Assembly: GCF_009674675.1 (NCBI RefSeq)
Contig: NZ_WKJC01000001.1
Location: forward strand, 248,001-312,000
Reading direction: 5' to 3'
Length of the DNA stretch: 64,000 nt
From: Kangiella sp. HZ709
GTDB lineage: Bacteria; Pseudomonadota; Gammaproteobacteria; Enterobacterales; Kangiellaceae
The translations under genes and the position numbers were made by a program. The first letter of the stretch is position 1. Each line of letters begins with the position of its first letter. The notes under the pieces were generated by a model. The model had not been told where the DNA came from. It made no database searches and saw only the letters and a program-made list of their open reading frames with translations. This document shows, piece by piece, positions 1 through 64,000 of this stretch.

Positions 1-556
1 TTAATAATCGACCTAAGCGTCCTTGTTGCTCAAAGTGGTAATCCACCATAAAACGGTTAGTTAACCCAATTCCTGGGGCCATAGTCACGCCATTTTGAGT
101 AGGGGTTGTACCATCTTGCCCGCCAGCAATCATATGCTCACTTAAAATGGTGGCTCCGCCAAAAGTTCCTACAACATGTACCCCATCAGCGTTTAACTTT
201 CTAATTTGTTTGGCAATAAGAGTACCTCCAATCAAAGTAGAGATTTGCAATGGTCTCTCTCCAGCGATAATTAAAATATCGGCGGCTTGCATTTTATCCA
301 AGTTATCAGAGTTTTGTGCATCTTGACGATTTTGAATATTGATAACTGAGCATTCCACAAAGCCATTATCTGTAAGAACGGGAGCTATTTGATGTTCTAA
401 CTCTTGTTCAGAAATATTTAGAATCGAAGCTTTAGCTTGGGCGCTAAGGCATAAACCTCTGAGTTGCTCGCAAACCTCAGGGCTTATCCAGTTTTCACAG
501 CCCCCAATTGGGACAATATAACCACGTTCAAATTCTCCACTACCTTTTGAGGGCAT
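1..556 (-). CDS. Cyanophycinase-like (peptidase S51) protein, partial, catalytic Ser missing
   Basis: The reading frame opens with ATG at 556 and runs off the left edge, giving 185 residues of the N-terminal part. The order of segments matches cyanophycinase: an N-terminal VPIGG stretch, a middle LIGGT segment near residues 108-112, a GT-x-GGA nucleophile-elbow segment at 130-135, and a C-terminal LTNRFMVDYHF...GRLGRLL block. Cyanophycinases (family S51) cleave the aspartate-arginine storage polymer with a serine in G-T-S-A-G-A. Here the equivalent residue is Phe132 and the motif reads GTFGGA. The GGDQ segment that carries the conserved Gln is replaced by GERP (99-102). The fold assignment is good, but hydrolytic activity is doubtful. 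The start lies 9 bases past the stop of the membrane-protein gene upstream, so the two are probably cotranscribed. Confidence 0.75.
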   Translation of the reverse strand, partial: MPSKGSGEFERGYIVPIGGCENWISPEVCEQLRGLCLSAQAKASILNISEQELEHQIAPVLTDNGFVECSVINIQNRQDAQNSDNLDKMQAADILIIAGERPLQISTLIGGTLIAKQIRKLNADGVHVVGTFGGATILSEHMIAGGQDGTTPTQNGVTMAPGIGLTNRFMVDYHFEQQGRLGRLL

Positions 557-565
557 TATCAATTC

Positions 566-1312
566 CTATAAATGTGTTTTGTAATTAGGGTTCAAAGCGA
601 TTTTGAGCTTTTCTCTTTTATTATTATATAAGCCCATGCTAACGCCAAGAGTACCATATAACATACCGCTAAAAGGACTTATTTCGTTCGGTAAAACTAG
701 AGTGAGAAGTAATGTTAATGCGCTAGTAAAACTCATTATAACCCAAGAGGTTTTATGGGTTTGAGTTTCGAATAACTCAAATTCATTGAGCATTAAGCTG
801 ATTCTTTTACTTAAAGCGTGTTGGTATAACCAAAGCATAATCAAGCACATGCTTAAAAAAGCTATATGGAATACAGTAAAGAAGATTTTAATATCTTCAG
901 GTGTGAATGGCATAGGAGAGGGGAAGTAGCCATTAGATGCCCAATGTAAAAAACCGGCAAAACTAATTTTTAGCGGTACCACAAAAGTCATCACCGAAAA
1001 TACTAATAAGCAACTTATCAGTATAGTTTTAATATCTTCTAGGCCATATCGCTGACTCCATACTCGGTGGGCATACCAAAAAAATACCAGTTGACTAAAG
1101 CTAATGGCAAAAGCTGGTATGTCTTTTAAAAGTAGGGTGAACTCTGCAAAAGTATTAGGGAGACCGTCATTAGAAAAAACTAGCAGGGTAATAGCGAACG
1201 CAAATGCAGCGTCTGTAAAAACTTCTACCCTAGACATATTTTCGCCACGGATCCTAAAGCCATCCCGAACAGGAAAGAGATTTAAACTTTCCTCGTAACT
1301 ATATGATTTCAT
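566..1312 (-). CDS. TMEM175/DUF1211-like integral membrane protein
   Basis: This 248-residue protein has about six hydrophobic segments. After a hydrophilic N-terminus it carries RVEVFTDAAFAFAITLLVF at about residues 28-46. That matches the signature of the TMEM175 (DUF1211) family, whose usual form is R-x-E-x-F-S-D-x-x-F-A-I-A-I-T-L-L. Family members studied in bacteria are potassium-permeable channels with one six-helix unit per subunit, and the length fits. Gly and Asp of the usual FSDG are Ala and Ala here (FTDAA), so the conduction property is uncertain. ATG at 1312 is supported by GAGG seven bases upstream. It is followed after 9 bases by the cyanophycinase-like gene, suggesting a two-gene operon. 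Confidence 0.7.
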   Translation of the reverse strand: MKSYSYEESLNLFPVRDGFRIRGENMSRVEVFTDAAFAFAITLLVFSNDGLPNTFAEFTLLLKDIPAFAISFSQLVFFWYAHRVWSQRYGLEDIKTILISCLLVFSVMTFVVPLKISFAGFLHWASNGYFPSPMPFTPEDIKIFFTVFHIAFLSMCLIMLWLYQHALSKRISLMLNEFELFETQTHKTSWVIMSFTSALTLLLTLVLPNEISPFSGMLYGTLGVSMGLYNNKREKLKIALNPNYKTHL

Positions 1313-1445
1313 TAGTATACCTCAGGATTTATTCTGTCATCTCAGTATCTTTTTGGCAAGTACATATAAGTGTTTAGCATCTTTAGTTGTGTTTAAAAAT
1401 ATGCTCTAATATAGCGCTATTTTATTGGGTGGGTACGAATTAGAA

Positions 1446-3419
1446 ATGAACAAAAGATTACCAACAATGCTTGTTTCAGCGGTGCTAGCGATGAGTTTAA
1501 TCGCGTGCCAACAGTCTGAAAACTCACAAACGACCAAGACTGATGCGAAGAACGCTTCAGAAAAATCTCAACAGGCAATGAAAAAGGAAATGCCTAAGGT
1601 AGAAGCTGAAGATTTATCCTATCTTATTGATGAACATTCATATGCCAATAAAGATGAGGTTTTATTAACGCATCTAGATTTAGATCTTGAAGTGCTGTTT
1701 GATAAGAAGCAATTAAAAGGGCATGTGGATTTAAGTTTTGAGCGTTTGCAATCAAATGCTCAACAATTGATCCTTGATACGCGTGATCTAACTATCGATA
1801 GAGTGACTTCTATTGATAGTGATGGCAATGAAACTGATACTCAATTCGTGTTAGCGGATAAGGATGCTGTGTTGGGTTCAAAGTTAACGGTTGAACTAAA
1901 AGATGGCGAAGAGAAGGTTCGTATCTATTACAACTCTAACCCGCAAGCTTCAGGTCTACAATGGTTAACGCCTGAGCAAACAGCTGGTAAAAAAGAGCCG
2001 TTCATGTTCTCGCAAGCACAAGCGATCCATGCCCGTAGCTTTATTCCAGTACAAGATTCTCCTGATGTGCGAGTGACATATAAAGCCAATATTAAAACGC
2101 CAAAGCAATTATTGGCGGTGATGAGTGCTTATAACGAACCAAATACGCCTTTAGATGGTGATTATCAGTTTGATATGCCACAAGCTATTCCGCCATACTT
2201 AATCGCTATAGGCGTTGGAGATTTACAATTTAAATCTATGGGCCCTAGAACAGGTGTTTACTCTGAAGCTGCCTATTTAGACTCTTCGGCCAAAGAGTTT
2301 GAAGATACTGAGCAGATGATTGATATTACTGAAGCAATGTACGGCCCTTATTTGTGGGGACGTTACGATTTGCTGATATTACCGCCTAGCTTCCCGTTTG
2401 GTGGTATGGAAAACCCTCGTTTATCGTTTATTACGCCGACAGTTATCGCTGGTGATAAAAGTTTAATTAATTTGATTGCCCATGAGCTAGCGCATTCTTG
2501 GTCAGGAAACTTGGTAACTAATGCTACTTGGCGCGATTTGTGGTTAAACGAAGGTTTTACTTCCTACGTTGAAAATCGAATCATGGAAGAATTGTTTGAT
2601 GAAAATCGTTCTGAAATGGAAAACGCTTTGTCAGTTCAAGGTTTGCGGCAACAAGTAAAAAGTTTACCTGTTGGCGATACCATTTTGCACATTACCCTTG
2701 ATGGCCGCGATCCTGATGATGCTTTCTCTGGCGTGCCTTATACCAAAGGCCAGATGTTCTTAGTTTTTTTAGAGCAGCGTTTTGGCCGTGAAACTTTTGA
2801 TAAGTTCCTTAATCAATATTTTGGCGATTTTGCCTTTAAGAGTTTAACCACTCCAGAATTTGAAAAGTATTTAGATAAACATTTAATTGCAAAGTATCCG
2901 GGCAAAGTAACTCAGGCAGAGATTGATGAATGGTTACATTCCCCAATGCTTCCAGAGTTTATGCCAAATCCGCAATCAAATGCTTTTATAAAAGTCGATG
3001 CTGCATCGGCTGACTTTATATCTGGTAAGCTAGCGTTAAATGATATGGTAACGGATAAATGGTCAATTCATGAATGGTTGCACTTTATCAATAATTTACC
3101 GCAAGATATCAGTTTGGAGAAAATGGCTGAGTTGGATAAGGCCTTTGATCTAACCACTACAACTAATAATGAAGTTGCACATGCTTGGTTAAAACTAGCA
3201 ATCAACCGAGGTTATGGCGTAGTCAATCAACGGTTAGAAGATTACTTGATTAGTATCGGACGACGTAAATTGATCGTGCCTTTGTATAAAGCCCTTATGG
3301 ATACCAAGCAGGGTGATTTTGCAAAACGGGTATATGCTATTGCCCGTTCCGGTTACCACCCTTTAGCACAAGGTACGGTTGATGCAATTGTTAATCCAGC
3401 GAAGCCAGTTTCAAAATGA
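1446..3419 (+). CDS. M1 family aminopeptidase (leukotriene A4 hydrolase-like) lipoprotein
   Basis: This is a 657-residue zinc aminopeptidase. It has the M1 substrate-binding motif GGMEN at about 319-323, the zinc motif HELAH at 346-350, and the third ligand Glu369 in LNEGF exactly 18 residues later. A C-terminal helical region resembles the leukotriene A4 hydrolase/ColAP subgroup. The N-terminus is a lipoprotein signal with a lipobox ending SLIAC, Cys21. The enzyme is therefore predicted to be tethered in the periplasm, releasing N-terminal residues from peptides. An in-frame TTG at 1425 would extend the protein, but the ATG at 1446 gives a standard signal peptide and is preferred. A strong hairpin terminator follows the stop. 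Confidence 0.9.
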   Translation: MNKRLPTMLVSAVLAMSLIACQQSENSQTTKTDAKNASEKSQQAMKKEMPKVEAEDLSYLIDEHSYANKDEVLLTHLDLDLEVLFDKKQLKGHVDLSFERLQSNAQQLILDTRDLTIDRVTSIDSDGNETDTQFVLADKDAVLGSKLTVELKDGEEKVRIYYNSNPQASGLQWLTPEQTAGKKEPFMFSQAQAIHARSFIPVQDSPDVRVTYKANIKTPKQLLAVMSAYNEPNTPLDGDYQFDMPQAIPPYLIAIGVGDLQFKSMGPRTGVYSEAAYLDSSAKEFEDTEQMIDITEAMYGPYLWGRYDLLILPPSFPFGGMENPRLSFITPTVIAGDKSLINLIAHELAHSWSGNLVTNATWRDLWLNEGFTSYVENRIMEELFDENRSEMENALSVQGLRQQVKSLPVGDTILHITLDGRDPDDAFSGVPYTKGQMFLVFLEQRFGRETFDKFLNQYFGDFAFKSLTTPEFEKYLDKHLIAKYPGKVTQAEIDEWLHSPMLPEFMPNPQSNAFIKVDAASADFISGKLALNDMVTDKWSIHEWLHFINNLPQDISLEKMAELDKAFDLTTTTNNEVAHAWLKLAINRGYGVVNQRLEDYLISIGRRKLIVPLYKALMDTKQGDFAKRVYAIARSGYHPLAQGTVDAIVNPAKPVSK

Positions 3420-3446
3420 TTTTCAAATTTAGGTAAGACTTTGAGC

Positions 3447-3480
3447 AAAGGCTTTCTTCGGAAAGCCTTTTTTATATTTT
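3447..3480 (+). terminator. Rho-independent terminator after the M1 peptidase
   Basis: A perfect 10-bp stem (3447-3456 with 3461-3470), TTCG loop and T-rich tail lie 27 bases after the stop codon. Confidence 0.9.
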
Positions 3481-3508
3481 TTTGATATTACATTGAGAGG
3501 AAAACTTA

Positions 3509-4099
3509 ATGGCCTATTTAAAACCATTAGATAAAAATTTACACCCAGATTTAGCTGCTGACTTTCAAATCTTTGAAGAGATCTTAGGCTTTGTTCCAAA
3601 CAGTTTGTTGACGATGCAGCGTCGACCAGAAATCGTAAAAGGTTTTGGGGAATTGACTAAAGCTGTAATGCCTAAAGACGGTGAAGTACATTTAGGCTTT
3701 AAGCGCTTAATTGCGCATTTTGCCAGTCGTGCAGTAGGTTGTCAGTATTGTGAAGCCCACTCTTTAGTAGCTGCGAAGATCCATGGTATTAGTCAAGAAA
3801 AGTTAGATCAAATCTGGGAATATCAAACTTCTGATCTGTATTCAGATGCTGAAAGAGTTGCGTTAGATTATGCTTTAGCCGCTGGCTCTGTTCCAAATGC
3901 AGTAGATCAAGAGTTAGTAGATCGCATGAAAAAGCACTGGAGTGAAAATCAGATAGTAGAAATCTTAGGAGTGGTTTGCTTGTACGGTTTCTTGAATCGG
4001 TGGAATGACTCAATGGCTACTGACCTAGAAGAATCACCTAAATCTATGGGTGATAGGGTATTAGCTTCAGGTGGTTGGACTGGCGGTAAGCACGTTTAG
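3509..4099 (+). CDS. Carboxymuconolactone decarboxylase/AhpD-like protein
   Basis: This 196-residue cytoplasmic helical protein contains GCQYCEAH, with Cys78 and Cys81 forming the CxxC-x2-His motif of the AhpD-like branch of the CMD family. Members use the cysteine pair as a peroxidase or disulfide-exchange centre. The size matches the peroxidase-related (alkylhydroperoxidase-like) subgroup rather than true carboxymuconolactone decarboxylases, which lack the CxxC. GAGAGG nine bases upstream supports ATG at 3509. The gene stands alone between a terminator and a convergent gene. The reductant partner is not visible in the window. Confidence 0.8.
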   Translation: MAYLKPLDKNLHPDLAADFQIFEEILGFVPNSLLTMQRRPEIVKGFGELTKAVMPKDGEVHLGFKRLIAHFASRAVGCQYCEAHSLVAAKIHGISQEKLDQIWEYQTSDLYSDAERVALDYALAAGSVPNAVDQELVDRMKKHWSENQIVEILGVVCLYGFLNRWNDSMATDLEESPKSMGDRVLASGGWTGGKHV

Positions 4100-4252
4100 A
4101 CAAGCATTTTAAGTTTTATACTTTGTTGGAGAATGATTTGAAAGTTAGCCACATTACTTAATGTAAAATCCTAATTTTAAATTATTCTCCGCTTAGTCTA
4201 AACGTTAAAATTTCTTGTTTAAATCTAAATTAGAAAATACTGTACCTGTAGA

Positions 4253-4705
4253 CTATTCGTACTTTTTCCCATTGTGAATAATCCAGCCACCAGCTCTTCG
4301 GTTTTTCGGATCGTGATGAGTCCAGTGAAGTATGCCGCCTTTATCGTTCCATTCATACTGACCGTAAATTAAAACCTCATCACCTTCATTTAGACTATTA
4401 ATGCGAGGCGCTAAGTCAATATTATGAGTTACCAATAATGACATTCTGTTACTGGTTTTAACGATAAATTTTTGATGTCGTGGTTCTATTAAGTCATCAG
4501 ATAAAAGCTTTATAACTGTACCGGTTATTTGTATCATTTTTTTTGACGTTCTGTTTTGAAAATACTGTTCAAGCGCTTGAACCTGATTTTGAACGGTAGC
4601 TGCACTATTACTTTTATTAAGGGGGCCTTGATTAAAGTACCAGTATAAAGCTCCTAACAATAAAAGCGTAACTATTTGTATAACTTTGGGTTTAGATTGA
4701 TTCAT
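4253..4705 (-). CDS. DUF3465 family membrane-anchored protein
   Basis: This 150-residue protein has one N-terminal hydrophobic segment (about residues 8-24), so the rest is probably periplasmic. The conserved part contains HQKFIVKTSN, VTHNIDLAPR, GDEVLIYGQYEWN and ILHWTHHDP, the hallmark blocks of DUF3465. The family is short, beta-rich (OB-fold-like in pattern) and has no established function. The many His/Asp residues in HNID and THHDP suggest metal or ligand binding, which is inference. It is separated from the gene upstream on the same strand by a terminator, so it probably has its own promoter. Confidence 0.8.
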   Translation of the reverse strand: MNQSKPKVIQIVTLLLLGALYWYFNQGPLNKSNSAATVQNQVQALEQYFQNRTSKKMIQITGTVIKLLSDDLIEPRHQKFIVKTSNRMSLLVTHNIDLAPRINSLNEGDEVLIYGQYEWNDKGGILHWTHHDPKNRRAGGWIIHNGKKYE

Positions 4706-4730
4706 GTATATTTAGAAAAATTATAGCCAA

Positions 4731-4760
4731 AAAAAAGAAGCCCAGAAGGGCTTCTTTTAT
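4731..4760 (-). terminator. Rho-independent terminator after the repeat lipoprotein
   Basis: Read on the minus strand, AGAAGCCC pairs with GGGCTTCT around a short loop and is followed by a run of about eight T. It lies 15 bases after the stop at 4775. Confidence 0.85.
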
Positions 4761-4774
4761 GAAGGTAGTGTAAA

Positions 4775-5887
4775 TTATAAAGATACACCTAGTTTTTCTA
4801 GAGTTGCGATGGTCAATTGACCAGAAGCTAAACCATTATCTAGTTGGTATTTGTTAACTGCGCTCATAGTGCGAGAACCTAGTACACCATCAACAGAACC
4901 AGCATCATAACCTTCGCCATTTAACGCTCTTTGTAAGCGAGAAATCAAACCTGGAGTAGTGTTTGTTTCACAAAGGATTGGTCTCCACTCTAAGAACGAG
5001 TCAGTAACCAATTTACGTTTTGAAACTGTTGTATACTCTTCTGGGATAGCAATACGATTTTCTGTTGCTGGAGTAACTAATTTACGTACATTAACTGTAT
5101 CGTATTTTGCCGGAATAACAACTTCACGAGTAGTAGCAGCAGTATCGATAACTGTACGAGTTACTGTTTTGAATTTAGCAGGGATTACATCAGATACAGT
5201 TGTTGCAGGACTTACTACAACGCGTGTGCTAATTGTTCTGTATTCTGCAGGAACTTCTACTAAACACATGATTTCACCAGTTGAAGCATCTACCTTTTCG
5301 ATAGGGCCACGGCCTTTTTTCCATGTAGTATAAGCAGGTTTAACTAGAATTTGCTCAGTTTCAGTACCGTATTGAGCAGGAACTTCACGTAGGATAGTTT
5401 TTTCTGGCTCTACCATAATCTCTTCAGTAACTGTTCTATAAGTTGCTGGGATTACTTCTAAGCGAGTAGATTCTTCCTGTACTAATACAGTTTCTTCAAC
5501 CATTTCATACTGAGCAGGAGTAACTTCAACACGCTCAGAAGCTGCTTTAGCTAATACTTGCTCAGTTGAATTTTCGTATACAGCTGGTACTAATACGCGG
5601 GAGTAACATTCACCTGGCTGTGCATTTGGTGGTAATAAGTCACCAGAAGCAGTGTAAGCGGTTGCTGTAGAACCGTTAGAGCTTTGTGCGGCTGCTAACT
5701 CACGACGTAAGCGATCTGCTTCTGCAGCACGCGTAGCTAATCGTGCTTTTTCAGCGTTAACGCGGTCTAATTCTGCTTGTAAACTTGCAGTGTCGCCAGA
5801 TGAGACTGTTGTTGATTGTTGTGACGCACAGCCACCTAAGATAGTTAGAGTGCTAGCAATTGCTATTGCTAATGGAAGTTTTTTCAT
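4775..5887 (-). CDS. Repeat-rich peptidoglycan-binding lipoprotein
   Basis: This is a 370-residue outer-envelope protein. The N-terminus is a lipoprotein signal ending LGGC (Cys20), followed by a short heptad-like coiled coil (about 33-70). Residues about 95-310 hold roughly eight degenerate units of about 23 residues with the pattern V-x-PA-x-Y-x-T-V followed by a V-rich strand. The last 60 residues form a PG_binding_1 domain (LQRALNGEGYDAGSVDGVLG, then AVNKYQLDNGL), which binds cell-wall peptidoglycan. The architecture suggests a periplasmic spacer linking the outer membrane to the wall. The ribosome site GAAGGAG lies just upstream of ATG. No enzymatic motif is present. Confidence 0.85.
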   Translation of the reverse strand: MKKLPLAIAIASTLTILGGCASQQSTTVSSGDTASLQAELDRVNAEKARLATRAAEADRLRRELAAAQSSNGSTATAYTASGDLLPPNAQPGECYSRVLVPAVYENSTEQVLAKAASERVEVTPAQYEMVEETVLVQEESTRLEVIPATYRTVTEEIMVEPEKTILREVPAQYGTETEQILVKPAYTTWKKGRGPIEKVDASTGEIMCLVEVPAEYRTISTRVVVSPATTVSDVIPAKFKTVTRTVIDTAATTREVVIPAKYDTVNVRKLVTPATENRIAIPEEYTTVSKRKLVTDSFLEWRPILCETNTTPGLISRLQRALNGEGYDAGSVDGVLGSRTMSAVNKYQLDNGLASGQLTIATLEKLGVSL

Positions 5888-6143
5888 GGTTGTTCTCCTT
5901 CAGATTTTCCATGTTCAGTAATTAAGCCCATAAAATAGTACCAGCTCCATCTTAGAACGGAATAGCTCAAATGTAAAAGATTGGCAAAATGTGAAGAAAT
6001 ATCAAAAAGTTAACTAGAATGTAAAAAAGTGAATATTCTCCGAAAATTGACCTATCTGACTTGAATTTTCGAATGAAATAAGTGAGTATTTCCATACAGG
6101 GGCTGGACACGGCTTAAGATAAACATCAAATGAGGTATAAAAA

Positions 6144-6473
6144 ATGGCTGGAAAATTTGTAATTTCAAAGGGAAAGGACGGAAAAGATTATTTTGTATTA
6201 AAAGCTGGAAATGGCGAAGTAATCATGCAGTCTCAAGGTTATTCTTCGCGTTCTGGTTGTGATAATGGTATTGATTCAGTTCGTAAAAATGCAAAAGACG
6301 AATCAAATTTCGAAAAGAAAACAGCAAAAGATGGTCGTTTCTATTGGGGTCTGAATGCATCAAATGGCCAGCAAATTGGTAAAAGCCAAATGTATAAATC
6401 TGAAAGCGGCCGTAACAACGGCATTAAGTCTGTGATGAAAAATGCAGCTGACGCCAAAGTTGTTGAAGAGTAA
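6144..6473 (+). CDS. YegP-like protein with two DUF1508 repeats
   Basis: This 109-residue soluble protein is made of two tandem copies of the DUF1508 (UPF0339) unit. The first spans about residues 3-50 (GKDYFVLKAGNGEVIMQSQG, then SGCDNGIDSVRKNA). The second spans about 57-105 (GRFYWGLNASNGQQIGKSQ, then SGRNNGIKSVMKNA). The two-copy arrangement is that of E. coli YegP. The molecular function is unknown. The gene is monocistronic, with its own upstream region (8-bp inverted repeat at 6041-6048/6064-6071) and a strong terminator 20 bases downstream. Confidence 0.88.
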   Translation: MAGKFVISKGKDGKDYFVLKAGNGEVIMQSQGYSSRSGCDNGIDSVRKNAKDESNFEKKTAKDGRFYWGLNASNGQQIGKSQMYKSESGRNNGIKSVMKNAADAKVVEE

Positions 6474-6490
6474 TATTTCTCTATTGAAAA

Positions 6491-6516
6491 AAAAACCGCC
6501 TCTAGGCGGTTTTTTT
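6491..6516 (+). terminator. Bidirectional rho-independent terminator
   Basis: A perfect 10-bp stem (6491-6500 with 6505-6514) with loop TCTA is flanked by A and T runs, so it works in both directions between the convergent YegP-like and YqhA-like genes. Confidence 0.9.
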
Positions 6517-6521
6517 ATGAG

Positions 6522-7037
6522 CTAATTTTGGTTGCTACTTTTACTGGTTAAATAGTCCATAATGGCAAAGAGTAATCCTGAAATCACAAATACCGAATGT
6601 ATTGATAGCTTTGCCCAAATCACGCTCAAATCATCTCCCGATGCTAGCTGCATATAGCTTCTTAACAAATCAATTGCTGAAATAGCTACGATAGAGCTTA
6701 TCAGCTTCACCTTTAAGGTTGAAAATCCTACTTTACCCATCCAACCTGGACGGTCTTCATGTTCTGCCACATCTATTTTAGAGACAAAGCTTTCGTAACC
6801 ACTAAAAATTATAATAATTAATAAGTTGGCTAAGAGTGTCATATCCACTAAAGCAAGAATACCCAAAATAGTATTCATTTCATCTAACTCAGAAAAATGA
6901 GTTGCCAAATGCCATAGCTCTTTGCCAAAAGTCGTTAAGAGAATGATGATCCCAAATATCAAGCCAACGAAGAAAGGCGCTAATAACCAGCGACTGACAA
7001 ATATCCCTTTTTCAAATGTATTTTCGATTTTTTTCAT
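6522..7037 (-). CDS. UPF0114/YqhA family membrane protein
   Basis: This 171-residue protein has four predicted transmembrane segments (about 17-37, 55-78, 105-125, 140-162). The block SGYESFVSKID, followed by WMGKVGFSTLKVKL, is characteristic of UPF0114 (E. coli YqhA). The family is of unknown function. It starts 30 bases after the 3' end of tRNA-Arg on the same strand, with no terminator visible between them, so read-through from the tRNA promoter is possible. The ribosome site is weak. Confidence 0.85.
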   Translation of the reverse strand: MKKIENTFEKGIFVSRWLLAPFFVGLIFGIIILLTTFGKELWHLATHFSELDEMNTILGILALVDMTLLANLLIIIIFSGYESFVSKIDVAEHEDRPGWMGKVGFSTLKVKLISSIVAISAIDLLRSYMQLASGDDLSVIWAKLSIHSVFVISGLLFAIMDYLTSKSSNQN

Positions 7038-7067
7038 AAAACTAACTGCTTATTAATAATAGGTTAT

Positions 7068-7144
7068 TGGCGCACCCGACAGGAGTCGAACCTGTGACCT
7101 TCGCCTCCGGAGGGCGACGCTCTATCCAGCTGAGCTACGGGTGC
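7068..7144 (-). tRNA. tRNA-Arg(CCG)
   Basis: This 77-nt cloverleaf has acceptor stem GCACCCG/CGGGTGC, D-arm TAGCTCAGCTGGATAGAGC, anticodon loop CTCCGGA (anticodon CCG), T-arm with GGTTCGAA and an encoded CCA. It lies downstream of rluA on the same strand, with its own promoter in the 59-base gap. Confidence 0.97.
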
Positions 7145-7166
7145 TTTGCTATCAAATTTCGCGCGT

Positions 7167-7195
7167 ATTGTGTCAATTCTAAAGAATAGATTCAA
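7167..7195 (-). promoter_or_regulatory. Candidate tRNA-Arg promoter
   Basis: On the minus strand, TTGAAT (7190-7195) is separated by 17 bases from CACAAT (7167-7172), followed by a GC-rich discriminator ACGCGCG typical of growth-rate-controlled stable RNA promoters. An overlapping TTGACA at 7171-7176 is an alternative -35, but its -10 would be poor. Confidence 0.5.
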
Positions 7196-7202
7196 CCAAA
7201 AT

Positions 7203-7874
7203 TTAAAAGCTGCAAACAGCATTTGCAGTAATTGGTTGGCCACTTTTTGGATCAGTTAAAGAAAGCTGCTCTGCGTGCAGCAATAATCGATTAGCCTTTT
7301 TCTCAGAACCATTGATGGAGTATAGGTGACAACCTAAAATAGGATGACCTAGTTCAAAACAATGCAATCTAAGCTGATGGCTCCTACCTGTAATAGGTTT
7401 GAGTTTAAGCCGAGTTGTCTGCTCTTTTAAATTGCGTGATAAAACTTGCCACTCGGTGACTGCTGTCTTGCCAGTGTCATAGCAAATTTTTTGTTTAGGT
7501 CGATTGGGCCAATCAGCAATCATGGGTTTATCTATAGTGCCTTCATCTTCTTTAACCAAGCCATCTACTACAGCAATATAGTGCTTTTCCGTCTGGCGAA
7601 GTTCAAACTGCTTACTAATATCTCGGTGCGCAGCTTTAGTTAAAGCCACAACCATGATTCCAGAAGTGGCCATATCCAAGCGATGAACTACTGTAGCTGT
7701 TTGCGACTTTGGATGATTTTGTAGCCGTGTGATAAGGCAGTCTTTGTTTTCTTCATGTCGTCCGGGAATAGTCAACAATCCAGCGGGCTTATGTACCAGT
7801 AAATAATTTTTATTTGGTTTTACGATGCGTACTGGTTCAGGGCAAAAAGGAACCAGATGATAGTCTTTAGGCAC
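7203..7874 (-). CDS. rluA: RluA-type 23S rRNA/tRNA pseudouridine synthase
   Basis: This 223-residue enzyme converts uridine to pseudouridine in 23S rRNA (U746) and in tRNA position 32 in the E. coli homologue. The catalytic motif is HRLDMATSGIMVVALTK at 64-80 with Asp67. The blocks DWPNRPKQKICY and LKPITGRSHQLRLH and the length close to 219 point to RluA itself rather than the longer RluC/RluD, and there is no S4 domain. The start is GTG at 7874 with AAGGA eight bases upstream, 3 bases after the cmoB stop. This suggests the operon cmoA-cmoB-rluA. Confidence 0.9.
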   Translation of the reverse strand: MPKDYHLVPFCPEPVRIVKPNKNYLLVHKPAGLLTIPGRHEENKDCLITRLQNHPKSQTATVVHRLDMATSGIMVVALTKAAHRDISKQFELRQTEKHYIAVVDGLVKEDEGTIDKPMIADWPNRPKQKICYDTGKTAVTEWQVLSRNLKEQTTRLKLKPITGRSHQLRLHCFELGHPILGCHLYSINGSEKKANRLLLHAEQLSLTDPKSGQPITANAVCSF

Positions 7875-7877
7875 AGA

Positions 7878-8879
7878 TTATTTCCTTGTGGCAATCATAA
7901 TAGCGCGTTTAGGAGCAGGGTGACCTTCGATAGTTTTATTAGGATTATTTTGATCCAAAAAATCATTCAGAGATTGAAAGTTCATCCAGTTTGTTGCTCT
8001 TTGTTCTTTAATCGTAGTTTGATTAATATCAACACACCTAATATCTTTTAAATTACAACGCTCCATCCACTTAGTTAGCATTGCTACCGTGGGAATAAAC
8101 CACACATTGTTCATCTGAGCATAACGACTATCAGGTATTAATACTTGATCTGGGTGTGATACATCGTCGCCATCAATGACTAGAGTTTCTAAAATGAGCT
8201 CGCCATTGTGCTTAAGTAATTTCTTTAAGTGCATGATGTGATCAATAGGTGAACGTCGATGATATAAAACGCCCATTGAAAAAATGGTATCAAAGCCTTG
8301 CTTGGGTATTTCATTAGGCAAATATTCAATACCTATGGGCAAGAAATGCACTGGAATATTGGGTAGATATTTTTTCATGATAGCAAATTGCATCAGAAAA
8401 AGTTGCGACGGGTCTATGCCTAAAATCATTTTTGGGTTTTGGCTAGCCATGCGCCAACAATGATATCCATTACCGCAACCCACGTCTAAGACGATTTTGT
8501 CTTGTAAACTTGTGATTTGTTCTTTTAAGCGATCCCATTTCCAGTCTGAGCGCCATTCGGTATTGATGTCAGTGCCGAATAAATTAAAAGGGCCTTTACG
8601 CCAAGGGTGAAATTGTTTTAGTGTGGATGCTAACTCTAAATGTTGCTCTTTATTAAGTTGGTTTGCTTCACCTACAGTCACTGAGTTTATCAAATCATAA
8701 TCATGAACTTCGACATTAGGTAATTGTTCCAGTAGCGCAACCCACTCCTTAATTTTCCCATGAGTGTAATCACTCATACGAGCATTCACTCCATTCTTCA
8801 AGTTTGTTAGATAAGGGCGGAGTCTAGTGTTGAATATAGCCTCATAGCTGGGCGCTAAAAATTGATGTATATCGAACAT
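7878..8879 (-). CDS. cmoB: tRNA U34 carboxymethyltransferase
   Basis: This 333-residue enzyme transfers a carboxymethyl group from carboxy-SAM to 5-hydroxyuridine at tRNA position 34, making cmo5U. It has the CmoB-specific block RKGPFNLFGTDINTEWRSDW at about 94-113. The Rossmann SAM motif DVGCGNGYH is at 132-140, and MGVLYHRRSPIDH follows. Length and motif order match E. coli CmoB (323). It starts 3 bases after cmoA, which supplies its unusual cofactor. Confidence 0.95.
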   Translation of the reverse strand: MFDIHQFLAPSYEAIFNTRLRPYLTNLKNGVNARMSDYTHGKIKEWVALLEQLPNVEVHDYDLINSVTVGEANQLNKEQHLELASTLKQFHPWRKGPFNLFGTDINTEWRSDWKWDRLKEQITSLQDKIVLDVGCGNGYHCWRMASQNPKMILGIDPSQLFLMQFAIMKKYLPNIPVHFLPIGIEYLPNEIPKQGFDTIFSMGVLYHRRSPIDHIMHLKKLLKHNGELILETLVIDGDDVSHPDQVLIPDSRYAQMNNVWFIPTVAMLTKWMERCNLKDIRCVDINQTTIKEQRATNWMNFQSLNDFLDQNNPNKTIEGHPAPKRAIMIATRK

Positions 8880-8882
8880 ATA

Positions 8883-9611
8883 TTATTTTATAGCCAGGAA
8901 AGAAACAAAGTTGTAATGTTGAAACCAGGTTTCAAATGATGAAAAACCTGCTGATTCAAATCTTTTATTATGCGCTTCGCGTGTATCTGGAATTAAGACG
9001 TTTTCAATAGCAGCACGTTTTTGTGCAATTTCCATATCGCTATAGCCATTCCGCTTTTTAAATTTATGGTGTAAGTCAATAATGGCTTCATCTATTTCTT
9101 CTGACTGCATTTGCAGCTTTTCAGAAAGTATTAAAATGCCACCCGGTCTGAGCGAGTCATATATTTTTTTTACGAGTGGAAGCCTATCTTCAAGCGGTAA
9201 GAATTGTAAGGTGAAATTTAAAACTACAATACTGGCATTGCACATGTCACATTGATTGATATCGCCTTCGATAACTTCTATTGGCATATCAAAATTGTAG
9301 CTGGCTTGAATCAAACGACAACGCTCAACCATGGCTGAAGAATTATCAATTGCATAGATCTTACAAGAGGGCTCAGGGACTTTTTGTCGAATAGAGAGAG
9401 ACGCAGCACCCAGGGAGCAACCAAGATCATAGATATTACTATCGACTTGAATAAACTTTTCTGCCAACTCAGAAATTCCTTGGATTATGGTCTTATAACC
9501 GGGAACCGAGCGTTCGATCATATCGGGAAAAACTTCAACTACTGTTTGATCGAATTCAAACGCTTTTACGTTATCTAAAGGATCTGAGAAAATTGTATCT
9601 TTGCCGCTCAT
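8883..9611 (-). CDS. cmoA: Carboxy-S-adenosyl-L-methionine synthase
   Basis: This 242-residue member of the methyltransferase fold makes carboxy-SAM from SAM and prephenate for CmoB. The N-terminal DTIFSDPLDNVKAFEFDQTV and the SAM-binding DLGCSLGAA (62-70) are diagnostic. The block VVLNFTLQFLPLEDR follows. ATG at 9611 is the only reasonable start; the ribosome site is poor. It is the first gene of the cmoA-cmoB-rluA block. A candidate promoter lies at 9648-9676 and the terminator of a candidate small RNA lies just beyond. Confidence 0.95.
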   Translation of the reverse strand: MSGKDTIFSDPLDNVKAFEFDQTVVEVFPDMIERSVPGYKTIIQGISELAEKFIQVDSNIYDLGCSLGAASLSIRQKVPEPSCKIYAIDNSSAMVERCRLIQASYNFDMPIEVIEGDINQCDMCNASIVVLNFTLQFLPLEDRLPLVKKIYDSLRPGGILILSEKLQMQSEEIDEAIIDLHHKFKKRNGYSDMEIAQKRAAIENVLIPDTREAHNKRFESAGFSSFETWFQHYNFVSFLAIK

Positions 9612-9647
9612 AATGACTGGAGTTTCTTTAATTGGTTGTAAGTTTAC

Positions 9648-9676
9648 ACTATCTACTGGCTGGACTAAATCATCAA
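9648..9676 (-). promoter_or_regulatory. Candidate cmoA promoter
   Basis: Minus-strand TTGATG (9671-9676), 17-base spacer, GATAGT (9648-9653). The match to the sigma-70 consensus is moderate, and the position is right for cmoA at 9611. Confidence 0.4.
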
Positions 9677-9681
9677 CTAAT

Positions 9682-9775
9682 AAAAAAGGCTTCCAGCGTT
9701 CAACTGGAAGCCCTTAACACTCTCAAAATGAGAAGGAGGTATTTTGAGAATTGAGCCTGTAATGGCAAGCACCCA
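9682..9775 (-). ncRNA. Candidate trans-acting small RNA with anti-Shine-Dalgarno loop
   Basis: The 319-base gap between cmoA and the S9 peptidase gene holds no ORF but has the anatomy of a small RNA on the minus strand. A 9-bp perfect stem (9721-9729 with 9741-9749) exposes the 11-nt loop ACCUCCUUCUC, which is complementary to a ribosome binding site. It is followed by a 9-bp terminator stem (9688-9696 with 9704-9712) and a run of six U. A weaker hairpin lies at the 5' end (TTGCC...GGC). The hairpin on the plus strand has no T tail, so the minus strand is favoured. A promoter candidate sits at 9782-9810. No known family is recognised. Confidence 0.55.
9688..9712 (-). terminator. Rho-independent terminator of the candidate small RNA
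   Basis: GGCTTCCAG pairs with CTGGAAGCC around a 7-nt loop and is followed on the minus strand by TTTTTTA. No protein gene on this strand ends upstream of it, so it must end some other transcript. Confidence 0.8.
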
Positions 9776-9781
9776 AGCTCA

Positions 9782-9810
9782 CTTATACTTTAACAAATAT
9801 GTGATTGCAG
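9782..9810 (-). promoter_or_regulatory. Candidate promoter of the small RNA
   Basis: Minus-strand CTGCAA (9805-9810), 17-base spacer, TATAAG (9782-9787; five of six consensus bases). Predicted transcription start is near 9775. Confidence 0.4.
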
Positions 9811-9942
9811 GCTATTCAGTAAATGTAACAAACAGTTACAGGTTACACTTATTGGAGCTGTTCAATATTCGATGAATGGACTGGAAGTTAGTGGTTAATT
9901 TTATTATTCTAATCTTCCTTATTTGCGATATTGAGAAGATTA

Positions 9943-11973
9943 ATGAACAAATTATTGATATTTATTACTTTTTTAGCGCTGTCTATCACTGTGATCGACG
10001 CCAAAGAAGGTATGAGCTTAGAAGACATCAGCAAGGTTAGCTCTGTTGGCGACATGCAGATTTCTCCTGACGGTGCCTGGGTTGCCTTTACAAAATCAAA
10101 ACCTAGAACACCTTATAAAGATGAAGATGGCAATGCTTGGTCTGAGTTATATTTAATTGCTACAGCAGATGGTGCCGAGCCACGACCATTTATTACCGGT
10201 AAAGTGAATATTAGTCGTATCAGCTGGTCGCACGATTCAAAAAAAATCTACTATACGGCTAAACGGCGTGATGATAAAAAAACAGCGCTCTATGCTTTAC
10301 CTATTGATGGCGGCGAATCGCAACGCATTCTTTCGTATGATAATGGCGTAGGGTCTTATAGCGTAAATCACGATGGTAGTAAGGTTGTTTTTATAGCAAA
10401 AACCAAAAAGCCTAAGCACCTAGAAAAGCTTTCAAAAAAAGGATTTAAAGCTAAGGTGTATGAAGAGGATATCCAAACCAATCATTTGTGGTTAGCGGAT
10501 TTAAACCAAGAAGAACCAAAAGCAGAAAAAATTAAATTTGAAGAGCATCTGGTATCTGCGAAATTTAGTCCAGTGAGTGACCAATTGTTAGTTCAATCAA
10601 GTCCTACGTCTTTAATTGACGATGTCTTAATGTTACAAACGCTTCAGATCATCGATCTAAAAGGACGTACTAAAACTAAATTTAAAACAGAAGGTAAGCA
10701 AGGCAAAGCTATCTGGTCGACGGATGGTAAGCTAGTCGCTTTTTTGGGTGCTAATGACTATAACGATCCAACGGCAGGAGCTTTATACGTAGCTAATGCT
10801 CGAAATGGAAAAATAGCTAAGCGTAAAAATAATAAAGACAGTCATATCATGGATATCGGTTGGTTAGGTAATGATGTTTATTATATTGAGCACAAAGACG
10901 CAGAATCACGAGTGGTTAAATCAGATGGCTCGACCAATGCTACTCTAGTTGCTTATGGTAATGGCATTCAGACTTCTATGTCCTTGGCTTCTAATGGTCA
11001 GTTAGCATTAAAAACCAACACTTCGACCCATCCCAATGAAGTTTATTTAGCTTCTAGCTCTGGCAGTAAACGTATTACCGATTCAAATCCTTGGTTCGCC
11101 GACATCGCTTTTGGAAAGCAAGAAGTGTTTAATTATCGCGCCCAAGATGGTTTAGATTTGCAAGGCGTTTTGGTTTATCCAATTAATTATAAAAAAGGCA
11201 AAGATTATCCTATGATCGCCTTTGTTCATGGTGGTCCTGAGGCGCATCGCTCAAACGGATGGAATACCCGTTACGCCGATCCAATTCAAGTCGCAGCAGC
11301 TAACGGCTACGTTTCCTTTATTCCAAACTACCGAGGGTCTACTGGTCGTGGAGACGACTTTGCTAGAGCTGATCAGCGCGGCTATGCGGATCCAGAGTTT
11401 ACCGATATTGTCGACGGTAAAAATGCTTTAGTAGAAGAGGGTATTGTTGATAAAGATAAGGTCGGTATTACCGGTGGTTCTTATGGTGGTTACGCTACAG
11501 CTTGGTCAGCCACAGCGCTTTCTGAGCATTATGCGGCGGGGGTTATGTTTGTAGGTATTTCTAACCAACTATCTAAATTTGGTACGACCGATATACCCAA
11601 TGAAATGCATGCGGTACATTCTCGTGTATGGCCTTGGGATGATTTCCAGTGGATGCTAGAGCGGAGTCCTATTTTTCATGTTAAAAAATCTAAAACGCCT
11701 TTATTGATAATGCATGGCGAGAACGATACTCGAGTTCATCCATCACAATCTATGGAGCTATACCGTTATTTAAAAACCTTAGCGCAAGCGCCAGTACGTC
11801 TGGTCTTATATCCGGGCGAAGGCCATGGTAATCGTAAAGCAGCCGCGCAAATGGATTATTCAATGCGTCTAATGCGCTGGATGGATCATTATTTGAAAGG
11901 TAAGGGTGGCAAGCCACCTAACTATGATCTTGAGCACGAAAAGAAATTAGAAAGCGATAAGAAAGACAAATAG
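9943..11973 (+). CDS. Secreted S9 family peptidase (acylaminoacyl/dipeptidyl peptidase type)
   Basis: This 676-residue serine peptidase has an N-terminal signal peptide (cleavage probably after VIDA), then beta-propeller repeats with WSHDSKKIYY-type blades (about 25-400). A C-terminal alpha/beta hydrolase domain follows. The catalytic triad is visible: Ser513 in GGSYGG, Asp595 in HGENDTRVH, His628 in GEGHG. It removes dipeptides or acylated residues from short peptides, probably in the periplasm. ATG at 9943 with GAGAAG just upstream is preferred over the TTG at 9931. It appears monocistronic and ends at a shared terminator. Confidence 0.9.
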   Translation: MNKLLIFITFLALSITVIDAKEGMSLEDISKVSSVGDMQISPDGAWVAFTKSKPRTPYKDEDGNAWSELYLIATADGAEPRPFITGKVNISRISWSHDSKKIYYTAKRRDDKKTALYALPIDGGESQRILSYDNGVGSYSVNHDGSKVVFIAKTKKPKHLEKLSKKGFKAKVYEEDIQTNHLWLADLNQEEPKAEKIKFEEHLVSAKFSPVSDQLLVQSSPTSLIDDVLMLQTLQIIDLKGRTKTKFKTEGKQGKAIWSTDGKLVAFLGANDYNDPTAGALYVANARNGKIAKRKNNKDSHIMDIGWLGNDVYYIEHKDAESRVVKSDGSTNATLVAYGNGIQTSMSLASNGQLALKTNTSTHPNEVYLASSSGSKRITDSNPWFADIAFGKQEVFNYRAQDGLDLQGVLVYPINYKKGKDYPMIAFVHGGPEAHRSNGWNTRYADPIQVAAANGYVSFIPNYRGSTGRGDDFARADQRGYADPEFTDIVDGKNALVEEGIVDKDKVGITGGSYGGYATAWSATALSEHYAAGVMFVGISNQLSKFGTTDIPNEMHAVHSRVWPWDDFQWMLERSPIFHVKKSKTPLLIMHGENDTRVHPSQSMELYRYLKTLAQAPVRLVLYPGEGHGNRKAAAQMDYSMRLMRWMDHYLKGKGGKPPNYDLEHEKKLESDKKDK

Positions 11974-11985
11974 TTTAGGTAACAT

Positions 11986-12012
11986 AAAAGGCTTCTTAAG
12001 AAGCCTTTTTTA
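11986..12012 (+). terminator. Bidirectional terminator overlapping a stop codon
   Basis: A long palindrome (AAAAGGCTTCTT then AAGAAGCCTTTT) followed by T serves the S9 peptidase gene. Its centre contains the stop codon and last codons of the convergent lipase-like gene (stop at 11996-11998). Confidence 0.85.
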
Positions 12013-12643
12013 ATTCACCCGTTTGTAGAAATTTAATAATGGCATCTGAGACTAGTCTGTTTTCCATTAACAGAGTATGCCCACAATTAACTACTTGCAG
12101 TTGATGCTGTTCTTCTAATTTAGCACTTTTCACTGAAACCTTTCCATCATGCTCACCATCGAATAAGAAGTTAAACCAAGGGTCGGATGAACGGTTACCG
12201 ATGATAACCCCAATTTCTGTTTGCAAAGGCTTAAGTTGCGAATAAAGCGGACTGGATTCGGTAAGTTGTTGGCCAGAAGGCCCTGTAGCCATCTTGTACC
12301 ACCATTTATCTTTAAATGTATCTGCAATCTCGCTGCCATGGTTTGGTGGCGCGAGCATCAAAACTCGCCCTAAATTAGCTATTTTATGATTTGATAAGTA
12401 GTAACGAACCAGAATGCCACCTAAAGAATGGGTGACAAAATGAACTTTATCGAATTTTTCAGCTTCAAGCGTTTCTAAAGCCTTAGAAATGTAGTTGTTG
12501 GCTGACTTATCTACTGTTTGTTTAGTTGAAGGGTAGGACTCATTATAAGTCACGTAACCTAGCTGCTGTAGACGCTTCTCAAGACGCTTTAACGACCACT
12601 GAGTTCTGCCTAAACCGTGAATTAAAATAACTGCTTCTAACAT
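11996..12643 (-). CDS. Lipase-like alpha/beta hydrolase
   Basis: This 215-residue protein without a signal peptide has the oxyanion motif HGLGR at 9-13, nucleophile elbow THSLGG with Ser73, a candidate acid in FDGEHDGKVS, and a candidate His in VNCGHTLLME near the C-terminus. This is the PGAP1/lipase-like branch of alpha/beta hydrolases. The LAPPNHGSE segment after the nucleophile is common in lipases of this group. The substrate cannot be told from sequence. Its last codons form part of a bidirectional terminator hairpin. Confidence 0.75.
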   Translation of the reverse strand: MLEAVILIHGLGRTQWSLKRLEKRLQQLGYVTYNESYPSTKQTVDKSANNYISKALETLEAEKFDKVHFVTHSLGGILVRYYLSNHKIANLGRVLMLAPPNHGSEIADTFKDKWWYKMATGPSGQQLTESSPLYSQLKPLQTEIGVIIGNRSSDPWFNFLFDGEHDGKVSVKSAKLEEQHQLQVVNCGHTLLMENRLVSDAIIKFLQTGELKKAS

Positions 12644-12838
12644 AAGAGTAATAATTATTAATATGACTTTAGTGTATCCAATTTTGGTCAGACCACCAAT
12701 ATTTTGCTTAATAATCTTAACAAACGATAGCTTGAAACCATCCTCAGGTTAACCATCTTAATTATTTCTGTCAAAATTGTGGTATTCTTATTTATTAGTG
12801 TGAAAATGTTTAATTATATTCTGTCAATAGGTTAAATA

Positions 12839-13318
12839 ATGATAAAATCTTTTGTAGAAATTGAGCTTGATGCAACGGATCAAAAAATCCTAGAGATTTT
12901 GCAAAATGAAGGTCGCATCAGTAATTCGGATTTAGCAAAAAAAATTCATCTCTCAGCTCCAGCTACGCATGGTCGAGTTAAACGCTTAGAGCTAGATGGC
13001 TTTATTCGTGGTTATGTTGCCTTGTTGGATAGGCACAAAATGAGATGTGATAACTTATGCTTTATTGAGTTAAGTCTTGAGTTGCATAAGCATGAAAAAA
13101 TCCAACAGATTTTAGAAACCATTACCTCATGGCCGGAAGTTTTAGAGTGCCATAACGTAACGGGTTCGTATGATTATTTGCTTAAAGTGGCTGTGAAAAA
13201 CACCCAAGCTCTTGAGCATTTTATTTCTAAAAAAATGATCCCATTGGAAGGGATTGCCAAGCTTCATACCAGTTTAGTGTTGAAGGAGGTAAAGGCCACG
13301 ACGGCTATCAAAGTTTAA
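12839..13318 (+). CDS. Lrp/AsnC family transcriptional regulator
   Basis: This 159-residue regulator has an N-terminal winged helix-turn-helix (ISNSDLAKKIHLSAPATHGR, about 28-47) and a C-terminal RAM effector-binding domain (about 75-150). The 21-base gap to the methionine gamma-lyase gene and common strand indicate one operon. In Pseudomonas putida an Lrp-family protein (MdeR) activates the methionine gamma-lyase gene, so the same relation is likely here with a sulfur amino acid as effector. The upstream 195-base gap probably holds the promoter. Confidence 0.88.
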   Translation: MIKSFVEIELDATDQKILEILQNEGRISNSDLAKKIHLSAPATHGRVKRLELDGFIRGYVALLDRHKMRCDNLCFIELSLELHKHEKIQQILETITSWPEVLECHNVTGSYDYLLKVAVKNTQALEHFISKKMIPLEGIAKLHTSLVLKEVKATTAIKV

Positions 13319-13339
13319 CTTAAATTTACGAGAAGCCGT

Positions 13340-14542
13340 ATGTCATCAAAACAATTTAAACATCCTGAAACCAAAGCGATTCATGCCGGTCGCGTTGGTG
13401 ATCCTTCTTTTGGTTCCTTATCCACCCCAATTCATCAAACTTCAACTTTTGTCTTTGATAATGTTCAGCAGGGCGCTAATCGTTTTGCTGGTGAAGAGGC
13501 CGGGTTTATCTATTCACGTTTAGGTAATCCAACCGTAATGGAATTAGAGCAGCGTATGGCTTCCTTAGAAAATACTGAAGCTGCGGCAGCTTTTGGCTCT
13601 GGTATGGGCGCTGTTTCAGCGACGCTATTAGCAAACCTTAAAAAAGGTGATCACTTAATAGCCTCTGCGGCTTTATATGGCTGTTCATTTGCTTTGATTA
13701 ATCATAAATTCGCCGAGTTAGGCATTGAAGCAACCTTTGTCGATATTACTGATATAGAAGCTGTAGAAGCTGCTATCCAGGACAATACTCAATTAATCTT
13801 TTTTGAAACACCAATTAACCCTAACTTGGTATGCGCAGATTTAGCTGAGATCAACCGAGTGGCTAATAAGTACAAGCTTCTGACCGTTATTGATAATACT
13901 TTTATGTCGCCATTGTTACAGCAGCCGACCGATTATGGTATGGATTTAATCATTCATAGTGCGACAAAATATTTAAATGGCCATGGCGATGTAGTTGCGG
14001 GTATTTGTTGTGGCAGCGCTGAGCAAATTGAAAACATCAAGTTAACGACTTTAAAAGATATGGGCGCTGTTATGAGTCCAAATGATGCTTGGTTAATTAC
14101 CCGTGGTTTGAAAACTTTATCGGTTCGTCTTGAAAGGCATTGTGATAATGCGGAAAAAGTTGCACAGTTTTTAGATACTCATACAGAGGTTAAAGAAGTT
14201 TATTATCCAGGTTTAAAACACCATCCTGCTAATCATTTAGTAGGCACTCAAATGAAGCGTGCTGGCGGGGTTATTGCATTCGAAGTTGATGGATCTTTTG
14301 ATGATGCTGTGCGCTTTATGAATCAATTAAAAATGTGTCATATTGCGGTAAGTTTAGGTGATGCCGAAACTTTAATTCAACATCCTGCCTCCATGACTCA
14401 TTCACCTTATACTGAAGAGGAAAGGGCTGCGGCTGGTATTTCTGAAACGCTCATTCGTATTTCTGTTGGTTTAGAACATGTTGACGATATTATTGATGAC
14501 TTAGAGCAAGCTTTACAGGTATTGCAGTTGAAAGTCGCCTAA
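13340..14542 (+). CDS. mdeA: Methionine gamma-lyase
   Basis: This 400-residue PLP enzyme of the Cys/Met metabolism family splits methionine into methanethiol, ammonia and 2-oxobutanoate. The PLP lysine is Lys210 in HSATKYLNGHGD. The substrate-specific cysteine of methionine gamma-lyases is present as Cys115 in LYGCSFA (Gly in many cystathionine enzymes), and the C-terminal SLGDAETLIQHPASMTHS block is kept. These features favour methionine gamma-lyase over cystathionine gamma-synthase or O-acetylhomoserine sulfhydrylase. It follows an Lrp-type regulator and ends in a strong terminator. Confidence 0.88.
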   Translation: MSSKQFKHPETKAIHAGRVGDPSFGSLSTPIHQTSTFVFDNVQQGANRFAGEEAGFIYSRLGNPTVMELEQRMASLENTEAAAAFGSGMGAVSATLLANLKKGDHLIASAALYGCSFALINHKFAELGIEATFVDITDIEAVEAAIQDNTQLIFFETPINPNLVCADLAEINRVANKYKLLTVIDNTFMSPLLQQPTDYGMDLIIHSATKYLNGHGDVVAGICCGSAEQIENIKLTTLKDMGAVMSPNDAWLITRGLKTLSVRLERHCDNAEKVAQFLDTHTEVKEVYYPGLKHHPANHLVGTQMKRAGGVIAFEVDGSFDDAVRFMNQLKMCHIAVSLGDAETLIQHPASMTHSPYTEEERAAAGISETLIRISVGLEHVDDIIDDLEQALQVLQLKVA

Positions 14543-14565
14543 GGTCAAAAGTAAAGATGAGATAT

Positions 14566-14597
14566 AAAAAAAGCCCTGCAAATGCGGGGCTTTTTAA
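14566..14597 (+). terminator. Bidirectional rho-independent terminator
   Basis: AAGCCCTGC (14571-14579) pairs with GCGGGGCTT (14584-14592), one T-G pair, flanked by A and T runs, between convergent genes. Confidence 0.9.
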
Positions 14598-14613
14598 TGA
14601 ACCGACTTAAACT

Positions 14614-16389
14614 TTAGTTTAAGTCAAATTCCATAGTAACTTCCAAGCCATTTTTAGTGAAGCTTGTTTTATCTGTATAACGGCCTTTAACGTTTTTAAA
14701 CATCTCGTTAAATACACGTTGGAATTCTTCAGCATCAGCATCTTGATTTGGATCCATCGCCATTGCTTGATTAATCATTCCAAAGTATCTGCCCATATCA
14801 TAATTAACGCTGAACAAGCCGTTGTAATCGATAGAAGAATTAGTATCTAAATTAGCGGCCATTGCATTAGCTTTATCGCCAAAAGAAAGAACTAAGTCAT
14901 GCCCACGCAATGAACCGTTAACTTCAACAGGTAAAGGTAATGGTAATGCTTTTGGCGCAGCACCTTCTTCAAGTTCGATGCCACCTAACATAGGTTGGAA
15001 TTGACCGGCTAATTGAACTAAAGCCATTGGGTCATCAGCACTTAAAGTCATGATTAAGCTTACTGAATCAGCTGCCGCCATAGGATTGTTTTGCGCTTGC
15101 TCCATAGCACTTACGTCCATATCGACTAAACCAAAGCCAAAGCCTTTAATGCCGCCTAACATGCCGCTAACCATGCCTAATTGCATAACAGGGTTGTTGC
15201 CTTTTAATGCGTTTTGCATGTCTGCTAAGCTAGAGCAGTTATACGGGTCTTTAGTTAAGCGCTTCCAAACATCGGTTAAGACACCAGTCATTTCTGCCAT
15301 ATTGAAGCCCATGCCCATGCTGAATAACATATCTTTATTAGCCATAGCTGGAGATAAGTGACCATGTAACTTTTGTAGAGAGTCTAGTAAGCCTGCATTG
15401 CTACCTTCTACAACCATTTTATAGCTAGCTGAGTTAGCGTCAAAGTTAGTGTAGCCTGCAGAAATAGTAGGCCAATTGCCTACGAAGGCGGTAAGTTCTG
15501 ATTGACACTCAGGTGTTCTGTATTCAGCTAAAACTGATACGCCAGGACCATTGTTAACATTGTAAGCAACAAGAAGATCATCTAGCATGCCGCCAAAATG
15601 ATTGGCTCTAGGGTTAGTAATACCTTCAACGATGCCTAAGTTATCCATTAAGAATAACTGGTGGCCTTCATAACCAAACTTATTCACTAATCCAGCTAAA
15701 CGAGGCGAGTCAGAGAAAGATTTCGCTGGTTTTTCGATACCTAATGCTAATTTCAAATCTTTCGCATCGTCTAACAGAGTATTTAAAGTCATAACCGCTT
15801 GGTTGTTATGAGTAGAAAGTACTAGAGTTACAGGAACGTCTTCACCAAAAGAATATTCTCTATATTCAAAACCATCTAAAGATCCAACTTTAGCAGTGAT
15901 TTGATTTTCTTTTTCAATAGTTTCTACCATTGTTTGGAAAGTGTTAGAGCCATCTAAAGAAAAGCGGAAGACTGGTAAAGCACCGACTGTATAGATAGCA
16001 CCATCAGTTTCACTTGGAACACCCATAGTCTTAGGATAGTTGCTAGAAGCAGCACCCATCATCTTTTTGACGAAACCAAATACGAACTTTGCACCGTCAG
16101 GTGCGTCACCCATGTCAAACTCTTCTTTATTGAAAAGTTCGCCCATGACTTCAAAATTAAGACCAAAGTTACGGCTGAAGGCCATTAACTTGTCATAATC
16201 CATCGCTTCAAGATTACCACCAAATAAAATAGTATCGGCAGGGACATATTCCATAACTTGGCTAGATGAACCGGAAAGTTTGTTAGTAATAGATGAAACA
16301 ATATCTCCATCGGAAGATTTGTTTTTGTATAGATAAACTCCAACTGCAACAGCAATCAAAGCTAGTGCAATGATAATAAACTTTTTCAT
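14614..16389 (-). CDS. Membrane-anchored protein of unknown function
   Basis: This 591-residue protein is not recognised. Residues about 4-21 form one hydrophobic anchor followed by a Ser-rich linker, so the bulk is predicted to be periplasmic. The body begins EYVPADTILFGGNLEAMD and holds many short hydrophobic strands and several Met/Gly-rich segments (for instance MLGGIKGFGFGLVDMD). Motif patterns such as VPADT at the N-terminus occur in DUF3352-like proteins, but I cannot confirm membership. The ribosome site GAGAAGGA is eight bases complementary to the loop of the candidate small RNA at 9682-9775. A 15-bp palindrome lies at 16411-16425, upstream of the start. Confidence 0.8.
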   Translation of the reverse strand: MKKFIIIALALIAVAVGVYLYKNKSSDGDIVSSITNKLSGSSSQVMEYVPADTILFGGNLEAMDYDKLMAFSRNFGLNFEVMGELFNKEEFDMGDAPDGAKFVFGFVKKMMGAASSNYPKTMGVPSETDGAIYTVGALPVFRFSLDGSNTFQTMVETIEKENQITAKVGSLDGFEYREYSFGEDVPVTLVLSTHNNQAVMTLNTLLDDAKDLKLALGIEKPAKSFSDSPRLAGLVNKFGYEGHQLFLMDNLGIVEGITNPRANHFGGMLDDLLVAYNVNNGPGVSVLAEYRTPECQSELTAFVGNWPTISAGYTNFDANSASYKMVVEGSNAGLLDSLQKLHGHLSPAMANKDMLFSMGMGFNMAEMTGVLTDVWKRLTKDPYNCSSLADMQNALKGNNPVMQLGMVSGMLGGIKGFGFGLVDMDVSAMEQAQNNPMAAADSVSLIMTLSADDPMALVQLAGQFQPMLGGIELEEGAAPKALPLPLPVEVNGSLRGHDLVLSFGDKANAMAANLDTNSSIDYNGLFSVNYDMGRYFGMINQAMAMDPNQDADAEEFQRVFNEMFKNVKGRYTDKTSFTKNGLEVTMEFDLN

Positions 16390-16410
16390 GTTTCCTTCTC
16401 TTGTGTTGTG

Positions 16411-16425
16411 GGTTACTCAGTAACC
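16411..16425. promoter_or_regulatory. 15-bp palindrome upstream of the 591-residue protein gene
   Basis: GGTTACT-C-AGTAACC is a perfect dyad 21 bases before the minus-strand ATG at 16389. It could be a repressor operator or a 5' leader hairpin. Confidence 0.35.
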
Positions 16426-16619
16426 TCTAAAAATACGAACTGTTCTAACCTCTCAAATTATAGGCAATAGTAGCAAGAAGACCAATTGAAATGATGTGTC
16501 ATAGCTTACAAAAGCGTAAATAAATGTTTCATTTTGGTGCGTTTTCTCAATTGTTTCTAAATTAGTACTTTGTCATCCTTTGTTACTTATTCAGCCCTCA
16601 AGTTACAGATAATAACTAA

Positions 16620-16638
16620 ACCTTTTTGGTAAAAAGGT
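16620..16638 (+). promoter_or_regulatory. 8-bp stem-loop in the leader of the YggN-like gene
   Basis: ACCTTTTT-GGT-AAAAAGGT forms a perfect stem with a 3-base loop 42 bases upstream of the ATG at 16681. It may be an operator or a leader hairpin. Confidence 0.3.
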
Positions 16639-16680
16639 GCATCTTATAAATGTTCAATTAACACTTTAGAGGAGGAGTCT

Positions 16681-17454
16681 ATGAAATTGAATCTTAAAAA
16701 TGTTGCTTTATCGGTAGCTTTAGCGCTAGCAGCCAACAATGCAGTCGCTCACTCGGGCAGTTGTGATGTAGATATGAGCTATGATGTTTATCTTGATAAA
16801 ACTTCGATAACTTTGTCGGAAAATGATCAAGAGAAAGTCAGAATTGATAACGCTAACAATCTATACCTCAAAGGAGCTAAGCAAAACTTAACCGCTAATC
16901 AAAAAGAGTTACTCTCTGACTATGCAGCGGATATGCGCGCTTTAATACCTGTAGTGAATGATATAGCCGTAGAAGCATCAACCTTAGCTTTAGAAGCTGT
17001 ATCAGATGTATCAACCACATTACTTGTGAACTCGCCAGATGCTGCGGAAAAGATCCAGGCTAGGGTAGAGAGTATTAGTTCTGAGCTTCGCTCTTACGTC
17101 AGTGAAAATCATCTTTATTCACAAAAACTGGAAGACTATATTGAGGATAGCCAGTTTGAGGAAGAGATTGAAGCTGTTGTCCGAGAAGTGGTTGCCGATA
17201 TGGTAGAAGGTAATATTGGAACCATGATAGCTGCAGCCATCCGAGGCGATGAAGCTGAAATTGAAGCTTTTGAAAAGCGTATGGAAGCCTTTGGCAGCGA
17301 TATGGAAGACAAGTATGAGCGCCGAGCTGAAGAAATCGAACGTAAAGCTGAGAAGCTTTGTGAGCTTGTTGAAAAGATGGACGAAAAAGAGGATCGATTT
17401 ATTGAGAACTTTAGTGAATATAAACCCTATCAATTGGTGGGTAATTCTGACTAA
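16681..17454 (+). CDS. YggN-like secreted protein (DUF2884)
   Basis: This 257-residue protein has a clear Sec signal peptide ending NNAVA-HSG (about residue 23), then SCDVDMSYDVYLDKTSITLS, the start of the DUF2884 (E. coli YggN) domain. A long acidic helical region follows, and the last 60 residues are a Lys/Glu-rich coiled coil. The family is periplasmic and of unknown function. The ribosome site GAGGAGGAG is very strong, suggesting high expression. The gene is convergent with the 17501-17944 gene, and an 18-bp hairpin lies between and over their ends. Confidence 0.82.
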   Translation: MKLNLKNVALSVALALAANNAVAHSGSCDVDMSYDVYLDKTSITLSENDQEKVRIDNANNLYLKGAKQNLTANQKELLSDYAADMRALIPVVNDIAVEASTLALEAVSDVSTTLLVNSPDAAEKIQARVESISSELRSYVSENHLYSQKLEDYIEDSQFEEEIEAVVREVVADMVEGNIGTMIAAAIRGDEAEIEAFEKRMEAFGSDMEDKYERRAEEIERKAEKLCELVEKMDEKEDRFIENFSEYKPYQLVGNSD

Positions 17455-17476
17455 TCAGTAATTCAATCTAAGTTCA

Positions 17477-17529
17477 TTCGTAAGTTACTGATTTACCTGG
17501 CTAATCAAGCGAAATCAGTAACTTGCGAA
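17477..17529. repeat. 18-bp inverted repeat at the ends of convergent genes
   Basis: Arms 17477-17494 and 17512-17529 pair along 18 positions with one T-G wobble; the loop is 17 bases. It starts 23 bases after the YggN-like stop, and its right arm is inside the 3' coding end of the minus-strand gene. There is no T run, so it is not a standard terminator. Confidence 0.8.
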
Positions 17530-17944
17530 CCAAAGTTCTGGTCTCTGCTATTTGTTTAGAAAGTGCTATTTCAGCATTTTGATCTGCGCTTAATAACTCA
17601 GAGTTTTGTTGCCAGCTTTGCTTTAATTGCTGCACAGAAAATCTGACGGTTTCAGGAAGTAGGGCGCTTAAGTCTTCTATTAAGGCCATGTTCCCCCAAC
17701 CGCTGATAACTAATTGATTGTGTTCTTGTTCTGCATTATCAAAAAAATGCAGTTTATGAGTAGTATTTTGTATACTGCCGAGTTGCTTAATCAGCTCAAA
17801 TCCGGCCACTCGAATATTACGATTATCTTCGGTGGTATCAGAGCGCCATGTATTGTAGGTCAAAGCAATAATCGCAATGAATAAACTTATAATCGAAAGG
17901 CTATGATGACCTAGTTTCTGTTTAAAACTCATGTTTTTGCTCAT
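17501..17944 (-). CDS. Single-pass membrane protein of unknown function
   Basis: This 147-residue protein (starting at ATG 17944, with AAGGA upstream) has one hydrophobic helix (HHSLSIISLFIAIIALTYNT, about 12-31). A soluble, helix-rich domain ends in a Leu/Glu/Gln-rich coiled-coil-like tail. The longer frame from a TTG at 18007 lacks a ribosome site and would overlap the tRNA-Glu promoter, so it is rejected. No family is recognised. The end of the gene is embedded in an 18-bp inverted repeat. Confidence 0.65.
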   Translation of the reverse strand: MSKNMSFKQKLGHHSLSIISLFIAIIALTYNTWRSDTTEDNRNIRVAGFELIKQLGSIQNTTHKLHFFDNAEQEHNQLVISGWGNMALIEDLSALLPETVRFSVQQLKQSWQQNSELLSADQNAEIALSKQIAETRTLVRKLLISLD

Positions 17945-18000
17945 ATTCTCATCAATCCTTAGTTTTTCCTTAAAAATAAATAAAAAAGTGCAATTATCTT

Positions 18001-18029
18001 TTGACAAAGAACCGTTCTGCCATTAATAT
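18001..18029 (+). promoter_or_regulatory. tRNA-Glu promoter
   Basis: TTGACA (18001-18006), 17-base spacer, TAATAT (18024-18029), then the GC-rich discriminator TGCGCCCGCG. The tRNA begins about 55 bases downstream of the likely start. Confidence 0.7.
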
Positions 18030-18089
18030 TGCGCCCGCGTTTGAGGGAAAGCCCGATAAAGCTTTCAAGCTACCACAAATTAGCACTGT

Positions 18090-18165
18090 GTCCCGTTCGT
18101 CTAGAGGCCTAGGACACCGCCCTTTCACGGCGGTAACAGGGGTTCGACTCCCCTACGGGATGCCA
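18090..18165 (+). tRNA. tRNA-Glu(TTC)
   Basis: This 76-nt cloverleaf has anticodon loop CTTTCAC (anticodon TTC), stem CCGCC/GGCGG, D-arm CGTCTAGAGGCCTAGGAC, T-arm with GGTTCGACTCC and an encoded CCA. Acceptor pair 1-72 is a G-T wobble. It is monocistronic, with its own promoter and terminator. Confidence 0.97.
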
Positions 18166-18170
18166 TATTT

Positions 18171-18200
18171 AAAAGCCTGCTTTGTTGCAGGCTTTTTTTT
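18171..18200 (+). terminator. Rho-independent terminator of tRNA-Glu
   Basis: AAAAGCCTGC pairs with GCAGGCTTTT around TTTGTT, followed by a T run, 6 bases after the tRNA. Confidence 0.92.
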
Positions 18201-18310
18201 GCCTGGCAAAAACGCTAGTTTAAAAAACACCAGTTTTACCTTATAAATCAGAGCGATAACCCCTTATATTTGTTACACTCAGTCTATACTCATGACTAAT
18301 AAATAAGACT

Positions 18311-19804
18311 TTGCTCGAATTCATTCAAAACCATCCATTCGAAACAGCTGTGATTGTATTGCTCAGTGGTATTTTCTTGTTTCTGTTGATTATTATTGCA
18401 CGCTTTGGCAAACAACTAAAAGCGCAACAAGAACACTTTACCGAAGCGAATAACTCACTAAACCAATATGGGCAAAAGCAAGATAACATTGCCACTCAGC
18501 AATATTCAGAGTTTACAAGAATCGGAGAACAGCAATACAAGGTTTCTGAAAATTTGATTGAAAAATTAGGCGCAAATCAAACCCAGTTAACTGAATCTTT
18601 TGGTAAGTTTGAGAGTAGTGTCCAATCGGGTTTTAATTTATTCAATGAACAAATTAGTGGCAAAGTAGGGCAAGCTACCGAAAAGCAACAAAAAGAGCTG
18701 TTCCAATTCAAAGAGCAGCTGCAACAAACTATTCAGGTTTTAAAAGAGCAGATCGCTCACAACCAAAAAGAATCTCAAGAAGTTATGCATACACAATTCC
18801 GTCGAGGAATTAAAGATGTGCGTGAAGAACTAACGATTTCCCTAAAAACTCAAGCCGAATCGTTTGATAAAAATATGTCTGGCTTGACTCAAGCTACCGA
18901 TGAGCGTTTAAAAGAAATTAGCGGTCAGGTTGAAAAACGTTTGGCTGATGGCTTTGAAAAAACAACTCAAACCTTCCAGGACGTATTAAAACGTTTAGCC
19001 TTAATTGATGATGCGCAAAAGAAAATTACTGAGCTTTCTAGTAACGTAGTGAGCTTGCAAGAGATCCTTGCAGACAAGCGATCCCGAGGTGCTTTTGGTG
19101 AAGTGCAGCTTGAATCTTTAGTAAAAAATGTGATGCCTTCAAACAGTTATAAATTTCAGTATGGATTTAGTAACAAAAAAATGGTGGATTGTGCTTTGTT
19201 CCTGCCTGAACCAACAGGAACTATTGGTGTTGATGCTAAGTTTCCATTAGAGAACTTTCAGCGGATGATGGATCATGATTCATCTGAAATTGAACGTAGA
19301 CAAGCGCAAAGTCAATTTGTTAAGGACGTTAAAAAGCACGTTAATGACATAGCCTCGAAGTACATTATCGAAAGGGAAACAGCACCAGGAGCGGTAATGT
19401 TTATTCCTGCAGAAGCAATTTTTGCAGAAATCCATGCGCATCATCCTGCGATTGTTGAGCATGCCCAGCAGTCAAAAGTTTGGATGGTGTCACCAACAAC
19501 TATGATGGCGTTATTAACAACTGCTAGCGCTGTTTTAAAAGATGAGGCTACTCGTAAGCAAGTTCACATTATTCAAGAGCATTTATCCATGCTTTCAAAA
19601 GACTTTGGTCGTTTTAAAACTCGCATGACTAATTTATCTCGCCATATCGACAATGTCACGAAAGATGTAAAGGATATCACGACATCTGCTGATAAGATTA
19701 GCAGTCGGTTCGAAAAAATTGAGCAAGTTCAATTGCCTGAAGAAGAAGCTGAAGAAACACTTGAAATGGAAACCGTTAAACAATTGGAAGAAAAAAATGC
19801 GTAG
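18311..19804 (+). CDS. rmuC: DNA recombination protein RmuC
   Basis: This 497-residue protein has an N-terminal membrane helix (about 12-30), a long Gln/Glu-rich coiled coil (about 35-230) and the conserved RmuC domain (about 250-440). That domain includes KRSRGAFGEVQLESLV, VDAKFPLENF and AVMFIPAEAIFAEI. RmuC belongs to the PD-(D/E)XK-like nuclease group and limits recombination between inverted repeats. The start is TTG at 18311; there is no ATG near the membrane helix. The M23 peptidase gene starts inside its last codons, so translation is probably coupled. Confidence 0.93.
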   Translation: MLEFIQNHPFETAVIVLLSGIFLFLLIIIARFGKQLKAQQEHFTEANNSLNQYGQKQDNIATQQYSEFTRIGEQQYKVSENLIEKLGANQTQLTESFGKFESSVQSGFNLFNEQISGKVGQATEKQQKELFQFKEQLQQTIQVLKEQIAHNQKESQEVMHTQFRRGIKDVREELTISLKTQAESFDKNMSGLTQATDERLKEISGQVEKRLADGFEKTTQTFQDVLKRLALIDDAQKKITELSSNVVSLQEILADKRSRGAFGEVQLESLVKNVMPSNSYKFQYGFSNKKMVDCALFLPEPTGTIGVDAKFPLENFQRMMDHDSSEIERRQAQSQFVKDVKKHVNDIASKYIIERETAPGAVMFIPAEAIFAEIHAHHPAIVEHAQQSKVWMVSPTTMMALLTTASAVLKDEATRKQVHIIQEHLSMLSKDFGRFKTRMTNLSRHIDNVTKDVKDITTSADKISSRFEKIEQVQLPEEEAEETLEMETVKQLEEKNA

Positions 19805-20660
19805 TAGATTTGTATTCGTTTTAGTATTATTTATATCAACATCATTAGCCGCAAAAGAACCGTTACTTTTATCTTTAAAAGGCGATTTTGCTCAAGGTGG
19901 TCTGGTCATAGGCCAAGCTGCTCCTAAGGCTCAAGTCGAATTTAATGGCACTCAGTTAAAAATCTCAGATGATGGTTATTTCGTATTTGGTTTTCATCGC
20001 GATCATGAAGCAGCTGCTACTTTAACTTTAACTAAAGGCTCGCTAAAAGAAGTTCAACCTATTCACATCAGAAAGCGTCAATATAATATCGAACGTGTGG
20101 ACGGTTTGCCACCAAGTAAAGTAAATCCTATTAAGCCGGAAGTGTTAAAACGCATTCGTAAAGAAGGGGCTATGGTCGCTGCTGCACGAGCTAAAACGTC
20201 GGATCTAAGGCATTTTATGCAAGACTTCATTTGGCCAGCAAAAGGGCGCTTAAGTGGTTTTTATGGTAGCCAAAGAGTCTTGAATGGTGATCCTAAACGC
20301 CCTCATTATGGGGTCGACGTTGCAGCACCAACCGGCACGCCGGTAGTGGCACCAGCCGATGGTATTGTTCGATTAGCCTATGATAATATGTTCTATTCAG
20401 GCGGAACATTAATTGTGGATCATGGCTTTGGCGTAAGTTCGACCTTTATTCATCTAAACTCTATTGACGTGGAAGAAGGACAAGTGGTTAAGCAAGGTGA
20501 TTTGATCGCAACCATTGGTGCCACAGGTCGTGCTACGGGTCCTCATTTGGATTGGCGAATCAATTGGTTTAAATCAAGACTCGACCCTCAATTGATGGCT
20601 CCCCCTTTTGAAGGCAATAATTCTGATACAAAAACAGTTATGGAAGAAGGACGAAAGTAA
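19797..20660 (+). CDS. Secreted M23 (LytM-like) peptidase with HLD in place of HxH
   Basis: This 287-residue protein has a signal peptide (FVFVLVLFISTSLAA) and an N-terminal beta domain. The C-terminal M23 domain (about 165-265) has His170 and Asp174 in HYGVDVAA as the first zinc ligands. The usual second motif HxH is His250-Leu-Asp252 (GPHLDWR), so one metal ligand is Asp rather than His. The protein is expected to act on peptidoglycan in the periplasm, as an endopeptidase or an activator of amidases. ATG at 19797 overlaps the rmuC stop and is chosen over a TTG at 19719 because it yields the signal peptide and has GGAAG upstream. Confidence 0.87.
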   Translation: MRSRFVFVLVLFISTSLAAKEPLLLSLKGDFAQGGLVIGQAAPKAQVEFNGTQLKISDDGYFVFGFHRDHEAAATLTLTKGSLKEVQPIHIRKRQYNIERVDGLPPSKVNPIKPEVLKRIRKEGAMVAAARAKTSDLRHFMQDFIWPAKGRLSGFYGSQRVLNGDPKRPHYGVDVAAPTGTPVVAPADGIVRLAYDNMFYSGGTLIVDHGFGVSSTFIHLNSIDVEEGQVVKQGDLIATIGATGRATGPHLDWRINWFKSRLDPQLMAPPFEGNNSDTKTVMEEGRK

Positions 20661-20663
20661 ATC

Positions 20664-21719
20664 ATGGATGCCAAGGAGTTTTGTCGTCAGTTTAATTTAA
20701 TCGAATTTGTTAAAGACAATGCTGAGTCATTGGATCCTTTTGCATTGAGTCTTGAAAAGTTCAGAGTTAAATTTAAGGCGGTAGGAATAATAGAGATTAG
20801 CCCTAAGCACAATTCTAATGTTAATTTAGTTTTATCAGCAGGGATTCATGGTAATGAAACTGCGCCGATAGAAATTTTATCCGATCTAGTCAGTAAAATA
20901 TTTAAAGAAGAAATTCCTCTGGCTCATAATTTATTAATTATCATTGGTAACCCTAAAGCGATGCTGATTCAAGAACGTTTTACAGGGTTTAATTTAAATC
21001 GTTTATTTAACGGTGCCTGGAAAGACTATGTAGATGATCCTGTTGCTGGTGAAGAAGCTAAAAGAGCTCAAGAAATAGAGCAACAAGTACAAACTTTTTA
21101 TCAACAAGTGGACTATAATGTTAATGACAGAGAAGGTCTTGATGGTTTAGGGCAGGTGAGAATTCATTATGATTTACATACCGCAATAAAGCCGTCTTTA
21201 CATCAAAAGTTTGCTATTTACCCTTATCTTCACGAGCGTAGTCATTCTAAAGCGCAAATAAGGTTTCTGGTAGATACGGGGATAGAAACTATTTTGCTTT
21301 ATCACAAACCAAGCACCACCTTTTCCTATTTTAGCTCTTATCAATTTAATGCTCATGCCTTTACTCTAGAGTTAGGCAAAGTAAGACCTTTTGGTGAAAA
21401 CAATCGTGAAGATTTTTTGCAGTTTGAAAGTTTATTGATTGCACAAGTATCAGGGCAGTATGAATTTCAATCGAATTGCGATATTCATGATGCCAATTTG
21501 TTTATGGTAAAAAAAGAATTAATCAAAACATCTGAAATGGATGAGCTTGGTTTTGACTCGGCTAATACCGCAAACTTTACCCAGTTTAATAAAGGTGACT
21601 TGTTACTTGATGCCGGTAAAAACTCTTACTTGGTAGAGCAAGATGGTGAAGCCATTGTTTTTCCCAACAACAAAGTCCCGGTAGGCCAGCGAATGGGGTT
21701 GGTGGTAGTCAAACCTTAA
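20664..21719 (+). CDS. astE: Succinylglutamate desuccinylase-like zinc carboxypeptidase
   Basis: This 351-residue protein is similar in length and motif order to AstE (322 in E. coli), the last enzyme of arginine succinyltransferase catabolism. Zinc ligands are His62 and Glu65 in AGIHGNETAP and His172 in HYDLHTA. The block GNPKAMLIQERFTGFNLNRL is typical of AstE. No other ast gene (astA, astB, astC, astD) is in the window. It starts 3 bases after the M23 gene and belongs to the rmuC operon. An aspartoacylase-like activity on another acyl amino acid remains possible. Confidence 0.8.
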   Translation: MDAKEFCRQFNLIEFVKDNAESLDPFALSLEKFRVKFKAVGIIEISPKHNSNVNLVLSAGIHGNETAPIEILSDLVSKIFKEEIPLAHNLLIIIGNPKAMLIQERFTGFNLNRLFNGAWKDYVDDPVAGEEAKRAQEIEQQVQTFYQQVDYNVNDREGLDGLGQVRIHYDLHTAIKPSLHQKFAIYPYLHERSHSKAQIRFLVDTGIETILLYHKPSTTFSYFSSYQFNAHAFTLELGKVRPFGENNREDFLQFESLLIAQVSGQYEFQSNCDIHDANLFMVKKELIKTSEMDELGFDSANTANFTQFNKGDLLLDAGKNSYLVEQDGEAIVFPNNKVPVGQRMGLVVVKP

Positions 21720-21762
21720 CCGTTCTCCTATTTGTATTGCTACGAGATAGAGGCTAGATTAG

Positions 21763-22215
21763 CTAAACAAATCGAGATCGATATTCTTGTTCGGCCATTT
21801 CTTTGAGCTTGGCATGGGCGGCAATTTGAGGGTTATTCTTACTCAATTTGGATACGACAAAGAAAATGGGAGTCATGATTTTCATAAATCCTTTGAACTT
21901 TATCTGAGTGTCTTGTGTAACTTCCGTTTGAGCTTCAGCTAAAGAGTTCAACTGATAGCTTACGTCTAGTTCGAACTTATCGCCATGCATGATAACGCGC
22001 ATCAATTTGTTTTCAGCGTATTCTGTTATCTCACCAATCATCTCCATGTTTCTACCATTTTCTAGGAAGACCTGTTGAAATTTAGTGCCGATCTTTTCAG
22101 GAGTCTCCACAATAGTCTCATCGGAGACTAAATTAGGAACCCATTGTTTGAGACGATCATTATCTTCGAGCCACAGAAACACTATATCTGCAGGCGCATC
22201 GATAGCTGTTTTCAT
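21763..22215 (-). CDS. SRPBCC (START-like) family protein
   Basis: This 150-residue soluble protein has the SRPBCC pattern: N-terminal strand and helix with IDAPADIVFLWLEDNDRLKQW (split across residues 5-25), a beta-sheet core, and a long C-terminal helix. Such proteins bind hydrophobic ligands in a deep cavity. The Polyketide_cyc2/CoxG-like branch is the closest in pattern, but no catalytic residues can be named. The function is unknown. It is convergent with the astE-like gene and separated from it by 43 bases without a clear terminator. Confidence 0.75.
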   Translation of the reverse strand: MKTAIDAPADIVFLWLEDNDRLKQWVPNLVSDETIVETPEKIGTKFQQVFLENGRNMEMIGEITEYAENKLMRVIMHGDKFELDVSYQLNSLAEAQTEVTQDTQIKFKGFMKIMTPIFFVVSKLSKNNPQIAAHAKLKEMAEQEYRSRFV

Positions 22216-22411
22216 TGTAGTTTTGATAAGTTACTCCTCGATTTACATAATAAGTATGTGAATGTTAGGTTCTCTCACTTTTAGGTACTTTATTGCAGGT
22301 ACTGTATAGGTGAGGTCATATATTTTATTGATTATCCTTAAGGTTAGTACAGTATCTGATACCAGTCAAAATCAGTGAATTATTATAAATTGATCTTTTG
22401 TAGATTATTGA

Positions 22412-23233
22412 TTAATAAATCCTTCGCTCAATTTCCGTATCAGACATGATTTTTACGGCAAGCTCTTCGACGGAACGGGATGTGGTATTGATAAAGGGAA
22501 TCCCTTCGCGCCTATACAAGGCTTCCACTTCGCGCACCTCTAACATGCATTGTGGCATGGAAGAGTATTTGGAGTTAGGGCGGCGTTCATTTCTAATTTC
22601 GTGCAGACGCATTGGATCAATAGTGAGTCCATAAATTTTATCTTTGTTTTGCGCTAAGCCCGGATTCAATTTGATATTAGGAATATCTTCTTCAGTAAAA
22701 GGGTAGTTAGCGGCAAAAATACCGAATTGCATCGCCATATATAGGGAAGTTGGGGTTTTTCCGCAGCGAGAGGCGCCGACTAGAATGATATCGGCTTGGT
22801 CGTATTGCTGAGTAGTCATTCCATCATCATTATTGAGTGCAAAGTTAATGGCGCTCATACGGGTATCGTATGCCTGTAAGTCATCTGTAGAGTGGGATTT
22901 ACCGACGCGGAAGGAGCTATCAACACCGAGCTCTTCTTCGAGCGGATCGATATAGGTATGAAAAAAATCTAACAGCATGGCGTTCGCATTACGAATAATC
23001 TCACGAATCTCAGGCTGTACGATGGTTTCAAACACAATTGGTTTGTTGACACCGCGTAAGGCTGTTTGATTAATTCGCGTTACGGCGTTATTGGCTTTTT
23101 CTTCATCGTCCACAAAAGGAATCGTGTGGTATTCAAAATCCACATCGTCTTCAAACTGTGCCATTAGGGAATGGCCGAGCATTTCTGCGGTAATTCCGGT
23201 TCTGTCAGAAATAAAAAAAACTGTTCGTTTCAT
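22412..23233 (-). CDS. ppsR: PEP synthase regulatory protein (bifunctional kinase/pyrophosphorylase)
   Basis: This 273-residue protein of the DUF299 family phosphorylates a threonine next to the catalytic histidine of PEP synthase (inactivating, ADP-dependent). It also removes that phosphate with inorganic phosphate. The P-loop-like motif GASRCGKTPTS is at 153-163, and FFISDRTGITAEMLGHSL (about 6-23) is at the N-terminus. It is divergent from ppsA, its expected target, with a shared 191-base intergenic region holding a 10-bp inverted repeat. Confidence 0.95.
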   Translation of the reverse strand: MKRTVFFISDRTGITAEMLGHSLMAQFEDDVDFEYHTIPFVDDEEKANNAVTRINQTALRGVNKPIVFETIVQPEIREIIRNANAMLLDFFHTYIDPLEEELGVDSSFRVGKSHSTDDLQAYDTRMSAINFALNNDDGMTTQQYDQADIILVGASRCGKTPTSLYMAMQFGIFAANYPFTEEDIPNIKLNPGLAQNKDKIYGLTIDPMRLHEIRNERRPNSKYSSMPQCMLEVREVEALYRREGIPFINTTSRSVEELAVKIMSDTEIERRIY

Positions 23234-23329
23234 ATTGCTCCAATCTTCAGTAGAATAGCGCCACTGTTTTGAAAAAGTCAGTAAATTTAAGCATTTAGAA
23301 CTGCTTTCAGCAAGTTGTCATTTGATTTA

Positions 23330-23364
23330 TTTTACGATTTTCTTTTCATAAGATAATCGTAAAA
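23330..23364. promoter_or_regulatory. 10-bp inverted repeat between ppsR and ppsA
   Basis: TTTTACGATT (23330-23339) is repeated inverted as AATCGTAAAA (23355-23364), with centre-to-centre spacing of 25 bases. The position between the divergent starts suggests an operator or a leader hairpin of ppsA. Confidence 0.45.
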
Positions 23365-23424
23365 GTTAAAGCATGACTTCAATTGCTGATTGTAAACTAT
23401 TGAGCAATAAAGAGGAGAACTCTG

Positions 23425-25848
23425 ATGGAAAATACACCTAAAGAAACGCACGTAACACCTAATTTTGATAACCGCCATTCGAATGAATTTGTAATTTGGT
23501 ATGAAGAGCTTGGCATGAATGATGTTGAGCGAGTAGGCGGAAAGAATGCTTCACTGGGCGAAATGATCAGTAATTTAAGCAATGTGGGCGTTAGCGTTCC
23601 TGGCGGTTTTGCAACTACTGCAGATGCTTTCCGTGCTTTCCTAGAGCAATCGGGTTTAAATAAAAAAATCAACGATGAGTTAAAAGAGTTGGACGTTGAT
23701 GATGTAGAAAAATTAATGGAGTCTGGCGCTAAAATTCGTCAATGGGTTATGGACACGCCATTCTTACCTGCGATGGAGCAAGCCATTCGTCAGGCTTATG
23801 TAGCACTAAAAGCTAACTCGAATGAAGACTTCGCAGTGGCAGTTCGTTCATCAGCGACTGCTGAAGATTTGCCTGATGCTTCTTTTGCCGGTCAACAAGA
23901 AACTTTCTTAAACGTTCGCGGTATTGATAATGTCATGAAGGCCTTAAAAGAGGTTTTCGCTTCGCTATTTAACGATCGAGCAATTGCTTATCGTGTACAT
24001 CAAGGCTTTGAACATTCGTTAGTAGCATTATCGGCTGGCGTCCAAAAGATGGTGCGTTCTGATATTGCCGCTTCAGGCGTTATGTTCACTATGGACACCG
24101 AATCTGGTTTTAATGATGTGGTCTTTATTACTGGTGCTTATGGCTTGGGGGAAACAGTGGTACAAGGCTCAGTAAATCCTGATGAGTTCTATGTTCATAA
24201 GCCGACCTTAGAGCAAGGCAGGCAAGCCATCGTTCGTAAAACCCTTGGAGGTAAAGCGATCAAAATGGTTTATACGGATGATACTGATCACGATAAGTCT
24301 ATCGACACCGTAAAAGTTGATACTAAAGAGCGCATGAACTTCTGTATTTCCAATGCTGAGATCCAAGAGTTAGCTAAACAAGCTTTGATTATTGAAAAGC
24401 ACTACAAACGTCCTATGGACATTGAGTGGGCTAAAGATGGCGCTGACGGCAAGCTTTATATTGTTCAGGCCCGCCCAGAGACGGTTCAAAGTCGTGCTGA
24501 TAAGAACGTTATCGAACGTTATCAGTTAAAAGCCACTTCCGACTTGGTGGCTACTGGCCGGGCTATTGGTCAGCGTATAGGTAAAGGTGTCGCCAAAGTT
24601 ATTAGTTCTATTGATGAAATGGCATCGGTTAAGCCAGGTGACGTATTGGTGACTGATATGACCGATCCAGATTGGGAGCCCATCATGAAACGTGCTGCTG
24701 CAATTGTGACTAATCGTGGCGGTCGTACTTGTCACGCTGCAATTATTGCTCGTGAACTTGGCATTCCAGCAGTGGTTGGTTGTGGTAACGCTACTGACTT
24801 GATTAAAGATGGTATGGAAGTCACAGTTTCATGCTCAGAAGGTGAAACCGGTAATATCTATTCAGGTTTATTAGATTTTGCAATCAATAAAGATTCTGTT
24901 TCGGATATGCCCAAATTACCATTCAAAGTCATGATGAATGTGGGAAACCCTGATCGCGCTTTTGATTTTGCACGTTTACCGCATGCAGGTGTTGGTCTTG
25001 CGCGTTTAGAGTTTATTATTAATCGTATGATTGGGGTGCATCCGAAAGCCTTATTGGATTATAACAATCTTGAGGACGAGTCTTTAAAGAAAACCATTGC
25101 TATGCAAATGGCCGGTTATGCTAATCCAAAAGAATTCTATATCAGCAAACTGGTTGAAGGCATTTCAACCATCGCTTGTTCTTTTGCGCCCGAGAAAGTT
25201 ATTGTGCGTATGTCGGATTTTAAATCAAACGAATACGCAAACTTAATTGGTGGCAATTTATACGAGCCAAAAGAAGAAAACCCAATGATAGGTTTCCGTG
25301 GTGCTTCGCGTTATATCTCAGAAGAATTCCGTGAGTGTTTTGAGATGGAGTGTGAAGCCATTAAACGTGTACGCAATAAAATGGGCTTAACCAATGTTGA
25401 AGTTATGATCCCATTCGTACGTACCTTAGGAGAAGCTAAGAAAGTGACTGAACTGTTAGAAGCCAACGGTCTTAAGCGTGGTGATAATGGTTTACGTGTG
25501 ATCATGATGTGTGAGTTGCCGTCGAATGCAATTTTAGCCACTGAGTTTTTGAAATACTTTGATGGATTTTCAGTGGGTTCTAATGACTTAACTCAGTTAT
25601 CGTTAGGCTTAGATCGAGATTCAGGCATCATTTCTCATCTCTTTGATGAGCGTGATCCAACCGTCAAAGTGTTGCTATCTAACGCTATTAAAGCCTGTAA
25701 GAAAGCGAATAAATACATTGGTATTTGTGGTCAAGGGCCGTCTGATCATCCTGATTTTGCCAAATGGTTGATGGAGCAGGGTATCGATAGCGTTTCGTTA
25801 AATCCAGATACGGTCTTGGAAACGTGGCTATTCTTAGGTAAAAAGTAA
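23425..25848 (+). CDS. ppsA: Phosphoenolpyruvate synthase
   Basis: This 807-residue enzyme makes PEP from pyruvate and ATP, the gluconeogenic entry point. Its order is an N-terminal ATP-binding domain ([12 protein letters not shown], then [20 protein letters not shown]), a central swivelling domain with catalytic His437 in GGRTCHAA, and a C-terminal PEP-binding barrel ending SLNPDTV. Length and motifs match E. coli PpsA (792). The threonine just before the Cys-His (Thr435) is the expected PpsR target. The ribosome site GAGGAGA is strong. Confidence 0.96.
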
Positions 25849-25943
25849 TTTCTTTGATAAGAACATTATTAAAAAATCGTGAAACTAGTCGCTAATTTAG
25901 GGTAAAAAATGATAAAGGTCGCTAATTTCACAAAATCTAGTTT

Positions 25944-25984
25944 AAAGCCTGTTTGATGTCGTGAGATACTGAATGGGCTTTTTA
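25944..25984 (+). terminator. Probable terminator after ppsA
   Basis: AAAGCC (25944-25949) pairs with GGCTTT (25976-25981) over a 26-base loop, followed by TTTAT. The stem is short, so this is only a probable call. Confidence 0.45.
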
Positions 25985-26002
25985 TATGAGGAGGAGCTCT
26001 AA

Positions 26003-26428
26003 ATGAATAAATTAGTAATAATTACAATGTTAACAAGCGCGACAGTTTTAATGGCCTGTAGTGATGAGAAAAAAGAGGCGGTAGAAAAGGAAACTTCTGA
26101 AGCAATATCTGCTGTAAAAGATGCCACTAAAGAGGTCGTCGATACCACTGCAGATAAAGCTAAAGAAGCAGCGCAGAATGTGAAAGAGGCGACTTCTGAC
26201 GCAGTTGATTCAGCAAAAGCTATGGCATCTGACGCAGTTGATAGCACTAAAGATGCTGCTAGCAAAGTTGTTACTGAGGCAAAAGAGGTAACTGCCGATG
26301 CTATTGACGCTTCTAAGAAAGTAGCAACTGATGTGTCTGAGCTAGCTTCAGAAAAGAGGAAAGAGCTGTCGGAAGAAACAAAGAAAAAAATTGAAGATTA
26401 TAAAAAGAAGCGTGACGGCGATCAGTAG
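26003..26428 (+). CDS. LEA-like helical lipoprotein
   Basis: This 141-residue protein has a lipoprotein signal ending VLMAC (Cys17), and the rest is almost entirely predicted helix. The body is rich in Ala, Lys, Asp, Glu and has repeated 11-residue-like units (D-A-V-D-S-A/T-K and E-A-T-x-D-A), as in group 3 LEA and apolipoprotein-like proteins. It ends in a charged KKRDGDQ tail. Such proteins may protect membranes or line the envelope; this is inference. The ribosome site AGGAGGAGC is strong. The next gene is a shorter relative with the same C-terminal GDQ. Confidence 0.75.
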   Translation: MNKLVIITMLTSATVLMACSDEKKEAVEKETSEAISAVKDATKEVVDTTADKAKEAAQNVKEATSDAVDSAKAMASDAVDSTKDAASKVVTEAKEVTADAIDASKKVATDVSELASEKRKELSEETKKKIEDYKKKRDGDQ

Positions 26429-26457
26429 TGAACTGTTTAGCTTTATGGGTAATATAG

Positions 26458-26486
26458 AAGCCGCGCCATTTAGTGCGGTTTTTTTT
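26458..26486 (+). terminator. Terminator between the two helical lipoprotein genes
   Basis: CCGCGC (26461-26466) pairs with GTGCGG (one G-T pair), extended by outer A-T pairs and followed by a long T run. Confidence 0.75.
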
Positions 26487-26506
26487 GTTTAGTAAAAGGA
26501 ATAATT

Positions 26507-26788
26507 ATGTACAAACTATTTTTAATTTTATTGGCTGTTGCAACTTTGATGGCGTGTGGTGAAGATAAGAAAGAAACTGCGGCTATAGACGCAGTTAAGG
26601 AAGAAGCAAAGACAGTCGCTAAGGAACTTGATGACGGCATTTCTAAAGAAGCTTTAGAAGCCATGGAAAAACAGAGAAAAGAAGTTGAAGCTAAGGTTGA
26701 AGCGCAGAGACAGAAGGCCATTGAGTCGTTACAAGATTCTAAGAACAAATTGAAAGAGCTAAAGGAAAAAAGCTTAGGTGATCAGTAA
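26507..26788 (+). CDS. Small helical lipoprotein, relative of the upstream gene product
   Basis: This 93-residue protein has a lipoprotein signal ending TLMAC (Cys17). The rest is highly charged helix with heptad character (EALEAMEKQRKEVEAKVEAQ), and the C-terminus is SLGDQ. The shared layout and identical ACxDE/GDQ ends suggest it arose by duplication with the upstream gene, although the bodies differ. No family is recognised. A terminator between the genes means it probably has its own promoter or is made by read-through. Confidence 0.7.
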   Translation: MYKLFLILLAVATLMACGEDKKETAAIDAVKEEAKTVAKELDDGISKEALEAMEKQRKEVEAKVEAQRQKAIESLQDSKNKLKELKEKSLGDQ

Positions 26789-26847
26789 AACTGGCTTGAT
26801 GTTGTCTTAGCAGGTTTGAGTGCGCTAATGTTGAGTGGGAAGTTGGT

Positions 26848-27291
26848 ATGAATTTAAATTACAAAGAAGTTCCAGTAGATGCGGTTTATTCATTAAGGCA
26901 TCAGGTATTGAGGCCTGCACAACCTTTATCCAGTTGCCACTATAAAGAAGATAAAGAAGACTCAGCATTTCACTTCGCTGCTCTAAATGGCAAAGATGTT
27001 GTTGGTGTCAGTTCGTTTTATTGTGAACCTAATGCCAATCTTCCTGACGGAATAGCTTTTAGACTTAGAGGAATGGCCATTGAACCAAGCTTACAGAGCC
27101 ATGGAATTGGAACTAATTTACTAACACAAGCTATTGATATTTGTAAGAAAGCTGGCGCTGATCTATTATGGTGCAATGCGCGTGTTGACGCGAAGAACTT
27201 TTATCAGAGAATAGGTTTTAAGGCCACTGGGGGATCTTTTAATCTTGATGGGATCGGTGAGCATTATCTAATGTATCGCGAGCTAATATAA
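26848..27291 (+). CDS. GNAT family N-acetyltransferase
   Basis: This 147-residue protein has the GNAT fold. The acetyl-CoA motif A is visible in LRGMAIEPSLQSHGIGTNLL (about 69-88) with the Q/R-x-x-G-x-G/A pattern, and motif B is in WCNARVDAKNFYQRIGFKAT near 110-130. The substrate cannot be told. The 15-base gap to the acyl-CoA synthetase gene suggests cotranscription. Confidence 0.88.
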   Translation: MNLNYKEVPVDAVYSLRHQVLRPAQPLSSCHYKEDKEDSAFHFAALNGKDVVGVSSFYCEPNANLPDGIAFRLRGMAIEPSLQSHGIGTNLLTQAIDICKKAGADLLWCNARVDAKNFYQRIGFKATGGSFNLDGIGEHYLMYRELI

Positions 27292-27306
27292 AAAGAGATA
27301 TCAAAT

Positions 27307-28947
27307 ATGAGTCATGAACTAGAAACAACCATTAGTGCTTTTTATCGTCACGAAGAATCTAAGGCTAATGAGGTCTTTTTGCGACAGCCTTTTGGCAAAG
27401 ACTGGAAAGAGTACACTTGGGGGCAAGTTGGTGAACAAGTCAGGAAAATGGCGACTTATTTGAAAGCCAATTTACCCGAGAAATCTAAGGTCGGCATTCT
27501 TTCGTTGAATTGTTCACATTGGTTTATGGCTGATTTAGCCATCATGATGGCAGGACATATTTCGGTACCAATCTATCCAACTGCCGGAAAAAACACCATC
27601 GCTACTATCTTAGAGCATAGCGAAGCTGAAATGTTGTTTGTGGGTAAATTGTGGGATTGGGCGGCAAAAAAAGAAGCGATCCCAGAGGACTTGAAAAAAA
27701 TAGGCTTTTTCCATGAGTACCCAGATTTTGAATCTTGGGACCAAATCACTGCCAATAACGATGCAATGATCGATAAACCTGATCGTGATCTCGATGAGAT
27801 AGCCAGTATCATTTACACCTCTGGAACGACAGGTATGCCAAAGGGTGTGATGATCGACTTTAGAGCTTTAGCAAATGCTGCAAACGCAGGCATTGAATAT
27901 GTTGAAATGCAACAAGAGTCTTTCTTCTCTTATTTACCATTAGCCCATTGCGCGGAAAGAGAGCTAGTAGAAATCATCAGTATTCATAGCGGTAGTGTTG
28001 TTTCATTTACCGAATCATTGGATACTTTCCAGCAAAACATCTTATCGGTAAGACCATCTATTTTCTTGGGTGTACCAAGAATTTGGCTTAAGTTCCAACA
28101 AGGAATTGAGTCTAAAGTAGGCAAGTCTAAATTAGCACTTTTGTTAAAGTTGCCTGTTATTAAAAATATTATTAAAAAGAAAATTGTCGCTGGCTTAGGC
28201 CTAGATAATGTCAAAGTTGCGCTTTCTGGCGCGGCTGCTTTACCAGCAGCAACGATTAAGTTCTTTGAAAAATTAGGCATTAACATTTGCGAAGCGTATG
28301 GTTTAACAGAGTCCATGGCATTTGGTACTGCTAATATCCCTAATATTCGCCAATCAGGCTCTGTCGGTAGAGCTATCAGCTCCTCAGAGGTTGTTATCGA
28401 TGATGAGTCAGGCGAAGTGTTATTAAAAAGCCCCAGTATTATGCAAGGCTATTATAAAGAGCCTTTAAAGACCGCAGAAGTAATGACGGCTGAAGGTTAT
28501 TTGAAAACTGGGGATTTAGGGACTGTCGATGAAAACGGGTTCCTGTTTATTACCGGTCGAGTTAAAGACATTTTTAAGACCTCAAAAGGTAAATACGTAT
28601 CTCCTATTCCAATTGAATCAAAGCTTGAGCCAGAACTTGGCGTTGAGAACTTATGTGTGATTGGCGATGGTTTGCCTGCGCCTGTTGCAGTAGCGTCTGT
28701 CTTTGGTAAAGAGTTTAAAGATAAAAATGCTTACCTCAAAGAAGCGGAAGTTATTTTCCAAAAGCTTAATGGTGGTTTGGAAAAGCATGAACGCATTTCG
28801 CATATATTGTTAGTGAATGACGAATGGAATCCAGATAACGGACTAATAACTCCTACTTTGAAAATTAGACGACCACAATTAGAAGAAAAATACATGCCAT
28901 TAATTGAAAAGCATCGAAAGTCCGGTAGCAAAGTTATTTGGGCATAA
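27307..28947 (+). CDS. AMP-dependent long-chain acyl-CoA synthetase
   Basis: This 546-residue member of the ANL superfamily activates a carboxylic acid through an acyl-adenylate to the CoA ester. The phosphate loop is IIYTSGTTGMPKG near 168-180; the later motifs are EAYGLTESMAFG (A5), YLKTGDLGTVDENGF and GRVKDIFKTSKGKYV (hinge and A8). These resemble the FAA1-like long-chain synthetases. A second, FadD-like synthetase is encoded at 46659. Substrate chain length is inferred only from family. Confidence 0.88.
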   Translation: MSHELETTISAFYRHEESKANEVFLRQPFGKDWKEYTWGQVGEQVRKMATYLKANLPEKSKVGILSLNCSHWFMADLAIMMAGHISVPIYPTAGKNTIATILEHSEAEMLFVGKLWDWAAKKEAIPEDLKKIGFFHEYPDFESWDQITANNDAMIDKPDRDLDEIASIIYTSGTTGMPKGVMIDFRALANAANAGIEYVEMQQESFFSYLPLAHCAERELVEIISIHSGSVVSFTESLDTFQQNILSVRPSIFLGVPRIWLKFQQGIESKVGKSKLALLLKLPVIKNIIKKKIVAGLGLDNVKVALSGAAALPAATIKFFEKLGINICEAYGLTESMAFGTANIPNIRQSGSVGRAISSSEVVIDDESGEVLLKSPSIMQGYYKEPLKTAEVMTAEGYLKTGDLGTVDENGFLFITGRVKDIFKTSKGKYVSPIPIESKLEPELGVENLCVIGDGLPAPVAVASVFGKEFKDKNAYLKEAEVIFQKLNGGLEKHERISHILLVNDEWNPDNGLITPTLKIRRPQLEEKYMPLIEKHRKSGSKVIWA

Positions 28948-29010
28948 GTTTTAAGAAGCGCAGGTATTAAAAATAAAGTGTTATAATGATGGTTAAAAGG
29001 TAAGTGGTTA

Positions 29011-29265
29011 ATGGGAATATTTAGTTGGATTCTAGTCGGTTTATTTGCAGGATTTTTGGCAAAGTTTATTATCCCGTCTAAGCGACATAATGGATTTTTC
29101 AGAACCCTATTACTAGGTGTTATTGGTGGTTTGTTGGGTGGTTATTTAGGGCAAAAGTTTGGTTTTGGCGGTGAACTCACAGGCTTTAATCAATATTCAA
29201 TCATAACGGCGACTCTGGGAGCTTTGTTTGTACTGATAATGCAGCGTCTATTTGCTGAAAAGTAG
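29011..29265 (+). CDS. GlsB/YeaQ/YmgE-type small membrane protein
   Basis: This 84-residue protein has three hydrophobic, Gly-rich segments (residues about 2-20, 29-47, 61-80). GLFAGFLAKFIIPSK and LLGVIGGLLGGYLGQKFG are the usual blocks of the transglycosylase-associated protein family. The name is historical; no transglycosylase activity is established, and members are often stress-induced. No terminator separates it from the glycine-zipper gene downstream. Confidence 0.8.
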   Translation: MGIFSWILVGLFAGFLAKFIIPSKRHNGFFRTLLLGVIGGLLGGYLGQKFGFGGELTGFNQYSIITATLGALFVLIMQRLFAEK

Positions 29266-29395
29266 CTGAATGTAAGACATTATTTTATCTAAATAAGATT
29301 CAGATAGGGTTCAGTTAAGTTTTTGTAGAATTTCTCCATACCATGAAAAAGCTAATACAGCTTTTATAAATATTTTGTCCCAAAGGAGAAAGACC

Positions 29396-30022
29396 ATGAA
29401 GACACTAGCAAAAACTACATTAAGCACCCTAAGCCTCTCTTTGGCATTAGCATTCAGTGCTAGCGCCATGGCTGATGGAAAAGATAAGCATTATAACGAG
29501 CGATATGATCGTTATGAAAATCGTGATAGTCGTTATGATGATTATCAAAGTGACCGAAGACATAACCAATATCGACCAGAATACAGTCGAGTTGTTAAAG
29601 CTAAAGTAACTGATGTCGATCCTATTTACCGTTCGTTTCGTGGTGAGCCGGTTGCTGAGCAACAATGTTATCGTGAACCAAGAAGTTACAGTCGTTCGGA
29701 TCGTAAAGCAGGTAAGGTTTTAGGCGCTGTTATAGGCGGTGTGATTGGTTACAACGCTGGTGGGAAGCACAGGCATAATAAACGCTCTGGGGCTGCTGTT
29801 GGTGCAGTACTTGGTTCAGTGATTGGTGGTGAGGCTGCAAAGAATAAGCGCCATTCAAGAGAATATTGTGAAACGGTTTATAGCGGGGGTTATCAGCGTC
29901 AAGAATTAGTAGGTTACAATGTAAAATATAAATATAAAGGTCAGCGTTTTGAAACCTTTATGGATTATAGACCTGGTCGCTATATTGACGTTAGATTATC
30001 TGCAGTTCCAGTTCGTCGTTAA
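29396..30022 (+). CDS. Glycine-zipper 2TM outer-membrane-type protein
   Basis: This 208-residue protein begins at ATG 29396 behind a strong AAGGAGA; the in-frame TTG at 29375 is rejected. A signal peptide ends at about ASAMA. A Tyr/Arg/Asp-rich stretch follows, then two glycine zippers: GKVLGAVIGGVIGYNAGG (about 106-123) and GAAVGAVLGSVIGGEAA (about 132-148). The C-terminal part is YKGQRFETFMDYRPGRYI. This is the glycine-zipper-2TM layout of Rickettsia 17-kDa antigen-like envelope proteins. It precedes a PepSY-like gene and a two-component system. Confidence 0.8.
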   Translation: MKTLAKTTLSTLSLSLALAFSASAMADGKDKHYNERYDRYENRDSRYDDYQSDRRHNQYRPEYSRVVKAKVTDVDPIYRSFRGEPVAEQQCYREPRSYSRSDRKAGKVLGAVIGGVIGYNAGGKHRHNKRSGAAVGAVLGSVIGGEAAKNKRHSREYCETVYSGGYQRQELVGYNVKYKYKGQRFETFMDYRPGRYIDVRLSAVPVRR

Positions 30023-30049
30023 GAAATACTGTTAACTTTAGGTTAAACA

Positions 30050-30343
30050 ATGAAAAAAGCACTATTTTTGTTATTAATTTTGATAAGCAGTTTTGCAGGA
30101 CTTTACACAAGTTCTGCAGAGGCTGCTTCACAAAGAGAGCCAAGAAAAGATCGTGATGCTCAATGCAAAATGATCAGCAAATCTGGTGCTATGCGTGCGG
30201 TTGCCAGTAGAACGGGGAGTAAAGTGGTTTCTGCGTATTTAAGCCGTGGTAATCCGCCTATATATCGTGTAAAAACACTTTCCAAATCAGGGCGTGTTAG
30301 AAGCATTAGTGTTAATGCCTGTAATGGGCAAGTTTATGGTTAA
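30050..30343 (+). CDS. Small secreted PepSY-like protein
   Basis: This 97-residue protein has a signal peptide ending SSAEA-A (about residue 26). The mature part has ISKSGAMRAVASRTGSKVVS, then YRVKTLSKSGRVRSISVNAC and NGQVYG, the pattern of a single PepSY-like unit. Such small proteins are often found beside PhoP/PhoQ-like sensors. It lies 77 bases upstream of the response regulator start on the same strand, so it may share the operon and modulate or report to the sensor kinase; this is inference. Confidence 0.65.
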   Translation: MKKALFLLLILISSFAGLYTSSAEAASQREPRKDRDAQCKMISKSGAMRAVASRTGSKVVSAYLSRGNPPIYRVKTLSKSGRVRSISVNACNGQVYG

Positions 30344-30420
30344 CCATTCAAGTGCTAAGCAGCCTTGATAAATACTCCTTAGAAAAAAATCGTATAGAAA
30401 AACCATCTAAAAGGATCAGC

Positions 30421-31095
30421 ATGAAATTATTATTAGTCGAAGATGATCAAGCTTTAAGAGAACAGCTTGTTGAAGCCTTAAAAAAACAAAACTATGCGGT
30501 TGAAGCTGCGCCTGATGGTGAAGAAGCTTTATATTTTGCTCGAGAATATGAATTTGATTTAGGGGTTTTCGATTTAGGTCTACCTGGTATTTCTGGTATC
30601 GAAGCCATTAAAACTTTGCGCAAAGAAAATGTTAATTTTCCAATTTTGATATTAACGGCACGCGAACATTGGCAAGATAAAGTTGATGGTTTAGCGGCGG
30701 GAGCGGATGATTACTTAACAAAGCCATTTCAAAATGAAGAATTATTTGCTCGAATTAATGCCTTGTTAAGACGTTCTTCTGGTTATGCCAGCCCGGAAAT
30801 AGTTAAAGGACCAATTAGTCTTAATAGCATGAAACAAGAAGTTAAGGTTAATGGCATCACCATGGATTTAACTGCATATGAGTATATGGTTTTGGAATAC
30901 CTCATGTTAAACCCAGATAAAGTGGTTTCAAAAACAGAGCTTACTGAACATTTATATGCACAAGATTATGATCGTGATTCGAATGTGCTAGAAGTATTTG
31001 TCGGTAGGCTGCGTAAGAAAATAGATCCCGATGGGAGGATTAAGCCTATCGAAACTCTGCGTGGCCGTGGTTATCGACTAAATTCAGACTTATAA
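30421..31095 (+). CDS. PhoP/OmpR-family response regulator
   Basis: This 224-residue regulator starts at ATG 30421, behind AAAGGA; the longer frame from 30352 is rejected because it overlaps the end of the upstream gene region and breaks the receiver start MKLLLVEDD. The receiver has acidic Asp8/Asp9, phospho-acceptor Asp51, Thr79 and Lys101. The C-terminal winged helix ends ETLRGRGYRL. It resembles PhoP/QseB regulators. The partner kinase gene begins 23 bases later. Confidence 0.93.
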   Translation: MKLLLVEDDQALREQLVEALKKQNYAVEAAPDGEEALYFAREYEFDLGVFDLGLPGISGIEAIKTLRKENVNFPILILTAREHWQDKVDGLAAGADDYLTKPFQNEELFARINALLRRSSGYASPEIVKGPISLNSMKQEVKVNGITMDLTAYEYMVLEYLMLNPDKVVSKTELTEHLYAQDYDRDSNVLEVFVGRLRKKIDPDGRIKPIETLRGRGYRLNSDL

Positions 31096-31118
31096 CCTAG
31101 ATTTAGAGAAAACGATTC

Positions 31119-32459
31119 TTGTCTTACTCTTACTCATTACAAAAAAGACTTTTAATTAACACCAGTATAGTGCTGGTGTTTTTTATATTGGCAATGAGTG
31201 CAGTGTTATTAAAGGCTTATGAATCAGGTATTCGGCAGGCCACTTTTGAGCGATTAACAGCTCAGTTTTATGGGATTTTATCTGCAGCTGAACTAGAAGA
31301 AAAAGATCAGCTTTATATCCCAGAAGAGCCGCAAATTGATCAGCGATTTAACCAGTATGCGAGTGGCTTATCAGCATTAGTATTTGATGAAACAGAAACT
31401 TTAGTGTGGAATTCTATTTCAGCTGAAGAAACAGATTTAAAAGTACCTTTGAGCTTGCCAGGCGAACCAAAACTTTACAATTTATCTTTACCGGAAAAGG
31501 AATATTTTCAATTTCATTTTGTGACTGAATGGGAATCTCAAGAAGGTGATGTCGCACTTTATCACTTTATGATTCTTGAAAATAAAAGAGCTTATAAGCA
31601 AGTGGTTTCAGCGTACCGAAATAAGCTACTGATGTGGCTGAGTATTCTTGCAATTTCTTTGCTATTAGTTTTGTTTTTGATTCTTCGCTGGACTTTTAAG
31701 CCGATGCGTAAAATTACCAACGAACTCTCAAATGTCAAACAAGGGCTTGCTGAAAAACTAGACGATAATTATCCTCGTGAAATCCAAGGGTTAACTGAGA
31801 GTATTAATCGCTTCATCACCAATGAGAGAGAGCAATCAAAAAGATATAAAGAGACTCTTGCCAATCTCGCTCATAGTTTAAAAACCCCCTTAGCTGTTAT
31901 GCAATCGGCGTTGCAAAATAAAATTAATGCTACTGAATTAGAGAGGATTAGTGAAGAGCAGCTTGAGCGCATGAACCAAATTGTAAGCTATCAATTGCAA
32001 CGAGCGACTAGCGGTCCTAAGGTTATGGCTGAGCGGATATTGATAAGTCGAGCAATTGAAAAGTTAGCCTCTGGGCTATCTAAGGTTTATTCCGAAAAAG
32101 GGATTGCTATAAATTACAATATTGATGAACAGCTCAGCATAAATGTGAGTGAAGGTGATCTGTATGAAATTTGCGGTAACTTAACCGACAATGCTTGTAA
32201 GTGGGCCAAATCACAAGTGAATATTTCAGCGGTATCTATTAATGGTAAAACCAAGATTTCAATAGAAGATGATGGGCCTGGCATACCTAAGCATGTGCAA
32301 GAGGCGGTATTAAGTCGTGGCAAACGCCTTGATGAAACCGTGGAAGGTCAAGGTATTGGTATGTCGGTGGTTAAAGAAATTATTGAAGCCTACAACGCCG
32401 AAATCGAAATAGAAAAAAGCGTCACATTGGGCGGCGCGCAGATTAATATTATCTTTTGA
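31119..32459 (+). CDS. PhoQ-like sensor histidine kinase
   Basis: This 446-residue inner-membrane kinase has TM1 at about 11-31, a periplasmic sensor of about 140 residues, TM2 at about 171-190, and a HAMP-like linker. The phospho-acceptor is His252 in LANLAHSLKTPLAV, and the ATPase domain has NLTDNACKWA, EDDGPGIP and GQGIGMSVV. The LAHSLKTPL form of the H-box and the domain layout resemble PhoQ. The start is TTG at 31119; no ATG is available before TM1. The ligand is unknown, but acidic clusters in the sensor (ELEEKDQLYIPEEPQID) would suit divalent cations. Confidence 0.9.
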   Translation: MSYSYSLQKRLLINTSIVLVFFILAMSAVLLKAYESGIRQATFERLTAQFYGILSAAELEEKDQLYIPEEPQIDQRFNQYASGLSALVFDETETLVWNSISAEETDLKVPLSLPGEPKLYNLSLPEKEYFQFHFVTEWESQEGDVALYHFMILENKRAYKQVVSAYRNKLLMWLSILAISLLLVLFLILRWTFKPMRKITNELSNVKQGLAEKLDDNYPREIQGLTESINRFITNEREQSKRYKETLANLAHSLKTPLAVMQSALQNKINATELERISEEQLERMNQIVSYQLQRATSGPKVMAERILISRAIEKLASGLSKVYSEKGIAINYNIDEQLSINVSEGDLYEICGNLTDNACKWAKSQVNISAVSINGKTKISIEDDGPGIPKHVQEAVLSRGKRLDETVEGQGIGMSVVKEIIEAYNAEIEIEKSVTLGGAQINIIF

Positions 32460-32505
32460 TGCAGACTAATCGATAAAAGGTTTCATAACTTTCGGTTGTA
32501 TTCTA

Positions 32506-33612
32506 ATGACGAATAGCAGTTTAGAGAAAACTCAAAAGAAGATAATCCATGTGGATATGGATTGTTATTATGCTGCTATTGAAGTGCGGGACGATCCTGC
32601 TTTAAAAGGACATCCCGTTGCAGTAGGAGGTCATCCTTCGCGTCGTGGTGTTATTGCCACTTGTAACTATGAGGCTAGGGCTTATGGGATCCATTCCGCT
32701 ATGCCATCGGCTCATGCTAAGCGGTTATGTCCCAGTTTGATTATTGTCGGCGGCAATTTTGATAAATACCGACATGATTCAAAAGTCATCAGGAGTATCT
32801 TTGCCAAATATACCGATCTAATAGAGCCCTTGTCTTTGGATGAAGCGTTTTTAGATGTTACCCACTGTGAACAATACAAAGGAAGCGCTACCTATATTGC
32901 ACAGGCTATTCGTCATGAAATCTATCAAGAGCTAGATTTAACCGCATCAGCCGGTATAGCGCCAAACAAGTTCCTTGCCAAAATTGCCTCTGATTGGAAT
33001 AAACCTAATGGTCAATTTGTCATCACCCCCGAAGAAGTGGACAGTTTTGTTAAAAAGCTGGATGTTAAGAAGATCCCAGGAGTAGGAAAGAAAACGACTC
33101 AAAAATTAAACAATCTAGGGATTTATAATTGTAATGATGTCCGTGAATTTGATTTATTAACCTTATCAAGAAAGTTTGGGACCTACGGCGATAGACTACA
33201 TAAGTTAGCCCACGGTATCGATGAAAGGGAAGTTATCGTTTCATACCCTAGAAAATCGCTAAGTGTTGAAAATACCTACGAACATGACTTGAATAAACTA
33301 GATGAATGTTTCGAGGAGCTGCCGGATTTATTGGCTACACTAAAGCAGCGAATAGCGAGCTCTAAAGTGGACTCTCCGATTAATAAATTGTACGCAAAAA
33401 TTAAATTTAGTGATTTCACCGCCACTACAGTTGAAAAAACAAGCTTCGGAATCAATGATGATTTGTTTTACGAGCTCATCGAAGAAGGCTTTTATCGACG
33501 AGAAAAATCTGTCCGTTTATTAGGTCTAGGCGTTCGATTTCAATTGTCTGAATCTGCAAGTTTCAGGCAATTACCACTAGAATACAACGAAGAAGACATG
33601 GATTTAGAATAA
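32506..33612 (+). CDS. dinB: DNA polymerase IV
   Basis: This 368-residue Y-family polymerase is used in translesion synthesis. Catalytic acids are Asp17 in IHVDMDCYYAA and Asp112-Glu113 in SLDEAFLDV. The thumb helix-hairpin-helix reads KKIPGVGKKTTQKL, and a little-finger domain follows. The length is close to E. coli DinB (351). The extreme C-terminus does not end in an obvious clamp-binding QLxLxF, although QLPLEYNEE is a weak candidate. No LexA box could be seen by eye upstream. Confidence 0.95.
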   Translation: MTNSSLEKTQKKIIHVDMDCYYAAIEVRDDPALKGHPVAVGGHPSRRGVIATCNYEARAYGIHSAMPSAHAKRLCPSLIIVGGNFDKYRHDSKVIRSIFAKYTDLIEPLSLDEAFLDVTHCEQYKGSATYIAQAIRHEIYQELDLTASAGIAPNKFLAKIASDWNKPNGQFVITPEEVDSFVKKLDVKKIPGVGKKTTQKLNNLGIYNCNDVREFDLLTLSRKFGTYGDRLHKLAHGIDEREVIVSYPRKSLSVENTYEHDLNKLDECFEELPDLLATLKQRIASSKVDSPINKLYAKIKFSDFTATTVEKTSFGINDDLFYELIEEGFYRREKSVRLLGLGVRFQLSESASFRQLPLEYNEEDMDLE

Positions 33613-33685
33613 CTCTAGTCATGTTTAAGCCTAAATGTTAAGGTTATGTCAATTTTCTTACTATAAAAATATTGGGGATTGACCT

Positions 33686-35362
33686 TTGTTTGACGCAATA
33701 CATGACTTTATTCTAACTCTTGATGCCTACCTAGGTTCTTATTGGATTTTTCCATACTTGCTATTAGGTACTGGTGTTTTCTTCACCATTTATCTTGGCT
33801 TTCCACAAATTCGTTATTTTGGTCAAGCTACCCGTATTGTTCGCGGTAAATACACCAAAAAAGACGCTCCTGGTGATACTTCTCACTTTGCAGCACTGTC
33901 TACTGCATTATCTGGCACTGTTGGTACCGGTAATATTGGTGGCGTAGCTTTAGCTATTTATCTGGGTGGTCCTGCCGCATTATTCTGGATGTGGGTTACC
34001 GCTTTCTTGGGTATGACTACCAAGTTTGTTGAGGTAACTTTGTCCCACAAATACCGTGAGAAAACTGCAGACGGCACTATGGCCGGTGGCCCCATGTATT
34101 TCATGGAAAAGAAACTAAATTTAAAATGGATGGCAGTATTTTTCGCTTTAGCTACTATCGTCAGTTCGATTGGCTCCGGTAATATGCCTCAGATCAATAA
34201 TATCGCTTCTGGTATGGAAGATAGTTTTGGTATTGAGACTTGGATCACTGGTGCGGTTTTAGCAGTATTATTAGCACTAGTCATCATTGGCGGTATCAAG
34301 CGTATCGCGAAACTGGCAGAGAAAGTTGTTCCTTTAATGGCGCTAATTTACGTGGTCGGTGCTTTTGCTGTTATTTTTTATAATTACGAAAATATTATCC
34401 CATCGTTTACTTCTATCTTTAGTTCCGTATTTTCTGGTTCAGCAGCAGTTGGCGGCTTCATGGGCGCAAGTATCGCCTATGCCTTTAATCGCGGCGTAAA
34501 TCGGGGTTTGTTCTCGAACGAAGCGGGACAAGGTTCAGCACCAATTGCTCACGCTGCTGCAAAGGGCAACGAGCCAGCATCAGAGGGCATGGTTTCTTTA
34601 CTGGAGCCTTTTATTGATACCATCATCATTTGTACTATCACTGGCTTGGTCTTATTATCTTCTGGTGTTTGGTCAGAAAAACATCACAACCAATTTGACC
34701 GTGCTGATATGCAATTCCTGGTAGGCGACTACAGCGATAAAAATGATACTGATGTTAATAAACTCTTTAAGCATCTAGATCGTAATCCAAGTAAAGAAGA
34801 TGTTATTGCTAATTACACCGGCAGTATTTCCGTTAATGAAGGCAAGGCTATTTCTAATGGCTTTACTTTAGTGAATGCTCGCTCAGTTGCCGAAGATGTT
34901 CTTTATAAAGAAAATGGTAAATTGTTAACAGGTGTCATTCGTGTCGTAGATGGCAAGCTTGAAGGAGATGGTTTAACTGTCGAGGGCAAGTCTCTGATTC
35001 ACTCTGTGAAATTAACTCAAGAAGCCTTTACTAGAGGTTTCTTTGGAGATAATGGTAAATACATCGTAACTATTGGTTTATTGCTATTTGCATTTACTAC
35101 AGCAGTTGCCTGGTCTTATTATGGCGATAGGGCTGCAACCTATCTTTGGGGGCCAGCAGCAGTATTACCATATCGCATTGTCTATGTAGGGCTGTTCTTT
35201 GTTGGTGCAATTATTGATGCTTCTATCGTTTGGGATTTGGCATTGGTGACGGTGGCGCTAATGACGATACCCAACTTGATTGGTATCCTGTTACTGCATA
35301 AAGATATGAAAAGTACGGTAAAAGACTATTGGAAAAACTTTAAAGAAGATAAAGCAGACTAA
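33686..35362 (+). CDS. Alanine/glycine:cation symporter (AGCS) with extra loop domain
   Basis: This 558-residue Na+-coupled amino-acid importer has signature motifs [20 protein letters not shown] (about 72-91) and [19 protein letters not shown] (about 270-290). It also has the late [18 protein letters not shown] block. Family members are usually about 450-480 residues; here about 110 extra hydrophilic residues (about 330-440, encoded near 34675-35005) sit between SSGVW and [10 protein letters not shown]. The start is TTG at 33686 behind GGGGA. A terminator follows, so the gene is a single unit. Confidence 0.9.
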
Positions 35363-35380
35363 TTGTCCAAAGTAATAATA

Positions 35381-35420
35381 AAGCCTGGTTTTGACTTGTG
35401 GTCTGACCAGGCTTTTTTTA
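35381..35420 (+). terminator. Rho-independent terminator of the AGCS gene
   Basis: AAGCCTGGT (35381-35389) pairs with ACCAGGCTT (35406-35414) over a 16-base loop and is followed by a T run. Confidence 0.85.
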
Positions 35421-35460
35421 TACTAGGATTAATACATTTGTTTGAAAAGAGTAAATACTA

Positions 35461-37170
35461 ATGAGTTATCAAATTCCGCACCAAGACATGATGTTTTTGG
35501 TTAATGATGTTTTTAAATTCGATGAGCGTTTTGCCGGCGTTGAAGATTTTGCTGAGTTTGATAATGAGCTATACGCGGCAATTTTAGAAGAAGCTGGGAA
35601 ATTTGCTGCTGGCGTTTTGCAGCCTATTAATCAATCGGGCGATGAAGAAGGTTGTCATTATAATGATACGGTAGTGACAACACCTAAAGGTTTCAAAGAA
35701 GCCTATCAAGCATTTGTGCAAGGTGGCTGGCAGTCGCTTACCGCAAGTCCTGAATATGGCGGACAAGGCTTGCCTAAAGCCTTGCACGTTTTAGTGGAAG
35801 AAACTTTCTATTCAACCAATACTTCATTTTGTTTGTATGGCAGTTTAACTGCTGGTGCTTATCATCTATTGCAAGCACATGCGGATGAAGCCATTAAGTC
35901 TACATATTTACCAAAAATGATTTCTGGCGAATGGTCTGGTTCTATGTGTTTAACAGAAGCACATGCGGGTTCAGATTTGGGGTTATTAAAAACTAAAGCA
36001 GAACCAGCCCAAGAGGGTACTTATAAAATCTCAGGCTCGAAAATCTTTATCACCGGTGGCGAGCACGATATGGCAGAGAATATCATCCATTTAGTTTTGG
36101 CGCGTTTACCAGGAGCACCAGCAGGTCCTAAAGGCATTAGCTTATTCTTGGTTCCAAAATTCAAGTTGAATGATGATGATAGCCTTGGGGAGCGCAATGG
36201 CGTTGCTTGTGGCTCAATAGAGCACAAAATGGGCATTAAAGGTTCATCTACTTGTGTGATGAATTTTGATGATGCAGAGGGTTATTTAATTGGTGGAGAG
36301 CATCAAGGCTTGCGTTGCATGTTCACTATGATGAATCTTGAGCGTTTATCGATTGGTATTCAAGGCATCGGCTTAGGTGAAATGGCTTATCAGCAAGCTA
36401 ATGATTATGCGCATGATCGTTTACAAGGTCGCGCTAAAGGGCATGAAGGAACTGCGCCAATTATCAAGCATGGTGATGTACAGCGTATGCTAAATACCAT
36501 GCAAGCTTATAATCAAGCAGGTCGGGCTTTAGGTGTATGGCTAGGCTCTTATATGGACATAGCACACCACTCAGGCGATCAAGATGCAGCTAAAAATGCT
36601 GATACTATGGCCGCATTTTTAACACCTATTGCTAAAGCTTTCTTTACTGATATCGGTTATGACGTTTGTACTATTGGTCAGCAATGTTTTGGTGGTCATG
36701 GTTATGTAAAAGAGTGGGGGATGGAGCAGCATGTTCGCGATGCTCGTATCGCACAAATTTACGAAGGTACTAACGGTATTCAAGCACTGGATTTAATTGG
36801 TCGTAAGTTAGTCGCCAATAAAGGCGCTATGTTGGATTTATTCTTGCAGACGCTTAAATCAGATATGGTTTCATTTGCAGACTGTTCGCGTAAGTCGGAG
36901 CTTGCCGCAAAATTAAAAGAACTTGAGAACTTATCACAAACTATTATAGACAAAGCTGATCCTGATACTCAGCAATTAATTGCTTGTGATTATCTTAATT
37001 ATATTGCTTTGATCATATACGGTTATTTGTGGCTCAAAATGACCAATAAATCTGGTCAGCAAAGTCAGAACTTTATTGCTGATAAAGAGCAGTTAAAAGA
37101 GTTTTATTTTAAACGCTTAATGACCCGAACCTTAGGTCTAAAGGCGAGCATTGAAAGTGAGTTAGACTAG
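35461..37170 (+). CDS. Acyl-CoA dehydrogenase (DmdC/long C-terminal subgroup)
   Basis: This 569-residue FAD enzyme introduces a 2,3-double bond in an acyl-CoA. It has the N-terminal helical domain, the mid-domain MCLTEAHAGSDLGLLKTKA and the catalytic base Glu435 in YEGTNGIQALDL. A C-terminal extension absent from short-chain dehydrogenases is also present. Length and extension match the subgroup that includes 3-methylmercaptopropionyl-CoA dehydrogenase (DmdC) and related long-chain enzymes. The exact substrate is open. It is convergent with the kelch lipoprotein gene with only 4 bases between. Confidence 0.9.
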   Translation: MSYQIPHQDMMFLVNDVFKFDERFAGVEDFAEFDNELYAAILEEAGKFAAGVLQPINQSGDEEGCHYNDTVVTTPKGFKEAYQAFVQGGWQSLTASPEYGGQGLPKALHVLVEETFYSTNTSFCLYGSLTAGAYHLLQAHADEAIKSTYLPKMISGEWSGSMCLTEAHAGSDLGLLKTKAEPAQEGTYKISGSKIFITGGEHDMAENIIHLVLARLPGAPAGPKGISLFLVPKFKLNDDDSLGERNGVACGSIEHKMGIKGSSTCVMNFDDAEGYLIGGEHQGLRCMFTMMNLERLSIGIQGIGLGEMAYQQANDYAHDRLQGRAKGHEGTAPIIKHGDVQRMLNTMQAYNQAGRALGVWLGSYMDIAHHSGDQDAAKNADTMAAFLTPIAKAFFTDIGYDVCTIGQQCFGGHGYVKEWGMEQHVRDARIAQIYEGTNGIQALDLIGRKLVANKGAMLDLFLQTLKSDMVSFADCSRKSELAAKLKELENLSQTIIDKADPDTQQLIACDYLNYIALIIYGYLWLKMTNKSGQQSQNFIADKEQLKEFYFKRLMTRTLGLKASIESELD

Positions 37171-37174
37171 GCTA

Positions 37175-38236
37175 TTATTTAGGTACACCTAACTCGATTT
37201 TATAAAGTTTGGAAGTGGTTTTTTGATTTGACTCCATGCCGCCGAAAATATAAAAGTTTTGTTCAATTTCGAGAAGCCCGCGATGATCCATGGTGGGCTT
37301 TTTTTGTGTACCTAATGTTTGCCATTGCTCAGTAATAAAATCATAACCAAAAATTAAATCTACGGGTTCGCTAGCGATTCCATTATAGCCAATACCATTA
37401 AAATTATAGGGGTTGTCACTGCCTCCAACAAAGATCACCTTGTTTAGTTTTGCACTAGCGGTTGCAGCCATTCGATAACGCGCAGGTCCTGGATGCATAG
37501 GGAGCTTTTGCCAACTGATTTTACGAAAGTCATTTGCGTCGATAGTGCCCAAATAATTATCATCGCTTATGCCGTAATGTCGCTTGCCGTCGACAACTTT
37601 CAGCACTTTAACACCATCACTAATAATTATTTTATTGTTCAAGAATCCTGCTGAGTGACCAAAAACTGGTGCGCCAGGGTATGGGGTGCCCAAGTGCCAA
37701 CTCATGTCAGTAGTGTCTAATATTTGCACTAATGAGACATTACCATCATTGTGCCAACCGCTAACTAAGTAGATATAGCGATCTTGATAAACTAAGGCCA
37801 CCGAATCGTCAACCGGTGTTGGCATTTCAGAGACAAGCTCATAGGTCTCCTGGTTAGGGTCAAATCGATAAACTTCAGGCGTAGAAACTTCAGAGTGATC
37901 GGCTTCAACGGTATAACCACCGAAGATATAAATCTTGTTGCCAACGGTTGCTGCTATCGAAGCTAAACGACCTGCGTTGCCCGGCACATCCGCTAATTGT
38001 TTAACGGCTCCATTAAGAGGATTAACAGCAAAGCTATTGGAGCTAACATCTTGCCAAGTTTTATCGACTTTAAGTCCATTAAAGGAATAAATCATCGGTT
38101 GGTTGGATGAATTATAAGCAATGGCAACCGCATTATTACTAATGGGGATTTCCTGTTCCAGGCTGCGCTGCTGTTTTTCACAAGCAACGATAAACCAAAG
38201 GATAAAGGTTATTAGAATAGTTTTTATGTTGATCAT
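37175..38236 (-). CDS. Kelch-repeat lipoprotein
   Basis: This 353-residue protein has a lipoprotein signal ending FIVAC (Cys19), then about six kelch-like blades. Examples are NKIYIFGGYTVEADHS, RYIYLVSGWHNDGN, NKVIFVGGSDNPYN and QNFYIFGGMESN, each with the hydrophobic strand and GG pair of a beta-propeller. It may bind carbohydrate or protein in the envelope; NanM-like epimerases share the fold but no catalytic set is visible. The role is unknown. It is divergent from the NSS transporter operon. Confidence 0.85.
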   Translation of the reverse strand: MINIKTILITFILWFIVACEKQQRSLEQEIPISNNAVAIAYNSSNQPMIYSFNGLKVDKTWQDVSSNSFAVNPLNGAVKQLADVPGNAGRLASIAATVGNKIYIFGGYTVEADHSEVSTPEVYRFDPNQETYELVSEMPTPVDDSVALVYQDRYIYLVSGWHNDGNVSLVQILDTTDMSWHLGTPYPGAPVFGHSAGFLNNKIIISDGVKVLKVVDGKRHYGISDDNYLGTIDANDFRKISWQKLPMHPGPARYRMAATASAKLNKVIFVGGSDNPYNFNGIGYNGIASEPVDLIFGYDFITEQWQTLGTQKKPTMDHRGLLEIEQNFYIFGGMESNQKTTSKLYKIELGVPK

Positions 38237-38410
38237 AAGGATGATTAGAATAGCTTTTGTAAATATCCTATCTGAAAATTAGCTTAAATAAAGAAAAACC
38301 AGTAAAAACTTCATGATTTCAAGGCTTAAACCTTGTTAGCCATCTCATAATATGATGATATTAGCGGCTGGGGTTATATATTTTAATAATTTAAATAAAG
38401 AGAAGTAGTT

Positions 38411-39802
38411 ATGGCAACTGAACGTGGTCAATTTAATTCACGTATCGGATTTATTTTAGCGGCTGCTGGTTCGGCGGTTGGTTTAGGTAATATCTGGAAA
38501 TTTCCTTTTGAAGTAGGACAAGGTGGCGGCGCCGCTTTTGTTGTCCTGTACTTAACTTTCTGTTTTTTACTTTGCTTTCCAGTAATGGTTTCGGAAATCG
38601 CTATTGGGCGCAAAACACAACTCAATCCTGTAGGCGCTTTCAAGAAATTAGGCCACGGCAATTGGTCAATTATTGGTCTGCTGGGAATCATAGCCGGTGT
38701 ATTGATTTTATCTTTTTATAATGTCGTTGCAGGTTGGGCTTTTGGTTATTTCTTAGAGATGGTTCAAGGCAACTTTGGTATTGGTAAAGAATTCGGTACT
38801 TTTATCACCGATGTTACCAAAATTAGTTTGTATGGCATTGTCTTTATGGGTGTGACCGCCTTTATCGTATCTCGCGGTATTTCAGGTGGTATCGAAAGAG
38901 CCGCAAAAATTTTAATGCCAACTTTATTTATTTTAATCTTAGGTTTGATTTTCTATGCTTTGACTTTAGATGGGGCTATGGAAGGAATTAAATTCTATCT
39001 GGTGCCTGACTTTTCTGAAATTAATGGTGAAGTGGTTTATTCTGCATTAGGGCAAGCTTTCTTCTCGCTATCATTAGGTATGGGCGCGTTAATTACTTAC
39101 GGCTCTTACGTATCAAGAAAGCAAAATATTGTTCGCTCAGCGGCTTTAATAACCCTAACAGATGTTTCAATCGCATTCCTTGCTGGCTTGATGATTTTTC
39201 CATTTGTGGCTTATTTAAGTCAAGGTAGCATGGAAGGTGTTGAAGGCGGTGCGGGCCTTATCTTTGCAACGTTACCAGGTGTCTTCGAAAGCTTAGGACC
39301 AACTTTAGGCATCGTAATTGGCTCGGTATTCTTCTTATTGCTATCTTTTGCAGCTCTAACCTCCACCGTTTCGCTGCTAGAAGTGCCAGTAGCTTATTTA
39401 GTGGATGAAAAGAAAATTAAACGTCCTTATGCGGTTTGGGGGATGGCCATATTTATCTTCCTGTTAGGTATTCCTTCTATGCTGTCAAATGGTAGCGTCG
39501 AAGCCTTAACTAGTTTTGTGACCCTAGGTGACGATGATAAAGCGACTAACTTTATGGACTTTATTGGTTTAATTGCTAGTGATTCATTCTTACCAATAGG
39601 CGGTGCTTTAATTTCTATTTTTGTAGCTTATATTTGGAAGACCAATAATTTAAATGAAGAAATTGCTATTGGTCGCGAGAATGCTATTCCGATCGTAACC
39701 AAATATATTAATTTTGCTGTTATGTTTATTTGTCCGGTGATATTAGGAACCATTGGTATTATCACGATCTTGGATAGATTCTTTGGAGTTCAATTTTTCT
39801 AA
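38411..39802 (+). CDS. Neurotransmitter:sodium symporter (NSS/SNF) family transporter
   Basis: This 463-residue Na+-dependent transporter has about 11 transmembrane segments. The diagnostic N-terminal motif is GSAVGLGNIWKFPFEVGQGG, near residues 18-37, which contains the Na+ and substrate site residues of TM1. Bacterial members carry amino acids or small organic substrates. It is the first gene of a tightly spaced operon (38411-45378). Its stop is followed by the amidohydrolase ATG after 16 bases, which suggests it imports the product or substrate of those proteins. Confidence 0.92.
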   Translation: MATERGQFNSRIGFILAAAGSAVGLGNIWKFPFEVGQGGGAAFVVLYLTFCFLLCFPVMVSEIAIGRKTQLNPVGAFKKLGHGNWSIIGLLGIIAGVLILSFYNVVAGWAFGYFLEMVQGNFGIGKEFGTFITDVTKISLYGIVFMGVTAFIVSRGISGGIERAAKILMPTLFILILGLIFYALTLDGAMEGIKFYLVPDFSEINGEVVYSALGQAFFSLSLGMGALITYGSYVSRKQNIVRSAALITLTDVSIAFLAGLMIFPFVAYLSQGSMEGVEGGAGLIFATLPGVFESLGPTLGIVIGSVFFLLLSFAALTSTVSLLEVPVAYLVDEKKIKRPYAVWGMAIFIFLLGIPSMLSNGSVEALTSFVTLGDDDKATNFMDFIGLIASDSFLPIGGALISIFVAYIWKTNNLNEEIAIGRENAIPIVTKYINFAVMFICPVILGTIGIITILDRFFGVQFF

Positions 39803-39818
39803 ATAGGTGAGATTGAGA

Positions 39819-41222
39819 ATGAAAAATAAGTTTTATAAAACTGCAATTGCGGCGCTTTTAAGCGCTGTTGTTGTTTCTTGTGCGGATGATTCTGAGCAAG
39901 AAAAAGAAATCATAGAACCTTTTGCTAGCCGTTATCAGGTGCAAGAGTTTCAACCAGTTTTTATTAAGAATGCCACCATTCTTACCGCTGCTGGTGAGCA
40001 AATCAATGACGGCGCTATTTATTTTAAAGACGGCAAAATTGTCTCCGTTGGTGATGATTTATCTGAGCCTTCAGATGATGACTTGCAAGTTATAGATGCG
40101 AAAGGCAAGTGGATAACGCCGGGGATTATTGATGTGCATTCGCACTTAGGTGTTTATCCAGCGCCAGGAGTGCAAACTAGTGCAGACGGTAATGAGATGA
40201 CAGCACCTGTTACTGCAGAAGTTTGGGCAGAACACTCAGTATGGCCACAAGATCCTCAGTTTAGTCTTGCTTTAGCAGCTGGGGTAACTTCTATGCAGAT
40301 TTTACCAGGCTCAGCAAACCTTGTGGGCGGTCGTAGCGTGACTTTGAAGAATGTCTTGGGCCGCTCTGTGATGGATATGAAATTTCCTGAGGCGCCTCAT
40401 GGTTTGAAAATGGCTTGTGGTGAGAATCCAAAGCGTGTTTATGGTTCAAAGGGTAGAGCGCCAGCCACACGAATGGGTAATGTCGCGGGTTACCGCAAAT
40501 CTTGGATCCAAGCTTCCGATTATAAGAAGCAATGGGATGCTTATAACAAGTCGGTTGAAGCAGGTAAGCCAGGTAAAAAACCAAAGCGTGATTTAAAACT
40601 TGATACTTTGATGGGTGTATTAAATGGCGAAATTTTAGTGCATAACCATTGCTATCGCGCCGATGAAATGGCGGTGATGCTCGATATTGCTAAAGAGTTT
40701 GATTATAAAGTATCAACGTTCCATCATGCGATTGAGTCCTACAAAATTGCCGATCTATTAGCTGAGAATGATGTTTGTTCTGCAATGTGGTCAGACTGGT
40801 GGGGTTTTAAACAAGAAGCTTACGATACGGTTCCTGAAAATGTGGCATTAGTCGATAAAGCCGGTGCTTGTGCGATTGTGCATTCTGACTCAGCCGTTGG
40901 TATTCAACATCTAAATAAAGAAGCCGCAAAAGCCATGACTTCAGGCGTTAATATGGGCTTAGATATCAAAGCGGAAGATGCGATTAAGTGGATCACTATC
41001 AATGCTGCTAAAGCCATTGGTGTAGAAAAACAAACGGGTTCTTTAGAAGAAGACAAAATGGCAGACATCGTGATTTGGGATGGCAATCCTTTTAGTGTTT
41101 ATTCTAAAGCGGAAAAAGTATTTATTGATGGAGCTTTGAAATATGATCGCGCTAATGCAGAGCTTCAACCTGTAAGCGATTTTGATTTAGGTGCAGTTAA
41201 GCCAGAGGAGAATAGACTATGA
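39819..41222 (+). CDS. Amidohydrolase lipoprotein with intact metal site
   Basis: This 467-residue protein has a lipoprotein signal ending VVVSC (Cys19), then a TIM-barrel amidohydrolase of the imidazolonepropionase-like group. Candidate metal ligands are all present: His107 and His109 in DVHSHLG, His275/His277 in LVHNHCY, His302/His303 in TFHHAIES and Asp357 in IVHSDSA. It hydrolyses an amide or related bond of an unknown substrate at the periplasmic side. ATG at 39819 with AGGTGAG upstream is preferred over GTG at 39807. Its stop overlaps the start of the next gene (ATGA), so translation is coupled. Confidence 0.88.
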   Translation: MKNKFYKTAIAALLSAVVVSCADDSEQEKEIIEPFASRYQVQEFQPVFIKNATILTAAGEQINDGAIYFKDGKIVSVGDDLSEPSDDDLQVIDAKGKWITPGIIDVHSHLGVYPAPGVQTSADGNEMTAPVTAEVWAEHSVWPQDPQFSLALAAGVTSMQILPGSANLVGGRSVTLKNVLGRSVMDMKFPEAPHGLKMACGENPKRVYGSKGRAPATRMGNVAGYRKSWIQASDYKKQWDAYNKSVEAGKPGKKPKRDLKLDTLMGVLNGEILVHNHCYRADEMAVMLDIAKEFDYKVSTFHHAIESYKIADLLAENDVCSAMWSDWWGFKQEAYDTVPENVALVDKAGACAIVHSDSAVGIQHLNKEAAKAMTSGVNMGLDIKAEDAIKWITINAAKAIGVEKQTGSLEEDKMADIVIWDGNPFSVYSKAEKVFIDGALKYDRANAELQPVSDFDLGAVKPEENRL

Positions 41223-42502
41223 AACTATCCAAATTCTTATTGGCAGGATTAGTAGCTGCGACCAGTTTTACTGTTTCAGCAGAATCAATTTTAATCAAGA
41301 ACGCCAAAATCCATACCCTAGGTTCTCAAGGAACATTGCAGCAATCGGATGTGTTTATTAATAACGGAAAAATTATTTCTGTGGGTAAGAAATTAACCAA
41401 TTCTGCGGATCGCGTGATTGATGCGACTGATAAAGTAGTGACCCCAGGTATTTTCGCAGTTGCTAACAGTTTAGGTCTAGCTGAAATTGACGCGCTTAAT
41501 CAAACTGTTGATTCCGTTACTAATGATGAAATGTCAGGCGCTAGTTTTAATTTAGATGAAGCCTTTAATCCAAACTCGACTTTAATTCCTCATAATCGTG
41601 TTAATGGCGTTACTCGTACTCTTGTCAGTCCTGCTTATAGCAGCGTACATCTAGTTTATGGGCAAGGCTCGATTATGAGTTTAAATGGTAACTATAATCC
41701 ATTAATTAAAAGTGCGGTTGCTATTTTTGGATCTTACGGTGAGTCAGGTTCTGGCAGAGTAGGCGGTTCAAGAGCAACGGCCTTGAAAGAACTACAAACC
41801 TTATTGGATGAAGCTAGAGAGTATGCTGATAATTACGAAGCTATTTTTGCCGGTGAATATCGCGAGTTAGGTTTTTCGATTGATGATTTAAAAGCCATGC
41901 AAGATGTTTTGAATCGCAACACGCCATTGGTTATGAGTGTTAATCGTGCCAGCGATATAATGACATTATTACGATTCGCTAAGAAAAATAGCATTCGTTT
42001 AGTACTGAAAGGAGCCGCAGAAGGCTGGATGGTGGCTAAAGAGATTGCTGCCGCTAATGTCCCTGTGTTAATCGATCCGCTTGATAATATTCCTAGAAGT
42101 TTTGAAGCGTTAGGGCAACGCATCGAAAACTCTAGCTTAATGAACAAAGCTGGCGTGGAATTGATGTTTCTAGGACCTGGTTTTCAAAATACCCATAATG
42201 CACATACGGTGCGTCACTCAGCAGGTGTCGCGGTAAGTTATGGCATGCCTTATGAAGCCGCCTTAAAAGCATTCACAGCAACTCCAGCAAAAGTTTTTGG
42301 AAGTGATACAAGCTATGGCAAGATTATGTCAGGTTATGATGCTGAATTGGTCGTTTGGGATGGCGATCCGCTAGAAGTGACTACGAGTGCAGTCAGTGTC
42401 ATTATCGATGGTGAGCTTGTCAATATGGCAACCAAATCGAAGCGCCTTCGTGATAGATATAAAGATATTTCTACAGATAAGAATACGGCTTATCGTAAAT
42501 AG
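41219..42502 (+). CDS. Degenerate amidohydrolase paralogue (predicted non-catalytic partner)
   Basis: This 427-residue protein has a signal peptide (about 1-21, ending TVSA). It keeps the small N- and C-terminal beta domains of amidohydrolases (ILIKNAKIHTLG; AELVVWDGDPLEVTTSAVSV) and barrel segments. The HxH metal motif aligned with DVHSHLG is AVANSLG, with Ala82 and Ser84, and no equivalent of the His pair or Asp of the upstream protein is visible. It is therefore unlikely to bind the catalytic metals. The 4-base ATGA overlap with the intact amidohydrolase gene suggests a stable complex between the two. Confidence 0.82.
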   Translation: MKLSKFLLAGLVAATSFTVSAESILIKNAKIHTLGSQGTLQQSDVFINNGKIISVGKKLTNSADRVIDATDKVVTPGIFAVANSLGLAEIDALNQTVDSVTNDEMSGASFNLDEAFNPNSTLIPHNRVNGVTRTLVSPAYSSVHLVYGQGSIMSLNGNYNPLIKSAVAIFGSYGESGSGRVGGSRATALKELQTLLDEAREYADNYEAIFAGEYRELGFSIDDLKAMQDVLNRNTPLVMSVNRASDIMTLLRFAKKNSIRLVLKGAAEGWMVAKEIAAANVPVLIDPLDNIPRSFEALGQRIENSSLMNKAGVELMFLGPGFQNTHNAHTVRHSAGVAVSYGMPYEAALKAFTATPAKVFGSDTSYGKIMSGYDAELVVWDGDPLEVTTSAVSVIIDGELVNMATKSKRLRDRYKDISTDKNTAYRK

Positions 42503-42524
42503 ATAAAAAAGAAAAGGATTAAAG

Positions 42525-43973
42525 ATGGTAGATTCTCAAAGTCGCCAACCGAGTATTTTACAAGCAATAATACCAATCTTATTTTTGATTGGTTTATTGT
42601 TTTTATCGGTGCAGTTATACGGTTCAGACTCTTCCTATGGTGCTAACCAAATAGCATTGATACTAGCTGCTTCTATAGCAATTATTATTGGCCTGCTTAA
42701 TGGTCAAACCTGGAAAGAGTTAGAAAAAGGTATTGTCGAAGGCATCAGTCTTGCCATGGGAGCAATGCTGATCTTGTTGATGGTTGGAGCCTTAATCGGT
42801 GCTTGGATTTTAGCCGGGACAGTGCCAACTATGATCTACTATGGATTGCAGGTCTTATCACCAGAATACTTTTATGTGGCTTCTACAGTGATTTGCGCCA
42901 TTGTTTCTATCAGTATAGGAAGTTCTTGGACTACGGCAGGAACCGTTGGCGTTAGTCTTATTGTTATTGCAGACAGTTTAGGTCTAAACCCGGCAATCGC
43001 AGCGGGAGCTATTATTTCAGGTGCCTATTTTGGCGATAAGATGTCGCCTTTATCAGACACTACCAATTTAGCTCCGGCAATTACTGGAACTGATTTATTT
43101 ACCCATATTCGACATATGGTTTGGACCACCTTGCCATCATTAATTATTGCTATGGTTATTTTCACCATTATTGGTTTAAGGCAAGAGGCGGCAGAAGCAG
43201 CGTTGGGCTTACAGGAAACTCTAACGTTATTAGACAGTAACTTTAATATTAGTTTGTGGTCACTAGTGCCTTTGTTAGCGGTTTTTGTCATGGCATTTAA
43301 AAAAGTACCAGCAGTAGCGACTATTTTAGTTGGCGCACTTTTAGGTTGTATTTTTGCAGTGCTTTTACAAGGCGATGCAGTAACTAACTTTGTTAATAAT
43401 GATAAGTTATCAACAGTCGCGACTTACACAACCGCTGTTTGGAGTTCGTTGTTTTCTGGCTACTCAATTAACACAGGTGTTGAAGCCTTTGATCGCTTGT
43501 TGAGTCGTGGTGGAATGTCGAGCATGCTCAATACCATTTGGTTGATTATATGTGCGATGACTTTTGGTGCCGCTATGGAAAAAACCGGTCTGTTGCAAAA
43601 GTTGGTTCATTCAATTATTGGAATGGCAAAATCCACTGGATCACTTATCGGTTCAGTTCTTCTTACCTGTATTGGCATGAATGTAATTGCGTCAGATCAA
43701 TATATTGCAATTGTATTACCAGGCCGTATGTATCGCGCTGAATTTAAACGTCGCGGTCTGGATGCGAAAAATCTTTCTCGTACGTTAGAAGATGCAGGAA
43801 CCATTACTTCGCCATTAATTCCATGGAATACCTGCGGTGCTTATATGGCTGGTACTTTAGGTGTTGCAACAGGTGCTTATTGGATTTATTGTTTCTTTAA
43901 CTTAATCAATCCAATTGTATCGTTCATTTATGGAATTTTAAATTTCAAGATCACCAAAACTGCTGATGCTTAA
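42525..43973 (+). CDS. NhaC family Na+/H+ antiporter
   Basis: This 482-residue inner-membrane protein has about 11-12 helices. Motifs SIGSSWTTAGTVGVSLIVIA (about 129-148) and GAYFGDKMSPLSDTTNLAP (about 165-184) are the core of the NhaC type. Some NhaC-type proteins exchange organic acids (malate/lactate), so the substrate is not certain. It sits between the amidohydrolase pair and the transglutaminase-like gene, with the latter overlapping by 8 bases. Confidence 0.9.
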   Translation: MVDSQSRQPSILQAIIPILFLIGLLFLSVQLYGSDSSYGANQIALILAASIAIIIGLLNGQTWKELEKGIVEGISLAMGAMLILLMVGALIGAWILAGTVPTMIYYGLQVLSPEYFYVASTVICAIVSISIGSSWTTAGTVGVSLIVIADSLGLNPAIAAGAIISGAYFGDKMSPLSDTTNLAPAITGTDLFTHIRHMVWTTLPSLIIAMVIFTIIGLRQEAAEAALGLQETLTLLDSNFNISLWSLVPLLAVFVMAFKKVPAVATILVGALLGCIFAVLLQGDAVTNFVNNDKLSTVATYTTAVWSSLFSGYSINTGVEAFDRLLSRGGMSSMLNTIWLIICAMTFGAAMEKTGLLQKLVHSIIGMAKSTGSLIGSVLLTCIGMNVIASDQYIAIVLPGRMYRAEFKRRGLDAKNLSRTLEDAGTITSPLIPWNTCGAYMAGTLGVATGAYWIYCFFNLINPIVSFIYGILNFKITKTADA

Positions 43974-45378
43974 AGCAAAAAATACACTTGTTTTAATAGT
44001 GCTGTTAAGCCTTCTAGGTTTAGCAGCATTTTTCTTTTACCCAAATGATAAGTCTGCAACTCATCCTTGGCAGCCTGAAAATTTACAGTCGCAGAAATTT
44101 TGGTATCAAATTAATTGGCAAAACCAAGCGGTTGGTTGGGCAAGCTTATCTTTAGAAAAAAACCGTGATCATTTTGCAGTTACCGAAGAAGATTTTATTA
44201 CTGGAAGGGTGCAATCCCAAAGAATGGAGTTTAGTTTTAAAAGAGAGTTGGTATTTTCAAGTAAATCACCATACCAATTAAGTCAGATTACTATTACTTC
44301 AAAAGAACCCTATTTATCAGTCGAGAAGCAGATTAACAATGGTAAACAACTATCGGCTATTGAAACTCGGAATGGTAAAGCTACGGAACTTCTAGCTCCA
44401 ACCATCAACTATACGTTAGAAGATTACTTAACCAAGTATTCTTGGCTACAACGAAAAAACACTAAACCAACACAAATCGTAAAAGAATTTAATAATGACG
44501 ATTATGGATTACATTATTCTCGCTATGAGTTAATGGGAACTGCTCCTAATAGCAATAACGTTTATCGAGTTAAGCATCAGTTGCAAAATAGCGCTGATAT
44601 TAACGACAGCTATCAATCGCAAGCTTCACTATTAGAGTTTTCCCAAGAGGGATATTTGTTAAAAGAAACCAAAGCCAATGGCATGATCTATATTAAAAGT
44701 GATGGCAAAGTAACTATTAATCCTGAAATGCAACGGGATTTGTATTTAGCCTCGGGGATTGCTGTTGATCAAGCTTTAGGGAAAACGCAACAAATTAAGG
44801 GTTTGGAATTGCTTATAACACCTGCTTTAAAGCTTAGTAATGCCCATCCGGCTCTAAATATCGAAAATAATCGACTCAGACTTAAGCGTGGTTATGAGTA
44901 TCCTGGTCAAAGGTCAACAATTGAAGCGGCGCACCCTAGAGCTGGAGCTTTAGCACAGTCATTGATAAAGTCCTCGCAAACTATTAACGAAAAAGTTGAG
45001 TCCTTAGTCTCGCATGTCCATAACCGCTTGACCTATAAAACGCTTCCGGCTAGCTTTGAAATTGATGATATTTTAGATAATGGAATAGGGGACTGTACCG
45101 AGCATGCTCTATTATTGACAGAGATGTTAAATGCTATCGATATCCCAGCCAGACAAGTTAGCGGCCTTATCTATTTAGGGGATGAAAAACAGCGTTTCGG
45201 CGGCCATGTTTGGGTTGAATTCTTTAACGATGGTTATTGGCAAGCCATTGATCCTACGTGGAATTTGACTAATGTGTCAGCGACTCATATACCCTTAATG
45301 CTTGGTGCTAATAAAACTCCTGAGTTACTCTTAAAAGCCACTGAAATTGAGTTTAAAGTAATCGATGTTCAGCGTTAA
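43966..45378 (+). CDS. Membrane-anchored transglutaminase-like protein
   Basis: This 470-residue protein has an N-terminal hydrophobic anchor (about 7-26), a beta-rich region, and a C-terminal transglutaminase-like domain with a complete triad. The triad is Cys377 in GDCTEHA, His414 in FGGHVWVEF and Asp429 in AIDPTWN. In bacteria this fold is usually a protease or amidase rather than a cross-linker. The 8-base overlap with NhaC and shared strand place it last in the operon; it may process an exported or peptidic substrate. The terminator at 45633 is far downstream. Confidence 0.85.
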   Translation: MLKAKNTLVLIVLLSLLGLAAFFFYPNDKSATHPWQPENLQSQKFWYQINWQNQAVGWASLSLEKNRDHFAVTEEDFITGRVQSQRMEFSFKRELVFSSKSPYQLSQITITSKEPYLSVEKQINNGKQLSAIETRNGKATELLAPTINYTLEDYLTKYSWLQRKNTKPTQIVKEFNNDDYGLHYSRYELMGTAPNSNNVYRVKHQLQNSADINDSYQSQASLLEFSQEGYLLKETKANGMIYIKSDGKVTINPEMQRDLYLASGIAVDQALGKTQQIKGLELLITPALKLSNAHPALNIENNRLRLKRGYEYPGQRSTIEAAHPRAGALAQSLIKSSQTINEKVESLVSHVHNRLTYKTLPASFEIDDILDNGIGDCTEHALLLTEMLNAIDIPARQVSGLIYLGDEKQRFGGHVWVEFFNDGYWQAIDPTWNLTNVSATHIPLMLGANKTPELLLKATEIEFKVIDVQR

Positions 45379-45536
45379 TTGTAAAATGGACATGTTATTC
45401 CGCTTTAACTTAAATACTTAAGCTATTGTTTTATAAATCAAGTCTTGTTGAGATTGTAAAATGCCAGCAGAAAAGTTGCTAAGTGCTTCATGAGGTTGAA
45501 CTTTTTGGCTATTTAGCACTCTTATATTATGAAGAG
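45379..45536. other. Intergenic stretch without a supported gene
   Basis: No ORF, tRNA or repeat is supported here. A minus-strand frame of 73 codons spans 45418-45639 but is judged spurious (see rejected items). A -10-like TATTAT at 45525-45530 lies just before the candidate RNA. Confidence 0.5.
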
Positions 45537-45661
45537 AGTAGAAAAGTTTCCCCTCTCTGAATTGCACTAGCAATACTTTTCTACTGTCTTGGTTGTCATT
45601 GTCACTTCTCTTTTGAGAATTCTTACTCAAATGGGTCATTTAATAAATGACCCTTTTTTTA
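45537..45661 (+). ncRNA. Candidate structured small RNA
   Basis: An 11-bp perfect stem (45537-45547 with 45575-45585) encloses a bulge UUCCCCUCUCUGA (45548-45560) and a stacked 5-bp hairpin (45561-45565 with 45570-45574, loop ACUA). About 50 bases later a strong terminator ends the unit. A -10-like TATTAT (45525-45530) would put transcription start exactly at the stem, but no convincing -35 is seen. The C/U-rich bulge could pair with GAGAGG-type ribosome sites. It could instead be the 3' leader of the long operon upstream. Confidence 0.4.
45633..45661 (+). terminator. Strong rho-independent terminator
   Basis: GGGTCATTT (45633-45641) pairs with AAATGACCC (45645-45653) around a 3-base loop, followed by about eight T. 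It ends either the candidate RNA or the 38411-45378 operon, 255 bases after the last stop. Confidence 0.9.
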
Positions 45662-45793
45662 TGCCTACAAAAAATGAAGATTTCAGTAATAGAGGCTAAA
45701 GATAATAAATCTGGAATGACCAGTTTATCTTTGACCGAGAAGTCCCTATAATTTTGGCACATTTCATAAGTGGTAGTTTTAAACTAAACGCAG

Positions 45794-46642
45794 ATGCAAT
45801 TTCAATTTGAACGCGAATATCATTTAGTTGTAAATGATAAGAAGATCTCAGTGATAGAGTGGGGAGAACCCGATGCTGAGCCAGTGATCTGCATGCATGG
45901 CTGGCTGGATAATGCCGCTACGTTTCATTATCTAGCTCCATACTTGGATAAAAAATATCGGCTGATAGCTTTTGAGATGCCAGGGCATGGTCAGTCTGAG
46001 CATTTATCCCAAGACGCAGATTATCAATTCGTTTCGGGCATTTCTGTAATCGACTCTGTTCTGAACACCTTAAACATCGAATCATGTCAATTCATCGGAC
46101 ATTCAATGGGGGGCGCTTTGGGTTTATTGTATGCAGGAGCGATTCCAGGCAGGTTCACACGTATGGCATTGATAGATTCGATGGGGGCTATTACCGCACC
46201 TTCTGAGCAAGCAGTTGAGCATTTAGAAGAAGCTATAATCCAAAGGCGCAAAAAAACTAGTAACAAGCGATTTTTCAATGATCTGGAAATCGCAGCTAAG
46301 GCTCGAGCCCAAGTTTCAGAACTTAACTGGAAAATCCTTTATCCCTTAATCGAACGAGGTGTTATGTTGACGGATAAGGGTTATCAATGGTCCAGTGATG
46401 CTCGTTTAAAACGTATGTCCTGGTTGAGGATGACTGAGAATCAGCACTCCGCAATAATAGCCAAGGTTGAAGCAGATGTGTTATTGTTGAAGGCAAATAA
46501 TGGAATATTAAATCAATTCCCAATTGGATCTCGAACGGCTCAAATAAAGAATTTTGAACAAATTAACTGTGAAGGTGGCCACCACTTTCATATGCAGTAC
46601 CCCAAGGAAACTGCAGAAAAGATATTAGAATTTTTAAAATAA
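45794..46642 (+). CDS. Alpha/beta hydrolase
   Basis: This 282-residue cytoplasmic hydrolase has the oxyanion motif MHGWLDNAATFHYLAPYL (about 35-52) and nucleophile Ser104 in IGHSMGGALG. A candidate acid lies in a C-terminal loop, and the catalytic His is in GGHHFHMQYP. The group includes esterases and serine hydrolases such as MEST/SERHL-like proteins. The substrate is unknown. The fadD-like gene starts 16 bases downstream, so both may act on fatty acyl compounds. Confidence 0.85.
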   Translation: MQFQFEREYHLVVNDKKISVIEWGEPDAEPVICMHGWLDNAATFHYLAPYLDKKYRLIAFEMPGHGQSEHLSQDADYQFVSGISVIDSVLNTLNIESCQFIGHSMGGALGLLYAGAIPGRFTRMALIDSMGAITAPSEQAVEHLEEAIIQRRKKTSNKRFFNDLEIAAKARAQVSELNWKILYPLIERGVMLTDKGYQWSSDARLKRMSWLRMTENQHSAIIAKVEADVLLLKANNGILNQFPIGSRTAQIKNFEQINCEGGHHFHMQYPKETAEKILEFLK

Positions 46643-46658
46643 GATTAGTAGGTATTGA

Positions 46659-48314
46659 ATGGAACCCATCTGGTTTAAAAACTACCCAGAAGCGGTAGCG
46701 CAAAATGTAGACTGTACCCAATATAATAATTTAGCTGAAATTTTGGCGGAAAGCGTTGAAAAGTATGGTGATAGACCTGCAGTTTCAAATTTAGGTATTA
46801 CGCTTACATATAAAGAGCTTGACCAAAAAGCCACTGATTTCGCCGCTTTTTTACAACAAGATCTAGGCTTAGAAAAGGGCGATAAACTTGCTCTTATGAT
46901 GCCCAATTTATTGCAATATCCAATTGCATTGTATGGTGCTTTAAAAGCAGGCATTGCAATTGTTAACGTTAATCCTTTATACACGCCAAGAGAATTAAAG
47001 CATCAACTCAATGACAGTGGTGCTGATGCGATCGTCATTCTTGAAAACTTTGCTAGCACCCTTGAAGAAGTGCTTAATGACGTTAGTTTAAAACAAGTCG
47101 TGCTGACAAATGTAGGCGATGCTTGTTCGGGTATAAAACGCTTCATCGTTAACTTTGTAGTTCGTCGAGTAAAAAAAATGGTGCCAAAACATTCTGTTAA
47201 AGGCATTTCATTTGTTGAAGCTTTAAACCGAGGCAATGCTTTAAATCTTGAAGCGATTTCAGTCAATCAATCGGATGTTGCTTTCTTGCAATACACCGGA
47301 GGTACGACTGGTGTTTCTAAAGGGGCAGTTTTAAGCCATAGAAATATGATTGCTAATTTGATGCAAACTGACGCTTGGATGCGACCATTTTTGGCGCTGG
47401 GCAAAGAAACGATCATTACTGCTTTACCGCTTTATCATATTTTTTCTTTAACCGTTAATTGCTTGTTGTTTACTAAAGCGGGCGGTCACAGTGTCTTAAT
47501 CACAAATCCACGTGATATGAAAGATTTCTGCAAAACTTTGAATAAATACCCATTCACCGCTATCACTGGAGTGAACACTTTATTTAATGGCTTGTGCAAC
47601 ACCGCCGATTTTAAAAGTTTAGACTTTAATCATTTAAATTTAGCGATTGGCGGCGGAATGGCTGTCCAAAAATCAGTATCCGATGCTTGGCAAAAAATCA
47701 CAGGCGTTCCAATTTTAGAAGGCTATGGCCTTACTGAAACCTCGCCTGTAGTGAGTATGAATCCGTTAGATGCCACTAGCTACAGCGGCACTATTGGTTT
47801 ACCTGTGCCAAATACTGATATTGAAATTCGCGATGATGATAATAATGTGCTTGGGCTGAATGAAGCTGGAGAGTTGTGGGTCAAAGGTCCGCAAGTAATG
47901 GAAGGATATCTAAATCGTCCTGAAGAAACTGCAAAAGTCATTGATGCAAATGGCTGGTTGGCGACTGGCGATATGGCGACTATAGACGAAGGTGGTTATT
48001 TAAGAATTGTCGATAGAAAAAAAGATATGATCTTAGTTTCTGGCTTTAATGTTTATCCAAATGAAATTGAAGATGTAGTGGCGCTACACTCTGGTGTATT
48101 AGAGGTCGCTGCTATTGGTGAACCTGACGATGTTAAAGGTGAAGTGGTTAAGATCTGCGTCGTTAAAAAAGACGCTAATTTAACGGATAAAGATTTAATC
48201 GAGCATTGTCGCGAGCATTTAACCGGTTACAAGATCCCTAAAGTTGTTGAGTTTTATGACGAATTGCCAAAATCGAATGTTGGGAAGATTTTAAGAAAAG
48301 AACTAAGGAAATAA
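46659..48314 (+). CDS. fadD: Long-chain fatty acid-CoA ligase
   Basis: This 551-residue ANL enzyme is close in length to E. coli FadD (561). The phosphate loop is QYTGGTTGVSKGAVLSH near 211-227, A5 is GYGLTETSPVVS, and the C-terminal motifs are GWLATGDMATIDEGGYLRI and VDRKKDMILVSGFNVYPNEI. These are the FadD-specific forms. It activates exogenous long-chain fatty acids for beta-oxidation. An upstream alpha/beta hydrolase may release the acids. Confidence 0.92.
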   Translation: MEPIWFKNYPEAVAQNVDCTQYNNLAEILAESVEKYGDRPAVSNLGITLTYKELDQKATDFAAFLQQDLGLEKGDKLALMMPNLLQYPIALYGALKAGIAIVNVNPLYTPRELKHQLNDSGADAIVILENFASTLEEVLNDVSLKQVVLTNVGDACSGIKRFIVNFVVRRVKKMVPKHSVKGISFVEALNRGNALNLEAISVNQSDVAFLQYTGGTTGVSKGAVLSHRNMIANLMQTDAWMRPFLALGKETIITALPLYHIFSLTVNCLLFTKAGGHSVLITNPRDMKDFCKTLNKYPFTAITGVNTLFNGLCNTADFKSLDFNHLNLAIGGGMAVQKSVSDAWQKITGVPILEGYGLTETSPVVSMNPLDATSYSGTIGLPVPNTDIEIRDDDNNVLGLNEAGELWVKGPQVMEGYLNRPEETAKVIDANGWLATGDMATIDEGGYLRIVDRKKDMILVSGFNVYPNEIEDVVALHSGVLEVAAIGEPDDVKGEVVKICVVKKDANLTDKDLIEHCREHLTGYKIPKVVEFYDELPKSNVGKILRKELRK

Positions 48315-48433
48315 TTAAGAGAAGAACAGGGTAAATAACTAAAAAAGTACTAAAATAAGTAATCTAGGTAATTATTCAGTAACTAGATAAAATATGAATA
48401 CATATAGCAACGGAAAAATCGTTAAGGACAAAC

Positions 48434-49579
48434 TTGCAGGATTTTAAATTATCAGAACATGATGAAAATGTTTCAGTATCCTTTATCCGTGATACTGAAA
48501 CCTTAAGTCGACTTTGTTCAGAATGGCTCAGTAAAGAAGCGATAGCAGTTGATACTGAGTTTGATAGAACCAATACCTATTTTCATAACTTAGCGCTGAT
48601 TCAAATTAATGATGGCCAACAAATTTGGTTTATTGATCCTCTAGAGCTTAAAGATGTCTCGCCTCTAAAAAGTGTTTTTGAGAGTGAAACGCTAGTAAAA
48701 ATTTTTCACAGTTGTGGTGAAGATTTAGAAGCACTATTTAACAAATACCATTTCAAATTTAATCAAATCTTTGATACGCAAATAGCTGCCGCTTTCGCCG
48801 ATATGGGGCCTAGTTTAGGTTATTTACGTTTAGTTGAATTGATTTCAGGTGTCAGTCTAGATAAAGAGCATACTAAGACTGACTGGATGCAGCGGCCCTT
48901 ACAGCAAGAGCAACTTATTTATGCCGCACAGGATGTTCAGTTCTTACTGCCTTCTTATTATATGCTTCGCGATAAAATGTTAGAGCTAGGAACTTTTGAG
49001 TATGTAATTCAAGATGTGGACAGCATGTTCGAAGCGGTTTCAGCTCCAGAAAACTATGATAGTTATTACCTTCGGATGAAAGGCATTTTTCGCTTAGATG
49101 CAAAACAAACTAATCGTTTAAAGCACGTTGCCAGCTGGCGTGAGCAATTAGCCAGGCTCAAAAATATACCCAAGACCTTTATTTTTCGTGATCCACAATT
49201 ATTAGAGATTTGCCAAACCCCAAATCCAAAAATGTCAGACCTATTGGCTGCTGGTTGTCATCGCGCAAGTATACGCCGCTATGGTGCTGAATTATTAGCG
49301 ACCATAACACAAGCCGATCTTGTTAACCCAGAACTATGGCCAGAGCCAGTAAAAGCTTTTCATAAAATTCCTAAAGCCAAAGAGCTTTCTAGGCAATTGA
49401 AAGCTTTGGCGAATCAAGTGGCTGATAAGAATGATATTCCGCAAGAGGTTTTAACTAACAAAAGACTGATTGAATATTATATAATGCGTAATATGAAGTT
49501 GGATGTTAGACCAAACCGCTTTTGGAATGATTGGCGAAAAACATTGCTTTCGGAAGCATTTGAAGCCGTTCAATTCTAA
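48434..49579 (+). CDS. rnd: Ribonuclease D
   Basis: This 381-residue DEDD exonuclease trims tRNA 3' ends. Exo I is VDTEFDRTNTY with Asp40 and Glu42; later acidic residues lie in KIFHSCGEDLEAL and YAAQDVQFLLPSYYMLRD. HRDC domains follow (about 215-380). The start is TTG at 48434, with AAGGA seven bases upstream; no ATG is in frame nearby. It is followed by ycgL and ycgN, the conserved gammaproteobacterial neighbourhood. tRNA-Asp lies downstream. Confidence 0.93.
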   Translation: MQDFKLSEHDENVSVSFIRDTETLSRLCSEWLSKEAIAVDTEFDRTNTYFHNLALIQINDGQQIWFIDPLELKDVSPLKSVFESETLVKIFHSCGEDLEALFNKYHFKFNQIFDTQIAAAFADMGPSLGYLRLVELISGVSLDKEHTKTDWMQRPLQQEQLIYAAQDVQFLLPSYYMLRDKMLELGTFEYVIQDVDSMFEAVSAPENYDSYYLRMKGIFRLDAKQTNRLKHVASWREQLARLKNIPKTFIFRDPQLLEICQTPNPKMSDLLAAGCHRASIRRYGAELLATITQADLVNPELWPEPVKAFHKIPKAKELSRQLKALANQVADKNDIPQEVLTNKRLIEYYIMRNMKLDVRPNRFWNDWRKTLLSEAFEAVQF

Positions 49580-49628
49580 AGTACTAACGCAGCTAAAACC
49601 AAACGCAAAAAGCTAAAGACAATTACCT

Positions 49629-49892
49629 ATGATGTGCTCAATCTATAAAAGTTCGAAAAGGTTAGATACCTACCTCTATGTTCCTTTTAATAGCAAGCTA
49701 GAATCATTACCAGAAACCTTACTGGCCATGTGGGGCGATCCAGAACTTGTAATGCACTTAGATTTAGCTAAGAAAGATAAACTAGCGCTAGTAAAGATAG
49801 AAGATGTTAAATCTAAGCTTGAAGAAGATGGTTACTACTTGCAGATGCCGCCAACCGAAGACGATATTGCTCGCTTAATAGGAACCAACTAA
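49629..49892 (+). CDS. ycgL: YcgL domain protein
   Basis: This 87-residue protein has the YcgL family hallmarks: CSIYKSSKRLDTYLYVP at the N-terminus and DGYYLQMPPTEDD at the C-terminus. The fold is a small alpha/beta domain of unknown function. Its place between rnd and ycgN is conserved. The start could be either of two adjacent ATG codons (49629 or 49632); I see no ribosome site that decides. Confidence 0.92.
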   Translation: MMCSIYKSSKRLDTYLYVPFNSKLESLPETLLAMWGDPELVMHLDLAKKDKLALVKIEDVKSKLEEDGYYLQMPPTEDDIARLIGTN

Positions 49893-50363
49893 TTGAGTGA
49901 TTTCTGGTTAGAAACGCCAATGCGAGAAATGACTTCTGAGCAGTGGGAGTTATTGTGTGATGGTTGCGCCAAATGTTGCCGTATGCAGTTTGTAGATGAG
50001 GAAGAGGGCCTTTTGATGCAAACCGATGTGATTTGTTATCTGCTGGATGAAAAGTCGCTTAATTGCACTGATTATGGCAATAGAACTAAGCTGGTTCCAG
50101 ACTGTATGCAAATCACCCCGGATAATATTCATGACTACTATTGGCTACCTGATACATGTGGCTATCGCCGCGTAGCAGCTGGGAAAGATTTACCTGACTG
50201 GCATCATCTTAAAACCGGCGATAGAGAAACGGTCCATAAACTCGGTTTTAGCGTTAGAGACAAAGTTACTCCGGAGAATCTGTTAGGCGGTCAAGATATC
50301 GAAGATAGAATTATATCCTGGATACCGATTGAAGACTCAGATGAAGATCTTGACCAAGACTAA
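49893..50363 (+). CDS. ycgN: UPF0260 family Cys-cluster protein YcgN
   Basis: This 156-residue protein has CDGCAKCCR with Cys22, Cys25, Cys28 and Cys29, and later conserved Cys, consistent with binding of metal or an Fe-S cluster in UPF0260. Blocks CYLLDEKSLNCTDYGNR and PDTCGYRRVAAGKDLPDWH are typical. Function is unknown. TTG at 49893 directly follows the ycgL stop, so the two are translationally coupled. Confidence 0.92.
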   Translation: MSDFWLETPMREMTSEQWELLCDGCAKCCRMQFVDEEEGLLMQTDVICYLLDEKSLNCTDYGNRTKLVPDCMQITPDNIHDYYWLPDTCGYRRVAAGKDLPDWHHLKTGDRETVHKLGFSVRDKVTPENLLGGQDIEDRIISWIPIEDSDEDLDQD

Positions 50364-50441
50364 ATATTAAGCAGCTTTTCATTATATATCGCTCAGCTTT
50401 GCCTTAGTTATAGCCTATTTGAAAAATATTTAAAAAAGGTG

Positions 50442-50470
50442 TTGACGCAAAAAACGAAGGCCAGTATTAT
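50442..50470 (+). promoter_or_regulatory. tRNA-Asp promoter
   Basis: TTGACG (50442-50447), 17-base spacer, TATTAT (50465-50470), then GC-rich discriminator GCACGCC. This is the best sigma-70 promoter seen in the window. Confidence 0.85.
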
Positions 50471-50544
50471 GCACGCCGTTGACCGAGAGGTCACCCAGCA
50501 AACACCTTGTTAGTCATAGTTATCTATACACTAACACTCGTCGC

Positions 50545-50621
50545 GGAGCGGTAGTTCAGCTGGTTAGAATACCGGCCTGTCACGCCGGGGGTCGCGGGTT
50601 CGAGTCCCGTCCGCTCCGCCA
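50545..50621 (+). tRNA. tRNA-Asp(GTC)
   Basis: This 77-nt cloverleaf has acceptor GGAGCGG/CCGCTCC, D-arm TAGTTCAGCTGGTTAGAATA, anticodon loop CTGTCAC (anticodon GTC), T-arm with GGTTCGAGTCC and an encoded CCA. It has its own promoter and terminator. Confidence 0.97.
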
Positions 50622-50628
50622 TTATTTC

Positions 50629-50655
50629 AAAAACCAGCGTAAGCTGGTTTTTTTG
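50629..50655 (+). terminator. Rho-independent terminator of tRNA-Asp
   Basis: AAACCAGC (50631-50638) pairs with GCTGGTTT (50643-50650) around GTAA and is followed by a T run. Confidence 0.9.
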
Positions 50656-50796
50656 TTTTAAGGTCATTATGTCTTTCCGACGTAAGAATGCGAATGAGCA
50701 GGGGCAGCAATTAAGTCTGTAAAGGGTTTATTGAATAAATACGCTCGCCTCTGGGAAGAGGCGGGCCATAGCTGTTATATTTTTAGAATTTCTTAA

Positions 50797-51282
50797 TTAA
50801 AAGAAAGGAAAAAGTTCTTTGGTTTTTTCATCCACGGCATCCTGCTCTGCTTGATCGCCTTCTTGATCCCACAATGTCATGCGGCAGCTTCTGTTAAAGG
50901 TGACTTCCGCTTCTTCGTATTGAGTAATGATTTCGCCATCAGGGAAGCGAACGTATTCGTAGTAATGGATATCAACAGTATCTTCGTCAATTTGCTCAAG
51001 GTGCTGAATGTCAAACTCAAAGCCGATAAAGTTAAACGTTGTCAGCCAACCAATCGGACTTAACAAGAAATTATTGGTTTTTGTATCGACGCCATTATGA
51101 AATTTTTTGAAGTTCCAAGCATAGCCTCTAGCTGCACAGAAGGCGTTTTCCACATCAATACAGTCTAAAACTCTGGTTAATTTTTCAACAGGGTTTGCGC
51201 AAGATGCGGCTTTTGCGTTAACAGATATACCTAAAGCCGCAGCAGTTAAGACTGCTGCGATAGTTTTATTAAATAGTTTCAT
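50797..51282 (-). CDS. Secreted protein of unknown function
   Basis: This 161-residue protein starts at ATG 51282 behind GGGGAT, with a signal peptide ending NAKAA (about residue 25). The mature protein has four Cys (three in the first half), an aromatic-rich middle (WNFKKFHNGVDTKTNNFLL, GWLTTFNFIGFEFD) and an acidic C-terminus. The Cys pattern suggests disulfides in the periplasm. No family is recognised. It is monocistronic, in a region of small unknown envelope genes. Confidence 0.65.
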   Translation of the reverse strand: MKLFNKTIAAVLTAAALGISVNAKAASCANPVEKLTRVLDCIDVENAFCAARGYAWNFKKFHNGVDTKTNNFLLSPIGWLTTFNFIGFEFDIQHLEQIDEDTVDIHYYEYVRFPDGEIITQYEEAEVTFNRSCRMTLWDQEGDQAEQDAVDEKTKELFPFF

Positions 51283-51651
51283 GAGTATCCCCAAGTCATA
51301 TAGTTATGATTCATTATTGTAAGATTGACTCAAGAGGCTGGCTTTATCAGTCACATAGAGATTAACAAAGTTATTCAAGCCTCTTGAAGTCAACAAAGTA
51401 AGATTTACTTCGCTAGCTATCTTACCTAGCTCCTTATTCTGAGGTTTGTCTGTAAGTGTCAAAGGTTTAACTAAAAATGCTATAAGCCGGCTTTATAACA
51501 AAGGCCGTACTTCATTTTTCAGCACGATTTCTATTTTGTGGTATAAACAATTTAGTTATCGGTTTTGTATTTTCGTGAACTGGTAAATCTTTCAACTTTG
51601 TTTTTGGTGGTAACGTTTCGTTTTTAATTTTTGTAATTCATAGTGATAAAT
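51283..51651. other. Gene-free stretch with an RNA-like inverted repeat
   Basis: No ORF is supported. GACTCAAGAGGCT (51327-51339) pairs with AGCCTCTTG-A-AGTC (51378-51391), a 13-bp stem with one bulged A and a 38-base loop. A small palindrome ATAAGCCGGCTTTAT lies near 51480-51498. Neither has a T tail. The promoter of the downstream lipoprotein gene should be in the right part. Confidence 0.5.
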
Positions 51652-52407
51652 ATGAACAAAACCTCTCTAGCGTTAATCGCCATTGGTGTAACTTTTTCTG
51701 TGGTTTCTTGCGGTGATGCTAATAACGATATCGACCCTAATGCTATAGTTTCTAATAAAGAGAACAGTTCGTTTAATGAAGATTTCTTAAGCTCTAATGA
51801 CAATGAGGGTGGGCCGTATTACGATGAAATTTACCCAGAATATTGCGAAGTGGTTTCTCCTAAGGCTTTGTCTGGAATTGAATGTGACTATTTAGTCCAA
51901 TCGGTTCCATATCAAGAGCCGGCCTATTTACTGCAAGTTGCGATTCAAGACTATCCCTCTGAATACCTTGATGACGTTGGGGTTTTGGGGATCAGTATTC
52001 GTCCAACTGATAATAGAGCCACTTTCACAGCTGGAAAATATCCAGTGACGGGTTTGAGTTTTTATCAAGCTGAAAAAGCTACAGAATATCCTAAAGTCGC
52101 TTATGAAATGCCTTTCGGTACTATGGTTCATATTAATGAAATGAATAGTTTCTCCGATGGATTGCCTAGTGTGGTTACTCATGTCTTTCATCATGCAGAA
52201 CTCGATATTACCCATGCTGACGCTATTGCTTTTGAAGATGAAGAGCAGAACCGTTGTGAGCTTTTGCAACTACAGGGGGAGTGCGGTAGGCAATACGTTA
52301 AGGGCACTGCGAGTTTAAAAATATCTACCTTAGATAAAATAGACACAGCTGAAACAATTATTTTTAAGTTTGCTAGCTATGTCGATTGGCATGATCAAAA
52401 TCAATAA
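51652..52407 (+). CDS. Lipoprotein of unknown function
   Basis: This 251-residue protein starts at ATG 51652 (a GTG at 51643 would add three residues). The lipoprotein signal ends VVSC (Cys20). An Asn/Asp/Glu/Ser-rich linker follows, then a compact domain from about residue 60 with Cys in YCEVVSPK, GIECDYL, RCELLQLQGECG. The domain has alternating strands and the segment ITHADAIAFEDEEQN. No family is recognised. Confidence 0.65.
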   Translation: MNKTSLALIAIGVTFSVVSCGDANNDIDPNAIVSNKENSSFNEDFLSSNDNEGGPYYDEIYPEYCEVVSPKALSGIECDYLVQSVPYQEPAYLLQVAIQDYPSEYLDDVGVLGISIRPTDNRATFTAGKYPVTGLSFYQAEKATEYPKVAYEMPFGTMVHINEMNSFSDGLPSVVTHVFHHAELDITHADAIAFEDEEQNRCELLQLQGECGRQYVKGTASLKISTLDKIDTAETIIFKFASYVDWHDQNQ

Positions 52408-52431
52408 ATCAAAAGTCATCTAGTTAAGATT

Positions 52432-53028
52432 ATGAATCTTCGAGATACCAGCGCTAAATGGAAAAAGGCGTACCAAGCTAAACGCAAGGGCAATTACGAG
52501 CAAGCCAAGATTCATTTTTTGCATCTAGTAAATTTAGGCGAGGTTCAAGCCTATGTTGAAATCGCGCAATTGTATCGCCTTCCATCAAAAGACAACTGGA
52601 AACAGGACTATTCGCAAGCCTTAGAATGGTATCAAAGGTCAATTCAACACATCGGCGATGATTTTGCTTATCTAGGTGCGGCAGAGTTATATTTTTTAGG
52701 ACTCGGAACTACGAAAGACTACGCTAAAGCCAAGGAATACTTTAGCGCAATAACCGATCCTAATATATTGCAGAAACAATTGTATCTGGCGAACTGTTAT
52801 CAATTTGGACTGGGTTGCCAAGTTAGCGAGCGTCGAGCCATGGTGCATTACCGTAAGGCCGCACAAGAAGGCAATTTATCCGCAAAAAAAGCGTTGGCAA
52901 ATTATTTAAACGATCAGGGCAAGACTTTTGCCTCGGCAATGATGAATGCCAATTACTTTTATTCAAAAGCTACCAGTGTTTTTAAAGCTAAAAACAGCAA
53001 TACTAAAGTCACTGTATTGGACGGTTAG
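52432..53028 (+). CDS. Sel1-like repeat protein
   Basis: This 198-residue cytoplasmic protein has about four Sel1-type TPR repeats of 36 residues. Examples are YSQALEWYQRSIQHIGDDFAYLG, AELYFLGLGTTKDYAKAKEYF and CYQFGLGCQVSERRAMVHYR. Such repeats scaffold protein-protein contacts. The partner is unknown. It has no signal peptide. The gene is convergent with the following one, 10 bases apart. Confidence 0.85.
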   Translation: MNLRDTSAKWKKAYQAKRKGNYEQAKIHFLHLVNLGEVQAYVEIAQLYRLPSKDNWKQDYSQALEWYQRSIQHIGDDFAYLGAAELYFLGLGTTKDYAKAKEYFSAITDPNILQKQLYLANCYQFGLGCQVSERRAMVHYRKAAQEGNLSAKKALANYLNDQGKTFASAMMNANYFYSKATSVFKAKNSNTKVTVLDG

Positions 53029-53038
53029 TATTGCTGGG

Positions 53039-53866
53039 CTAATCGATAATGCTTAACTGTTTAAGCTTATCGGTTACTCTATCGATCAACTCTGAATTTA
53101 AGCTGACTTTTTTATACCACTGAGTCGAATCAAACCAAGTTTTTACATCAGCCAACTCAAGTTGATACTGCTCTGCGATTAATTGCTCTGCGATTGGTGA
53201 TTGTTTTAAATGTTTGGCGCTCTTTAGTACGCTTTTCATCAGCTGCTTTATTTGCTTTGGATTGTTTTGCAAAACCTCTTTTCTCATGCAAGTCACAAAG
53301 CAAGACCAAGGGGTAGGGAAGTCTGCAATTCGAATCATTTCGCCACCATCCACTAATGGTTTTGTCATAAACTTTTCCCACAAGAAAATGTAATTACCGC
53401 CTTTTTTGAATAAGTTTCGCGCACCCTTCAAGTTATCAATAATTTCGAATTTTAAATTATCAACGGATAAACCTTGAGATTCAGCTAATAAATACGCCAT
53501 TAGGTTTGAACCAGAGCCATAGCGACTGATGGCAAAAGTGGCTTTACCTAGATCCTTTAGAGACTTGATATCAGTCTCTAGCGGGGTATGAACCCCCCAA
53601 ATTAGGGGGGATTTAGTGTAGAAAGCATAAAGCTCAAACTGGCAGTCTTTCTGCGCGGCAGCTTTAATAGCGCCTTCGGTTAGTAAAGTCGCTACATCTA
53701 CTTCACCATTGTTTAGTGCTTGAACCATAGCGCCTGTCCCGCTATGAAACTCTTGCCATTGGGCATTGATATGATGTTTTTTCAGTGCACCAGAACCAAT
53801 GGCTAAGCGCCAAGGCAAGTTAAAATGTTCCGGTACGCCGCCGACTTTAAGAGATAAATGTTTCAA
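53039..53866 (-). CDS. Substrate-binding-like protein without a signal peptide
   Basis: This 275-residue protein has the fold pattern of the SsuA/NMT1-THI5-like periplasmic-binding group. It has VGGVPEHFNLPWRLAIGSGAL at the N-terminus, then FHSGTGAMVQALNNGEVDVATLLTEG and LKDLGKATFAISRYGSGSN. It begins directly with the first beta strand of the domain, so there is no Sec signal or lipobox. No ABC permease or ATPase gene is adjacent. It may be a cytoplasmic binding protein or enzyme related to the THI5 pyrimidine synthase group, although the active-site Cys cluster of THI5 is not visible. Confidence 0.75.
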   Translation of the reverse strand: MKHLSLKVGGVPEHFNLPWRLAIGSGALKKHHINAQWQEFHSGTGAMVQALNNGEVDVATLLTEGAIKAAAQKDCQFELYAFYTKSPLIWGVHTPLETDIKSLKDLGKATFAISRYGSGSNLMAYLLAESQGLSVDNLKFEIIDNLKGARNLFKKGGNYIFLWEKFMTKPLVDGGEMIRIADFPTPWSCFVTCMRKEVLQNNPKQIKQLMKSVLKSAKHLKQSPIAEQLIAEQYQLELADVKTWFDSTQWYKKVSLNSELIDRVTDKLKQLSIID

Positions 53867-54096
53867 TGGATTCCTCTATTAACTGCTTTTTACTAAAAGG
53901 GTGTTATCAACACTTTGCCCAATTATAGCGTTAGTCGCTATTTAGGGATAATTTTTATATTAATAGAAGCAGATCTCAAGAGTGAAATTAATCTCGATAG
54001 CGGTTTGTAACCAAAGGATTTGTTGACTAGAATAGGCTTTATAAAACAAATACTTCAAACAATAACTTCAGGAAGAATCAAATTGAGGACTATTCA

Positions 54097-54750
54097 ATGC
54101 TAGCCACATCAAGCTCTACAGGCATGTTGCTGGATTTATTAAAAGCCGGCGGCTGGACCATGGTTCCAATCATTTTGTGTTCCTTTATCGCTATGGGGAT
54201 TATTTTTGAGCGATTTTGGTCATTACGCAAAGACAGTATTTTGCCAAAACACTTAGTGGCTCAGGTCTGGACATGGATTAAAAATGGTCAATTCGATAAG
54301 TCCAAAATGCGCGACCTCAAGAATTCATCAGCTTTAGGCGAAGTTTTAACTGCAGGTTTACTTAATCATCAGTTTGGCCGAGAGGCGATGAAAGCAAGTA
54401 TTAATGAGGCTGGGCGAGGTATTGTTATTCGTCTAGAGCGCTTCCTAAACACTTTGGGCTCTATCGCTCTAGTAGCGCCCTTATTGGGGCTTTTAGGTAC
54501 CGTTATCGGTATGATTAAAGTCTTTACCGTGATTCGTCTGGAAGGTGTGGGCAACGCTGATGCGCTAGCAGGCGGTATTTCTGAAGCCTTGATAACTACT
54601 GCCGCAGGAATGGCTATCGCGATACCTACGCTTGTATTGCATCGGTACTTTACTCGCAAGGTTGAAGAGTTAGTGACTGAGATGGAGCAAGAAGCCTTAA
54701 AAATGGTGGATGTTCTTCATGGCGAAAGAGAAATCTTTACGGGAGCTTAA
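54097..54750 (+). CDS. exbB: MotA/TolQ/ExbB proton channel family protein
   Basis: This 217-residue protein has three transmembrane segments (about 18-38, 120-145, 165-185) in the ExbB layout. Conserved blocks are LERFLNTLGSIALVAPLLGLLGTVIGMI (split at about 114-140) and GGISEALITTAAGMAIAIPTLV. Together with the next gene product it forms a proton-driven motor across the inner membrane. It is the first gene of the exbB-exbD-msbA-lpxK-ycaR-kdsB operon, so it may energise an LPS-related or TonB-like process. Confidence 0.88.
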   Translation: MLATSSSTGMLLDLLKAGGWTMVPIILCSFIAMGIIFERFWSLRKDSILPKHLVAQVWTWIKNGQFDKSKMRDLKNSSALGEVLTAGLLNHQFGREAMKASINEAGRGIVIRLERFLNTLGSIALVAPLLGLLGTVIGMIKVFTVIRLEGVGNADALAGGISEALITTAAGMAIAIPTLVLHRYFTRKVEELVTEMEQEALKMVDVLHGEREIFTGA

Positions 54751-54755
54751 GCTTT

Positions 54756-55172
54756 ATGTGGCTTAAAAAGCGAAAGGAAGATTTACAAATTAATTTAACA
54801 CCTTTGATTGATGTGGTGTTTTTACTATTGATTTTCTTCATGGTTTCCACCAGTTTCAAAAAAGAAACGAAAATCACAGTAAATCTGCCTGAAGCCAGTG
54901 GCGAACCGTCAGAAGCTTTACCAGCTTCAGTAGATATCAGCATCACCAAAGCGGGTGAGATTTATATCAATGGACAAGGTTTGTTAAATCGCCAAATCGA
55001 TACCATTAAAAGCGCCATTCAAAGCGTTTCAAACGATATCACTATTCCCGTGGTTATCAGTTCTGATGAAGATGCACCTGTCAAAGCGGTAATCAAAGTT
55101 ATGGATGCAGCAGGGCAGTTAGGCTTTAGTAATATCCAAATGGCAACACAGCAACCAAGCGAAGAGTCTTAA
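54756..55172 (+). CDS. exbD: ExbD/TolR family biopolymer transport protein
   Basis: This 138-residue protein has a short cytoplasmic N-terminus, one transmembrane helix (LIDVVFLLLIFFMVSTSF, about 17-34) with Asp19 (the conserved proton-path acid), and a periplasmic C-terminal domain. It pairs with the upstream ExbB-like protein. Its TAA overlaps the msbA ATG by one base, showing coupling to the lipid A flippase gene. Confidence 0.9.
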   Translation: MWLKKRKEDLQINLTPLIDVVFLLLIFFMVSTSFKKETKITVNLPEASGEPSEALPASVDISITKAGEIYINGQGLLNRQIDTIKSAIQSVSNDITIPVVISSDEDAPVKAVIKVMDAAGQLGFSNIQMATQQPSEES

Positions 55173-56926
55173 TGACAGAGTCATCCGCCACAGAACAAAA
55201 CAGCAAACAAGTTTATGGTCGTATCTTGGGTTATACCAAACGATATAAGTGGGCTGTATTTGTCGGTATCCTTGCTAATATTTTATATGCATTAGTAGAA
55301 GCTTCTTTTGTAAATGCAATTCAATATCTGGATGTTGCCATTGAAAATAAAGATCGCTATGTATTATTGGTAAAAACACCTTTAGTAATCATAGGGGCTA
55401 TTTTTTTGCGTGGCATTTTAAACTTTATTGCTACCTACTGCATTGGGTGGACCGGCCGAAAAGTGGTTCAATCACTAAGGCAGGAATTGTTTGAGCATTA
55501 CTTATATCAGCCGAACAGCTTTTTTAAAAATCGTTCTGCTGGTGAGCTAATCGCTAAAATCACTTTTAATATAGAGCAAGTCGCTCAAGCAAGTTCGCAG
55601 GCTATCACCATTGCGCTTCGTTCTGGCGGCATGGTGATCTTTTCATTGATCTATATGCTGATAATCAGTTGGCGCTTAACATTGTTTGTATTGATTATCG
55701 CCCCAGCGGTTGGCCTGATTGTTAATGTCAGTGCAAAACGCTTTAAAAAAGTCAGTAAAGGTATACAAAATACTGTTGGCGATGTTACTCATAAAACTGA
55801 AGAAAGCGTTAGAGCGCAAGAAGTCATAAAAATGTTTGGTGGTCACAGTAAGCAAGTGAGTGATTTTAATCAGGCTGCAAATAAAAACCGACTGCAAGAC
55901 ATGAAGTTGATTATTGCCCAAGGTCTAGCATCACCTATGATTCAATTTATTGCCGGAATTGGCTTTGCGGCAGTTGTTTACTTTGGCTCATTACAAATCC
56001 TTGATGGTCGCATGGCTGGCGGCCAATTTATTACTTTTATAGGCTTCATGATGTTGATATTAAAGCCATTAAAAGAATTATCTAACGTTAATAGCATATT
56101 GCAAAAAGGTATAGCCGGCGCGCAAAGTGTCTTTGAAATTTTGGATCGACCGTCAGAAAATGATAAAGGCTCCCTTGAGCTACACTCGGTTGAGCAAGGT
56201 ATAGAATATTCAAATGTCAGCTTCAGTTATAAGAAAAGTGATGAGTTAGTTCTAAACCAAATTAGTTTCGAGGTAAACAAGGGCAAAACTATTGCCTTAG
56301 TTGGGCGCTCCGGTTCGGGCAAAAGCACCATTACTCATTTGTTGCCTCGCTTGTATGATTTATCACAAGGGGCAATCAAAATTGATGGGACTGAGATTCA
56401 GAATTTCCAATTAAAATCACTCAGAAAACAAATTGCGATTGTCTCTCAGAACGTCATTTTGTTTAATGATTCAGTTAGAAACAATATTGCTTACGGTTTC
56501 GCTGAAGACGCTACTGATGAAGATATTATTAATGCTGCAAAAAACGCTAATGCTTGGGAATTCATACAAGAATTACCTGAAGGGTTAGATACCAATATTG
56601 GAGATAATGGTTCTTTATTATCCGGAGGGCAAAGACAACGTATAGCAATAGCGCGCGCAATTTTAAAAGATGCGCCTATTTTGATCCTTGATGAGGCCAC
56701 TTCAGCTTTAGATACTGAGTCCGAACGTCATATTCAAAATGCTTTAGAAAACTTGATGCAGAACCGAACAACAATCGTTGTAGCGCATCGTTTATCAACT
56801 ATAGAAAGTGCAGATGAAATTTTAGTTATTCATAATGGTGCAATAAAAGAGCAGGGCAGTCATCTAGAGCTTATAGCGGCTAAAGGTGAATACTATCGCC
56901 TACACCAAATGCAATTCTCAGAGTAA
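55172..56926 (+). CDS. msbA: Lipid A export ABC transporter
   Basis: This 584-residue half-transporter has six N-terminal helices (about 25-310) and a C-terminal ATPase. Walker A is GRSGSGKST (378-386), the signature LSGGQ is at 483-487, Walker B is ILILDEATSALDTESE, and the H-loop is VVAHRLSTIE. It flips core-lipid A across the inner membrane. Length and position before lpxK identify MsbA (E. coli 582). Confidence 0.95.
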   Translation: MTESSATEQNSKQVYGRILGYTKRYKWAVFVGILANILYALVEASFVNAIQYLDVAIENKDRYVLLVKTPLVIIGAIFLRGILNFIATYCIGWTGRKVVQSLRQELFEHYLYQPNSFFKNRSAGELIAKITFNIEQVAQASSQAITIALRSGGMVIFSLIYMLIISWRLTLFVLIIAPAVGLIVNVSAKRFKKVSKGIQNTVGDVTHKTEESVRAQEVIKMFGGHSKQVSDFNQAANKNRLQDMKLIIAQGLASPMIQFIAGIGFAAVVYFGSLQILDGRMAGGQFITFIGFMMLILKPLKELSNVNSILQKGIAGAQSVFEILDRPSENDKGSLELHSVEQGIEYSNVSFSYKKSDELVLNQISFEVNKGKTIALVGRSGSGKSTITHLLPRLYDLSQGAIKIDGTEIQNFQLKSLRKQIAIVSQNVILFNDSVRNNIAYGFAEDATDEDIINAAKNANAWEFIQELPEGLDTNIGDNGSLLSGGQRQRIAIARAILKDAPILILDEATSALDTESERHIQNALENLMQNRTTIVVAHRLSTIESADEILVIHNGAIKEQGSHLELIAAKGEYYRLHQMQFSE

Positions 56927-56940
56927 ACCGATTAAAGTGT

Positions 56941-57915
56941 ATGGCTATCAGTAAGTCGCAAATTTTCTTTGAAAAGTTATGGTACCGAGACACTGTTTGG
57001 TGGCTTTGGCTGTTTATACCTCTTCATTGGCTTTTAAAGGTTTTAGTTTGGCTTAGACATTCTTTTTATAAACTCGGTTTCTTTAAATCTAACAAACTAG
57101 ATGTGCCGGTTATAGTTATAGGTAATATCAATGTTGGTGGTACCGGCAAAACACCTTTCGCGGTTTATTTACTTAATTACTTAAAGGAACTAGGTCATAA
57201 GCCAGGTTTGATTACTCGTGGTTACGGTAGTGATACATCTCTACATCCGCAGCATGTTCAGCAGCAATCACAACTTAATGAAGTAGGCGATGAACCACTC
57301 TTAATTGTTAAAAATACCCAATGTCCTATCGTTGTTGATTATCAGCGATCGCGTGGTGCTCAACAACTGATTGATGATTTTGGCTGTGATATTGTGGTTT
57401 GTGATGATGGTTTACAGCACTATGCTTTACAGCGCGATCTTGAAATCTTAATTGTCGATAATTCACGTGGTTATGGTAATGGCTGGCTGATGCCATTTGG
57501 ACCTTTGCGCGAGCCAATAAGTCGTGCCAAGCTCTGTGATGTTAAAATCCTTAATGGTAAGGATATGACATTAGAGACATCGACATTAAAGTTCGTAGTC
57601 GATAGTTCATCAATTACGCCTGATGAATTAAAAACCCCCATCCATGCTGTTGCTGGCATTGGTAATCCACAGAGATTTTTCAACAGCCTCAAATCATTGT
57701 CTTTAGAGTTTTCCGAACAAAGCTTTCCAGATCATCATAATTTCCAAGCAGGCGATTTTACTGAGGAAGCAGGAAGTATTATCATGACTGAAAAAGATGC
57801 GGTGAAATGCAAAGCTTTTGCTGATAAACGTTTTTATTATTTACCGGTGACAGCAATACTTTCTCCAGAAAGCCAATCTGCATTACAGCAAGCCTTGAAT
57901 AAATTATTAGACTGA
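56941..57915 (+). CDS. lpxK: Tetraacyldisaccharide 4'-kinase
   Basis: This 324-residue enzyme phosphorylates the 4'-position of the lipid A precursor. The N-terminal membrane helix is at about 18-38. The P-loop is GNINVGGTGKTP at 61-72, followed by LITRGYGSD and VCDDGLQHYALQRDLEI, all family hallmarks. It lies 14 bases after msbA and 7 bases before the Trm112-like gene. Confidence 0.95.
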   Translation: MAISKSQIFFEKLWYRDTVWWLWLFIPLHWLLKVLVWLRHSFYKLGFFKSNKLDVPVIVIGNINVGGTGKTPFAVYLLNYLKELGHKPGLITRGYGSDTSLHPQHVQQQSQLNEVGDEPLLIVKNTQCPIVVDYQRSRGAQQLIDDFGCDIVVCDDGLQHYALQRDLEILIVDNSRGYGNGWLMPFGPLREPISRAKLCDVKILNGKDMTLETSTLKFVVDSSSITPDELKTPIHAVAGIGNPQRFFNSLKSLSLEFSEQSFPDHHNFQAGDFTEEAGSIIMTEKDAVKCKAFADKRFYYLPVTAILSPESQSALQQALNKLLD

Positions 57916-57922
57916 GTGAATC

Positions 57923-58114
57923 ATGAATTCAAAATTATTAGATATTTTAGTTTGTCCCTCTTGTAAAGGGCAGTTGTTATTCTTAAAAGATAAAGATGAA
58001 TTGGTATGCTGTTTTGACAAATTGGCTTATCCGATCCGTGACGACATTCCAGTGATGCTTGAAAGCCAAGCGCGAGAATTGAGGTTCGAAGAACTTGAGG
58101 CAATTAAAGCTTAA
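57923..58114 (+). CDS. ycaR: Trm112/YcaR family small zinc-type protein
   Basis: This 63-residue protein has [10 protein letters not shown] (Cys11 and Cys14) and a later [21 protein letters not shown]. These match UPF0434/Trm112-like proteins, which in bacteria sit next to kdsB. It may act as a small partner of a methyltransferase. It occupies the conserved lpxK-ycaR-kdsB position, with the kdsB ATG one base after its stop. Confidence 0.92.
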
Positions 58115-58115
58115 G

Positions 58116-58874
58116 ATGGAATTTATTGTTGTCATACCTGCGCGTTTTGCCTCAATGCGCCTACCAGGAAAACCGCTTGCCCTAATTGGTGACAAGCCGA
58201 TGATTCAGCATGTATACGAACGCTGCAGACTGGCGAATGCTGCCAGAGTAATAATCGCCACCGATGATGAGCGAATCGCTAAAGCTGCATCTGAATTTGG
58301 AGCCGAAGTTTGTATGACTGCTGCTGAACATCAATCAGGCTCTGATCGGTTGGCCGAAGTTTGTAGAACTCTTAATTTTTCAGATGATGATATTGTTGTT
58401 AATGTTCAAGGTGATGAACCATTTATCTCGCCGCTTAACATTGAGCAGGTTGCTTTGGGCTTAGCAAATTCCAAATCGAAAATGGCAACTTTGTCTACTC
58501 CAATAACCAGCGATGAAGAAGTTTTCAACTCTAATGTGGTTAAAGTGGTCTCAAATAATAACGACGAAGCACTATATTTCTCTCGAGCACCCATTGCTTG
58601 GCAAAGGGGAAGCTTTGAGCAAAAAGAAGTAAAAGATTTATCTCACTGCCAAAGGCATATCGGTATTTATGCCTATAGAGCAGGGTTTTTAGCTGACTAT
58701 GTTAAGTTGCCTGTATCTACTCTTGAGCAATTAGAATCACTCGAGCAGCTACGTGTACTAGAAAATGGCTATTCGATTCATATTGAACCAGCGAAAGAAG
58801 CCCCGGGTATGGGAATTGATACGCAAGAAGACTTAGCCCAAGCCCAGATAACCTATAAACTACTTCAGCTTTAG
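58116..58874 (+). CDS. kdsB: 3-deoxy-manno-octulosonate cytidylyltransferase
   Basis: This 252-residue enzyme makes CMP-Kdo from CTP and Kdo. It has the N-terminal VVIPARFASMRLPGKPL, then ATDDERI, VNVQGDEPFI and the C-terminal GMGIDTQEDL motif. ATG at 58116 gives the canonical N-terminus (MEFIVVIPARF); the frame from 58095 overlaps ycaR. Confidence 0.95.
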   Translation: MEFIVVIPARFASMRLPGKPLALIGDKPMIQHVYERCRLANAARVIIATDDERIAKAASEFGAEVCMTAAEHQSGSDRLAEVCRTLNFSDDDIVVNVQGDEPFISPLNIEQVALGLANSKSKMATLSTPITSDEEVFNSNVVKVVSNNNDEALYFSRAPIAWQRGSFEQKEVKDLSHCQRHIGIYAYRAGFLADYVKLPVSTLEQLESLEQLRVLENGYSIHIEPAKEAPGMGIDTQEDLAQAQITYKLLQL

Positions 58875-58877
58875 CTT

Positions 58878-59375
58878 ATGTATTCAGTACTGTTTGTCTG
58901 CTTAGGTAATATTTGTCGCTCGCCAACCGCTGAAGGCGTCTTTAAAAGCTTGGTGACCGATGCTGGTTTATCTAACCAAGTCTTCGTGGATTCCGCTGGT
59001 ACCAGTGCTCACCATGTTAATGAAGCTCCGGATCCTCGATCGCAACAAGAAGCTAAACGTCATGGCTATGATTTATCAAGGATCCGTTCGCGCAAAGTAA
59101 CGCCAAATGACTACGAAAAGTTTGATCTCATTATTGCGATGGATGAATCTAATCTTAACAATTTAAAATCATTTAAATCAAATGCTTACGATTCTAAGTT
59201 AAAGTTATTTTTAAAAGATTTTGCACCGCTTTTAAATATTCATGATGTGCCAGATCCTTACTATGGTGGGGCCAAAGGTTTTACCAAAGTCGTTGAATTA
59301 GTTGAACACGCTAGCGAAGGCCTACTGGAGCTTATTAAGGCTGAAATTAAGAGCAAGAGCCAGAAATACATATGA
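58878..59375 (+). CDS. Low-molecular-weight protein tyrosine phosphatase
   Basis: This 165-residue enzyme has the P-loop VCLGNICRSP with nucleophile Cys8 and Arg14 (C-x5-R), and the acid in VPDPYYGG. Such phosphatases often regulate polysaccharide kinases. Its location next to kdsB is seen in other gammaproteobacteria. Its TGA overlaps the ATG of the next gene. Confidence 0.92.
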   Translation: MYSVLFVCLGNICRSPTAEGVFKSLVTDAGLSNQVFVDSAGTSAHHVNEAPDPRSQQEAKRHGYDLSRIRSRKVTPNDYEKFDLIIAMDESNLNNLKSFKSNAYDSKLKLFLKDFAPLLNIHDVPDPYYGGAKGFTKVVELVEHASEGLLELIKAEIKSKSQKYI

Positions 59376-59911
59376 TGCATCCCGAACAGATACTCGATTT
59401 TTGGTTTAAAGAGATTCCCAGTAAACAATGGTGGATTAAAGATCTTGAATTTGACCTAGAAATAAAAGAGCGTTTTTTCGATGTCCATAAACAAGCCATG
59501 CTAGGTGAATTAGAACATTGGCGAGAGTCTATTAAGGGGCGTCTTGCAGAAATAATTATCTTAGATCAATTCTCCAGAAATATGTTTCGCAATTCTCCTG
59601 CAGCATTTGCATCGGATCCCTTGGCTTTATGTTTAAGTCAAAGTGCCGTTGATACTGGTTTAGATGTGAATATGTCTAATATCCAACGGCAGTTTCTCTA
59701 TATGCCTTATATGCACAGTGAGTCAAAATTGATTCATCAAGCCGCGGTTAAACTTTATAAGCAAATTCCCGAGCATGGTTATGAATTTGAACTTAAGCAT
59801 AAAGTAATTATCGATCGCTTTGGTCGTTATCCTCATCGTAATGCAATTTTGCAACGTGAATCAACTCACGAAGAAATCGAGTTTTTATCTAAGCCGGGCT
59901 CAAGCTTTTAA
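59372..59911 (+). CDS. DUF924 family protein
   Basis: This 179-residue helical protein has ILDFWFKEIPSKQWWIKD near the start, ILDQFSRNMFRNSPAAFASD in the middle, and FLYMPYMHSES and DRFGRYPHRN later, all hallmark blocks of DUF924. The fold resembles TPR-like bundles; the function is unknown. ATGA overlap with the phosphatase gene implies coupling. Confidence 0.88.
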   Translation: MMHPEQILDFWFKEIPSKQWWIKDLEFDLEIKERFFDVHKQAMLGELEHWRESIKGRLAEIIILDQFSRNMFRNSPAAFASDPLALCLSQSAVDTGLDVNMSNIQRQFLYMPYMHSESKLIHQAAVKLYKQIPEHGYEFELKHKVIIDRFGRYPHRNAILQRESTHEEIEFLSKPGSSF

Positions 59912-59923
59912 GTTTCAAAAGCC

Positions 59924-59940
59924 TATAATCTAGGTATAAT
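59924..59940 (+). promoter_or_regulatory. Candidate argS promoter with two TATAAT boxes
   Basis: Perfect TATAAT sequences lie at 59924-59929 and 59935-59940, 11 bases apart. No strong -35 is seen at 17 bases (GTTTCA at 59912-59917 for the second). They lie 32 bases or more upstream of the argS start. Confidence 0.5.
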
Positions 59941-59971
59941 GGCGCCAGTTTAAACATCCAATGACAGTCAT

Positions 59972-61738
59972 ATGTTGCTAAGTATTGAGCAAGAACTTTC
60001 GGAAATTTTCGGTAAAGCATTCGAATCATTAGAACTTCCTTTTAAATTAGGTGCTGTACAGCGCTCTAATCGTCCCGACCTTGGTGATTTCCAATGCAAC
60101 GGTGCTATGGCTGCGGCTAAGCTTGGTGCAGGAAACCCTTTTGTTACCGCAGAGAAAGTTGCTGAATTGGTAAACTCTAACGATCTGATTGAAAAGATTG
60201 ATGTGGTGCGTCCAGGCTTTATTAATTTATTTATTAAATCTAGCGCAATTTCGCAAAAGTTATCTCAACTAGCAGACGATTCTACTTTTGGTGTCGCTGA
60301 AGACCTGTCAGCTCACAAAGTTATGATCGATTTTGGCGGCCCGAATGTTGCCAAGTCAATGCACGTCGGGCATTTGCGTACAGCTATTATAGGCGATTCG
60401 TTACAACGTATTTTTCGTTTCAAAGGCTATGAAGTAGTTTCTGACGCGCATTTGGGCGATTGGGGCACTCAAATGGGTATGCTGATCGAAGGCCTTAAAA
60501 AACGCCAACCTGATTTAGTTTATTTCGATGAAACGGTGACCAATGATTATCCAACAGAGTCTCCAGTTTCTATTCAAGATTTGGAAGTGATATACCCAGA
60601 AGAGTCAGGCTTATGCAAAACCGATCCGGAAGCTGCCGAAAAAGCTAGAGCTGCAACTTTAGAATTGCAAAATGGCCGAGCTGGTTATAGAGCTTTATGG
60701 CAGCATTTTGTTAATGTTTCTGTTGCTACTCTAAAACGTGATTATGGAGAACTTGGCGTTGGTTTTGATCTATGGAAAGGGGAAAGTGATGCTGATCCAT
60801 TTATTCCTGCAGTATTAGAAGAGTTAGCTGACAAAGCGATATCTATTCAAGATCAGGGCGCTTTAATTGTACCTTTTAGAGATGAGGAGGGTGAAAACAT
60901 TATGCCTCCTTTAATCTTGCGTAAGTCAGATGGCGCAGTAATGTATGGCACCACTGATTTAGCTACTTTGTATGAGCGTGTGCGTGACGACAAAGCTAAA
61001 ACTGTTTTATATGTAGTTGATGGACGTCAACAACAGCATTTCAAACAAGTCTTCGCAGCCGCAGATTTGATGGGGTTTAATGAAAACACTCAATACGAAC
61101 ACAGCTATTTTGGCACGGTAAATGGCAAAGATGGCAAGCCATTTAAAACGCGTTCTGGCGGTGTTATGAAGCTGCACGATTTAATTCAAATGGCCAAAGA
61201 TGAAGCAAGAAAGAAAATTGCTGAATCTAATTTTGGTTCAGATTTCTCTCAAGATGAAAAAGAAGAAATTGCTCATAAGGTAGCGATTGCCACTTTGAAA
61301 TTTGCAGACTTAAGAAACTTTAGAATTAAAGACTATATTTTTGATTTAGAAAAATTTAGTGAGTTTGAAGGTAAAACAGGTCCTTATTTGCTCATGCAGG
61401 TTGCTAGAATAAAATCCATTTTGCGAAAAGCGAAAGGCATTGGCGCTGAAGCTGGAGCTCTTTTAGAAACCTCTGACAACGAAAAAGCCTTAAGTTATCG
61501 TTTACTGGAGTTTCCATCAGTTATTGATCGAACCATAGATAAAAGAGCGCCGCATTTTTTATGTGAGCACTTATATAACCTTGCTCAAGAGTATAGTTCT
61601 TTTTACCAAAAACAACATATTATGAAAGAACAAGATAACTTAAAACAAGCAAGTTTGCTTCGTTTAAGTCAGATTTGTATGCAGCAACTTGAAGCGGGAC
61701 TTCAACTTCTAGGCATCGAAACTTTAGAGCGGATGTAG
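59972..61738 (+). CDS. argS: Arginyl-tRNA synthetase
   Basis: This 588-residue class I synthetase has the N-terminal Add1-like domain (RSNRPDLGDFQCNGAMAAAK, about 31-50) and the HIGH motif as HVGH at 131-134. The sequence FKTRSGGVMKL stands at the KMSKS position, which is degenerate in most ArgRS, and the anticodon-binding C-terminal helical domain follows. Length matches E. coli (577). A hairpin directly follows the stop codon. Confidence 0.97.
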   Translation: MLLSIEQELSEIFGKAFESLELPFKLGAVQRSNRPDLGDFQCNGAMAAAKLGAGNPFVTAEKVAELVNSNDLIEKIDVVRPGFINLFIKSSAISQKLSQLADDSTFGVAEDLSAHKVMIDFGGPNVAKSMHVGHLRTAIIGDSLQRIFRFKGYEVVSDAHLGDWGTQMGMLIEGLKKRQPDLVYFDETVTNDYPTESPVSIQDLEVIYPEESGLCKTDPEAAEKARAATLELQNGRAGYRALWQHFVNVSVATLKRDYGELGVGFDLWKGESDADPFIPAVLEELADKAISIQDQGALIVPFRDEEGENIMPPLILRKSDGAVMYGTTDLATLYERVRDDKAKTVLYVVDGRQQQHFKQVFAAADLMGFNENTQYEHSYFGTVNGKDGKPFKTRSGGVMKLHDLIQMAKDEARKKIAESNFGSDFSQDEKEEIAHKVAIATLKFADLRNFRIKDYIFDLEKFSEFEGKTGPYLLMQVARIKSILRKAKGIGAEAGALLETSDNEKALSYRLLEFPSVIDRTIDKRAPHFLCEHLYNLAQEYSSFYQKQHIMKEQDNLKQASLLRLSQICMQQLEAGLQLLGIETLERM

Positions 61739-61739
61739 C

Positions 61740-61758
61740 GGTCAGAATGTTTCTGACC
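61740..61758. other. Hairpin after argS without a T run
   Basis: GGTCAGAA (61740-61747) pairs with TTCTGACC (61751-61758) around TGT, right after the argS stop codon. It has no T tail in either direction. Confidence 0.5.
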
Positions 61759-61773
61759 ACAAGAAATGATTAG

Positions 61774-62673
61774 TTAAAATATTATCGCGTAAAGAACTAA
61801 GCCTATGAGCAACCACTTTACTAAATAATAAAGATTCTTATTATATTGCTTAAGGTTTTTACCAACCTTTCTAATAGGATAAACCAGACCAAATATTTTG
61901 TTTAAGAAGCCTGTTTTATCTTCTTTACTATTTGGAGATTGAGTTGCCCGTGCCATTGTCATACTAAAAATCTTGTTAACTATGCTTGCCAAGAAATTAT
62001 TAGTAGGGCGTTCAATATCACAAAAGAATATGATTCGGTTTTCATCAGTTTGATTTTCAGCTCTATGCACGAAGGTCTCATCGAACATAACGGCTTCACC
62101 ATCTCTCCATGAGTATTTTTCGCCGTCCACGTAAATTGCACAATCATCAGAGTTAGGCGTTATAAGTCCTAAATGATATCGCAAAGAGCCCGCATAAGGA
62201 TCTCTATGAGGGTGTAATTTAGAGCCCGGTGGCAAAGCAGCGAACATTGCGGCTTTTACAGTTGGTATGCTAGAAATCAATTCAACTGTTTTGGGACACG
62301 CTTTTAATGCAGATGGCAGAGGTCCGTGATACCACTTTAAATAAAATCTCTTCCAACCTTGACGAAAAAAAGAGTTAAATCCAGCGTCATTATATCTATC
62401 TGAGCTTTTTATTTGCTCTTGTGATTGGAGTGCAAGAGCTTCTTCACGGATGATTTCCCAATTATCTTGAATGACTTGCAATTCTGGGAATTGCTGAAGA
62501 TCAACATAAGGTTTGTTTGGTACTTTTGAAGAGGCATACATCAAACAGTTCACAGGTGAGAAAAAAGCAGAATGATCCAAAAGTTGTCTAAATACTTTTA
62601 ACCTTAACTTGCCACGGAAGTGAATGTAGCCGGTACAAACTAGGAATACGGAAATGATAATAATAGCGGTCAT
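61774..62673 (-). CDS. lpxO: Lipid A hydroxylase LpxO
   Basis: This 299-residue member of the aspartyl/asparaginyl beta-hydroxylase family uses Fe(II) and 2-oxoglutarate and acts on a lipid A acyl chain. It has an N-terminal membrane helix and FRQLLDHSAFFSPVNCLMY. The metal motif is HRD at His156/Asp158, with distal His203 in FVHRAEN. The block AGFNSFFRQGWKRFYLKWY and the C-terminal hydrophobic tail are LpxO-type. Length fits (Salmonella LpxO, about 302). It lies downstream of and convergent to the msbA-lpxK-kdsB stretch. Confidence 0.9.
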   Translation of the reverse strand: MTAIIIISVFLVCTGYIHFRGKLRLKVFRQLLDHSAFFSPVNCLMYASSKVPNKPYVDLQQFPELQVIQDNWEIIREEALALQSQEQIKSSDRYNDAGFNSFFRQGWKRFYLKWYHGPLPSALKACPKTVELISSIPTVKAAMFAALPPGSKLHPHRDPYAGSLRYHLGLITPNSDDCAIYVDGEKYSWRDGEAVMFDETFVHRAENQTDENRIIFFCDIERPTNNFLASIVNKIFSMTMARATQSPNSKEDKTGFLNKIFGLVYPIRKVGKNLKQYNKNLYYLVKWLLIGLVLYAIIF

Positions 62674-62754
62674 TATGTTTGGCTAAAACAAATAAAAATT
62701 AATTATAACTTCCTTTGTATGTTAGTGAAAGAAAGCTTAGAAAAAGACTTTGCA

Positions 62755-63501
62755 TTAACTAGAACAACTCGGGCAACTAGGGTTTTTAGATAACTTAAAG
62801 GTATTGATCTTATTGTTTAGCAAATCAAACGTTTGATAATAGCCATCCAAAGCATTCAGCCCCAAAATCACTTTCAAGACTTCAGAAGCTTGCATGGAGC
62901 CGATTACACCTACAATAGGAGGGAATACGCCTTGTGATTCACAGTTTTCGTCATTGTGGTTGTTATTTTCAAACAAACATTCGTAGCATGGAGAGTTTTC
63001 AGTCAAGTTAAATGTAGTAATATGTCCTTGAAACTTAATTGCAGATGCATGTATCAATGGTATTTTCTTGGATAACGAATATTTATTTAACAAGTATCGA
63101 GTAGGGTAGTTGTCACTACAATCAATAATGACATCAATTTCATGATCCTTTAGCAACTGGCTGTTATCATCACTGATATTTTCGCTAACGGTATTAATTA
63201 TGGTTAGAGGGTTGATGGAATTAATCTGATTTTTTGCAGACTCTACTTTAGCAACACCTATATAATCGAATGAGTGAGCAATTTGTCGTTGTAGATTGGA
63301 ACTTTCTACTCGATCGCCATCCACCAATAGCATTTCCCCAATTCCTGCTGCAGCCAAGTAAAGCGCGCAACTTGAACCTAATCCTCCTAAACCAATAATG
63401 GCGACTTTGCTGCTTTTTATCTTCAACTGACCACTATCATCAATTTCAGGCATGATAATTTGACGACTATAGTGTATTAACTCTTTATCCGAAAGTGACA
63501 T
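62755..63501 (-). CDS. MoeB/ThiF-type sulfur-carrier adenylyltransferase
   Basis: This 248-residue E1-like enzyme adenylates the C-terminus of a ubiquitin-like sulfur carrier (MoaD or ThiS). It has the nucleotide motif GLGGLGSS (37-44), VDGDRVESSNLQRQ, DCSDNYPTR, and a catalytic-type Cys in NCESQGVFPPIVGV. Zinc cysteine pairs are in CYECLF and CPSCSS. Which carrier it serves cannot be told; no moaD or thiS is adjacent. Confidence 0.9.
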   Translation of the reverse strand: MSLSDKELIHYSRQIIMPEIDDSGQLKIKSSKVAIIGLGGLGSSCALYLAAAGIGEMLLVDGDRVESSNLQRQIAHSFDYIGVAKVESAKNQINSINPLTIINTVSENISDDNSQLLKDHEIDVIIDCSDNYPTRYLLNKYSLSKKIPLIHASAIKFQGHITTFNLTENSPCYECLFENNNHNDENCESQGVFPPIVGVIGSMQASEVLKVILGLNALDGYYQTFDLLNNKINTFKLSKNPSCPSCSS

Positions 63502-63572
63502 AGCACCAGAACGGTATATTTGGGCATTGGCAGTATTTTACTGCAACCTTAGCAATACTTCATCAAAAGCTG

Positions 63573-64000
63573 CTAAAGACTTTCAATATTCTCCAGTAAA
63601 TACTCGGCTCTTTTAATTAAAGCATCTTGTTCTAGGTCAGTTTTATTGTTCCAATTACGATAAGCTAGCGATAATCGAGGAAGTTTGCCAAGTTGCTCTT
63701 TATTCATCGCTAAAAAGTACCAATAAAAACTATTAAAAGGGCAAGCTATATTAGTTTCTTTTTCTTTGACACTGTAGTGACAGCTCTTACAGTAATCACT
63801 CATATTATTAATGTAATTACCGCTAGCTGCATAGGGCTTGGTTGCAATTAACCCAGCATCAGCGAATTGACTCATGCCTAAAGTGTTAGGTAGCTCAACC
63901 CATTCAATGGCATCAATATAAATTCCTAAATACCATTGCTCTATTTCTTTAATGTTAATGCCGGTCAGTAAAGCAAAGTTACCAGTGATCATAAGACGCT
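63573..64000 (-). CDS. Fe-S bacterial photolyase/cryptochrome (FeS-BCP, PhrB-like), C-terminal part
   Basis: This is the C-terminal 142 residues of a gene that enters from the right edge; the ATG at 63992 is internal, since the frame stays open to 64000 as RLMITGNFALLTG. The block IEWVELPNTLGMSQFADAGL, then KPYAASGNYINNMSDYC, is typical of the Fe-S class. The cluster ligands CKSC-x12-C (SDYCKSCHYSV, then NIACPFN) match the last three of the four Cys that bind the 4Fe-4S cluster in Agrobacterium PhrB. It likely repairs (6-4) photoproducts. Confidence 0.88.
   Translation of the reverse strand, partial: RLMITGNFALLTGINIKEIEQWYLGIYIDAIEWVELPNTLGMSQFADAGLIATKPYAASGNYINNMSDYCKSCHYSVKEKETNIACPFNSFYWYFLAMNKEQLGKLPRLSLAYRNWNNKTDLEQDALIKRAEYLLENIESL

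Follow-up and report, generated by a model that had tools for sequence, protein, structure and literature searches.

Background

The alpha-r14/NfeR1 RNA of Sinorhizobium meliloti has three hairpins, each of which carries the motif CCUCCUCCC and whose stems differ in sequence, and it pairs where translation starts on its targets, one of which is the regulator gene ntrB (PMC10746234). In enterobacteria the small RNA (sRNA) CyaR, whose transcription is activated by cAMP, pairs with the Shine-Dalgarno (SD) site of ompX, an envelope gene, and so keeps the ribosome from binding (PMC11795201). The sRNAs OmrA and OmrB of Enterobacterales are activated by OmpR and act on envelope genes and on ompR-envZ near the SD site or the start codon (PMC12692685). 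Here we describe a locus in a stretch of 64,000 nucleotides from a Kangiella genome (the window) that probably encodes a free-standing, OmpR-activated and trans-acting sRNA with an anti-SD loop, found throughout the genus. An original prediction, made from the letters of the window, had placed at this locus a small RNA with an exposed anti-SD loop that represses the translation of envelope genes. A literature search recovered no paper on a Kangiella sRNA.

A minus-strand RNA gene with three stem-loops

Reading of the minus strand together with folding confirmed the two structural elements that had been proposed, namely a hairpin with a perfect 9-bp stem and a terminator with six U residues. 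The core of this hairpin (SL2; 9749-9721) reads TCTCAAAATACCTCCTTCTCATTTTGAGA and consists of the 9-bp stem and the 11-nt loop ACCUCCUUCUC. The terminator spans 9715-9685 with its U-run at 9687-9682, and is the sole terminator in the region, where 0.1 would be expected. It was also correctly said to serve no protein gene, as there is none immediately upstream of it on the minus strand. RNAfold assigns the segment 9683-9775 a free energy of -34.6 kcal/mol (z = -4.0), and none of 200 shuffled sequences was equally stable. The length of the RNA, which had been put at roughly 90 nt, is probably nearer to 100 nt, and a third hairpin at the 5' side (SL1; 9781-9752) had been missed; given the conserved -10 element, the 5' end of the RNA probably lies near 9781-9779 (Table 1).

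Table 1. Positions of the sRNA gene, its parts, its promoter elements and its candidate target sites (window coordinates unless a contig label is given)
Feature	Position	Strand	Basis
sRNA gene, about 100 nt, three stem-loops	9682-9781	minus	20/20 Kangiella genomes by DNA and covariance model R1
SL1, 5' hairpin	9752-9781	minus	fold predicted in every species
SL2, near-invariant hairpin	9719-9751; core 9749-9721	minus	core identity 0.98
Anti-SD loop ACCUCCUUCUC	9730-9740	minus	20-species alignment
SL3, rho-independent terminator, six U	9682-9715	minus	terminator of differing sequence after SL2 in every species
-10 element TAAAGT	9787-9792	minus	TAAAGT in 18/20 species, TACAGT in 2/20
Tandem TGTTACA box TGTAACTGTTTGTTACA, probable OmpR site	9824-9840	minus	sole match in own genome, conserved spacing, likeness to published boxes
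Candidate target: 591-aa gene (14614-16389), ribosome site GAGAAGGA	16393-16400	minus	
Weak candidate target: lipoprotein gene (4775-5887), ribosome site GAAGGAG	5895-5901	minus	
Extended protease complement, M4 metalloprotease start region, candidate target	L153:1027-1054 (G014); L154:985-1009 (G001)		

Conservation and distribution

The sRNA gene is present as a single copy in all 20 Kangiella genomes, which we grouped by the form that the RNA and its flanking sequences take, and not by a tree, into clade A (G000, G004, G011 and G015-G017, including the window), clade B (G003, G006, G008, G012, G013 and G019) and clade C (the remaining eight). A covariance model (R1) built from clades B and C only recovers the six clade-A copies, which lay outside its training set, with E-values of 1.8e-5 to 0.013. 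Among the 18 species with a 29-nt SL2 core, the core is 98% identical in an ungapped comparison, against about 30% in the flanks, a contrast that exceeds chance; the core of the other two species has one extra A. Within the loop CUCCUUCUC is invariant, and the base preceding it is C, U or A in the 20-species alignment. The SL2 stem likewise never varies, with 11 of 11 pairs of this helix being invariant. An SL1 and a terminator accompany the core in every copy, the terminator differing in sequence, and in the 14 species of clades B and C both sides have changed in 7 of the 11 SL1 pairs, with 96% of the alignment cells pairing. Over the whole structure 97.4% of the cells are paired, versus 34-44% in slid controls, and the covariation score is 0.321 versus 0.144 after shuffling. 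The loop of SL1 retains UACCCC in nearly all of these 14 species (L007-L020), and may act as a second seed.

Compensatory change in the stems had been put forward as a test of the original prediction. Such change is evident in SL1 and in part in the terminator, but the test is inapplicable to the anti-SD hairpin itself because its stem never varies. There is no conserved ORF on either strand of the gene, which together with the covariation in SL1 is the picture presented by a conserved structured noncoding RNA. The comparative evidence strongly supports a small-RNA gene whose loop would be able to pair with ribosome sites, much as had been predicted.

The covariance search in related genomes that had been suggested with the prediction found the sRNA in every Kangiella genome and gave no convincing match in 20 further Kangiellaceae genomes. 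Among 84,980 species the exact core was encountered in no other genus save for one match in a Gammaproteobacteria MAG (L062), which was rejected as a coincidence as it sits within a LysR-like coding sequence. Two weak matches to the model in another family of the order (G264 and G298) were also set aside as chance, because they are devoid of the anti-SD loop and their neighbors are unrelated. No Rfam family matches at the gathering threshold, and at E<=5 there are only sub-threshold chance matches. A search for relatives in phages and plasmids yielded none that was meaningful. With neither an Rfam match nor a paper on a Kangiella sRNA recovered, the sRNA is a new, previously unreported family of a known kind.

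Promoter and presumed control by OmpR

The -10 element of the proposed promoter is conserved across the genus. The -35 element that was paired with it at a 17-base spacing did not survive scrutiny: a consensus scan lists no good -35 at 17 nt upstream of TAAAGT, and what is found upstream is instead a tandem TGTTACA box. The sequence TGTTACAWTT occurs 38-39 nt before the -10 element in 19 of the 20 species, the twentieth having CGTTACAATT, and this spacing stays fixed while the gap between the -10 element and the hairpin ranges from 37 to 53. The tandem form TGTWACNNNYTGTTACA has a single match in the whole of its own genome, at the sRNA promoter, and 12 of its 19 matches across the genus are sRNA promoters. 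The box resembles OmpR boxes published for Acidithiobacillus caldus, such as GTTACAACTTGTTACATAAG (PMC9861516), as well as the RisA motif GTTACA (PMC11019879). An OmpR ortholog (NCBIfam equivalog NF007005), the DNA-binding domain of which matches 1odd, is encoded in the genome, and orthologs are found in all 18 near-complete Kangiella genomes. Most likely, the sRNA is activated by an OmpR-type response regulator through the tandem box, with OmpR itself as the presumed activator. The same tandem box is also seen before a gene for a TIGR00645-like membrane protein in three clade-C genomes (L287, L289 and L290), and was not seen before the homolog of this gene in the window (6522-7037).

Candidate targets

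The first target that had been proposed, the gene for a 591-residue envelope protein, stands up to comparison. It is present in all 20 genomes. The 12 species of clades A and B each have GAGAAGGA at its ribosome site, and AGAAGGA is shared there by all 20 species, so that in the eight clade-C species the complement amounts to 7 nt and not the full 8-mer. Among 21 ortholog families drawn from syntenic stretches of six genomes, a small null set in which ribosome sites drift freely, this gene is the outlier, with a mean perfect complement of 7.83 nt and the next best family at 5.83. The predicted pairing of the sRNA with this site amounts to -10.4 kcal/mol including the opening of the site, and surpasses all 200 shuffles (the best being -9.5). 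The caveat that accompanied the prediction was apt, as many ribosome sites will match a short anti-SD loop, and the MetC-like and DUF2884 regions of the window score at least as well in pairing; furthermore, a strong SD site can be conserved for the sake of expression alone. The linked 591-aa gene is a likely target in all clades. Its product is a membrane-anchored protein with a single N-terminal helix, for which we found no Pfam or NCBIfam family, and a fold search yielded no confident relative, the best match being a weak one to TP0453 (E 1.5e-3, TM 0.23/0.44).

The other target on the original list, a lipoprotein gene, fared less well: GAAGGAG is indeed present at its ribosome site, which is compatible with pairing, but this is a strong SD of a generic type, variable from species to species, and only 7 of the 20 genomes yielded the gene. 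The best match within a clade is to a gene that was invisible from the window, coding for a secreted M4 metalloprotease (PF01447), which clades B and C contain and which was not detected in clade A. In all six clade-C species that possess it, the protease site GAGAAGGAGA is the complement of the whole variant loop UCUCCUUCUC. In just two of them, G014 and G001, the complement continues into the 3' arm of the stem to give a perfect match of 17-19 nt, which covers the SD site of the protease; the closest relatives of G014 show 1-2 mismatches in this extension that are uncompensated by the invariant RNA. The predicted cofold gains for the clade-C proteases are -16.0, -11.8, -11.9, -21.2, -15.6 and -4.3 kcal/mol, as opposed to about 0 in clade B. 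The metalloprotease is a likely target in clade C.

Of the genomes in which ompR was read, 5 of 6 in clade A and 4 of 5 in clade B have AGAAGGA in its start region, and those of clade C lack it; in four clade-A genomes (L295, L296, L298 and L305) its ribosome site is GAGAAGGA. Hence, ompR is a possible target in clades A and B, which would amount to feedback on the presumed activator in the manner of OmrA/B. Genome-wide targets were sought by pattern searches, and among those matches that were classified no other noncoding start region was so widely kept. In the genome of the window the 8-mer stands before at least four real genes, and the exact 9-mer GAGAAGGAG was not found before any ATG. 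An nqrB-like gene was considered and rejected, since a TAA stop directly follows its GAGAAGGA, which apparently forms the end of the coding sequence of the upstream gene, and this confounds its conservation.

Alternative explanations

The sRNA gene is situated between a divergent gene for an S9 peptidase and cmoA-cmoB, and in clade A, including the window, cmoA follows it directly on the same strand, as would be expected of a cis-acting leader or attenuator of cmoA-cmoB. However, in 14 of the 20 species, comprising clades B and C, a convergent gene for a type II chorismate mutase (with PF01817 in the two examples tested), which is absent at this position in clade A, intervenes between the sRNA terminator and cmoA, and there the RNA is equally conserved; a leader function is therefore very unlikely. 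As befits a free-standing sRNA gene, it has a promoter of its own with conserved box and -10 element, a terminator in 20 of 20 genomes, and separation from cmoA in those 14 species; the genome also codes for Hfq (hfq). It is more improbable still that the element marks the start of a small plus-strand gene, with GAGAAGGAGG as its ribosome site and a TTG or ATG just after. All species do show a perfect SD followed by TTG at 5 nt, but the ensuing frames are unconserved, ending after 43, 24, 16, 10, 21, 15, 5, 98, 5 and so on codons, and it is the minus strand that carries the conserved promoter and terminator. The sense-strand frames of the sRNA gene are likewise unconserved.

A more substantial alternative retains the same sRNA and mechanism, and replaces OmpR with another response regulator of the OmpR/PhoB type. 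The box was assigned by resemblance, and in most genomes the search with the OmpR protein returned 22-32 candidates at first look, which makes the presence of other OmpR-type response regulators likely. Against this stand the closeness of the box to published OmpR boxes and the occurrence of the ortholog in every near-complete genome, and we regard a different driver as possible but doubtful. Alternatively, the sRNA might be real, with SL2 kept chiefly as an element that binds a protein or relates to the ribosome, acting as a recognition site or a sponge. This could account for a stem that is as invariant as the loop, unlike that of SL1, and draws further on the similarity of ACCUCCUU to the 3' end of 16S rRNA. 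Yet the base before CUCCUUCUC varies freely, breaking the likeness to 16S rRNA, the 591-aa gene has kept the complement, and the protease site of clade C is matched to the 3' arm as well as to the loop, which would by itself explain the invariant stem. We accordingly consider this explanation rather improbable.

A proposed mechanism

The reading that we favor remains that of an OmpR-activated, anti-SD, trans-acting sRNA. The sequences themselves show the gene, its structure, the conservation of its promoter and the complementarity kept at the 591-aa gene, and from these we infer transcription of the gene, binding of OmpR to its promoter, pairing in the cell and repression. An OmpR-type response regulator would activate the sRNA via the tandem TGTTACA box, and the RNA would present CUCCUUCUC in the loop of SL2, which would pair with SD sites of the GAGAAGGA type and thereby block binding of the 30S subunit. 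On the best targets the 3' arm of the stem may join in the pairing, as is suggested by the 17-19 nt complement in the protease mRNA of clade C; a seed confined to the loop would otherwise leave the invariance of the stem difficult to account for, recognition by a protein being the main rival explanation. Given the complementarity of the loop to ribosome-binding sites, it is most likely that a few genes for envelope and secreted proteins would be switched off under the osmotic regulator OmpR.

More tentatively, SL2 might be a two-stage antisense device, the loop of which docks on any strong GAGAAGGA site before its stem opens and the 3' arm lengthens the duplex to 17-19 bp on privileged targets, namely the metalloprotease of clade C. 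Such a device would explain why the sequence of the stem, and not merely its pairing, is frozen across the genus while the clades swap targets. The frozen stem offers a clear test of whether the stem of a hairpin can form part of an antisense seed.

Comparison with known small RNAs

The Kangiella sRNA resembles alpha-r14/NfeR1 in exposing an ultraconserved anti-SD motif in a hairpin loop and in its predicted pairing at start regions. However, where that RNA has three hairpins each with its motif, the Kangiella sRNA has a single hairpin with CUCCUUCUC on an invariant stem, and it comes from a different class of bacteria. With CyaR it shares the predicted pairing with the SD site of an envelope gene, but differs in its structure and promoter. 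The likeness to OmrA/OmrB encompasses the presumed control by OmpR, the candidate envelope targets and the predicted pairing near the SD site. Unlike the 5' seed of OmrA/OmrB, the seed of the Kangiella RNA would be the loop of an internal hairpin, which houses CUCCUUCUC, and its 5' end varies; the feedback on ompR is in Kangiella a suggested one, in clades A and B. The Rfam models of CyaR and OmrA/OmrB gave no match at the gathering threshold or at E<=5. In the absence of such matches, and with the defining motif or the position of the seed being different, we place the Kangiella sRNA outside alpha-r14, CyaR and OmrA/B. If our proposal is true, Kangiella has a circuit leading from OmpR to an anti-SD sRNA like that of OmrA/B but built on an unrelated RNA, which suggests that it arose independently.
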